From Verrucomicrobiota bacterium (GTDB lineage Bacteria > Verrucomicrobiota > Verrucomicrobiia > Chthoniobacterales > UBA10450), in NCBI GenBank assembly GCA_003218395.1, contig QHNJ01000088.1, forward strand, positions 1 through 37,499: a stretch of 37,499 bases of DNA. The letters are read 5' to 3'. Below, piece after piece: positions 1-37,499 of the stretch. Each line of letters opens with the position of its first letter. Position 1 is the stretch's first letter. The notes below the pieces were generated by a model, which ran no database searches, was not told the DNA's origin, and saw only the letters and a list, made by a program, of their open reading frames with translations. The translations under genes were made by a program, and so were the position numbers.

Positions 1-988
1 AGTAGCTGTAATCGAAAAAGCGAACGTCGCGTCCGATCCGCGCGCCGTTGAGTGCACCGCGTTGGAGAAACTGCGTGTAGTCACTGGGCAAGTGATGCCC
101 GATCACTTCGCCGAACGGCGACTGCAACGCGCCGAGAAGGATCGCAACATCGGTGACGCTGCGCGCCATCGGCCCGGCTGTGTCTTGCTGATGAGCGATT
201 GGAATAATCCCGTCTTGCGAGACGAGTCCCACAGTCGGTTTCAAGCCGACGATGTTCTCAACGGCGGATGGCCCCGTGATTGACCCGTCTGTCTCGGTGC
301 CGACTGCTACCGAGCACAGGTTCGCGGCAACACCATTGGCCGAACCAGAACTGGATCCCCACGATGTATAGCTCAGGTCATACGCGTTGATTGTGTTTCC
401 GCCGCGCGCGCTCCAGCCGACGGCGAGAGGATATGCTATGTCAGTGCCGCGGAAATTAGCCCATTCGCCGAGATTCGCTTTGCCAAGAATCACGGCGCCG
501 GCTGCGCGCAACTGGTGAATGATCACGGCATCATCTGGCACGCGGCTGTTGACCAACGCCAGCGAGCCCGCCGTTGTCTGCATTTGATCGGCGGTTGCAA
601 TGTTGTCTTTTACGAGAAGCGGAATGCCGTGAAGCGGTCCGCGCACATGACCATGGCGGCGTTCGTTATCGAGATCGGCGGCGATCATCGCCGCATCTGG
701 ATTTAGTTCGATCACGGAGTGCAACAGTGGATTGAGCGACTGGACGCGACCAATGTAATCAAGCGTCAATTGTTTGCTCGTCAGCCGCCCAGAAGCCATT
801 GCAGCCTGGAGCTGAGGAATCGTGGCTTCAATGAAATCGAAACCACCTATCGCTGAAGCAGACTGTCGCAAAAGCGAAGTCAGCCCTCCACTTAGCAGCG
901 CCGCGCTTCCGAGAGCGGTTGTGCCGATAAATTTTCGACGCGTTACGCTGTGGTCGACGTCAGGATTGTTAGAGCCTTGCTTGTTCAT
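1..988 (-). CDS. Tat-exported amidase (amidase signature family), 3' end outside window
   Basis: The frame is open from an ATG at 988 to the window edge, giving 329 residues without the C-terminus. A twin-arginine signal is visible (TRRKFIG, residues 16-22, followed by a hydrophobic stretch), so export by the Tat pathway is likely. Amidase-signature residues are present: Lys127 in LLVKDN, the Ser-rich loop GSSSGSA at 211-217 (cis-Ser), and the expected nucleophile Ser236 in TDGSITGP. The family hydrolyses amide bonds with a Ser-cisSer-Lys triad; the substrate cannot be told from sequence. The gene is transcribed away from the tRNA-Arg gene that follows. Glutamyl-tRNA amidotransferase subunit A is unlikely because of the Tat signal and the absence of gatB or gatC here. 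Confidence 0.88.
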   Translation of the reverse strand, partial: MNKQGSNNPDVDHSVTRRKFIGTTALGSAALLSGGLTSLLRQSASAIGGFDFIEATIPQLQAAMASGRLTSKQLTLDYIGRVQSLNPLLHSVIELNPDAAMIAADLDNERRHGHVRGPLHGIPLLVKDNIATADQMQTTAGSLALVNSRVPDDAVIIHQLRAAGAVILGKANLGEWANFRGTDIAYPLAVGWSARGGNTINAYDLSYTSWGSSSGSANGVAANLCSVAVGTETDGSITGPSAVENIVGLKPTVGLVSQDGIIPIAHQQDTAGPMARSVTDVAILLGALQSPFGEVIGHHLPSDYTQFLQRGALNGARIGRDVRFFDYSY

Positions 989-1227
989 ATTATTTTCTCG
1001 GTTGTGCTGTTTCGCGAGTGAACAGCGGTGAGCTTATTATTTGGTGACCTGTATCGGAGGAAATCCGGTTGGGTCGGTTTCGAGTCTAGCCTGGGTGGTG
1101 TTCGCGAGGTCAACTCCATAGCCCTGCGTGAGCTAATCGATTCTGAACTCGAAAGCGGTCGTGAATTCTTTATTCTCTGCACTTTATTTGACGGTTCCGC
1201 CTTCCTCCGCAAATTAGCCTGCTCCGG

Positions 1228-1301
1228 GCGCCCGTAGCTCAACTGGATAGAGCATCTGACTACGGATCAGAAGGTTAGGAGTTCGAATCTCTTCGGGCGC
1301 G
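1228..1301 (+). tRNA. tRNA-Arg (anticodon ACG)
   Basis: A full cloverleaf can be drawn by hand. The acceptor stem GCGCCCG (1228-1234) pairs with CGGGCGC (1294-1300). The D stem is GCTC/GAGC, the anticodon stem TCTGA/TCAGA (1255-1271) encloses the loop CTACGGA with anticodon ACG, and the T arm carries TTCGAAT. The discriminator base is G1301 and CCA is not encoded. Anticodon ACG is normally edited to ICG and reads CGN arginine codons. No integrase gene or duplicated tRNA end was seen nearby, so it does not appear to be an occupied integration site. Confidence 0.95.
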
Positions 1302-1817
1302 CGCCTTTCAGAAAATCTATTGCCGTTATGTTGCCTTTAACTCCGTCTGTCGTATAACGAACAGGATGCAATCGAAAGCGAGCGGTGATCACGATTGATA
1401 CCTCATCCGCTGGATCGAAACAGATTTTTGGAACTTGCCACGGATTGATTGGCTACGAATTGGGTGCTGCTGAAGTTAGAATTCAGGATGCAATCGGCAG
1501 GAGGGCTAAGCTTGATCGCCAGGATAACCTGGAAACGCTTAGAGCGTATCAGATTCTCGGTTAAAATGGACAAACACGTTCACGAAGTTCGTCCGCGCAA
1601 AGACCGCCGCGGCTTTGATCTAATCAACCTTTTTGGCTGCGTACGGGAGCAAAACCCGTGATTCACCGCAACTTTTTTGGCTGGTTGCTAGGGCGCTGAA
1701 ATGATCAAATTTTCAGAGCGCGCGAGCAATTTGCCGCGAATTTGAGTCACAACTAGTCACAGATTTGGTTCGGCGAAATGTATTGACGTCGCTCGCAAAC
1801 CGGCCTTGGATGGCAGC
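1302..1817. other. Gap of about 500 bases with no convincing gene
   Basis: No frame here shows a recognisable protein. A 13-base direct repeat (CAGGATGCAATCG) occurs at 1362-1374 and 1484-1496. A near-perfect hairpin lies at 1693-1720, where GCGCTGAAA faces TTTCAGAGCGC. No T-run follows the hairpin, so it is not a clear intrinsic terminator. Confidence 0.5.
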
Positions 1818-2045
1818 GTGATTACATTAAAAACCGCAGACAAGCGAATGGGCAAAACCCCCAGGGGCGGACTTTACCTCTCTTTCACCGGCAAAGATGC
1901 CAAGAGAATGCGAGAGACCGCGACAATGCTCAGCATGTCACCGGAGAAAATCATGAGGAATGCGCTGTCGCTGGAAATGCAAAAACGGCAGCTCGGCCTT
2001 AAATTACTCCGATCTTGGATGGCAAAGCGTTCAGAACGCCGATAA
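1818..2045 (+). CDS. Small basic hypothetical protein
   Basis: About 75 residues from a GTG at 1818; a TTG at 1806 is an in-frame alternative. The middle (Tyr-Leu-Ser-Phe, then a Lys/Arg-rich helix and SPEKIMRNAL) resembles the strand-helix-helix layout of ribbon-helix-helix DNA-binding proteins, but the match is weak. The C-terminus is strongly basic. It precedes, on the opposite strand, another probable ribbon-helix-helix gene. It could equally be a chance frame. Confidence 0.35.
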   Translation: MITLKTADKRMGKTPRGGLYLSFTGKDAKRMRETATMLSMSPEKIMRNALSLEMQKRQLGLKLLRSWMAKRSERR

Positions 2046-2083
2046 GCGTATACATTTTACCGATAACCGTCGTGAAATTCTGA

Positions 2084-2260
2084 TCATGCGGCGTTTCTGT
2101 TTCGCGCTGATCTGGAAGCAAGCGCTGCCTTCGCCTGATAGTCGGCAACGATGCGTTGCAACTCGCGCCGGACGAAACTTGAACGACTGCGATCTTGCCT
2201 GGCGGCGAGCTCATCGATCGCCTCCAAAATATCGCCGGGAACGTTGCTGATCGTCAGCAT
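2084..2260 (-). CDS. Ribbon-helix-helix (CopG/FitA-type) DNA-binding protein
   Basis: The start chosen is the ATG at 2260, giving 58 residues that open with MLTISNVPGDILEAIDELA and continue with a second helix around RSRSSFVRRELQRIV. That is the usual layout of short antitoxin-like repressors: a beta strand for DNA contact followed by two helices that form the dimer. The frame stays open upstream to 2527, but that part would encode an Asn-rich and then Arg-rich low-complexity segment over AT-rich DNA (about 2370-2450) that looks more like a promoter region. No PIN or other toxin gene is adjacent, so it may be an orphan antitoxin or a simple repressor. Confidence 0.6.
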   Translation of the reverse strand: MLTISNVPGDILEAIDELAARQDRSRSSFVRRELQRIVADYQAKAALASRSARNRNAA

Positions 2261-2507
2261 CTGAACAGCCGGCGTCTTCGCCAGTGGAGTAACGGTTCGG
2301 GCGCGCTGACCAGCTCTTGCCCTAGAATTAAGCTTAGTCCGCCGTTCCCGGCGATTAGCGCCAGGAGCGTTGTTATTGTTTTGTTTATTTATTATTTTTA
2401 TTTGTTTCTGGTTGTTTGCGTTGTGGTTGCTGGACGGGCCGGCAACATAATCGAAACGCATGAACGAACGGCCGATTTCAAAGAGTGGTAAAAGAATTGC
2501 CTCGACC

Positions 2508-2693
2508 CTATCGGGTGAGCGTATCAACTACGGTGTGCGCGGCTCTTTTTGTGCCCTTGACAAAGCTGTGCCCGACATTCTTGGCTGTCTGCGCACTGCT
2601 CTTCGCCACGTTGGCTGCGGTTTTGACGGGCCCCGCCCGAACGGCGCCAATGGAGACGGCGACCGCAAGCATGATCGAAAAGAATCTTTTCAT
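2508..2693 (-). CDS. Small secreted hypothetical protein
   Basis: 61 residues from an ATG at 2693. Residues 1-20 form a classic signal peptide (MKRFFSIMLAVAVSIGAVRA, cleavage expected after AVRA). The mature part of about 40 residues is Lys/Ala/Val/Thr-rich (KTAANVAKSSAQTAKNVGHS) and probably helical and amphipathic. No family was recognised and no strong ribosome binding site is visible. The signal peptide is the main reason to accept it. Confidence 0.5.
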   Translation of the reverse strand: MKRFFSIMLAVAVSIGAVRAGPVKTAANVAKSSAQTAKNVGHSFVKGTKRAAHTVVDTLTR

Positions 2694-2912
2694 GGTACTA
2701 AAGTATCGTTGCTGACAGCTCGTGTGCGCTTATCCAATTGTCGTCGCGATTGCGCCGCGGGTCGCCGATTCAAGTTCTACAAATACAGTCAACTTTTCAT
2801 CCGCGCGCACAACGAAACCGCTTTCCGTCCTCGTGGTGTGCATCAACAACGAAGATCGTTCGCCCGCGAGAGTCGACGCTTGGGACAGAGCGCCAACTCG
2901 GAGTTCTTTGGT

Positions 2913-3149
2913 TCAGCCATAAGTGTTCCTCACTCGAACAGATCGCTTGAAATAGAACCACCAAACCAAAGTAAAAACGGCTGCTTCTGAGAACTCCGGG
3001 ATCGCAGCCGTGATAGCCGCATCGACTGTGACGCGCGGCAAATCACTCATTAGCCCGAAGGTCACCATCTCGACAATGACCAAGGCAGCCAAGCGAATCA
3101 GCAAGTATTGCTTAGCTATGCTCTTTCCATAAGGCACTTGCAGGCTCAA
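2913..3149 (-). CDS. Small two-helix membrane protein, hypothetical
   Basis: 78 residues from a TTG at 3149 with a purine-rich stretch (AGAAGAAA) just upstream. Two hydrophobic segments are visible, around LLIRLAALVIVEMVTFGLM and AAVFTLVWWFYF, followed by a short basic tail. No family recognised. The TTG start and small size make it uncertain. The space between it and 2693 holds nothing else convincing. Confidence 0.4.
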   Translation of the reverse strand: MSLQVPYGKSIAKQYLLIRLAALVIVEMVTFGLMSDLPRVTVDAAITAAIPEFSEAAVFTLVWWFYFKRSVRVRNTYG

Positions 3150-3239
3150 CAGTTTCTTCTGGGGGAGTCAATTTGGATCGCGCTCGCCTGCCGCGCCGTA
3201 GTTTGGAAGGCGGGTGCTCTTGCTCATGATCGAAATCGA

Positions 3240-4268
3240 TCACTGAAAATACGGCCGGATCTTGGCATAGTTTTTGTCGCCGATTCCGCTGACTCTTTTC
3301 AGATCATCAGCACTCCTAAATGGTCGCGCTGCGATAATGCGAGCGGCCATTACGTGCCCGATGCCGGGCACCGTCGTTAGCTCTTTTTCCGTCGCTGTGT
3401 TGATGTCAATCTTGCCAAGCGGAGTCTTTTCTTTCGAATGCGACGTTTCAGTGCCGCGTGGGCTGCTACTCGTAGCGGGAGCAGCTGGGATCGGCGTTGG
3501 AGAAAGACGCCCAAATGGACTCGCCAAAGGCGCGGGCCGCGGCCGAGCCTTGTTTCCCGAAACGAAAACACTAAAAACCGTGGGCTTTTGCGCGCGCGTA
3601 TTTAGTCGCCCGGCATTAGCGCCCCAGCCTCCGATTTTCTCTTGCCGTGCTTCATCCTCGAATTGTTGAAGTTTCTCTATCTCTAGTCGCGAGTTTTTTA
3701 ATCCCGGCGGCACTGCTTTGAAGCCATAGTTTCGCGCGAGCCCATTACGAACCAATTGCTCGCCCAGATCGCCTTCCTTCGTGTGAACAAATGCGTAAAA
3801 CCGCTCGAGCTTGCTGCGACCCATCGCGTCAGACATGCGCGTGAACACAGTGAACGGCTCGGACAATTTCTGGCGAGTGAACTCTTTTGCCGCTTCGCCT
3901 ACTTCGATAGTCTGCGGCACAGTGATATTGAAATATTTCGCCTGTTCGACTAAGCGTCCCGGGATTAGCGCGTCTGTTTCCGGCGCATCGATCAAATAAA
4001 GGCGAAACAGGTATTCCTTCTCGCCAACGCTGACGTGAAAACTGTCGCCGTCATTCGCCGGGTTCACAATGAGACGGCAGTTTTCCAGGACGATCCAATC
4101 TTTGGATCCGTCGCGTGCGCCAAGATCCACAACGGCTGCCCAAAGAACGGAGACGGCAACCAGCGTACTTCTGGCGAATAGCGAAGAAAACGAAAGCTGA
4201 ATGCTTCCACGTAAAAACTGGCGAGGACGCTTCCGTAAATCATCGCTTTGCGCAGGTTGTTCACGCAA
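3240..4268 (-). CDS. Exported thermonuclease (SNase) with C-terminal ComEA-type helix-hairpin-helix
   Basis: 342 residues if begun at the TTG at 4268. A staphylococcal-nuclease fold spans about residues 55-220 and its key residues are visible: DGDSF (73-77), Arg89, Asp94 and Glu97 in FRLYLIDAPE, and Arg151 in MGRSKL. After a Pro/Ser-rich linker, residues 285-342 match a ComEA helix-hairpin-helix pair (DINTATEKEL, VPGIGHVMAARI, VSGIGDKNYAKI), which binds DNA without sequence specificity. A hydrophobic segment (residues 25-50) suggests export or membrane anchoring. The role is probably degradation of extracellular or periplasmic DNA. The first 25 codons overlap, in another frame, a 62-bp copy of part of the pfkB-type gene at 5.1 kb, so the N-terminus is not original and the true start is uncertain. 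Confidence 0.85.
   Translation of the reverse strand: MREQPAQSDDLRKRPRQFLRGSIQLSFSSLFARSTLVAVSVLWAAVVDLGARDGSKDWIVLENCRLIVNPANDGDSFHVSVGEKEYLFRLYLIDAPETDALIPGRLVEQAKYFNITVPQTIEVGEAAKEFTRQKLSEPFTVFTRMSDAMGRSKLERFYAFVHTKEGDLGEQLVRNGLARNYGFKAVPPGLKNSRLEIEKLQQFEDEARQEKIGGWGANAGRLNTRAQKPTVFSVFVSGNKARPRPAPLASPFGRLSPTPIPAAPATSSSPRGTETSHSKEKTPLGKIDINTATEKELTTVPGIGHVMAARIIAARPFRSADDLKRVSGIGDKNYAKIRPYFQ
4200..4261 (-). repeat. 62-bp duplicate of part of the 3' region of the pfkB-type kinase gene
   Basis: Positions 4200-4261 match 5058-5119 with about 5 mismatches (roughly 92 percent). Translated on the minus strand, the copy still reads NLRKAMIYGSVLASFYVEAF, against DLRKAMIYGSVLASFCVEAF in the kinase. 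It lies between the PAP2 gene and the thermonuclease gene and overlaps the latter's first codons in another frame. It looks like a remnant of a segmental duplication. Confidence 0.9.
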
Positions 4269-4295
4269 GTTGCCCGGGGCGTAGTCTTACTCCTC

Positions 4296-4967
4296 TCACC
4301 CAACCGGGATCTCCAAGGGCATTTGGAGCCGAGCCAAATGCGCCGCGTATGTGGCGATGATCGCGCCCAAAATGCTGCCAGCGATCACGTCGCTGACAAA
4401 GTGATAGTTCATCGCCACAAGGCTCACTAGCATCGGAGTACAAAGTACCGTGACTACGACTCGACTGCGGGGCGTCGCAATCAGCCACACCGTGGCGAAT
4501 CCCAGGATTCTACAGGCGTGACCTGACGGAAAGCTGCCGATGTCATCGCCACGCTGAAACGGATGGAAGCCATACGTACCGGTGCCAATGAGCGATGGAT
4601 TATCATGCGTCCAAGTCTCTGGCCAATAGCGACCGCAAACATCCCCTAGCGAGATGCGGAAATCATCGGCAACGATTAAGCTGAGACACGCGACGAGCAG
4701 CACCTTCTGCCAGCGCAGAAATGGTCCCCACGCCCGTCGAACCATTAAGATCGTCAACACCAGAGCCGACCAATTCTGGACTTCTGGCGGCAGATAAGTG
4801 AGCCATCGGAAAACCTGGATCGTGTTGATGTGGTGGCGATAGACAAAGAACGCCACGGGGCGATCAATCCAAAAATAACAGACCAACACAGGAGCAATGC
4901 ATAGAGCCGTTATGATTAACGTGCGGCATAGCAATCTGCGATACTCGTTTTCGCGCATCGTTATCAC
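4296..4967 (-). CDS. PAP2-family membrane phosphatase
   Basis: 223 residues with five to six membrane segments. The PAP2 phosphatase motifs are visible: a degenerate first motif around CGRYWPE (Arg113), the second motif SFPSGHA with PSGH at 147-150, and the third motif NYHFVSDVIAG with His189 and Asp193. The usual leading Lys of motif 1 is not evident. Such enzymes dephosphorylate lipid phosphates such as undecaprenyl pyrophosphate or phosphatidic acid at the membrane. The start is a GTG at 4967 that overlaps the stop of the kinase gene by four bases, which implies translational coupling; an ATG three codons later is an alternative. Confidence 0.85.
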   Translation of the reverse strand: MITMRENEYRRLLCRTLIITALCIAPVLVCYFWIDRPVAFFVYRHHINTIQVFRWLTYLPPEVQNWSALVLTILMVRRAWGPFLRWQKVLLVACLSLIVADDFRISLGDVCGRYWPETWTHDNPSLIGTGTYGFHPFQRGDDIGSFPSGHACRILGFATVWLIATPRSRVVVTVLCTPMLVSLVAMNYHFVSDVIAGSILGAIIATYAAHLARLQMPLEIPVG

Positions 4968-5881
4968 ACAGGCACCTCGAACTGGCTCATGAGTTTGAAT
5001 GTCTCGTAGCGCTCTGCAATTTCCTCCATCGAGAGGGTGCGCAAACGCTCTAGACTAAATGCTTCCACGCAAAAACTGGCGAGCACACTTCCGTAAATCA
5101 TCGCTTTGCGCAGATCGTTGAAATGTACCTTCTTCACTGTGCCCGCGAGATATCCGGCCATGCCGCCGGCGAAGGTGTCCCCTGCCCCAGTTGGATCGTG
5201 AATGTCTTCGAGCGGATACGCGCCACAACTGAAGAATTGATCTTCTTCGCCAAAGAGCAGTGCGCCGTGCTCCCCTTTTTTAATTGCGACGTAATGCGGC
5301 CCCATTTTTCGAATGTTGCGCCCCGCTTTGATGAGACTCGTTTCCTTGGTCATTTCGCGCGCTTCGCCGTCATTTAAGATGAGAAGATCGACGCGCCGAA
5401 GTAGCGCATCCAAATCCGATCTTGTTGTCTCGATCCACAGATCCATTGTGTCGGCAACAACGAAACGCGGACGTTCCATTTGATCGAGCACGTGCGACTG
5501 TAAAGAGGGCGCGATATTGGCCAGCAAAACGAAATCGGTCTGGCGATATGATTCGGGCAACACGGGTTTGAAATGTTCAAAGACGTTGAGCGCGATTGAG
5601 CGCGTCTCGCGCGTGTTCAGGTCCCACGAATATTCGCCTGACCAGCGGAAAGTTTTGCCGTTCACACGTTGCACGCCTTCGCTGTCGATCTTGCGCGATT
5701 TCCAAAATTGAAATTCGGACTCGGGGAAATCGTCGCCCACGATGCCGACGAGCCGGACCGGCGCGAAAAAACTTGCGCCGACCGCCGCGTAGCAAGCCGA
5801 GCCACCTAACAAATCGGAATGTTGCTCTACCGGCGTCTTGACCGTGTCGAGTGCGATGGAACCAACGACGAGGACAGACAT
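4964..5881 (-). CDS. PfkB-family carbohydrate kinase
   Basis: 305 residues. The N-terminus (VVGSIALDTV, then LLGGSACYAAVGA) and the C-terminal signature DPTGAGDTFAGG (229-240, catalytic base Asp235) are those of the ribokinase/PfkB family, which phosphorylates sugars or nucleosides with ATP. The exact substrate is not clear. It starts at ATG 5881, two bases after the thiE stop, and its stop overlaps the PAP2 gene start. Its 3' part has a partial copy at 4200-4261. Confidence 0.9.
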   Translation of the reverse strand: MSVLVVGSIALDTVKTPVEQHSDLLGGSACYAAVGASFFAPVRLVGIVGDDFPESEFQFWKSRKIDSEGVQRVNGKTFRWSGEYSWDLNTRETRSIALNVFEHFKPVLPESYRQTDFVLLANIAPSLQSHVLDQMERPRFVVADTMDLWIETTRSDLDALLRRVDLLILNDGEAREMTKETSLIKAGRNIRKMGPHYVAIKKGEHGALLFGEEDQFFSCGAYPLEDIHDPTGAGDTFAGGMAGYLAGTVKKVHFNDLRKAMIYGSVLASFCVEAFSLERLRTLSMEEIAERYETFKLMSQFEVPV

Positions 5882-5883
5882 GA

Positions 5884-5919
5884 CTAGAATTTCGAATGTC
5901 GAATGTCGAATGACGAAGT
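5884..5919. repeat. GAATGTCGAATGACGAA-type dispersed repeat at the thiE 3' end
   Basis: The string contains TCGAATGTCGAATGTCGAATGACGAA, a tandem of a GAATGTC unit. The same kind of string occurs at 17229-17331. Here it encodes the last residues of ThiE (SSFDIRHSKF) and ends right at the start of the kinase gene. Confidence 0.7.
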
Positions 5920-6450
5920 AAGCAACCGTTTGGCGACGCGCGCATATTCAGCGATATCCGGCGCTTTTAGCAAGCCGGATACAATCGCAACACGACGCGC
6001 GCCTGCGGTGATCACTTGCTCGAGATTATCGACCTTGATTCCACCAATGCAGAAGATCGGGAGATTTACGTCGAGATGCGCCTGTTTGATATCTTTGAGT
6101 CCGATTGGTTCGTAATCCGGCTTGGTCGGCGTCGCAAAAATCGGACCGAAGCCGATGTAATCGGCGCCTTCACGCTGCGCCGCACGGGCTTGGTCAAGGC
6201 TGTGCGTTGATTTTCCGACCACCACGTCGCGACCTGCTTTGCGGCGCACGACTTCGATCGAGTCATCATCCTGCCCCACGTGCACACCTTCAACCGGAAC
6301 TCTTCGCGCGATTTCGGCGTGATCGTTCACGATCAGCGGCGTGAACGACCGGGTTGTCAATTCGTGCAGCTCCGCCGCGAGATCGACAAGCTCATCGACG
6401 GACTGTCTCTTTCCGCGAAGCTGGATCAAATCAACACTGCCTTTGATCAT
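5884..6450 (-). CDS. thiE: Thiamine phosphate synthase
   Basis: 188 residues from the first ATG. The family joins hydroxymethylpyrimidine diphosphate and thiazole phosphate into thiamine phosphate. Visible family features are DLIQLRGKR, PLIVNDHAEIA, GVHVGQDD, GPIFATPTK and the phosphate-binding FCIGGIK. Homology continues upstream of the ATG to about 6520 in the same frame (CQLYGIIDLSYID is the expected first beta strand), but no ATG, GTG or TTG lies there before a stop at about 6620; an in-frame CTG at 6552 is the only plausible start. A dispersed repeat (6553-6622) abuts this point and may have removed the original start. The last ten residues come from another repeat. No other thiamine gene is nearby. 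Confidence 0.85.
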   Translation of the reverse strand: MIKGSVDLIQLRGKRQSVDELVDLAAELHELTTRSFTPLIVNDHAEIARRVPVEGVHVGQDDDSIEVVRRKAGRDVVVGKSTHSLDQARAAQREGADYIGFGPIFATPTKPDYEPIGLKDIKQAHLDVNLPIFCIGGIKVDNLEQVITAGARRVAIVSGLLKAPDIAEYARVAKRLLTSSFDIRHSKF

Positions 6451-6552
6451 TGCTTCAGCGACGCGAGAAATATCGGCGGAATCGATGTAACTGAGATCAA
6501 TGATGCCGTAGAGCTGGCAGGCATTTAAGGCTTTCGTAGAGATTGCAGACAG

Positions 6553-6622
6553 TTGTAGCCGCCCCGCTCTGCCGGGACGAATTTTTCCAGTGGACGCGGC
6601 GACAGAGCGCCGTGGCTACAGC
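6553..6622. repeat. CTGTAGC-ended palindromic element, copy 1
   Basis: A gene-free stretch between thiE and accC, bounded by TTGTAGCCGC at 6553-6562 and CGTGGCTACAGC at 6611-6622, which are inverted to each other. Inside are GC-rich complementary arms. Similar ends occur in the elements at 9535, 11046 and 34289. Confidence 0.7.
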
Positions 6623-6630
6623 AAAAAGTT

Positions 6631-8016
6631 TTACTCATGGAAACGAATTGGTGGCGACGTTAGATCGAGCTTGCCTGAGGACATCACACGCTCGATAAAG
6701 CTGGTGTCGTAGTTTCCATCGCGGAACTCACCATTCCGCATGATCGCAGCGTGAAATGGCACTGTGGTTTTGATGCCGGTGATGTAGTACTCGGCGAGCG
6801 CCCGACGCATGCGATCGATTGCATTGATCCGTGTCGCACCGACGGCGATTATTTTCGCGATCAGCGAATCGTAGTGTGGCGGCACGGTGTAGCCGGTATA
6901 AACGTGCGAGTCGATTCGAACTCCGTGGCCGCCGGGTGCATAATAAAAAGCTATTCGTCCCGGCGACGGTTGAAAATCTTTCTCCGGATCTTCGGCGTTG
7001 ATCCGACATTGGATGGCATGCAATCGCGGTGTCGCATGCGCGATGTGCGGCGAAAGCGGCTGCCCGGCAGCGATACGGATTTGTTCCTTCACAAGATCGC
7101 ATCCGTAAACCTCTTCCGTGATCGTGTGTTCCACCTGGATACGCGTGTTCATCTCAATGAAATAAAAATGCCGCTCTTGATTGACGAGGAACTCGATTGT
7201 GCCCGCATTCTCATACCCGACAGATTTCGCCAGTTTCACGGCGGCGTTTCCCATTTTCTTGCGAAGCCCCGGCGTCATAAGCGGCGATGGACATTCTTCG
7301 ATCACCTTCTGGTTGCGCCGTTGAATGGAACAATCGCGCTCGCCGAGGTGAACGATGTGGCCTTGACCATCGGCGACAATCTGAAATTCAACATGGTGTG
7401 GATTGACGATGAGCTTCTCGATGTAGACCTGTTCATTCCCGAAAGCTTTCTCGGCCTCGTGACGCGCGCTGTGAAAGGCCGATTTAAGGCTGGGCTCATT
7501 ATGCGCCGTGCGCAGCCCGCGGCCGCCGCCGCCGGCAGCCGCTTTGATCATCACCGGGTAGCCGATTTTCTTTGCGATTTTGATCGCGTCGCTCTCGGTC
7601 TCGACGATTCCCTCACTTCCCGGCGTCACTGGCACACCGGCTTTGCGCGCGAACACGCGAGCAGCGTTTTTGTCGCCCATGGCCTGCATCGCGCGCGAAG
7701 AAGGCCCGATAAACTTGATGTTGCAGCTTTCACAGACTTCCGCGAAGTGCGGGTTCTCCGCAAGAAATCCATAACCGGGATGAATCGCGTCGACGTCGCC
7801 AATCTCGGCTGCGCTCATGATGCGATCGATTTTTAAATAACTTTCCGAGCTTGGCGCCGCCCCAATACAGATCGATTCATCCGCAAGTTGAACGTGCAGC
7901 GAATCGATGTCCGCTTCTGAATAGACCGCCAACGTTCGGATGCCGAGCTCTTTGCAGGCGCGAATGACACGCAGCGCAATCTCACCGCGATTGGCAATCA
8001 GAACTTTTTCGAACAT
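6631..8016 (-). CDS. accC: Acetyl-CoA carboxylase, biotin carboxylase subunit
   Basis: 461 residues, a usual length for AccC. It carboxylates the biotin of AccB with ATP and bicarbonate, the first half-reaction of fatty acid synthesis. The N-terminal lobe begins [22 protein letters not shown]. The ATP-grasp glycine loop GGGGRG is at 162-167, and the [14 protein letters not shown] block carries catalytic and metal residues. It lies 82 bases downstream of accB in the same direction, a standard accBC pair. The start ATG at 8016 has no strong ribosome binding site, and the gap is filled by a repeat-like element. Confidence 0.96.
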
Positions 8017-8024
8017 GACTTCAG

Positions 8025-8110
8025 AGTTTTAGTTGAGAATTAAGAGATTGGTGAGGAGAGCGCTGAACGTTAAAAATCTCTCAACAATCAACTCTCAGCT
8101 AACGAACTCT
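8025..8110. repeat. Repeat-like element with imperfect inverted ends between accB and accC
   Basis: GAGTTTTAGTTGAGA at the left end is imperfectly inverted to TCTCAGCTAACGAACTC at the right end, with CTCTCAACAATCAACTCTC inside. The right end supplies the last codons and stop of accB. Its AT-rich, CTCAACTCTC-like character differs from the flanking coding DNA. Confidence 0.5.
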
Positions 8111-8542
8111 AAAAAGCACCTGTCCGAACTGCACCGGCTTTCCGTTTTCGGCCACTACTTCGGCGATGACCCCGCTTGTTTCTGCTTTGATTTCGTTCAT
8201 CACTTTCATCGCCTCGATAATACAGACAACTGTGTCTTCAGTGACGGTTTTCCCGACATCGACAAAGGGAGGGCCGTCCGGCGATCCCGAGCGGTAGAAT
8301 GTGCCCACCATGGGCGAAACGATCTCTTGCAGTAGCGCGCTTTCGATCGATTTGGCTCCGGTAGTTGTTGCCGGTTTGGGCGGGGGAGCAACTGCTGGCG
8401 GTGCAACCACGGTCGTCTGAGCGGTGGGGCCTTTTTGAAGCTTGAGACGGAACCCGTCCTTTTCGATCTCGAAGACCGAGAGATCGTTCTTCTTCATCAA
8501 ATCGATGATGGCCTTGATTTCTTTGATGTCTTTGAGTTCCAA
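8099..8542 (-). CDS. accB: Acetyl-CoA carboxylase, biotin carboxyl carrier protein
   Basis: 147 residues. The C-terminal biotinyl domain carries the signature EAMKVMNEI with biotinylated Lys113, and PMVGTFYRSGSPDGPPF is the usual BCCP thumb region. A Pro/Ala-rich linker (about 45-62) joins it to the N-terminal helix domain. It acts as a swinging carrier between AccC and the carboxyltransferase AccAD, which is not in the window. It is first of the accBC pair. The last residues are encoded within the repeat-like element at 8025-8110. Confidence 0.96.
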   Translation of the reverse strand: MELKDIKEIKAIIDLMKKNDLSVFEIEKDGFRLKLQKGPTAQTTVVAPPAVAPPPKPATTTGAKSIESALLQEIVSPMVGTFYRSGSPDGPPFVDVGKTVTEDTVVCIIEAMKVMNEIKAETSGVIAEVVAENGKPVQFGQVLFRVR

Positions 8543-8651
8543 GGTGCGCTCCTGTAGTTCGAGGCTGAGCGTCTAGGTAAAGCAGTTTTGAGAGCAAGGT
8601 CAAGCAGGGAACACCGCCTTCCCAAGCGCCGAGGAACGGAGTGATGGAGCT

Positions 8652-9524
8652 TTGATTTTCCGCGAACCCGCTACTTCATTATTCCAACTGCTCCAAAAAC
8701 CCGTGAGTTACGCCACATTACTCGATTTCAGAATAATTGACGAAACCGATGACTACATCGTGGTGGATAAACCGGCCTTTCTTTTGACGCATCCGACGAA
8801 GCCGAACGGGGCACCGACACTTTGGAAACAATTACATCAGCTGCTCGCATTTGAAATCGCCGGCGGCGGCCAGGTTTCGATCGTGAACCGGCTCGACCGC
8901 GAAACGAGCGGTCTCGTTTTCGTCGCGAAAACATCGGCGGCCGCCCGAAAATTCGGAATGCTCATGCAAGAGCGGCGGCTCAGGAAAGAATATCTGGCGG
9001 TTGTTTGGGGCTGGCCCGAATGGCAAACGAAAGTCGTCGACGCTCCTTTAGATCGACAAGGCAAACATCAAAAATCCGAGATCTGGTTGAAACAGATGAT
9101 TCACCCGGCGGGTGCGCCTGCGCAGACCGAATTTCGCATCGAGCGATGTTTCGAAAAGATTCATGGTAGGGACGAACCGCCGGGCCGCCCGAAGAGATCC
9201 CCCAGCGGCGTTACTCGCGAAAAATTTCGGAGTCGCGCCCCAGCAATCAACAAATTCAGTTTGATTCGCGCAGTGCCAATTACTGGTCGCACGCATCAAA
9301 TTCGCGTGCATCTCGCGGCGATTGGCCACCCGGTTGTGGGCGACAAAATTTACGGACCTGACGAACGGCTTTATCTGCGATTTATTGACACGGGATGGAC
9401 GCCTGGACTCGAACAACGATTACTCTTGCCCCGGCATGCGCTTCATTCAACGAAGCTGGCGATTGTCGGCAAGATTGAATGGGAGAGTCCGTTGCCTGTC
9501 GATCTTGCGAAGTTCGTGAAGTAA
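8652..9524 (+). CDS. RluA-family RNA pseudouridine synthase
   Basis: 290 residues from a TTG at 8652; a GTG at 8702 (VSYATLLDF) is a plausible later start. The catalytic motif NRLDRETSG carries Asp82, and ITGRTHQIRVHLAAIGHPVVGDKIYG is the conserved RluA C-terminal block. There is no S4 domain. It isomerises specific uridines in rRNA or tRNA; the target is unknown. Between FEKIH and KFSLIRAV lies an Arg/Pro/Gly-rich insert of about 31 residues that is not typical of the family and whose DNA resembles a dispersed repeat. Confidence 0.9.
   Translation: MIFREPATSLFQLLQKPVSYATLLDFRIIDETDDYIVVDKPAFLLTHPTKPNGAPTLWKQLHQLLAFEIAGGGQVSIVNRLDRETSGLVFVAKTSAAARKFGMLMQERRLRKEYLAVVWGWPEWQTKVVDAPLDRQGKHQKSEIWLKQMIHPAGAPAQTEFRIERCFEKIHGRDEPPGRPKRSPSGVTREKFRSRAPAINKFSLIRAVPITGRTHQIRVHLAAIGHPVVGDKIYGPDERLYLRFIDTGWTPGLEQRLLLPRHALHSTKLAIVGKIEWESPLPVDLAKFVK
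9165..9258. repeat. Repeat-like insert inside the pseudouridine synthase gene
   Basis: The insert begins GGTAGGGACGAACCGCCGG followed by GCCGCCC, a GTAGGG-plus-CCGCC pattern close to that of the intergenic element at 27926-28003. The stretch encodes GRDEPPGRPKRSPSGVTREK and a few more residues and keeps the frame open. The end points are estimated from where RluA-family similarity stops and resumes. Confidence 0.5.
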
Positions 9525-9534
9525 ATCACAAATA

Positions 9535-9646
9535 TTGTAGCGGCGGTCCATGACCGTCGCATTTACGCATTCGGCGTCCACCCGCCTTCGCACCGGCTCC
9601 GGCGCCTTCGCACGGCTTAGGCGCGCCAGGTAGAGCGCCGCTACAG
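9535..9646. repeat. CTGTAGC-ended palindromic element, copy 2
   Basis: The left end TTGTAGCGGCGG and right end GCGCCGCTACAG are inverted repeats. Inside, CGCCTTCGCAC occurs twice close together, and GGTCCATGACC is a small palindrome. It fills most of the gap between the pseudouridine synthase and PagL-like genes. Confidence 0.75.
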
Positions 9647-9709
9647 TGCCAAGGAAGCGACAGGCGCCAATTGCAATGGAATCAACTCCCCCTATGGTAG
9701 CGCGGGCTG

Positions 9710-10315
9710 ATGAAAATTTACCGCGTTGCCATCGCTCTTGTGTTTTTCTTCATGGCGTCGAGAGCCTTCGCCGGGACGCAAATCACAAATGAAAATGCCG
9801 GAGTGCTTGAGGCGCCGCGGTTCGAGGTTGCCCTCGAATCCGCGTATCTGCTTGGAGTTTTCGGGAATCCGAACAGCTACGAAATCGGCGCGGAATTTTT
9901 GACGGCGCGTGTCCGTTGGGGGGTAGTGCAGAGCGACAGTTGGCTGCGCGGTTATAATCAATTTTACATCAGCGCCGTCGCGGAACCGATCTTTCGCGGA
10001 CCGGAGAATCATTATTTTGGACTCAATTTCGGCATGCGTTACAACTTCGCTCGGCCAGGCAGCCGGTTGATTCCCTACTTCTCTGGCGGGTTGGGTTTAG
10101 GTTGGATCGACAGCCATCCGAATATCCCGGGCGCTCAAGGCCAAGACTTCACTTTCAACATCTTAACGGCAGCGGGGATTTCCTACCAAATGTCGAAACA
10201 TTGGAAATTGAATGCGGGGATCCTTTACCAGCATCTTTCCAACGCAGGGCAAACTGACCCAAATCCGAGTTTGAATCTTCTCGGGCCGCAAGTCGGTCTG
10301 AACTATTCATTCTGA
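9710..10315 (+). CDS. PagL-like lipid A 3-O-deacylase / acyloxyacyl hydrolase, outer membrane
   Basis: 201 residues with a signal peptide (residues 1-21, cleavage near SRAFA). The rest alternates aromatic and polar residues like a small beta-barrel and ends in Phe (LNYSF), as outer-membrane proteins do. YQHLSNAG holds His175 and Ser177, the His-x-Ser pair of PagL. The Glu expected about 14 residues after the His appears to be Asn189, so catalysis is not assured. PagL removes an acyl chain from lipid A. Together with the lipid-A N-domain protein at 15.9 kb, it supports a lipopolysaccharide-bearing organism. Confidence 0.75.
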   Translation: MKIYRVAIALVFFFMASRAFAGTQITNENAGVLEAPRFEVALESAYLLGVFGNPNSYEIGAEFLTARVRWGVVQSDSWLRGYNQFYISAVAEPIFRGPENHYFGLNFGMRYNFARPGSRLIPYFSGGLGLGWIDSHPNIPGAQGQDFTFNILTAAGISYQMSKHWKLNAGILYQHLSNAGQTDPNPSLNLLGPQVGLNYSF

Positions 10316-10377
10316 TGCGGCGCAAGTTTCAAGCTTGCCAGTTCCCGGATTTCACAGGTTAAAAAACCTGCGCCACA
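10316..10377. repeat. GGCGCA-type double-hairpin element
   Basis: The ends TGCGGCGCA and TGCGCCACA are inverted with one mismatch. Inside are two hairpins: GCAAGTTTCAAGCTTGC (10322-10338) and CAGGTTAAAAAACCTG (10355-10370). It lies directly between the PagL-like stop and the Nudix gene start, and may act as a transcription attenuator or terminator. Confidence 0.7.
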
Positions 10378-10381
10378 AATC

Positions 10382-10996
10382 GTGAGCTATCCCGGAGAAA
10401 ATGTTTTGGTCGTCAGGCGCAGTTTGTTTGACCAGCTTGGCAGTTTTCAAGGACTCAACTTTGAGCCTGGGAAATACCTCAACGCATTCCTTTCGCGCGG
10501 AAACAATTTCTTTTTCCCGCGCCCGGAGGCGGAAAACAATCTCGCCTACAAACAAATCATTCCCTACGCGCTCATGGCGTTTGAAAACCGTGTGGCATAT
10601 TACGTGCGCGGCAAAAAAGCGGGCGAGCAGCGGCTCGTCGCGAAAGGCTCAATCGGAATTGGCGGTCACATGAACGAAGGGGACGAATCACTCTTCGCCT
10701 TGGACGAGCAGGCTTATCGCGCCGGTGTCGAGCGCGAAGTAAACGAGGAAATCAAGATCGACACCCAATTCGAGGATCGGATTGTTGCCCTTCTGAATGA
10801 CGACACGACCGATGTTGGCCGCGTTCATCTTGGCATCGTGCACGTTTTCAAATTGGCCGAACCGAAGGTGGAGAAACGTGAAGCCATGATCAGGGGCCTA
10901 ACGTTTCTCACAAGGGAAGAGTTGATGACGCGCCGCGAATCGCTGGAAAGCTGGTCACAGATTTGCGTGGATTCGCTCGACCGTTTATTGGCGTAG
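10382..10996 (+). CDS. Nudix-type hydrolase domain protein
   Basis: 204 residues from a GTG at 10382. The Nudix box is recognisable but stretched: GGHMNEGD, then about 14 residues, then AYRAGVEREVNEEIKI, which carries the RE..EE core. The first 75 residues (ENVLVVRRSLFDQLGSFQG) are unlike typical short MutT proteins and resemble a family of predicted phosphoesterases that carry a Nudix fold. The substrate is unknown. The gene starts five bases after a double-hairpin element. Confidence 0.75.
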   Translation: MSYPGENVLVVRRSLFDQLGSFQGLNFEPGKYLNAFLSRGNNFFFPRPEAENNLAYKQIIPYALMAFENRVAYYVRGKKAGEQRLVAKGSIGIGGHMNEGDESLFALDEQAYRAGVEREVNEEIKIDTQFEDRIVALLNDDTTDVGRVHLGIVHVFKLAEPKVEKREAMIRGLTFLTREELMTRRESLESWSQICVDSLDRLLA

Positions 10997-11045
10997 CCAG
11001 GAGAGACTACTGAGATACTGGATTGGAGCGCACATATCAGGGCCA

Positions 11046-11109
11046 CTGTGGAGCAGCCGTGTCGGCTGCGACATTCGGAAACCCGCAGGCGACACGCCTG
11101 CCGCTACAG
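11046..11109. repeat. CTGTAGC-ended element, copy 3 (two hairpins)
   Basis: It starts CTGTGG and ends CCGCTACAG. It holds two perfect hairpins, GCAGCCGTGTCGGCTGC (11053-11069) and GCAGGCGACACGCCTGC (11085-11101). The copy at 34289-34351 has the same ends with the two hairpin types in the opposite order. It lies between convergent genes. Confidence 0.8.
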
Positions 11110-11151
11110 CGAGCGACGCGGCACGCTACTTCAGAGAGCAACGTTCTACAG

Positions 11152-11619
11152 CTATCGCTCGGGGTCGGGCGCAAATGATACGTCGTCAATTTGCCATCGG
11201 CCGACCGGATGGGAAATCGCAATGTTGATGTCGGCCCCCCTCGCTGGGTAATTGATCCGTGCGTGGAAGTTGCCTGTCGGCTCAAAAAATTGTGACTGGA
11301 ATTGAATGTCTCCCTGCACGTCGACAGGACCAACCGGTGCTCCCAACTTCTCCATTCTGGAAACAAAATCTTGTTGCGCTGACGGCGGAAATTGCAGGCG
11401 AGCCTGAGGACCCAACCGCGATGAGAAAAAAGCGAGGTCATGCTGAACGGCGATCCGCTGGATCGCTTCTTTGCCAAAGGCTCGTCCTTCCTTTGCCATT
11501 TCCTGCTTGTTCGAGAAGAGCCACCAAAAACCTCCACCGATCAATGCGAGGAGGATGATCACGATGGCCAGGATCTGCCCCGATGATTTGGATCGAGTGT
11601 TCATTTTCAATTCCTTCAT
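11152..11619 (-). CDS. Single-pass membrane hypothetical protein
   Basis: 155 residues with one N-terminal membrane segment (about 16-36, ILAIVIILLALIGGGFWWLF) preceded by basic residues, so the rest should lie outside the cytoplasm. The outer part (about 115 residues) resembles small accessory domains of unknown function. The start at 11619 lies one base after the stop of the upstream gene, so the two are probably cotranscribed and translationally coupled. MNTRSKSSG, five codons later, is an alternative start. Confidence 0.7.
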   Translation of the reverse strand: MKELKMNTRSKSSGQILAIVIILLALIGGGFWWLFSNKQEMAKEGRAFGKEAIQRIAVQHDLAFFSSRLGPQARLQFPPSAQQDFVSRMEKLGAPVGPVDVQGDIQFQSQFFEPTGNFHARINYPARGADINIAISHPVGRWQIDDVSFAPDPER

Positions 11620-11620
11620 A

Positions 11621-11980
11621 TCAATAGCCGAAACCGAGACCTTTAATCACTTCGCCATTACGAATCAATGCCCCATGGCTCTGCATCCCCGTGTAAGCGC
11701 CGAAGCGATTTCGAGCATTTACTTTGAAATTCACGAGATATCCGTAGAGATGTTCCGCTTTCGTCCCCAAATCGGCCGGTTTCGGGTCGCCATTCCATTC
11801 AATGCGTGCGCTTGCCGCGTCGATCAGTTGTGTGTCGAGCCATTTTATCACGATCTCTTTGTAGTTGCTCGGATATGGTCCATAACGGTCTACGTCCGCC
11901 GGCTGAGTTTCCGCGTTTAGATCGCGGATGGCGCTCATCCCCATAAGAAATGCGCAAACCAACAACCCAAGCGTTTTCAT
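11621..11980 (-). CDS. Small exported hypothetical protein
   Basis: 119 residues with a signal peptide (MKTLGLLVCAFLMGMSA, cleavage near DLNAE). The mature part has no recognised domain; NAR-NRFGAYTGMQ and a Gly-rich end (IKGLGFGY) suggest a compact beta-rich fold. It is followed after one base by the membrane protein gene at 11619, forming a two-gene operon. Confidence 0.65.
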   Translation of the reverse strand: MKTLGLLVCAFLMGMSAIRDLNAETQPADVDRYGPYPSNYKEIVIKWLDTQLIDAASARIEWNGDPKPADLGTKAEHLYGYLVNFKVNARNRFGAYTGMQSHGALIRNGEVIKGLGFGY

Positions 11981-12096
11981 ACATCAATCTTCCATCGGCT
12001 GAATTTGATAGTCCAGCGTAATGCGTTCCGTGCCTCGAACAAGCCTAACTGCAAGTGATGCTTTTTTTTCGGGATGATCTCTTTATTGATATGTGC

Positions 12097-13428
12097 ATGA
12101 TGAACCGAGTGATTTTCTGGCCGCTGGCCGTGTCTCTCCTCTTTGGGCTTTCGATCGCAGCGCATGCCCAAACTTCGACGCCGACGGCCGCAGCCGGAGT
12201 GACGGAAACTGCGAAGTCATTCGATGCAGCCACGGCGACGCAGGCCTGGTTAGCAACTGTTCCACGGGAGAAACGCGAGAAGTCCAACGCATATTTTGAG
12301 GGCGGTTACTGGCTGATTCTCTGGAATTTTCTTCTCGCCGCCGGGATTTCGATCTTTCTCCTCGCATCGCGAATCTCGGCGCGAATGCGCGATTTCGCCG
12401 AGCGCAGAACTCGGTTCAAGTCTCTGCAGGTAGTAATCTATGCCGTCGTCTACTTTCTCCTGGTAGCGGTGTTGAGTTTTCCATTAATCGTCTATCAGCA
12501 ATTTTACCGCGAACATCAATACGGTCTTGCGACCCAGAGTTTTCTGTCGTGGTTCCTCGAACAGTTGATCGGCCTCGGCGTCACACTAATTGCCGGGACG
12601 TTACTGTTGATTGTCCTCTACGCTGTTTTCCGGCGTGCACCGCGCACATGGTGGGTCTGGGGAACCGTGGTCGCAGTAATTTTCTTGTTCGCGCTCGTCT
12701 TTATTACGCCGTTATACATCGAGCCGTTCTTCAACACGTATAAGCCACTATCCAATCCGGAAGTCCGAGACCCAATTCTTGCGATGGCGCGGGCAAATGA
12801 AATTCCAGTCCGCCAGGTTTTTGAAGTGGACGCCTCGCGTCAGACCACGCGAGTAAGCGCGAATGTCTCAGGATTTCTCGGCACGACGCGTATTGCGCTC
12901 AATGACAATCTACTCAAGCAATGCACGCTCCCGGAAATTCGCATGGTAATGGCGCATGAGATGGGTCATTACGTGCTGAATCACGGCGCAAAATTGCTGA
13001 CCGACTTTGGGATTTTTATTCTTATCGGATTTGCGGTTGCTCGTGTTCTCTTCGACGCTGCCGTGCGGCGCTGGGGAGACAAATGGGGCGTCCGCGGAAT
13101 TGCCGATCAGGCCGGACTTCCGTTGCTCGCATTGATTTTCAGCACGTTGTTTTTCGTCGCCACGCCGCTTCTCAATACCGCGACGCGGATAACCGAGCGC
13201 GAAGCCGACGCTTTCGGAATCAACACTTCCCGTGAACCGAATGGCATGGCGAAAGTAGCGCTAAAACTTGGCGCCTATCGCAAGCTCGCTCCGACACCGC
13301 TCGAGGAATTCATCTTTTTCGATCATCCGAGTGGTCGCGCCCGGATCCGCATGGCAATGGATTGGAAAGCAGCGCATCTGCCCGCTGGCGAATCCGCGGC
13401 AGCGGAAAGCGTCTCGGCATCTCCGTGA
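12097..13428 (+). CDS. M48-family membrane metalloprotease (Ste24/CAAX-type)
   Basis: About 443 residues from ATG 12097; the frame opens at 12055, but the hydrophobic N-terminal segment begins at MMNRVIFWPLAVSLLFG. Several membrane helices precede the zinc motif HEMGH (about 287-291). The third ligand Glu lies in ITEREADAFGIN, about 80 residues later. The layout, an N-terminal helix block then NEIPVRQVFEVDASRQTTRVSAN, matches Ste24-like peptidases, which cleave membrane-associated substrates and take part in envelope quality control. It converges on the decayed cyclase gene with 15 bases between the stops. Confidence 0.92.
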   Translation: MMNRVIFWPLAVSLLFGLSIAAHAQTSTPTAAAGVTETAKSFDAATATQAWLATVPREKREKSNAYFEGGYWLILWNFLLAAGISIFLLASRISARMRDFAERRTRFKSLQVVIYAVVYFLLVAVLSFPLIVYQQFYREHQYGLATQSFLSWFLEQLIGLGVTLIAGTLLLIVLYAVFRRAPRTWWVWGTVVAVIFLFALVFITPLYIEPFFNTYKPLSNPEVRDPILAMARANEIPVRQVFEVDASRQTTRVSANVSGFLGTTRIALNDNLLKQCTLPEIRMVMAHEMGHYVLNHGAKLLTDFGIFILIGFAVARVLFDAAVRRWGDKWGVRGIADQAGLPLLALIFSTLFFVATPLLNTATRITEREADAFGINTSREPNGMAKVALKLGAYRKLAPTPLEEFIFFDHPSGRARIRMAMDWKAAHLPAGESAAAESVSASP

Positions 13429-13443
13429 GCCACGAACTTGTGA

Positions 13444-15761
13444 CTATTTTGCGTCCTTTGGCGCAATCGATCCCGCGAGTTTTTGGAAGCGAGGATCGTT
13501 CCGGATTTAATCCCACACGGGATCGAGTCGCAACAGCGCCGGAGTAATCGCGCCGGGATAAGGTATCTGCAATAGCCGCTTGAGAATGGGAATTGCGTGA
13601 TCGGCATCGCCCAGCAGAGCGTAGATATTTGGAAGTAGGGTCCAAAGCCATGGCCTTTTGTCCTTCGGACACGGCAGAGGCCGCTTCGCCTAAAACGGCG
13701 TAAGTTACACCTAAACTGGCGCGCAGCTCCGCTTCTTGAAAAGTACCTGGCGCTACCTTCTCGAGCGCGCGCTGAAGATCCTGTGCCGCTTGTTGGTAAG
13801 TTGCGTGCGCCGCGGCGACATCGCCGGCGAGTTGCTGACTTAAGCCAAGCCTGAAAAGAGCAAAATGCTTTTCCTCTTCCGGCGTGTTGGGCAGCGCTTT
13901 TGAGAGGATCTCGATGGCAGTGGCATAACGCCGCTGGAATAAAGCCTGCAGGCCGCGTAGGAGCGGATCGACACGGGGTTCGGCGACCAGCGGCTCCACC
14001 GCCTTAAGATCTCCCGTCGCCCAGAACGCACTCACTTTTTCCCCTAGGGCAACACGGTTTGTTGGTTCGAACGCAAGGACGCGGTCAAAGGCGGCAAGAG
14101 CTTCCGGGAAACGGCGCACGGCGCCATACGTGGTTGCGAGGATGAGGGAGGCGTTGATGTTGCGAGGGTCGAGCTCGACGGCGCGGCGCATCTCGGCGAT
14201 CGCTTCGTCCCAATGCCCAAGCCGGCGCTGGATCAGGGCGATCGCAGTGATGACATCAACGTCATTTGGAAGACCTTGCTCAGCTCGTTCAAATTCCGCC
14301 AGCGCCCCGGCATAGTCTCGCTGCCCATGATAGCGGTAATAACCAAGAGCCAGATGCGTCTCCGGCAGGTTTGGGTTGAGTGTGAGAGCATGATTGAGAG
14401 CATCCTTGGCTGCCGCCAACCGCGCCGGGCTTGGATCGTATGTGAAGTAACTCCAACTCTGCGCACAGGAGAGACGCACCCAAGCCAGAACAAAATTGGG
14501 ATCCAAGTTCACTGCTTCTTGGAATGATCGAATCGCGCCTTCCACATTGGAGCGATCCCACTGGGAGCTAGCGCTGAACGCGCGCCCGCGCAGGTAAGCA
14601 TCGTAAGCCGCGGTATTCTTGGTGGGCGTGGCCTCCACCCTCGCCCTTTCCTGTGGACTCAGCGTCGAGCCCACACCCGCCGCAATCTCCATCGCCAGTT
14701 CGCCCTGTAAGGCAAGGGAATCGGCCAGCGTCCGATCGTAGTTCTGCACCCAGATGTGGCGATCCGTTAGCGCATCGATCAGTTGCACCGAGACGCGAAT
14801 ATGGTTTCCGAACCGGCGCACACTGCCTTCTACGACATTGGTGACTCCCAATTGCTGCGCGATTTCTTTGAGATTGCGTGTGATCCCAGCCTTGTACTGC
14901 ATCACCGAAGTGCGGCTGATCACTTTCAGGTCTTTGATCTTGGAAAGGTTCGATAGCAACTCATCCTGGACGCCGTCGGCAAAGTAAGCGTTCTCTTTCT
15001 CCTCAGTCAGGTTTTCCAGCGGCAACACTGCGACGCTTTTTTGTGGAATCAGTTCTCCCCCGTAAGAGCGGAAGGGCTGCCTCTTATAGATGAACAGCGC
15101 GACTAACGCAGCTAACAGAACCGCTGCGGCAACAATTATGCTCCTGCGTCGAAGAGTAGCTGCTACCCGTTGCTCGGCCACCTTGATTTTCTTGGGCAGT
15201 TGCGGGTTTCCGGCCTGATCTGTGTAGAGATTTACTAAAAAGACGTTCACGCCATGCTTCACGGGGTACTCCCCAAGATCATGCAAGTAAGGATGCCACC
15301 ATTCATGCTGGGCCAGATCGTCTGCGACCCGCTTGGACAACAGAATGTGCCCAGCATCACCACAGTCCATGACGCGCTGTGCCATGTTGATGCCGGCGCC
15401 AGCGACGTTCGATCGATCGTTCACATCGGTCACACCACTGACCGGGCCGCTGTGAATTCCCATGCGCAGTTGCAATTGCGGGTAGGCTTTGAGCGCTTCA
15501 GTGATTTCTAACGCACATCGGACCGGCTCTTCAGGACTGTTGAAGAAGACCAGCGCCATTCCATCGCCAACCGGAAGGCGAATGAGTTTGCCAGCCGCTT
15601 CCGCGGTGCAGAAGTGTTGCGTGCTTCGTACGATTTGGGTGAGTTGCCGCTGAATCTCCCGCTGCTTGTTAATGAGCAGTTTCGAATAACCCCACCACGT
15701 CCATGAACAAGACGTGTCCCGAGCGCCTTTCGCGAAAGGGAAAAAGGGAGGAAGAGCTCAC
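13444..15761 (-). pseudogene. Adenylate/guanylate cyclase + TolB-like + TPR protein, broken by frameshifts and a stop
   Basis: The likely original start is a GTG at 15761 (SSSLFPFRERRSGHVLFMDVVG). One extra G in the GGGG run at 15690-15693 shifts the frame; YSKLLINKQREI and the class III cyclase core (GDGMALVFFNSPEEPV, MGIHSGPV, AGAGINMAQRV) follow in the next frame. Then come a membrane helix (around IIVAAAVLLAALVALFIY), a TolB-like domain (SVAVLPLENLT...FADGVQDELLSNLSKI) and TPR repeats. A second shift near 13630-13641 moves the reading to NIYALLGDADHAIPILKRLL, and a TAA at 13507-13509 interrupts LDPVWD*IRNDPRFQKL before the native stop at 13444. Three lesions suggest decay; assembly errors are an alternative. 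The long open frame that runs to 13310 is an artefact of the last shift. Confidence 0.8.
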
Positions 15762-15874
15762 TATTCACGCTGTTGCCGACCCTTGATTGAGCTGATGGAT
15801 AATGCCTGGACCGTTGTGGAATTACACGAACTCGCTGGCGGACCTACCCTTGAAAAGCGTTTGACGATCTTTTG

Positions 15875-16246
15875 CTATCCAGTTTCGCGCGGCTTTTGCG
15901 AAGGCGCGGCTGCGGTGAATGCAAACCTGCGTTTACGGATCAGCATCAAATTACGAATGTAAATAAGTGAGTTTGGAAGATAAGCGAGAATCCCAATCGG
16001 ATCGCGTCGGAAAACGAAGTAAACGCACATGAGGATGCTTCCGGCAATGCTCCAGTACCAGAATGATACTGGAATTATGCTTTCGCCCTGTCGCTCGGAA
16101 GCAAGCCATTGGACTAGGAAACGCATCGAGAAAAGAGCGTTCCCAATGAAGCCAAGGACCATGAGATAACTCCAATCCAGACCGAGGAATCGGTATTCTT
16201 TGCCGATCCAGGTGATAGCGATAAGTGCGAGCATGTTCATAGGCAA
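15875..16246 (-). CDS. Lipid-A-biosynthesis N-terminal domain (LAB_N) membrane protein
   Basis: 123 residues with about three to four hydrophobic segments. FLVQWLASERQGESIIPVSFWYWSI and FRRDPIGILAYLPNSLIYIRNLMLI are the recognisable blocks of the LAB_N family, small membrane proteins related to the N-terminus of some lipid A enzymes and to SWEET/PQ-loop-like folds. The function is not established. The tail is basic. It is preceded by about 85 bases without a gene, then sucD. Confidence 0.85.
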   Translation of the reverse strand: MPMNMLALIAITWIGKEYRFLGLDWSYLMVLGFIGNALFSMRFLVQWLASERQGESIIPVSFWYWSIAGSILMCVYFVFRRDPIGILAYLPNSLIYIRNLMLIRKRRFAFTAAAPSQKPRETG

Positions 16247-16332
16247 TGTAGTTGTTTAGCGTAATCGATTCGGCGATCCCATAACAAATCGCACGCGATT
16301 TCCGAACAAGGAAATGGCCACCTAGAATGCAC

Positions 16333-17214
16333 TTAGGATCGCGCTTTCATTTGCGCGATCAAAGTATCCGCCATCGTGGCGGGCGTGTCGGCGATCGTCA
16401 CCCCGGCAGCTTTGAGGGCCGCGATTTTCCCCGCTGCCGTCCCTTTCCCTCCTGAAACGATCGCACCGGCATGTCCCATCCGGCGTCCCGGCGGGGCAGT
16501 CAAACCGGCGATAAATGCTGCGACCGGCTTTTTGCAATTGGTCTTGATCCATTCGGCCGCTTCTTCTTCTGCTGAGCCACCGATTTCTCCAATTAAAATC
16601 ATTGCATCCGTGTGGCGATCTTCGCTGAAAAGTTTAACCGCATCCAGATGTGACATGCCGTGGATGGGATCCCCGCCAATCCCGATGCAGGTTGATTGGC
16701 CATAGCCGCGTGAAGTCAATTGCCAGACTGCCTCATAAGTGAGTGTTCCGGAGCGCGAGATCACGCCAATGTTGCCGGCCTTGTGAATATACCCTGGCAT
16801 GATACCGATTTTGCAAGCATCCGGAGTGATGATGCCGGGGCAATTAGGTCCGATCAGACGCGATTTCTTTCCGTGCATTTGTGCCTTCACTCGCATCATG
16901 TCCATCACGGGGATGCCCTCCGTAATGCACACCACCAGCTCTACTCCTGCATCGACTGCTTCAAGGATTGAATCCGCCGCCGCGGGTGCCGGCACAAAAA
17001 CCATTGAAGCGTTGCATCTTGTCTTCTGTCGCGCTTCCCAGACTGTGTCGAACACTGGCACTTTGTCATCGAACATTTGTCCGCCTTTCCCCGGCGTTAC
17101 CCCGGCAACGACATTCGTGCCGTAATCCATGCATTGACGTGTGTGAAACGCTCCTGCCGTACCGGTGATCCCCTGCACAACAAGCCGCGTGTTCTTATCG
17201 ACGAGGACGGACAT
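16333..17214 (-). CDS. sucD: Succinyl-CoA synthetase alpha subunit
   Basis: 293 residues, normal for SucD. It binds CoA and carries the phosphohistidine; the alpha-beta complex converts succinyl-CoA to succinate with ATP or GTP formation in the TCA cycle. Visible features are the CoA-binding [14 protein letters not shown] (14-27), the loop [11 protein letters not shown], and phosphohistidine His248 in [10 protein letters not shown]. It lies downstream of sucC in the same direction but about 1.3 kb away, with three other genes between. A repeat string abuts its start. Confidence 0.96.
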
Positions 17215-17228
17215 GAGGAAAATGTCGA

Positions 17229-17331
17229 ACGACTAATGACGAAACAAATTCAAAGCTCCAAAGAATGTTCTTGCGGGTGCCGATTTCCGGATTTCGTCAT
17301 TCCTTCGACATTCGTCATTCGTGCTTCGTCA
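17229..17331. repeat. GAATGACGAA-type repeat stretch between sucD and the VOC genes
   Basis: TAATGACGAAACAAATTC at the left and TTTCGTCATTCCTTCGACAT, followed by further CGTCATTC units, at the right are inverted to one another, so this reads as a palindromic element. The units match the string at 5884-5919. In both places the element lies just upstream of a gene beginning MSVLV. Confidence 0.6.
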
Positions 17332-17685
17332 TTTCTTTCGTTTATGCACGACGAGTTTGTTCCCGTCTGGATCGCGAAATTGCGCCATCCAACAAACCGG
17401 GGTCTCGGTTTTCTCAATGTCAAAGGCGACACCGCGCTCTTTAAGTTTGGTGATCGTCGCGTCAATGTCCTCCACTTCGAAAGCTACCGTTGTTCCATCG
17501 CGTGATGGTTTCCAGGCGGGATGACAACCAACGCCGATGGTCGTTGGGCCCAGATCGTACTCGACCCATGCACCTTCCATCGCCGTGTGGCTCGGCTTTA
17601 GCTCGAGTGTTTCCTGATAAAATTTCCGCGCGCGTTCGGCATCGCTTACAGCAATAGCAATGAAGGCCACTTCATTTGTGATCAT
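17329..17685 (-). CDS. VOC-fold (glyoxalase/bleomycin-resistance family) protein 1
   Basis: 118 residues from the ATG at 17685, chosen because AGGGG lies seven bases upstream and because ATG overlaps the TGA of the upstream VOC gene (ATGA). The frame itself is open further upstream. Family features are FIAIAVSDAERARKFYQETLEL at the start and FRDPDGNKLVVHK at the end. The VOC fold binds a metal and supports lyase, dioxygenase or binding roles; substrate unknown. It is a tandem paralogue of the next gene. Confidence 0.85.
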   Translation of the reverse strand: MITNEVAFIAIAVSDAERARKFYQETLELKPSHTAMEGAWVEYDLGPTTIGVGCHPAWKPSRDGTTVAFEVEDIDATITKLKERGVAFDIEKTETPVCWMAQFRDPDGNKLVVHKRKK

Positions 17686-18065
17686 TTGCATACCCCTTTC
17701 TCGTTTTCGGATTTCAACTTGTGAATAATGAGTTTGTTTCCGTCTCGATCTTGGATGACTGCCATGTGGCAGCACGGCGTCTCGAATGGCTCCGCCGCGA
17801 ATGGTACCTGTTGATCTTGCAACTCACGAATCGCCGAATCGAAATCTTCCACTTCGAGCGCCGCTCCTGTGCCCTGATCAGATGGTCTCCACGTTTCGCT
17901 CACATTTGCGATTGCCAGTGTATCGTCCCCGGCAGCGTATTCGATCCATTTTCCACCCATCATTTCATCGGACACTCTTAAGCCAAGCACGTCTTCGTAA
18001 AATTTTCGTGCTCGTGGAATATCCGTTACCGGAATAGCTACGAATCCGATTTCCTTGATTTTCAT
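17682..18065 (-). CDS. VOC-fold (glyoxalase/bleomycin-resistance family) protein 2
   Basis: 127 residues. FVAIPVTDIPRARKFYEDVLGL and IQDRDGNKLIIHK parallel the neighbour at 17329-17685, and ETPCCHMAV here pairs with ETPVCWMAQ there, so the two arose by tandem duplication. The stop overlaps the next start by four bases, which indicates coupling. Substrate not determinable. Confidence 0.87.
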   Translation of the reverse strand: MKIKEIGFVAIPVTDIPRARKFYEDVLGLRVSDEMMGGKWIEYAAGDDTLAIANVSETWRPSDQGTGAALEVEDFDSAIRELQDQQVPFAAEPFETPCCHMAVIQDRDGNKLIIHKLKSENEKGVCK

Positions 18066-18082
18066 TTCACGCTATCGAGAAG

Positions 18083-18113
18083 TTCCAATTTCCAAATCCC
18101 AAGCAAATCCCAA
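18083..18113. repeat. Left inverted repeat flanking the four-helix-bundle gene
   Basis: TTCCAATTTCCAAATCCCAA followed by GCAAATCCCAA. Its reverse complement, TTGGGATTTG then CTTGGGATTTGGAAATTGGA, closely matches the right-hand copy at 18501-18546. Confidence 0.8.
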
Positions 18114-18133
18114 TCGTCAAAAGCGGAAAACAA

Positions 18134-18493
18134 TCATCCACTCTTCGAAATAATCGACGAAAATATCAGCGTCAGCTCACGCGCTTCGGCTGCTAGTCCT
18201 TCACGAGCAGCCAAATTAGCTTTTGTCAGACCGGCATCGATCAACCGCAGAAACAAGCGGCTCTCTTTGGCTTCTTTCCGGCAAATTTTCACTCGCATTA
18301 GAAAATCCTTCTTGCTGAGAGCTTCGTCCGCTTCGATCCAGTTGGCGGCAACCGAACCAGATGCACGCACCAGCTGCCGAACATCCTCCGTATTACTGAT
18401 TGTCCTGGGCAGCTGCTTCACAAACGAGCGTACGGACTCTGCGAATCGAAACGTTCGATCTTTGAGATCACGTGGTTTAGCGCCCCCTTCCAT
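18134..18493 (-). CDS. Four-helix-bundle protein (23S rRNA-intervening-sequence / S23 family)
   Basis: 119 residues. LKDRTFRFAESVRSFVKQLP, then VRQLVRASGSVAANWIEADEA and FLMRVKICRKEAKESRLFLR, are the standard blocks of this family, all helical. The family was named from ORFs in 23S rRNA intervening sequences, but free-standing copies such as this one are common and their function is unsettled. The gene is enclosed by the inverted repeats at 18083-18113 and 18501-18546 and splits the sucC to sucD interval, so it may be or have been a mobile cassette. Confidence 0.88.
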   Translation of the reverse strand: MEGGAKPRDLKDRTFRFAESVRSFVKQLPRTISNTEDVRQLVRASGSVAANWIEADEALSKKDFLMRVKICRKEAKESRLFLRLIDAGLTKANLAAREGLAAEARELTLIFSSIISKSG

Positions 18494-18500
18494 TTGGGAG

Positions 18501-18546
18501 TTGGGATTTGATTTTTTTACTTGGGATTTGAGTTTTGGAATTTGGA
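18501..18546. repeat. Right inverted repeat flanking the four-helix-bundle gene
   Basis: TTGGGATTTG, eight T/A-rich bases, then CTTGGGATTTGAGTTTTGGA and ATTTGGA. It is inverted relative to 18083-18113. It encodes the last residues of SucC (SKFQNSNPK) and its stop codon. Confidence 0.8.
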
Positions 18547-19725
18547 GCCTGCTGCTTTGAGTGCTTTCTTTGCCGCATCCGCGAGATCATCAGCAGCGAT
18601 CAACGCAAGACCGCTCCCTTTCAACAACTGCTTCCCTTTTTCCACATTCGTTCCTTCCAACCTAACGATCAGCGGCACTGACAGCTTCACCGTTTTCGCG
18701 GCGTTGATGATTCCCTGCGCAATGATGTCGCATTTCATGATACCGCCAAAAATATTCACCAGGATCGCTTTTACTTTCTTGTCGGCGATCAGAATCTTGA
18801 AGGCTTCGGTCACCTGCTCTTCCGTGGCGCCACCGCCCACATCAAGGAAGTTCGCCGGCTCGCCGCCATAGAACTTTATGATGTCCATGGTGGCCATTGC
18901 CAGACCGGCGCCGTTCACGAGGCAGGCGATGTTACCATCGAGTCCGATATAACTAAGGCCGTGCTTCGATGCCTCGACTTCGCGCGGGTCTTCTTCCGCA
19001 ATGTCGCGCATCGCCGCGATGTCTGGATGACGGTAAAGCGCGTTATCATCGAAGTTAAATTTCGCGTCGAGCGCGAGCACTTCTCCTTTTGTTGTTACGA
19101 CGAGCGGATTGACCTCGACCATCGAGCAATCGAACGCGATGAATGTGCGATAGAGTCCTTCGAATAATTTCGAAGCACTTTTCAATTGCGACGACTCTAA
19201 GCCGAGTTGGTTCGCCAGTTTCCGAGTCTGAAATGGGTGCAGACCTGCCAGCGGGTCAATTGCTTCCCGAATGATCTTCTCAGGCGATTTTCCCGCAACC
19301 GTTTCGATTTCGACCCCGCCTTCCGTGCTCGCAATAATCAGGGGCGCGGCTGTGGCTCGATCGACAAGGATTGCAAAATAAATTTCACGGGCGATCTCGG
19401 CGGACTCGGCGACGAGTACCTTGTTCACGACGCGACCAGCCGGCCCGGTCTGATGCGTCACGAGAATTTGCCCGAGCATCTCTGCCGCAGCGTTACGGAC
19501 CTCTGCTGGTGTTTTCCGGACTTGGACTCCGCCTTTGAATCCGTTTTTGAAAGTTCCCTTCCCACGTCCGCCAGCGTGAATCTGCGCCTTGACGACCAGT
19601 TCGACATCTCCAAGCCCACGCGCGATCTGTTCCGCCTCATTGAGTGTGGATGCAACTCTGCCGCGCGTCGTCGCAACATCAAACTTTTGCAGCAATTCCT
19701 TGGCTTGATACTCGTGAATGTTCAT
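18517..19725 (-). CDS. sucC: Succinyl-CoA synthetase beta subunit (ADP/GDP-forming)
   Basis: 402 residues. It begins [17 protein letters not shown], the standard SucC start, with [15 protein letters not shown] as the ATP-grasp nucleotide loop, MVEVNPLV for metal and nucleotide binding, and [16 protein letters not shown] and [17 protein letters not shown] in the CoA-ligase domain. It pairs with SucD in the TCA cycle. The final nine or so residues are encoded by the right inverted repeat of the neighbouring cassette, so the native tail seems to have been replaced. Confidence 0.96.
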
Positions 19726-19850
19726 TCGCAGAATGCGCGGGCAGAGGTGGAATTAGCCTGAGGAACCCACGTCAGCAACGGTTTTTCTTTGACGAATTAG
19801 CTTGTCCTTTTCGAACCGAGCCGCCTATGCTGAGTTCATCACCAAACCGT

Positions 19851-20300
19851 ATGAAAATCCGCATCTTGGTTTGCGCACTTATTACCACAATTTCTCTTTC
19901 GCTCCGCGCCGGCACATCCGCCCAGGAAAAAGCGTTCATCGACAAATACAAAGCCGCATTCGAGACCAAGGACACGGTCACGCTGGAATCTTTCCTCTAC
20001 ACGCAGGGCGCCGACCCGGCGATCCTCGGTTTTTACAAAATGATGCAGTCAAGCGAAGCGGGGGAAAAGATTACCAAGATAGACCTTGTCGATCTTACAC
20101 CTGAGGATGCGAAGAAGGCTGCTGCCCCGCAGGATTCACCGACCGGCGGCAAGGTTTGCCTCACAGTTAAGCCAATCAAAAAGCTCGTCATTAAGATCGA
20201 GAAAAAAGACGCCAACGGCAGCTCAACCAGCACCAGCGAAAACTTCATCGCCGAGAAGGACGCCAAATTCGTTATTCCCGTCCCAGGGCCGTGTAAGTAG
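19851..20300 (+). CDS. Secreted hypothetical protein
   Basis: 149 residues from ATG 19851 (MKIRILVCALITTISLSLRA is a signal peptide, cleavage near RAGTSA); an ATG at 19827 is in frame eight codons earlier. The mature part starts AQEKAFIDKYKAAFETKDTVTLESFLYTQG, a helix pair seen in small periplasmic NTF2-like or unknown proteins, followed by a Lys-rich beta region. Function not recognised. It diverges from sucC. Confidence 0.7.
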   Translation: MKIRILVCALITTISLSLRAGTSAQEKAFIDKYKAAFETKDTVTLESFLYTQGADPAILGFYKMMQSSEAGEKITKIDLVDLTPEDAKKAAAPQDSPTGGKVCLTVKPIKKLVIKIEKKDANGSSTSTSENFIAEKDAKFVIPVPGPCK

Positions 20301-20330
20301 GACCCCTCCAAGCAGCTTAAAGGTTGCCAT

Positions 20331-20834
20331 TCATTTTCGTTCCTGTCCGAAAAGAGTTCCAACGGTGCGCTGCTCTGTCGGAGGTTCGAGCGCGTTAACG
20401 AATTTTCGAAATCGCTCGGAGAAAACCTCTGGGCGAAGTTTCCAATATTCAGCGATCCCGGGCGCAGCGACGTAATGTCGAAGAAGCCCGTGCCAACCTT
20501 CCCATAGCTGCCTGTCCATTAGTCCATAAACATAATGAAAATGAATTGTCTCGAAGGCTTTCAAGAACTGATAAGTGGCATGGAAAAAACGCGCTCGATC
20601 TTCGGTGGAAAGTGTGCCTAGATCTTCCAGGCCGACGCGCCAGATCCGTTCCAGTTCTGCGTTCTCCATTAAAGGTTTGGTCACATCGCGCAAGGCAGTG
20701 GCCGCGGCGTCTTGGGTGGCTAGCCTGGCCACGCGCGTGCTCCGATGTACTTGTAGGCCGAGATACAACACGGAGAAAACAACAGCGATCGAGCTGACCA
20801 ATTGCGAGATCGCATTGATCGCTTCCCAGTTCAT
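20331..20834 (-). CDS. Membrane-anchored hypothetical protein
   Basis: 167 residues. It begins MNWEAINAISQLVSSIAVVF followed by SVLYLGLQV, one membrane segment of a widespread family of unknown function, then a cytosolic helical part with YQFLKAFETIHFHYVYGLMD and GIAEYWKLRPEVFSERF. No catalytic motif is seen. It converges on the secreted protein gene at 20300. Confidence 0.75.
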   Translation of the reverse strand: MNWEAINAISQLVSSIAVVFSVLYLGLQVHRSTRVARLATQDAAATALRDVTKPLMENAELERIWRVGLEDLGTLSTEDRARFFHATYQFLKAFETIHFHYVYGLMDRQLWEGWHGLLRHYVAAPGIAEYWKLRPEVFSERFRKFVNALEPPTEQRTVGTLFGQERK

Positions 20835-20867
20835 CCCTGTGTTATACCACAGGCGAGCGGCTGGTTG

Positions 20868-21818
20868 CTACTTTGGTTCGTCCGCGACTTTAAGAACGAT
20901 TTTGCCGCGCGTGTGACCAGTCGCCACTTGTTCCTGCGCTTTCGCGGCCTCGGCAAGCGGGAACGTTTGCGAGACCACTACCTTGATTTTGTTTGCGTCG
21001 ATCAATTTGCCGATCTCCGCGAGCTCACTCGAATCGGGATTCACGCTTAACGACGCGCCCCGAATCCCATGTTTATCTAGTTCCGCCTGGTCGATTCGTG
21101 ACACGAGCGTAACGATAAAGCCGCCTTTCTTCACTACGCCATAGGAACGCGCGAGTGTGTCTTTCCCGACCGAATCGAGCACAACATCGACGTCCTTCGC
21201 TACGTCCTCGAATTTCTGTTTCGTGTAATCGATCGCGACATCTGCACCCAATTGCTTGAGCAGATCCTGGTTTGCGGTCGATGCTGTCGCGATCACCTTC
21301 GCACCGCGTGCCTTCGCAATCTGAATGGCAAAAGTCCCCACTCCACCCGATCCGCCGTGGATCAGAACGGTCTGACCCGCGCTTAGATTTGCGGTATCAA
21401 CCAATGCCTGCCAGGCCGTCAACGCCACGACCGGAACCGCCGCAGCCTCCACGTGAGTGAGCGACTTCGGCTTGGGCGATGCTTCACCTTCCGTTGCCAC
21501 CGCGTACTCGGCGTAACCGCCACCATTCTTCAAGCTAACGTACGCGTACACAGGATCGCCCACCTTGAACATCCCATCCACCGGATTCACGCCGGCCGCG
21601 ATCACGCGAACAAGAATCTGATCGTCTTTCGGCTCCGGCCGCTGGGTATCTTCATACTTCAACACCTCCGGTCCGCCGTACTTATGCACCACAATCGCCT
21701 TCATCGTCGGACCTGGTGATTGTGCACGACCAACAACCGAACATAAACAGATGATGGTCACGAAAAAAAAATGCAGCAGTTTCATACAATACGAATGCAT
21801 TGGGTCTATCCTTTTCAT
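20868..21818 (-). CDS. Exported medium-chain NADP-dependent oxidoreductase with internal deletion
   Basis: About 316 residues from ATG 21818, which shares a base with the stop of the upstream gene (TGATG); ATG 21785 (MKLLHFFFVTIICLCSVVG) would start exactly at the signal peptide. The quinone-oxidoreductase-like MDR core starts at MKAIVVHKYGGPEVLKYED. The NADP loop is GGSGGVGTFAIQIAKARGAK. In the N-terminal catalytic domain, NPVDG runs straight into MFKVGDPVY, whereas relatives have about 30-35 residues between these points, so an in-frame deletion has removed part of the substrate domain. Export of an NADP enzyme is unusual but recurs in this subfamily. Confidence 0.85.
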   Translation of the reverse strand: MKRIDPMHSYCMKLLHFFFVTIICLCSVVGRAQSPGPTMKAIVVHKYGGPEVLKYEDTQRPEPKDDQILVRVIAAGVNPVDGMFKVGDPVYAYVSLKNGGGYAEYAVATEGEASPKPKSLTHVEAAAVPVVALTAWQALVDTANLSAGQTVLIHGGSGGVGTFAIQIAKARGAKVIATASTANQDLLKQLGADVAIDYTKQKFEDVAKDVDVVLDSVGKDTLARSYGVVKKGGFIVTLVSRIDQAELDKHGIRGASLSVNPDSSELAEIGKLIDANKIKVVVSQTFPLAEAAKAQEQVATGHTRGKIVLKVADEPK

Positions 21819-22801
21819 CAAGTAGACGCTGGTGGGCTCGGCGGCAAATCAAACGAAGATGTTGGCGGTCCAGGCGGCGCTGATGACAAGATCGGCAAAA
21901 ATTCCGGCGGCGCGAAATTCGCCCACACATCGTAATTCGGACCGAACTGGCCAACAAATAAAAGCACAAACGCGCGCAGACAGACAAATAATGGCAGCAA
22001 AATCACTGTTCCAACGTATGGAAGCGCGGCCAGGCAACAGGTCGCACAACTCACAATTGTGCTGATCATCAGCACAGCCAGAACCAACACGATCCCAAAC
22101 AAGCAAAACAAAACGAAAGAGCCAGGATTGTGTACTATCAGCAGTGTTACATCGCGAAATGCCTCCAGCGCGCGGCAACATCGCCGGTACATCACTAGCA
22201 CCATAAAATAAGAAACAACAGCGATAAAAATGCCGACTGAAAACCAAAAGATAAAAAGGAATAGAAGTGACCCAATAAAAGCGGTCGAGCTCGTTTCGCG
22301 CGCATGATGCCCCAGCCAGCCTAATGCAATGAAAGTCGCAAGCATTATTGCCACGAGCACTAGCACCCCGAGCATAATCGTCAGAAAAAACAAAAAGTAA
22401 CTGTTTCCCTCCTTACGATACTCACGCCAGGGCTCGACGATTGCTGCCCGGTTACGGACGATGCAATCCGTAAAAATAAAATTCCCGCGCGCCTTCAACC
22501 ACATGAGTACGATGATCAAAACGAAAATAAGCAACGCAACGAAGGCGATCGCTATTTGCAGCCATGGCTTCAACTGTTCTAGATGAGGCGGAATTATCTG
22601 ATCGGCTCGATGCGGTTGAAAATTTCCGAATGGCGACGGGAAGTTGATGCCGAAGCCTCCAAAGTGCCCAGATAGAAACGCCGCAAAGCCAATCACGAGC
22701 CATTTCGTCAAATCGAACGGCTGAAAGAGAATCTTCTTCGTCAACTCGAACGCTTCACCAAACGGTTTAAATATTTCGATTTTCGGCTCCGTTCCATTCA
22801 T
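21818..22801 (-). CDS. Multi-pass membrane protein of unknown function
   Basis: 327 residues with about six hydrophobic segments, for instance IAIAFVALLIFVLIIVLMWL, FFLTIMLGVLVLVAIMLATF and FCLFGIVLVLAVLMISTIV. It has a cytosolic N-terminus (FKPFGEAFELTKKILFQPFD) and a Pro/Ser-rich tail. This resembles DUF4013/DUF7544-like membrane proteins, without a firm assignment. Its stop overlaps the start of the oxidoreductase gene, so they form a coupled pair. A divergent gap of about 280 bases follows, where nothing convincing is seen. Confidence 0.75.
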   Translation of the reverse strand: MNGTEPKIEIFKPFGEAFELTKKILFQPFDLTKWLVIGFAAFLSGHFGGFGINFPSPFGNFQPHRADQIIPPHLEQLKPWLQIAIAFVALLIFVLIIVLMWLKARGNFIFTDCIVRNRAAIVEPWREYRKEGNSYFLFFLTIMLGVLVLVAIMLATFIALGWLGHHARETSSTAFIGSLLFLFIFWFSVGIFIAVVSYFMVLVMYRRCCRALEAFRDVTLLIVHNPGSFVLFCLFGIVLVLAVLMISTIVSCATCCLAALPYVGTVILLPLFVCLRAFVLLFVGQFGPNYDVWANFAPPEFLPILSSAPPGPPTSSFDLPPSPPAST

Positions 22802-23081
22802 GAGTGCGATCTTGAATCGGTTCGACCAAAGCGATCAACCCCGAAAGTGCCTGCTCACCCTGCCCGCCGTAGCGAGCGAAAGGCTTCGGAGTTCGGGGTC
22901 AAGCGCGTTATTGGGCCCCAGTGCCGCGCACGGCATCGGCACGACGGTCAGCGAGCGCATCAAGCACTCAGCCGATATCTATAGCTTCCTCTTCGCGCAA
23001 CGGGGATGAGGGCGGACAGAGGTAACGGTTCTGTTACAATTCGATGCTTGAGGCCCGAGCGTTCTAAGCAAAGTATCGCGG

Positions 23082-24174
23082 ATGAAATCGCTCTTTCACT
23101 CCGGCAATATCCTAACGAAACGATTTATTTCGACCGCGCTGGTCGGGCTGTTTGTTTGTCTGGCATCGCCCACCCGCGCCTCCGACCAGTCCGGATTTCA
23201 AGTCAATCCAAACGCCGAGGCGGGTGACGTCATCGTTCGCGGCAAGCTCGGTGGCTTGATCTTTGGTTTCGAGGTCGATCCCGATGGCACGGAAGGTCTG
23301 CTCTGCGAGGCGGTCTCAAACTCCGACGGCACCGTGTCGGCCAGAGTTGAGACTTTCAGCCAGGCTACGGGTAGAATCATAAGAGTCCTGGACAGGTCGG
23401 AATCGCAGGATGACTTCATCGCCTGGGCCGTAGCGGGATCGGTCGGCTTGATCGAGCATGAACACGTCAGAGGCCTATTCAATATCAAGCGAACCTTTTC
23501 CACCATCAATCCGCTCCCGGATAGTCAGCACGAACGTGAGCCCAGTCGTCTTCAGCTCCAATCTCGCTGATAACACTTTCGGACCGCTCATCGACATTAC
23601 CGATCCGGATTTCACTCAGGAAGCGCCACCTGTCATTGCCTTCGATCTCATAGGAAATCAGGCCATCCTGGGGCATGACAAGCCGTCGCCCTTTATCCTT
23701 CCGCCGGTTATCGGTTTTGTCGATTTAGCTACCGGCTCCTTTGTGAAACGAACCGGCCTGGGTCTCGGAGTCATCAACGGCATCGCGGTCGATTCGGAAG
23801 ATGGAGTTCTTTGCACGGATACTTCGTTCGATTCCACCGTGCAGTTCTATACCCTGAGCGATTTTACCAGTATTAGCGTGTTTCTGCCCGGACACGATCC
23901 GCAAAATTCGACCGCGAGCGGTGGAGACATCGAGTTTGATCCGATCAACAAGCTATTCCTCGTCGCGCAGGCCTTTTCGAACGGACAGCTCGACCATGGC
24001 AGCAGTATCCACGTTTACGACCTCATGGGAAATCTGGTAGAGTCGATCGACGGGCTCAATTTCCAAGGCGGCGATAATGTCTTCCCCGTCCACATCACTT
24101 TGAATCCGAATCGCAGGATCGGTTTCGTGAACGGTCCCGACCTAACGACTGCCATTCAGTCGTTCAGCTATTGA
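23082..24174 (+). pseudogene. Secreted beta-propeller-like protein, frameshifted
   Basis: The first frame (23082 to about 23520) has a signal peptide (ISTALVGLFVCLASPTRAS) and a beta-rich region GDVIVRGKLGGLIFGFEVDP. The sequence continues in the +1 frame from about 23500 as VSTNVSPVVFSSNLADNTFG, through repeated strand motifs (GFVDLATGSF, GINGIAVDSEDGVLC, GGDIEFDPINKLFLVAQ), to the stop at 24174. A single shift between about 23490 and 23545 separates the two. The shape suggests a secreted beta-propeller or NHL-type protein; no catalytic motif was seen. Either a recent pseudogene or a one-base sequence error. Confidence 0.65.
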
Positions 24175-24274
24175 AGGTTCAGCAGCGGCGCGTGACATTG
24201 CCGTTATCGGCGGTAACGCGATAAGTCAGGAGCTTTCACCGAAATTCGAAGAGGCGCGGTTTAGGACGGGAGAG

Positions 24275-24410
24275 ATGGGGTCAAGCCTAAACATTTAACA
24301 TTTCTCCTAGCAGCTGATGAGCTGACAAGCGGTTGATGCTCTTTTTCGTCGTTGGCAGCAATGTTCAAACGTTTTTAGATTTGATATCATTTCCCATTCT
24401 CTGACCCCAT
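24275..24410. mobile_element. Short MITE-like element with ATGGGGTCA ends
   Basis: ATGGGGTCA at 24275-24283 is a perfect inverse of TGACCCCAT at 24402-24410. The 136-base stretch has no gene. It forms part of a 700-base gap (24175-24876) that otherwise holds only gene fragments. The GGGGTCA end resembles ends seen next to IS200-like transposase genes, but no transposase is present here. Confidence 0.5.
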
Positions 24411-24560
24411 TTTCAACTCTCTGCGCGACGAGGCCAACAAGCGATGCAACTTGTCTCAAGCTGCTCTTGTCGCCCAGATGCAAACCGCCCGCGGTCACAA
24501 TCCAAACCTCAAACTGGAAGGCTTTGCTTTCTTAATGAATTGAGAACGTTTTGATCGTAA

Positions 24561-24862
24561 TCACGAATTCTTCCGGTGTTCATTGAAATTGTAAACAGTC
24601 GAGTTCCCGTTGCGGCTGCTGTACTGGTTTAAATTGTTTATGACGTTCGAGTCGCTGCTGCCGTAAGGGGTAAACCAGCCGCGGTTGCCATTCCAATCGT
24701 AAATGATTGTCGGGTTGCCCGCCGGCGTGCTCTCGGGATTTGGGACGTTGAGCTTTACCGCGATCACTGATCGCTGAGATCGTAGTCGAACACGTCGCTA
24801 TTTGCCAGATCCCGTTGTGTCCATTTGCTATCTGCGGTTGCTTCCTTGACCAGCCCCCGCAT
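24561..24862 (-). pseudogene. Remnant of a YD-repeat / RHS-type protein
   Basis: Two frames on the minus strand join into one recognisable text. From ATG 24862 it reads WTQRDLANSDVFDYDLSDQ and stops; the next frame continues AVKLNVPNPESTPAGNPTI, then YDWNGNRG and NLNQYSSRNGNSTVYNFNE. The YDxNGN and LNQY..xNG patterns are typical of RHS/YD-repeat proteins. No start region, secretion domain or core remains, so this is a decayed fragment beside the MITE-like element. Confidence 0.4.
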
Positions 24863-24876
24863 GTTCTTAATTAGCG

Positions 24877-26748
24877 ATGCTGAACACGAAACGAGGGATT
24901 ACCGAAGAGGTTGCTGAGCCTAATCGAGACATAATGGCGCTGGCAAAACGGCGCTACCCGATCGGAGCGGAATTGATCGGGCCTAAGCGGACATTTCATC
25001 CCTTGGACCCTGAGAAAGGGGGGTATTTCTCCGGTGCCGCCAACGTCGGCGCGGGCGCTTGCTATTGGTTCCGGGTAAACAGGGCCGAACATTTTCATCC
25101 CGATCCGGCATCACGCTTTCAGCCGGACGGGCCGCACGGTCCGTCCTGCGTGGAGGATCCAACGACATTTCAGTGGACCGATTCACACTGGCCGGGTGTC
25201 AAGTTGAAAGGCCAAATCATCTACGAAATGCACGTTGGCACGTTCACGAGGGAAGGAACGTGGCGCGCCGCAGCCGGGAAGTTGGCAGAGCTGGCGCGAA
25301 TCGGAATCACCTTGATTGAAATGATGCCGATTGCGGATTTTCCGGGAAAGTTCGGCTGGGGTTACGACGGCGTGGACCTTTTTGCGCCCACTCATTTGTA
25401 CGGCACGCCGGACGACTTACGCGCCTTTGTAAATCGCGCGCACTCTCTGGGGCTGGGCGTGATTCTCGACGTCGTTTACAACCATTTCGGCCCCGACGGA
25501 AATTATCTCGGCGTTTATTCCAACGATTATTTGATTCGCGAAAAGGAAAACGACTGGGGGGAGTCGATTAATTTCGATGGACCAAACTCAGGACCGGTCC
25601 GCGAATTTTTCATCACCAATGGCCGTTACTGGATCGAGGAGTTCCATTTCGACGGGTTCCGCTTCGACGCGTTACACGCTATCCGTGATCAGTCCGACGA
25701 ATACATCGTTGGCGCTGTGGGGCGGGCGGCACGCAAGGCAGCTGGCTCGCGCTCAATTATTCTCATCGCCGAGAACGACCTGCAAGAGCCGAAGATGGTG
25801 CGGCCGCGCAGCGAAGGTGGTGACGATTTGGACGGAATGTGGAATGACGACTTTCATCACAGTGCTGTTGTCGCCTTGACCGGTCGCAGGGAAGCCTATT
25901 ATGCCGATTACCTCGGCGTGCCGCAGGAGTTTATTTCTGCGGCGAAATACGGTTTTCTTTATCAAGGCCAGGCGCTCTCGTGGCGAAAAGCGTTGCGTGG
26001 ATCTGCGACTTTCGGCATTGCTCCGGAGGTTTTCACTTGTTTCATCGAAAACCACGATCAAATCGCGAATACCGGACTAGGCGAGCGGTTGCGATTTCAA
26101 ACGTCACCCGGACGCTATCGCGCTATGACCGCCCTTCTCTTGCTCGGACCGTGGACGCCGTTGCTGTTTCAAGGAGAAGAGTTCGGCGCGTCCAGCCCGT
26201 TCATGTTTTTTGCGGACGTAGGCGATGCTTCCGTACGCGATGCGATGCGGAAAGGTCGCGCTGAATGGCTGGCGCCATTTTTATCGCTTACCAATGACGA
26301 GGCATGGACAAGTTTGCCGGCCCCGGATGATCCGCAGGTCTTCGCCCGCTGTAAACTCAATTTTTCCGAACGCGAAAAGAATCGCGCTATCTATGATCTG
26401 CATGTCGATCTTCTGAAATTGCGACGAGAGGATTCGCGTTTTCGCCAGCAAATTTCCGGTGTAGTTGACGGAGCGGTACTAGGGCCGGCAAGTTTCGTTC
26501 TCCGATATTTCGCGGAGGAAAACGACGATCGCCTGCTGATGGTGAATTTTGGAAAGAATCAGGTCCTGAAGCCTGCTCCAGAACCTCTGCTCGCACCGCC
26601 ATTGGGCGGCAGGTGGGAAACGCTCTGGACGAGCGAGTCCCCCCGCTATGGCGGAGCAGGTTCCTCTCCGGTCGCCACTCAGGAGCAATGGGTTGTACCA
26701 GCCGAATCTGCTGTGGTGCTGCGCCCGGTGCACGAAAACGCGAACTGA
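24877..26748 (+). CDS. treZ: Malto-oligosyltrehalose trehalohydrolase
   Basis: 623 residues. GH13 enzyme that releases trehalose from the maltooligosyltrehalose made by TreY. Catalytic residues are visible: nucleophile Asp264 in GFRFDALHAI, acid/base Glu299 in LIAENDL, and the third Asp in ENHDQIANTG. The first strands of the (beta/alpha)8 barrel are clear (GITLIEMMPIADFPGKFGWGYDGV). The N-terminal CBM48 domain is short: GAELIGP passes directly to KRTFHPLDPEKGGYFSG, where relatives carry about 25-30 more residues including an FRVWAP block. ATG 24934 (MALAKRRYPIGAEL) may be the real start. treY and treS are not in the window. Confidence 0.92.
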   Translation: MLNTKRGITEEVAEPNRDIMALAKRRYPIGAELIGPKRTFHPLDPEKGGYFSGAANVGAGACYWFRVNRAEHFHPDPASRFQPDGPHGPSCVEDPTTFQWTDSHWPGVKLKGQIIYEMHVGTFTREGTWRAAAGKLAELARIGITLIEMMPIADFPGKFGWGYDGVDLFAPTHLYGTPDDLRAFVNRAHSLGLGVILDVVYNHFGPDGNYLGVYSNDYLIREKENDWGESINFDGPNSGPVREFFITNGRYWIEEFHFDGFRFDALHAIRDQSDEYIVGAVGRAARKAAGSRSIILIAENDLQEPKMVRPRSEGGDDLDGMWNDDFHHSAVVALTGRREAYYADYLGVPQEFISAAKYGFLYQGQALSWRKALRGSATFGIAPEVFTCFIENHDQIANTGLGERLRFQTSPGRYRAMTALLLLGPWTPLLFQGEEFGASSPFMFFADVGDASVRDAMRKGRAEWLAPFLSLTNDEAWTSLPAPDDPQVFARCKLNFSEREKNRAIYDLHVDLLKLRREDSRFRQQISGVVDGAVLGPASFVLRYFAEENDDRLLMVNFGKNQVLKPAPEPLLAPPLGGRWETLWTSESPRYGGAGSSPVATQEQWVVPAESAVVLRPVHENAN

Positions 26749-26950
26749 CGCTTGGTCACTCATCAGCGATGGGGCTCGTTTCTTTCACCCGTTGCGATTC
26801 AATAATTGATGCGTAAGGCTGCGAAGGAAGTTTCAGAGAAACCGTCCGAGCGCTGCGACGGTGCGGACGCTGACTCATCAAGACGGGTCGAGCGCTTAAC
26901 AGCTGACACCGATTTGCGCGGTCCGAATTAACAGCGGATAACTTCCGCCG

Positions 26951-27925
26951 ATGAAATTCGTTTTTCTCATCATCGCACTTGGCTCGATGTCGATCTTCGC
27001 GTTGGCACAGGAGAGCACAACCCGGCCGCCTAGAGTCTATCCCGTAGCCTTGCCGAACTACGACGAGGAAACGGCGACCCGATTGCAAATTTTCTTGGAT
27101 AACAGTGATTTCGGGCCCGGTAAGATCGATGGGAAAATGGGTGAATTTTTTCGCAAGTCGCTCATCTCATACAAGCACGCCCACGCCATGCCAAAGACCG
27201 GTGCGGTCGATTCCTGGCTGCTCGATCAAGTGCCTGTTACTTACACGACCTACACAATCAGGGAAGAAGACCTGAAATTCGTGGGCGATGTCCCAAGCAG
27301 TCATGCCGAGCAGGCCAGATTGAATTGGCTGCCTTACACGTCACTGCTGGAATTCGTCGCCGAGCGCTATCATTCCGCCGAGGCGTTCATCCAGAAGCTC
27401 AATCCCGAAAAAAATTGGGAGCACCTTCAGCCAGGCGAAACGCTCAAAGTGCCGAATGTCCTGCCATTTGAGGTGGAAAAATTCACAGAAGGTAAAGTTC
27501 CTGAAAATCCGGCCTTCGCCTCCCGGAAGGTTTTTGTCGACACGTATGAACATTTGCTCGAAGTCTTCGACAACAATCAGCTCGTCTGCGTCTTTCCGAT
27601 CACGCCGGGATCGAAAATGTTACCCGCACCAGTTGGCACATGGAAAATTCTGGGCGCCACCGTTTGGCCATGGTTCCGGTACGACGAAGGCATGCTCAAC
27701 TACGGTGTGCGAACGGAAAATTACTACAATCTTCCTCCCGGCCCGAACAACCTCGTCGGTGTCCTGTGGATGGGCTTGAGCAAACCGGGTATCGGCATTC
27801 ACGGAACGAACAATCCCGAGACGATCGGTCGCGCGGCAAGTCACGGCTGCATTCGGCTCGCGAACTGGGACGCTGCACGCGTCAAAGACCTCGTGAGCGT
27901 AGGCAACACGGTCATCATTTTTTAG
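26951..27925 (+). CDS. L,D-transpeptidase (YkuD family), exported
   Basis: 324 residues with a signal peptide (MKFVFLIIALGSMSIFALAQ). A peptidoglycan-binding helix bundle follows (TRLQIFLDNSDFGPGKIDGKMG), then a LysM-like segment (FIQKLNPEKNWEHLQPGETLKVPNVLP) and the YkuD catalytic domain. The catalytic motif is HGTNNPETIGRAASHGCIRL with nucleophile Cys300. The enzyme makes 3-3 peptidoglycan cross-links or attaches proteins to the wall in the periplasm. The stop lies at the very edge of the repeat element that follows. Confidence 0.93.
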   Translation: MKFVFLIIALGSMSIFALAQESTTRPPRVYPVALPNYDEETATRLQIFLDNSDFGPGKIDGKMGEFFRKSLISYKHAHAMPKTGAVDSWLLDQVPVTYTTYTIREEDLKFVGDVPSSHAEQARLNWLPYTSLLEFVAERYHSAEAFIQKLNPEKNWEHLQPGETLKVPNVLPFEVEKFTEGKVPENPAFASRKVFVDTYEHLLEVFDNNQLVCVFPITPGSKMLPAPVGTWKILGATVWPWFRYDEGMLNYGVRTENYYNLPPGPNNLVGVLWMGLSKPGIGIHGTNNPETIGRAASHGCIRLANWDAARVKDLVSVGNTVIIF

Positions 27926-28003
27926 GTAGGGGCGGTTCACCCGAACCGCCCGCCACGCGCGTGATCACCGCCGGGGACACGCGATTAAGGTCAACCGCCC
28001 TAC
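27926..28003. repeat. GTAGGGGCGGTT-ended palindromic element
   Basis: GTAGGGGCGGTT at the left and AACCGCCCTAC at the right are inverted repeats. Inside lies the hairpin GGCGGTTCACCCGAACCGCC (27931-27950). It lies between the L,D-transpeptidase and the sigma factor genes, and may stop transcription. A related-looking stretch lies inside the pseudouridine synthase gene at 9165. Confidence 0.8.
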
Positions 28004-28068
28004 TTGAAACTTTCAAAATTTTTCACGCCGAATCGTGATCTCAAACGTCTAGGCTTTAGATCGACCCA

Positions 28069-28611
28069 ATGGATCCCAATGAACGCGAACAGTATCGGGC
28101 GGCCATTCACGGCGAGCGGGACGCATTTGAGATGATCATTCGCACGCATAGCCGGGCACTTTTCGCCATCGCTTACGGCATTCTGCAAAACCGCGAGGAA
28201 GCCGAGGACGCCGTGCAGGATGCGCTGGTTAAAGCATGGAAAACACGCTGGCGCGTGCACGATCCGGAAAAATTTCCCGTCTGGCTGGCGACTATTGCCC
28301 GTCATCGGGCTCACGACATTTTTCGAAAGCGTCGCACCGTCCCGCTGTCTGCAACAATTGACGAAGCAATTGAACCGAACTCGGCCGCCGGGACCGACGC
28401 TCCAGAGTTGGATCAACAATTGCATTCCGCGCTCGCAGCGCTGCCGGAGCTTCATCGCGCCGCGCTGACGTTGCGTTACTTCGAAGAGATGGATTATCGC
28501 AGCATCGAAAACATCCTGGGCCTAAGCAACGGGGCGCTGCGCGGAATTCTCGGCCGCGCATTGGCCTCGATGCGCAAACAACTGCGGCCTGCCCTTGCTT
28601 CACTGGATTAA
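28069..28611 (+). CDS. ECF-family RNA polymerase sigma factor
   Basis: 180 residues. Region 2 is visible as FEMIIRTHSRALFAIAYGIL followed by EEAEDAVQDALVKAWKT, and region 4 as LPELHRAALTLRYFEEMDYR then SIENILGLSNGALRGILGRAL. There is no region 3, as expected for an extracytoplasmic-function sigma. The gene is followed after three bases by a zinc-finger anti-sigma gene, so sigma activity is probably held in check by that membrane partner. The target promoters are unknown. Confidence 0.93.
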   Translation: MDPNEREQYRAAIHGERDAFEMIIRTHSRALFAIAYGILQNREEAEDAVQDALVKAWKTRWRVHDPEKFPVWLATIARHRAHDIFRKRRTVPLSATIDEAIEPNSAAGTDAPELDQQLHSALAALPELHRAALTLRYFEEMDYRSIENILGLSNGALRGILGRALASMRKQLRPALASLD

Positions 28612-28614
28612 CCC

Positions 28615-30636
28615 ATGGCAACCATCCACGACGAAATTGACAGCTGGCTCGCCGCCGATATTCACGGCGAGCTTTCCGAGGATGAACGCAGCGCGCTTCA
28701 CGCACATATCGTCGATTGCGCCGCGTGCCGAAAGGCTCATCAGGAGAACAAAGTCATGAACAAAATGTTGGAAGAAACCCTCGCCCAGGAAAAACCAGAT
28801 CCTGCTTTCGAACAGCGCATGCTTTCCGGTTTTCGCAACCGCATTCCCGAAAGGAGCGGACTTGTAAAGCTGCTTGTCGATCTGATGCGTTTGCGCGCCG
28901 TGCAAATTACCGCAGTAACTGCGATCCTTGTGGGATTAGTGCAAATGGGCCGCATGATCACGGGCGAAAATGCGACTCCGCTGCGCGATCGCGAACGCTA
29001 CGCACAGGTAGAAGTGGCCGCACCGCAGCCGCCGGAATCACGCCCAGGTCAAGCGGGCGCTCTGGCTAGATCAGGCGGAGTCGCCGCTGGACGACCACAG
29101 GACTTGGCGCTCGAGGCACCGCCGGCAGCACCTGCAACTAGATCAAAATTCCACGAAGAGGGCAAAGCAGCTGGCACAACGGTTGCGCCGGCCAAAGCTG
29201 CGCAGCCAGAAGCTCGTGACGTAGAAACGCTCGTAGTCCCAGAGAATGCTGCGATGGGAGAGGAGGCTACACAAAGTCCAGTTGAATCGCCCGCTGCCGC
29301 ACTGGCCAACCGCAAACTGATTCGAAACGCGACTGTGGAACTGGAGATCGTCAGCTTTGATGATGCAGTGCAGAAGATCACGGCGTTTGCGAACGAAGAA
29401 CGCGGTTATGTGGCAACGACAAGTTCTGAAAAACAGGCGAACGGGAAACTAAAAGGCGAAATTGTCGTCAAGGTTCTGCCGGAAAATCTTGATCATTTCC
29501 TGCAAAAGCTTCGCGGGATTGGCCAATTGAAAAACCAAACACTCGGCACCGAAGATGTGACTAAGGCGTATTTCGACACTGATGCAAGGCTCAAGAACGC
29601 ACGCGTGATGGAGCAGCGTTTGATCGACATGTTGAAAACGAAGACCGGCAAGGTCTCCGATTTGCTTCAGGTCGAGAAGGAACTTGGGCGCGTGCGCGAA
29701 GAGATCGAGAAGATGCAGGGCGAATTGAAATATTGGGATTCGCAAGTGCAATTCGCCAGGGTGACGATTTCGCTTGCAGAAAAACACATGGAAGAACCGG
29801 CGTCCTTTCTGCTTAAGGAACACGCGCAACTCGCGCTCTACGCGTCCGATGTGGAGAAAATTTACAACGAGGCGAAAGTGCTGGCTTCGCCGAAAGTGCA
29901 AATTACAAATGCGCAGCTTGATCGCGATTATTCGGGACGCGTCTCGGCGCGGGTGAGCATGTTAATTGCGCCCGAAGAGAGCGAGACCCTGATCAGTCGA
30001 GTTAAGGGATTTGGGCGCGTCGAAAATTTTCAATCGCAGACCGAACGCATCGCGCAGGGCGGCAGCGGCATGTCGCAGAATGCAAAAACCAAGCGGGACA
30101 AAGTAGAGTTAAACGTCACGATCTCGCGCGAGGAACAGGAACAAGCATTTCAGCAGACCAGTCTGCGCATTCGCACGTCAGCGGTTGACGAAAAAGCCAA
30201 GGAGCTTCGCAGTCTGACCGAGAAACAAAACGGGCGCGTCAGAAGTTCTACGTTTAGTCGCGATCCAGACGGGCACGAAGTGGCGAATGTCTCACTGCGC
30301 GTTCCGATGAAAAATTATTCGGCGCTCATGCAATCGCTCAACGCTCTTGGCAGAGTCGAGGACGTGAGCGTACAGCGACAGGACCGCATCGGCGGCCAAA
30401 TCGATGAAGCGAGCGCGCCGGCGGACATCTCGATCCAGGTTTACAGCCAGGGCAACATCGTTTCGTCCGATACTGGCCTCGTCGCCACGCTGCGCCGAAC
30501 ATTGGCGCAAAGCGCAGCCGCGATCATGTGGAGCTTGCGCATGATTGGCGTCGCAGTGGCGTTTCTCGCACCCTGGGCGATCGCGGTCATTTTCGTTGTT
30601 TGGATCGCCAAACGGATCGCTCGTGCGCGACAATAA
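28615..30636 (+). CDS. Anti-sigma factor with zf-HC2 domain and DUF4349 region
   Basis: 673 residues, starting three bases after the sigma gene. The N-terminus is a zf-HC2 zinc anti-sigma domain (His31, Cys35, Cys38 in HIVDCAACRKAHQ). A hydrophobic stretch at about 91-108 may cross the membrane, followed by a Pro/Ala-rich linker. Residues of about 235-390 match DUF4349 (RNATVELEIVSFDDAVQKI, DTDARLKNARVMEQRL, then coiled-coil helices). A second, related long region follows, then a C-terminal membrane helix (about 635-660) and a basic tail. It probably senses an envelope signal and releases the sigma factor. Fusion of zf-HC2 with DUF4349 in a protein this long is uncommon. Confidence 0.85.
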   Translation: MATIHDEIDSWLAADIHGELSEDERSALHAHIVDCAACRKAHQENKVMNKMLEETLAQEKPDPAFEQRMLSGFRNRIPERSGLVKLLVDLMRLRAVQITAVTAILVGLVQMGRMITGENATPLRDRERYAQVEVAAPQPPESRPGQAGALARSGGVAAGRPQDLALEAPPAAPATRSKFHEEGKAAGTTVAPAKAAQPEARDVETLVVPENAAMGEEATQSPVESPAAALANRKLIRNATVELEIVSFDDAVQKITAFANEERGYVATTSSEKQANGKLKGEIVVKVLPENLDHFLQKLRGIGQLKNQTLGTEDVTKAYFDTDARLKNARVMEQRLIDMLKTKTGKVSDLLQVEKELGRVREEIEKMQGELKYWDSQVQFARVTISLAEKHMEEPASFLLKEHAQLALYASDVEKIYNEAKVLASPKVQITNAQLDRDYSGRVSARVSMLIAPEESETLISRVKGFGRVENFQSQTERIAQGGSGMSQNAKTKRDKVELNVTISREEQEQAFQQTSLRIRTSAVDEKAKELRSLTEKQNGRVRSSTFSRDPDGHEVANVSLRVPMKNYSALMQSLNALGRVEDVSVQRQDRIGGQIDEASAPADISIQVYSQGNIVSSDTGLVATLRRTLAQSAAAIMWSLRMIGVAVAFLAPWAIAVIFVVWIAKRIARARQ

Positions 30637-30672
30637 AAGTAGTACATGCGTCTCGCTTGCGTTCACTTAATT

Positions 30673-30692
30673 CGCAAGCCAGGAGGCTTGCG
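30673..30692. repeat. GCAAGCC hairpin between the anti-sigma gene and the hydroxylase gene
   Basis: CGCAAGCCAGGAGGCTTGCG is a perfect hairpin with an 8-base stem. A second GCTTGCG copy lies at 30655-30661. The pattern is similar to the element at 10316-10377. Confidence 0.7.
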
Positions 30693-30723
30693 CCCCTCCA
30701 ATCGCAGTCATAACTTATTCGCC

Positions 30724-30730
30724 AAGGAGG
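30724..30730 (+). promoter_or_regulatory. Strong ribosome binding site of the hydroxylase gene
   Basis: AAGGAGG ends six bases before ATG 30737. It is one of the few strong Shine-Dalgarno sites in the window and fixes the start of the hydroxylase. Confidence 0.85.
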
Positions 30731-30736
30731 TTACCG

Positions 30737-32539
30737 ATGAAGTCTGAAGGCGGTATCAGCTATAGCAACGCGGCGGTCGCCGCGACCCCTAAACATCTTT
30801 TGCAATTCGCAGTTGATCAGCGTTACGACGATTACACGTCAGTCGATCACGCGGTCTGGCGATTCATCATGCGCCAGAACGTTTTCTTCCTGAAGGAATA
30901 CGCGCACAAGGTTTACTTCAAGGGTCTTCTCAACACTGGCATTTCGTTTGACCGCATCCCGCGCATTCAAGAAATGAATGATATTCTTGCGAAAATCGAT
31001 TGGGGCGCAGTGGCGGTGGACGGATTTATTCCGCCGGCGGCGTTCATGGAATTTCAGGCTTACAAGGTACTGGTGATCGCGTGCGATATGCGGCAAATCC
31101 ATCATATCGAATACACGCCCGCGCCTGACATCGTCCACGAGGCGGCGGGTCACGCACCGATCATTGTCGATCGCGAGTACTCGAATTACTTGCAGCGCTT
31201 CGGCGAAGTCGGCGCAAAGGCGATGTCTTCAAAAAAAGATTTCGAGCTCTACCAAGCGATCCGTCACTTGTCGATCCTGAAAGAGCAGCCAAACAGCGAT
31301 CCAAAAGAAGTCGAGGGAGCAACTAGGCTGGTCGAACATCGGCAAAAAACTTTAGGCGAACCATCCGAGATGGCGCTGCTCTCGCGCTTGCATTGGTGGA
31401 CGGTCGAATATGGATTGATCGGCACACTGGAGAACCCGAAAATTTACGGGGCGGGTTTGCTTTCATCCATCGGGGAATCGGTTTCGTGCCTCGAACCTGC
31501 AGTTAAAAAACTCCCCTACTCCATCGACGCACAAAATTGCGCATTCGACATCACGACGAGGCAGCCGCAGTTGTTCGTTTGCCGCGATTTCAAGCATCTC
31601 GCGGATGTGCTTGAAGAATTTGCGAACAAGATGGCGTTCATGGTTGGTGGACTCCAAGGCATCAACAAGGCCATCGAATGCAAAAACGTCGCGACCTGTG
31701 AATATTCATCGCGCCTCCAGGTGAGCGGTGTATTCAACGAGGTCATTACTGACAAAAACAATTCCCCGATTTATCTGCGGACGACCGGTAACAGCGCGCT
31801 CGGGTTTCGCGACAAAGAACTCGAGGGCCACGGCATCGATTATCACAAAGAAGGCTTCGGTTCGCCCGTCGGCAAGTGGAAACACACATCGACATCTCCC
31901 GAGTTGCTTACCAACGATCAGCTGCACGCGCTAGGCATTGTTGAAGGGAAGAAAGCGAAGCTCGATTTTGTCAGCGGCATCGCTGTTTCTGGGAAGGTCG
32001 AGAAAGTGTTGCGCCGCGACGGAAAGTTGTTGCTTATCACATTCTCAAATTGCAGTGCGAAATATGGCGACCGCGTCCTGTTCGATCCTGACTGGGGAAC
32101 TTACTACATGGCGGTCGGCGAGCGAATCAGTTCTGTCTTTAACGGCGCGGCAGACAAGGATGCTTACAATCAGGTGGCCCTTGTTCCGAAAGAACGGACC
32201 ATCAAAGTTCCATCGGACGCCAAGCGCAAGCGGCTTGAGAATCTTTACGCGCAGGTGCGCAAGATCCGCGAGAGCAAAACCGGCCAGGAACGGCTCGGCG
32301 AAATCTGGGAGACACAGCAGGCCGAACATCCCGGCGATTGGTTACTGTCCATGGAAATCTTTGAGATCCTCGACACGACCGGTCAGCAGGCAGAGTTGAA
32401 AGCTAGGATCGAGAAGTTTCTGAACAAGAAGAAGGGGACGACGAAAGATCTGTCGACGCTAATTAGTTGGGGGTTCCGCTTGGTCGAGTATCACAAGAAA
32501 CCGGAATATCAGGCGACATTGCACGCGTCGCCGAAGTAA
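30737..32539 (+). CDS. Aromatic amino acid hydroxylase (phenylalanine 4-hydroxylase type), long form
   Basis: 600 residues. The non-haem iron ligands are visible: His134 and His139 in DIVHEAAGHAPII, and Glu224 in LHWWTVEYGLIG. These are the 2-His-1-Glu residues of pterin-dependent aromatic amino acid hydroxylases. The enzyme uses O2 and a tetrahydropterin to convert phenylalanine to tyrosine, which fits the tyrosine-degradation and pterin genes convergent to it. After about residue 335 there are 260 further residues (EVITDKNNSPIYLRTTGNSA and onwards) not found in short bacterial PhhA; they end in a helical region. This long form is known from scattered bacterial groups. Tyrosine or tryptophan as substrate cannot be excluded. 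Confidence 0.9.
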   Translation: MKSEGGISYSNAAVAATPKHLLQFAVDQRYDDYTSVDHAVWRFIMRQNVFFLKEYAHKVYFKGLLNTGISFDRIPRIQEMNDILAKIDWGAVAVDGFIPPAAFMEFQAYKVLVIACDMRQIHHIEYTPAPDIVHEAAGHAPIIVDREYSNYLQRFGEVGAKAMSSKKDFELYQAIRHLSILKEQPNSDPKEVEGATRLVEHRQKTLGEPSEMALLSRLHWWTVEYGLIGTLENPKIYGAGLLSSIGESVSCLEPAVKKLPYSIDAQNCAFDITTRQPQLFVCRDFKHLADVLEEFANKMAFMVGGLQGINKAIECKNVATCEYSSRLQVSGVFNEVITDKNNSPIYLRTTGNSALGFRDKELEGHGIDYHKEGFGSPVGKWKHTSTSPELLTNDQLHALGIVEGKKAKLDFVSGIAVSGKVEKVLRRDGKLLLITFSNCSAKYGDRVLFDPDWGTYYMAVGERISSVFNGAADKDAYNQVALVPKERTIKVPSDAKRKRLENLYAQVRKIRESKTGQERLGEIWETQQAEHPGDWLLSMEIFEILDTTGQQAELKARIEKFLNKKKGTTKDLSTLISWGFRLVEYHKKPEYQATLHASPK

Positions 32540-32547
32540 CCGGGTTT

Positions 32548-32625
32548 GTCATTCCGAGCGGAGCGAAGCGCAGTCGAGGAACCTCTCAAAACAGTGAGAG
32601 ATGTCTCGACTTCGCTCGACATGAC
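32548..32625. repeat. GTCATTCC-ended dispersed repeat between convergent genes
   Basis: GTCATTCCGAGCGGAGCGAA at the left is inverted to TTCGCTCGACATGAC at the right; AGTCGAGG and CCTCTC...GAGAG arms fill the middle. It separates the hydroxylase from the oppositely oriented PAS gene and could end transcription in both directions. Confidence 0.75.
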
Positions 32626-32635
32626 AATATAGCAG

Positions 32636-33484
32636 TCAAACCGTTTCGTCTTTGAAATGGCGTTTACCTTTTAACGCCTTCGCATACTCATCCTTGCTTA
32701 GAATATTTTCGTCGAGCTGCATCTCCGTTCGACAAAGATTTTTGAAAAATGTCTCGATGCGTTCCTTGCTACTCATTACTTCGTCGGTCAGATAATTAAC
32801 ATCGACATTGATACAGATTGCGCCCACGATCCCGAATTCCTTGCGCGTAATCGGAATCGTCGTGCATTTGAATTTCCGCGCGCCAATGTTCAGTTCGTAG
32901 TTCAGCTTTTCCTCATTAAGAAGCTGGCGCTTTTTGAGATCGATCAGGAGGTTAGTCGTGCCGTCGCGCAGATGACGGCCCGTAACATTATTTTCCAGCA
33001 CAATCAGCGAATGCGCCGGATCAGCCAGATTGTGCAGCAAAATCTCAATACCTGTGTTCGGGAATGATTTTCCAATCAGCCGCACGATCCGCACGTAATT
33101 CTCCAGGAATTCGTTGGTGTCATCGGCAATTTTCTTTCCGTCGTATCTATCAAAAAGTTGCGCGTAGACTTTTTGCTCCGCTGGTTCGAGCTGGCCGCGC
33201 ACGTTATTTTGTTCGCCGATAAAAAGCAGTTGCCGCGCCGCAGTGTGGTCGTTGTTTTTGAGAAAATAATGCATCCCGAGCCGGAAATCTTTCAGGCTGA
33301 ACTCGCCGAAGTTCTCGCGAGAAACGGTGAACGGATAAAAGTCGTACTCTTCGAGGTTTCTGCCAAACTCCCGACGCCGTTCCTTGTATTTTCCCCACAG
33401 AAAGCCTGCCGTAAGAAAGAGCAGCGATACAATGATCGATGCGACGACATTGATACTGAGCTCGCTTTGCAGAGCTTTGATCAT
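32636..33484 (-). CDS. Membrane-anchored YheO-type PAS domain protein
   Basis: 282 residues. One N-terminal membrane segment (about 10-29, NVVASIIVSLLFLTAGFLWG) is followed by a cytosolic stretch, then a PAS domain like that of YheO/DauR transcription factors from about residue 130 to 230 (GIEILLHNLADPAHSLIVLE, VTGRHLRDGTTNLLIDL, FGIVGAICINVDVNYL). The DNA-binding helix-turn-helix that follows this domain in YheO is not seen; instead there is a short helical end (SSKERIETFFKNLC). It may sense an amino acid or pterin and act through a partner. It is last in the minus-strand series, 49 bases after the reductase gene. Confidence 0.75.
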   Translation of the reverse strand: MIKALQSELSINVVASIIVSLLFLTAGFLWGKYKERRREFGRNLEEYDFYPFTVSRENFGEFSLKDFRLGMHYFLKNNDHTAARQLLFIGEQNNVRGQLEPAEQKVYAQLFDRYDGKKIADDTNEFLENYVRIVRLIGKSFPNTGIEILLHNLADPAHSLIVLENNVTGRHLRDGTTNLLIDLKKRQLLNEEKLNYELNIGARKFKCTTIPITRKEFGIVGAICINVDVNYLTDEVMSSKERIETFFKNLCRTEMQLDENILSKDEYAKALKGKRHFKDETV

Positions 33485-33533
33485 ACGCTTGGCCCTAATT
33501 CTGTGATGGCAACTTTGAAAGTTGCCCCACCCA

Positions 33534-34226
33534 TCATAGATTTCCAGTCAGGCTTGACAGGGTAATATTCTCCAGCGCGACGTTGTTTGGTCGCGAGAGC
33601 GCGTAGGCTACGGCGCCGGCAACCTCTTCGGGCGAGATCATCCTTTCGCGCGGCCACTCGCCTTCGATGCTGTTCCATATATTGGTATTAGTGGCGGCCG
33701 GATAAACGTTAATGACGCGAATTTTACGGTCGCGTAATTCTTCGCGGACGGACTGGGAAAATCCCTCGAGCGCAAACTTGCTCATGCAGTATGCGCTCCA
33801 ATTGGCGAAGGCGGTTTTGGCGGCGATCGAAAGAATGTTCACGATGCTCGATCCCGGCGGCATGTTTGGAGCAAAATGCTGCGTTAATGTAAATGGCGCG
33901 GTGACATTCACGCCCAGTGTTTGCTCCCATTCGGTAGGCGTGATTTCTCCAAACGGCTTCACGATTGCAATGCCAGCGTTGTTCACCAGTAAATCCAACG
34001 GGTGGTTGCCAACCGCGGCGATTAGATCGGAAATACCGGACGCGACAGCAAGATCGTGGATCAGGCGAACCACGCGTGCGCAGCGAGGCTCCACGCATTT
34101 ACAAACGTCCGCCAAAGCGACAGTATCGCGTCCATGAAGAAGCAGCACCACGTCGGGTGCCGCCAGTTTTTCGGCGATCGCGCGACCAATTCCGCGACTC
34201 GCTCCAGTGATCAGATAGCGTCTCAT
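33534..34226 (-). CDS. Short-chain dehydrogenase/reductase, candidate sepiapterin-type reductase
   Basis: 230 residues. Classical SDR features are all visible: the NADP loop TGASRGIG (7-14), NNAG (82-85), and the catalytic Ser133, Tyr146 and Lys150 in SIAAKTAFANWSAYCMSKFA. The enzyme reduces a carbonyl with NADPH. The neighbours make the precursor 6-pyruvoyl-tetrahydropterin, so reduction of that compound to tetrahydrobiopterin, or a FolM-like dihydropterin reduction, is the best guess; this is inferred from context only, since SDR sequences do not show the substrate. Confidence 0.85.
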   Translation of the reverse strand: MRRYLITGASRGIGRAIAEKLAAPDVVLLLHGRDTVALADVCKCVEPRCARVVRLIHDLAVASGISDLIAAVGNHPLDLLVNNAGIAIVKPFGEITPTEWEQTLGVNVTAPFTLTQHFAPNMPPGSSIVNILSIAAKTAFANWSAYCMSKFALEGFSQSVREELRDRKIRVINVYPAATNTNIWNSIEGEWPRERMISPEEVAGAVAYALSRPNNVALENITLSSLTGNL

Positions 34227-34288
34227 CTTTCAGGTTCGCAGACGTTTAAGATCCGAAGCTTAACGTACAACGTCCAATTTGCAGAAAC

Positions 34289-34351
34289 CTGTGGTGGCAG
34301 GCGTGTCGCCTGCGAAGTCATGGGTTGCAGCCGGCACGGCTGCCGCTACAG
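34289..34351. repeat. CTGTAGC-ended element, copy 4 (two hairpins)
   Basis: It starts CTGTGG and ends CCGCTACAG, as copy 3 does. Hairpins GCAGGCGTGTCGCCTGC (34297-34313) and GCAGCCGGCACGGCTGC (34327-34343) occur in the opposite order to copy 3. It lies in the 137-base gap between the PTPS and reductase genes and may reduce read-through to the reductase and PAS genes. Confidence 0.8.
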
Positions 34352-34363
34352 AAGAAATTGCGA

Positions 34364-35575
34364 CTAGGTTCTTCGCAACGTAAATCGATTATTCGCGGTT
34401 TCCCACAAACGCAATCGCACGAGCTGCTGATTGACGCGATTGTCGATCTTCGGCCAAAGCGCCCGGACAATATTTTCGCCGGTCGAAGGGACATCTCGAA
34501 AATCGTTTGTCTCCAAATCGAGATGTCGATTTTGCCACGGCTTAAGCGACTCTTCGATGGCTTTTCTAAACGCAACAAAATCATAAAGCGTTCCACTCCG
34601 TTTGTCGTACTCGCCGCCAACCGTTGTCTCCGTCAGATAACGATGACCATGACCGAGCGGATTATTGCACTTGCCATAGAGCTTCGCGTTCTCGGCGTCA
34701 GAAAGAGCAGTGGCATGCAGACGATGCGCAGCATTGAACGGCATCCACGTTCCGAGAAAAATAATCTTATCGCCCCACGCTTCCGCAAAAAAATCTTCGC
34801 GCTCGTGCAAACGGATGCGGTGCAGCGACACCGCGGCTTTTACGCGTTCATAAATATATCCCGCTAAACTTTCAGTCGTAACAGGACGATCCCTTAATCC
34901 AACGACCTCCTGATTGAGATAACGATGATTGAGTTCGTCACGCAACGCGTGGAGACAAGCGTCGATGGCATCGTGGCGAACCAACAGCGCTTTTGCATCA
35001 AGTCTCTCCGTTCGAAAAGTGAGACGAGCCCGGTAATTGTGCCCGTGGATTGAAGTTGCCCTGCCAAACAAGCGGGCATTTTCCTCTTTGTTCACGTGCG
35101 GCGACACCGTTTTGCGCGCAGCCGAAAACTCGAACCAATAATTTGCTTCGCCGCCGCCGTCGAAATAGAAAGTCGCGCTCCGTTCGGGCGACTCGCTCAC
35201 ATGGCAAGCTGCGAGTGTTGCATCAACATCGGAGAACAGCGGCGCAACATCGAGATGAAGCTGTCGAGCAATATTTTCAGCAGTGGGTGGAACATCACAG
35301 AACGAAGGGTTGTCCTTATTGAGGAATTTGTGATCGAAACGCTCACGTACAATTTTGCCGGCACGCTCTTTGATTTCGCCGATATTGATCAGCATTCCGT
35401 TGCTTGGATCAACGGGCCCGGTAAAAACAAAATACGCAACGTAATTGCGACCCGTGCCATGACGAGCATTGGTTTCAGGACCGAAAACCGCCAGATTTTC
35501 GGCGTCGCTCCAACTGTCAACGTGCAAACGCCGCGATGCCGAGAACTCGATACGTTTGCTGACCGTCAATAGCAT
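34364..35575 (-). CDS. Three fused 6-pyruvoyl-tetrahydropterin synthase-like (PTPS/QueD) domains
   Basis: 403 residues made of three PTPS-type units, about 1-140, 145-268 and 272-403. PTPS converts dihydroneopterin triphosphate from GTP cyclohydrolase to 6-pyruvoyl-tetrahydropterin, using three Zn-His, a Cys, and an Asp-His pair. Domain 3 keeps His284 (FNAAHRL), Cys303, His309 and His311 (LGHGHRY), but the Asp-His pair reads Gln348-Asn349. Domain 1 has the reverse: FSASRRL lacks the first His and TGRNY replaces HGHNY, but Asp81-His82 (DHKFLN) is intact. Domain 2 keeps His177 and His179 (HGHNY), has Arg154 for the first His, no Cys, and Asn216-His217. A Glu in the expected C-terminal place is present in all three (128, 258, 392). 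The gene lies eight bases after folE. A queuosine (QueD) role is less likely because no queuosine genes are here. Confidence 0.88.
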   Translation of the reverse strand: MLLTVSKRIEFSASRRLHVDSWSDAENLAVFGPETNARHGTGRNYVAYFVFTGPVDPSNGMLINIGEIKERAGKIVRERFDHKFLNKDNPSFCDVPPTAENIARQLHLDVAPLFSDVDATLAACHVSESPERSATFYFDGGGEANYWFEFSAARKTVSPHVNKEENARLFGRATSIHGHNYRARLTFRTERLDAKALLVRHDAIDACLHALRDELNHRYLNQEVVGLRDRPVTTESLAGYIYERVKAAVSLHRIRLHEREDFFAEAWGDKIIFLGTWMPFNAAHRLHATALSDAENAKLYGKCNNPLGHGHRYLTETTVGGEYDKRSGTLYDFVAFRKAIEESLKPWQNRHLDLETNDFRDVPSTGENIVRALWPKIDNRVNQQLVRLRLWETANNRFTLRRT

Positions 35576-35583
35576 GACGTCAG

Positions 35584-36213
35584 CTAATCCTTGAGAAGTG
35601 AGAGAAATTCCGAGCGAGTTCGCGCGTCGTCCTTGAAAGAGCCAAGCAGGCAGGAAGTCTTCATCACGGAATTTTGCTTTTCAACTCCGCGCATCATCAT
35701 GCAAAGATGTTTTGCTTCTACGACGACTGCTACGCCAGACGGTTCGAGACATCCCATGAGCGATTCGGCGATCTGAGTCGTGAGGTTTTCCTGGATTTGC
35801 AAACGGCGCGCGAAAACGTCGACAATCCGCGCCACTTTGGAAAGCCCGATCACTTTCCCGTTTGGAATGTAAGCCACGTGTGCCCGTCCGATAAACGGCA
35901 GCAAGTGATGCTCGCACAGTGAATACAGCTCAATGTCTTTAACCAAAATGATTTCACTCGCGTCCGAAGCGAAGACGGCGTCGTTGATGATTTCCTCAAG
36001 GTCCTGCCGATAGCCTTGGGTGAGAAATTCGAAGGCACGCGCCGCCCGATCCGGAGTGCGTCGCAGACCTTCTCGATCCGAATCCTCGCCGACACTTTCA
36101 AGCAGTTGGCGATAGGCGCTCGCGATCCGATCGAGATCGTTTTCCGGCAATCGAGTGATATCGCGCGTAAATCGCTCTTCGATATCGAGATCTGAATTGC
36201 GGCGTTGAATCAT
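35584..36213 (-). CDS. folE: GTP cyclohydrolase I
   Basis: 209 residues. It converts GTP to 7,8-dihydroneopterin triphosphate, the entry to folate and biopterin. Zinc ligands Cys100 and His103 lie in [11 protein letters not shown], and Cys171 in [14 protein letters not shown], with the substrate loop [10 protein letters not shown]. It is an ordinary FolE in length and motifs. Its position between homogentisate dioxygenase and the PTPS gene suggests dedication to cofactor supply for the hydroxylase; folate use is also possible. Gaps are 31 bases upstream and eight bases downstream. Confidence 0.95.
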
Positions 36214-36244
36214 AAACCGTGCAGGCGCACGTCACTCGGCGGTG

Positions 36245-37429
36245 TTAATCGAGCCAGCTCTGCGGATACTTCGGATCGTCGAGCGCGAGCGATTCCTCCG
36301 TCAACTCGAGCGTGTGTTGGGTGTCGAACATCACGGCGAGTTCCTCGGTGCGCGCTGCATTCTTGCTCGCCATGATCGTGCCCGGATGGGGACCGTGCGG
36401 AATGCCACGCGGGTGCAAGGTGATAGACCCGCTCTCGATTCCGCGGCGCGATCCGAAATTGCCACGCACGTAAAATAAAACTTCGTCCGCTTCGACGTTG
36501 TCGTGCACCCACGGAATTTTTACCGCCTCAGGGTGCGTATCGAGCAGGCGCGGCGCAAATGTGCACACAACGTAACCGCGAATCTCAAACGTCTGATGGA
36601 TCGGCGGCGGTTGATGCACCGTGCCGGTGATCGGCTCGAAATCCTGCGCGTTAAACGTAAACGGATAAAGATAACCATCCCAGCCGACGGCATCGAATGG
36701 ATGATGCGCGAGCGTGACGCGCGTGAAACGCGGACCGTCCTTCACCAGAACATCGACGTCCTCCTCCTTATCGATCGTAATCAACTCGGTCGGTGCATGC
36801 AGATCGCGCTCCGAATAGGGCGCGCCCATTTTTATTTGCCCCTCATGATTCAAATAGCGCTGCGGAATCCGAACCGGGCCGACCGATTCGAGAATTAGAT
36901 AATCCTCCTCTTCAACTTTGTCCGGAACCAGCCGGTACGTGATGCCACGCGGAATGACGATGTAATCTTCGGCCCGATAAGGCAATTTGCCGAAGACAGA
37001 TTCCAGCACGCCACCACCGTGAAAAACGAAAATGATCTCATCCGCGCCACCGTTCTTGTAATATTCGAATTTGTCACAGGCCTTCGCGGGTCTCGCCCGG
37101 TACGCGGTCATGTCCTGATTGAACAGCATCGGAATGCGGCTGGTGTAGAGGTCGCCGCGACGCGGGATGTTCGCCGTTTTCAGATGATGATGGCGCAACG
37201 GACTGTCCGTCACTTTTTTCGGCTCCCACTGTTTGATCAGCTCAACTTTGCGCACCCGCGTGGGTGGGCGCAGGTGGTACATGATCGAGTAGGCTTCGTC
37301 GAATCCTTGCGTGGTAAAGACATGCTCGTAGGCGATGCCTTCGTTCTTGTAAGTTGGCGTCGCGCCGTTGCGATGAAACCAGATGTGATGTTTTCTCGGA
37401 ACCTCACCAAGTTTTTGATAATACGGCAT
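36245..37429 (-). CDS. hmgA: Homogentisate 1,2-dioxygenase
   Basis: 394 residues, close to the bacterial form of the enzyme. It opens the ring of homogentisate with O2 and Fe(II) to maleylacetoacetate. The cupin-type iron region is visible: VHDNVEADEVLFYVRGNF with the His and Glu ligands, and the second His in RGIPHGPHPG. HHHLKTANIPRRGD and HHPFDAVGWDGYLYPF are other conserved blocks. The start ATG 37429 has AGGAGG six bases upstream. It lies 11 bases downstream of a partial gene whose C-terminus matches 4-hydroxyphenylpyruvate dioxygenase, the preceding step. Confidence 0.93.
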   Translation of the reverse strand: MPYYQKLGEVPRKHHIWFHRNGATPTYKNEGIAYEHVFTTQGFDEAYSIMYHLRPPTRVRKVELIKQWEPKKVTDSPLRHHHLKTANIPRRGDLYTSRIPMLFNQDMTAYRARPAKACDKFEYYKNGGADEIIFVFHGGGVLESVFGKLPYRAEDYIVIPRGITYRLVPDKVEEEDYLILESVGPVRIPQRYLNHEGQIKMGAPYSERDLHAPTELITIDKEEDVDVLVKDGPRFTRVTLAHHPFDAVGWDGYLYPFTFNAQDFEPITGTVHQPPPIHQTFEIRGYVVCTFAPRLLDTHPEAVKIPWVHDNVEADEVLFYVRGNFGSRRGIESGSITLHPRGIPHGPHPGTIMASKNAARTEELAVMFDTQHTLELTEESLALDDPKYPQSWLD

Positions 37430-37434
37430 ATGAT

Positions 37435-37441
37435 CCCTCCT
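37435..37441 (-). promoter_or_regulatory. Strong ribosome binding site of hmgA
   Basis: On the minus strand AGGAGGG overlaps the last base of the upstream stop codon and ends about five bases before ATG 37429. The tight spacing supports one mRNA with the upstream gene. Confidence 0.85.
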
Positions 37442-37499
37442 TATAAATTACCTCGCGCTTCTTGTTCTCGTTCGATTGCTTCAAATAGTGCCTTAAAGT
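37441..37499 (-). CDS. hppD: C-terminal end of a probable 4-hydroxyphenylpyruvate dioxygenase
   Basis: Only the last 18 codons and the TAA stop are in the window. They read FKALFEAIEREQEARGNL, which is the usual C-terminus of bacterial 4-hydroxyphenylpyruvate dioxygenases (FKALFEAIEREQ followed by a RG-x-L end). The enzyme turns 4-hydroxyphenylpyruvate into homogentisate, the substrate of the next gene, 11 bases downstream. The length seen is short, so the call rests on this one motif and on context. Confidence 0.75.
   Translation of the reverse strand, partial: FKALFEAIEREQEARGNL

Follow-up and report, generated by a model that had tools for sequence, protein, structure and literature searches.

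A single-chain triple PTPS fusion from Verrucomicrobiota with one putative composite active site

Introduction

In PTPS, one subunit provides the zinc histidines, the cysteine and Glu133 of an active site, and a neighbouring subunit provides Asp88-His89. The window studied here, the whole 37,499-nucleotide stretch of DNA from a Verrucomicrobiota bacterium (Chthoniobacterales), contains a gene in which three PTPS domains with different active-site residues share one chain. This raises the question of how many active sites such a chain can form, and which domain would supply which residues. The known enzyme is a dimer of trimers with its sites between adjacent monomers (PMC7546909), and its triad is called intersubunit in the title of Burgisser 1995, as cited there; as far as a title goes, this bears out the premise of an earlier note on this DNA that the triad of classical PTPS lies across subunits. 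On the direction of the triad, the literature that we searched gave only 'intersubunit'. The same search turned up no account of a triple PTPS, although this does not prove that none exists.

Results

Three PTPS domains in one chain

The gene encodes 403 amino acids, with an ATG start and no internal stops (Table 1). The PTPS family of Pfam, PF01242, matches the protein in three stretches (9.6e-65, 216.5 bits, cut-off 22.4), and each of the three domains taken singly also passes the cut-off. An AlphaFold2 prediction built with 36 aligned homologues gave a pLDDT of 95.4 and a pTM of 0.92 for the full chain, with a PTPS fold in every domain (Z 17.5-18.8 against the solved rat 1gtq/1b66, human 3i2b and C. 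elegans 2g64). Domain 3 (270-403) superposes on human 3i2b over 134 residues at 1.2 A (Z 18.8), and domain 1 (1-139) matches rat 1gtq with Z 17.8. The three-fold fusion that the earlier note had read from the sequence is thus found both by Pfam and in a confident model.

Domains 1 and 2 of the model, taken together, can also be superposed on uricases, which are tandem T-folds (224 residues at 4.5 A, Z about 11), and this fits neighbouring segments of a single barrel; unlike the triple PTPS, uricases have two domains, no zinc and another reaction. Each domain corresponds to one PTPS protomer, and the three would probably close into one 12-stranded barrel.

Table 1. Features of the locus (positions in the window)
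Feature	Position	Strand	Evidence and remarks
Triple PTPS fusion gene, 403 aa	34364..35575	-	Pfam, AlphaFold2 model, 63 homologues
Domain 1, residues 1-139	35159..35575	-	PTPS fold, degenerate metal half, Asp81-His82 retained
Domain 2, residues 140-269	34769..35158	-	Arg154/His177/His179/Glu258 invariant, no Cys; Asn216-His217 here, Asp-His in the family
Domain 3, residues 270-403	34367..34768	-	Full metal/Cys half, CxxxxxHGH, no Asp-His
Asp81-His82 (domain 1)	35330..35335	-	Conserved 63/63
Asn216-His217 (domain 2)	34925..34930	-	Asp216 in the other 62 sequences; codon 216 at 34928-34930 is AAT
His284 (domain 3)	34724..34726	-	Predicted zinc ligand, 63/63
Cys303 (domain 3)	34667..34669	-	Predicted catalytic Cys, 63/63
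His309-Gly310-His311 (domain 3)	34643..34651	-	Predicted zinc ligands, 63/63
Gln348-Asn349 (domain 3)	34529..34534	-	At the Asp-His position; Asp-His there 0/63
Glu392 (domain 3)	34400..34402	-	Equivalent of rat Glu133, 63/63
GTP cyclohydrolase I FolE	35584..36213	-	Pfam 9.7e-77, NCBIfam over cut-off; first step of the pathway
SDR, probably sepiapterin reductase-like	33534..34226	-	Pfam; 2bd0 match 3.9e-25
Aromatic amino acid hydroxylase, pterin-dependent	30737..32539	+	NF010657, 788.9 bits (cut-off 346)
Homogentisate dioxygenase-like protein	36245..37429	-	HgmA Pfam domains; far under the hmgA equivalog cut-off

Active-site residues are unevenly distributed over the domains. In the window, domain 3 carries His284, Cys303, His309 and His311, with Gln348-Asn349 replacing Asp-His. 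Domain 1 has Arg15, Thr41 and Arg43 at the three zinc-histidine positions (rat 23, 48 and 50) and lacks the Cys42 equivalent; its Asp81-His82 corresponds to rat Asp88-His89. Domain 2 combines Arg154 (rat position 23), His177 (48) and His179 (50) with Asn216-His217 and lacks Cys. CxxxxxHGH, the motif of PTPS-II, the biopterin type (PMC5041015), occurs in domain 3 only (C303-NNPLG-H309-G-H311) and is present there in all homologues.

These homologues, retrieved from genome collections, comprise 38 sequences from Chthoniobacterales and 25 from the Zixibacteria lineage, with identity down to 43%. Among the 63, domain 3 always has His23, Cys42, His48, His50, Glu107 and Glu133 (rat numbering here and below) and never the Asp88-His89 pair. 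Domain 1 has Asp88-His89 in every sequence, Cys in none and the zinc histidines in merely 13-16. Domain 2 invariably has Arg23, His48, His50, Glu107, Glu133 and His89, never Cys, and Asp88 in 62. The metal ligands of domain 1 (HHH) are complete in 13 of the 25 Zixibacteria sequences and partly or wholly lost in the other 12; the set is incomplete in all sampled Chthoniobacterales. The earlier note had described domain 3 as keeping the zinc histidines and Cys with Gln-Asn, and domain 1 as lacking the zinc-histidine set and keeping Asp81-His82. Both descriptions are correct for the window, and the general claim that only domain 3 has a complete metal/Cys half while Asp-His persists in other domains holds throughout the alignment, distant homologues sharing the same losses. 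Its account of domain 2 (two histidines and Asn-His) is accurate for the window, but the Asn fails as a rule. Codon 216 is AAT in the window and GAT or GAC in five close relatives checked; Asn216 is peculiar to the window, through either a genuine substitution in its lineage or an error in the assembly, and the family rule for domain 2 is therefore Asp-His.

A candidate composite site

Judged by its sequence, the protein is a variant of PTPS-II and not a plain member, because three unequal domains share one chain. The reading that we favour, with confidence no better than even, is a single-chain PTPS-II pseudo-trimer with one site, on domain 3, whose Asp-His most likely comes from domain 1. 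Of the sites between domains, three in all, this one alone would then be a complete PTPS site. There, zinc would be bound by His284, His309 and His311, next to Cys303, Glu392 and a putative pterin anchor, TGEN, around Glu367; the Asp-His partner would come from another domain, most likely as Asp81-His82 across the ring-closing 3-1 interface. The metal half of domain 1 itself has decayed, and domain 2 retains an altered, Cys-less pocket. Such a site would convert dihydroneopterin triphosphate from the adjacent FolE to 6-pyruvoyl-tetrahydropterin, to be passed on to the adjacent SDR and the hydroxylase.

The pocket of domain 2 deserves separate attention. Its Arg-His-His-Glu set and a TTE motif are invariant in the 63 homologues, which speaks against a purely structural role for this domain, one of the two roles (structure or binding of a different ligand) that the earlier note had offered for the rest of the chain, and indicates that something in its pocket half is under selection. 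Tentatively, the three inter-domain pockets may all differ in function: a catalytic one, a dead one and, on domain 2, a conserved pseudo-site (Arg154, His177, His179, Glu235, Glu258, no Cys). Equally tentatively, we propose that this pseudo-site might regulate tetrahydrobiopterin synthesis by binding a pterin or triphosphate, or might carry out a separate step. From its conservation, either a regulatory or a substrate-holding pseudo-site is possible.

Which domain would donate the Asp-His

We regard domain 1 as the donor to domain 3 with about as much confidence as doubt. In its favour, the domain 1 pair is present in all homologues, whereas the domain 2 pair was lost once, in the window. The model offers a second, weak indication. 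When the domain 2+3 fragment was predicted alone, its secondary structure was nearly unchanged, the third strand of domain 3 being slightly longer, and the clearest confidence drop away from the new N-terminus fell at 188-207, the beta2-alpha1 linker and the start of helix 1 of domain 2 (blocks of about 89-97 in the full chain against 81-92 in the fragment). There was a slight drop also at 358-367. The drop at 188-207 suggests that each domain rests its helix 1 on the domain before it; in domain 1, the end of this helix that carries the Asp-His would then adjoin domain 3. Uricase has the same direction.

Two observations count against domain 1. The Asp-His of domain 2 is conserved even where the metal half of domain 1 is destroyed (in 12 of 12 Zixibacteria and 37 of 38 Chthoniobacterales sequences with an incomplete set), which would be odd if it served only the domain 1 site. 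Moreover, the Asp-His position of domain 3 is variable although the domain 2 pocket is invariant. Both point to the strongest alternative, which we consider somewhat less probable: the same pseudo-trimer with the same catalytic half on domain 3, but with the Asp-His from domain 2 (216-217). In that case the altered pocket of domain 2 would be completed by the Asp-His of domain 1, leaving domains 1 and 3 to form the dead one. This arrangement would pair the degenerate halves (domain 1 metal, domain 3 Asp-His) with each other and conserved halves with conserved ones. It would, however, leave the window's own copy with Asn for the catalytic Asp, and it runs against the fragment prediction, in which helix 1 appears to lean on the preceding and not on the following domain and, a weak point, the domain 2 Asp-His loses no confidence once domain 1 is removed.

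Covariation did not separate these two possibilities. Mutual information between domains mainly reflected the division of the sequences into two phyla. Branch-wise co-substitution missed even the contacts expected between strand 4 of one domain and strand 1 of the following one, which served as its positive control, and therefore decides nothing on the donor. For linked loss between the domain 1 histidines and the domain 3 substitutes of Asp-His there were too few independent pairs.

Domain 3 might also manage without a donated pair. Its loop is rewritten to WxxKHLD, with a His351 (rat position 91) that is invariant in the 63 homologues and found in this domain only, and a nearly invariant Trp347. 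A residue such as His351 could act as a substitute base, with domains 1 and 2 as a scaffold. We consider this unlikely: it leaves unexplained the Asp-His pairs kept in 63 of 63 sequences in domain 1 and 62 of 63 in domain 2, and the triad of known PTPS is intersubunit, as the title cited in PMC7546909 has it.

Genomic context

FolE lies upstream of the triple PTPS gene in the same direction and the SDR gene downstream, with the hydroxylase gene nearby on the opposite strand and the HgmA-like gene beyond FolE. We compared 51 related loci, many of them on contigs that end early: 43 include FolE, 44 the SDR, 32 the hydroxylase and 36 the HgmA-like gene. The order FolE-triple PTPS-SDR(-hydroxylase) is kept in Zixibacteria loci as well. 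When the SDR was compared with solved structures, sepiapterin reductase 2bd0, which we take to be the Chlorobium-type enzyme, was the fourth best match. No specific NCBIfam model exceeded its cut-off for this protein, and SDRs are hard to tell apart. The same genome has two matches to pterin-carbinolamine dehydratase and, on another contig (C37), a separate QueD-type gene with CxxxHGH.

Because of these neighbours (FolE, SDR and hydroxylase), the PTPS-II motif, the separate QueD and the dehydratase matches, the triple PTPS very likely supplies tetrahydrobiopterin, and the hydroxylase is the likely consumer of this cofactor. Automatic annotation is likely to give the protein the wrong name QueD, since it scores 106.2 bits with the NCBIfam QueD model TIGR03367 (cut-off 89.25). 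That it is a QueD-type enzyme for queuosine, as such naming would have it, is nonetheless very improbable, given a motif spacing of five (PTPS-II) in domain 3 instead of CxxxHGH, two domains without Cys, the QueD-type gene elsewhere in the genome and the pterin-related neighbours. Nor did the protein give a Pfam match to QueF, and the QueF motif is absent from its sequence.

The locus has further genes of interest. The HgmA-like protein (36245-37429) scores 58 bits against a homogentisate dioxygenase cut-off of 511, yet it is conserved beside the operon. A YheO-like PAS_6 protein (32636-33484), found beside the operon in 30 of the 51 loci, may be an operon regulator. At 28069-30636, a sigma factor-like gene precedes one for a membrane protein with zf-HC2/DUF4349; the two probably form a sigma/anti-sigma pair.

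Selection and spread

The gene or part of it is present in 60 genomes of the window's own family, and of 132 genomes from the Zixibacteria phylum, 26 have full-length matches. The rest of the sampled Verrucomicrobiota gave just weaker, single-domain matches, to domain 3. Against relatives at 79-82% identity, dN/dS is about 0.11-0.12 for the whole gene and about 0.1 in each of the three domains. Since all domains are thus constrained and the same losses recur across homologues, simple decay is excluded, and the residue pattern is, on this evidence, not due to chance or decay. The least probable explanation, a decaying or mis-assembled gene, could appeal to the active-site residues absent from two of three domains and to the window-only change at codon 216, but the losses recur in all 63 homologues, which are intact, and dN/dS is about 0.1 in each domain; sequencing error or decay, which the earlier note had kept as an alternative, falls accordingly. 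For the whole pattern, sequencing error is ruled out by 62 homologues, and only Asn216 could still be one.

Discussion

Our results suggest how a symmetric enzyme may turn asymmetric. Classical PTPS is a homohexamer built from two trimers, and its six sites are identical (PMC7546909), whereas the fused chain joins three unequal protomers and retains a single full metal/Cys half. With classical PTPS-II the protein shares the zinc histidines, Cys, Glu and CxxxxxHGH of domain 3 and the biopterin gene context. A symmetric three-site enzyme thus appears to have become lopsided, with a single working site. Splitting catalytic residues between fused T-fold domains is already known from bimodular QueF (V. 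cholerae, E. coli), which likewise has tandem T-folds and one inter-domain site, one module having lost its Cys (PMC5372742); unlike the triple PTPS it has two modules, is a nitrile reductase and has no barrel tunnel. A precedent in plant GTP cyclohydrolase did not turn up in the literature searched, and our argument makes no use of one.

In a single-chain PTPS each half-site can be mutated separately, which makes the residue donors, and the sufficiency of one site per ring, testable. The locus also points to an operon with a biopterin-linked phenylalanine hydroxylase in soil Verrucomicrobiota that are abundant but uncultured. Finally, the triple PTPS is a record of the turn to asymmetry whose probable precursors, tandem genes and two-domain fusions, are still alive.

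When the domains were entered in a tree singly, each of the three formed a clade of its own with full support, so a single origin of the fusion is most likely. Of the members of tandem gene pairs, PTPS-a joins domain 1 (support 91/99) and PTPS-b joins domain 3 (94/72); domain 2 is unplaced. The tree makes such tandem PTPS genes, which other bacteria still carry, the probable source of domains 1 and 3. The full-length tree, rooted at its midpoint, places Chthoniobacterales sequences near Zixibacteria ones, which hints at gene transfer.

Tandem PTPS-a/PTPS-b genes were seen at L083:5986-6826 and L084:3755-4737, where they adjoin FolE and SDR, and also in L147, L148 and L149. Their a-then-b order is that of domains 1 and 3; unlike these, they are separate genes, with complete His/Cys/Asp-His sets in both. 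Such a pair is possibly a heteromeric PTPS and the likely ancestor of the fusion.

Two-domain PTPS fusions with an N-terminal domain lacking Cys occur in L146, L150, L151 and L085. In the first three the N-terminal domain has Asp-His without Cys and the C-terminal domain has Cys, as in the triple PTPS; they differ from it in having two domains, and none of the three falls within the clades of domains 1, 2 or 3. L146, whose C-terminal domain combines Cys with Asp-Cys, shows a parallel complementary loss. At L083:6823-7677 we also observed a FolE with an additional N-terminal part that resembles a phosphoribosyltransferase.
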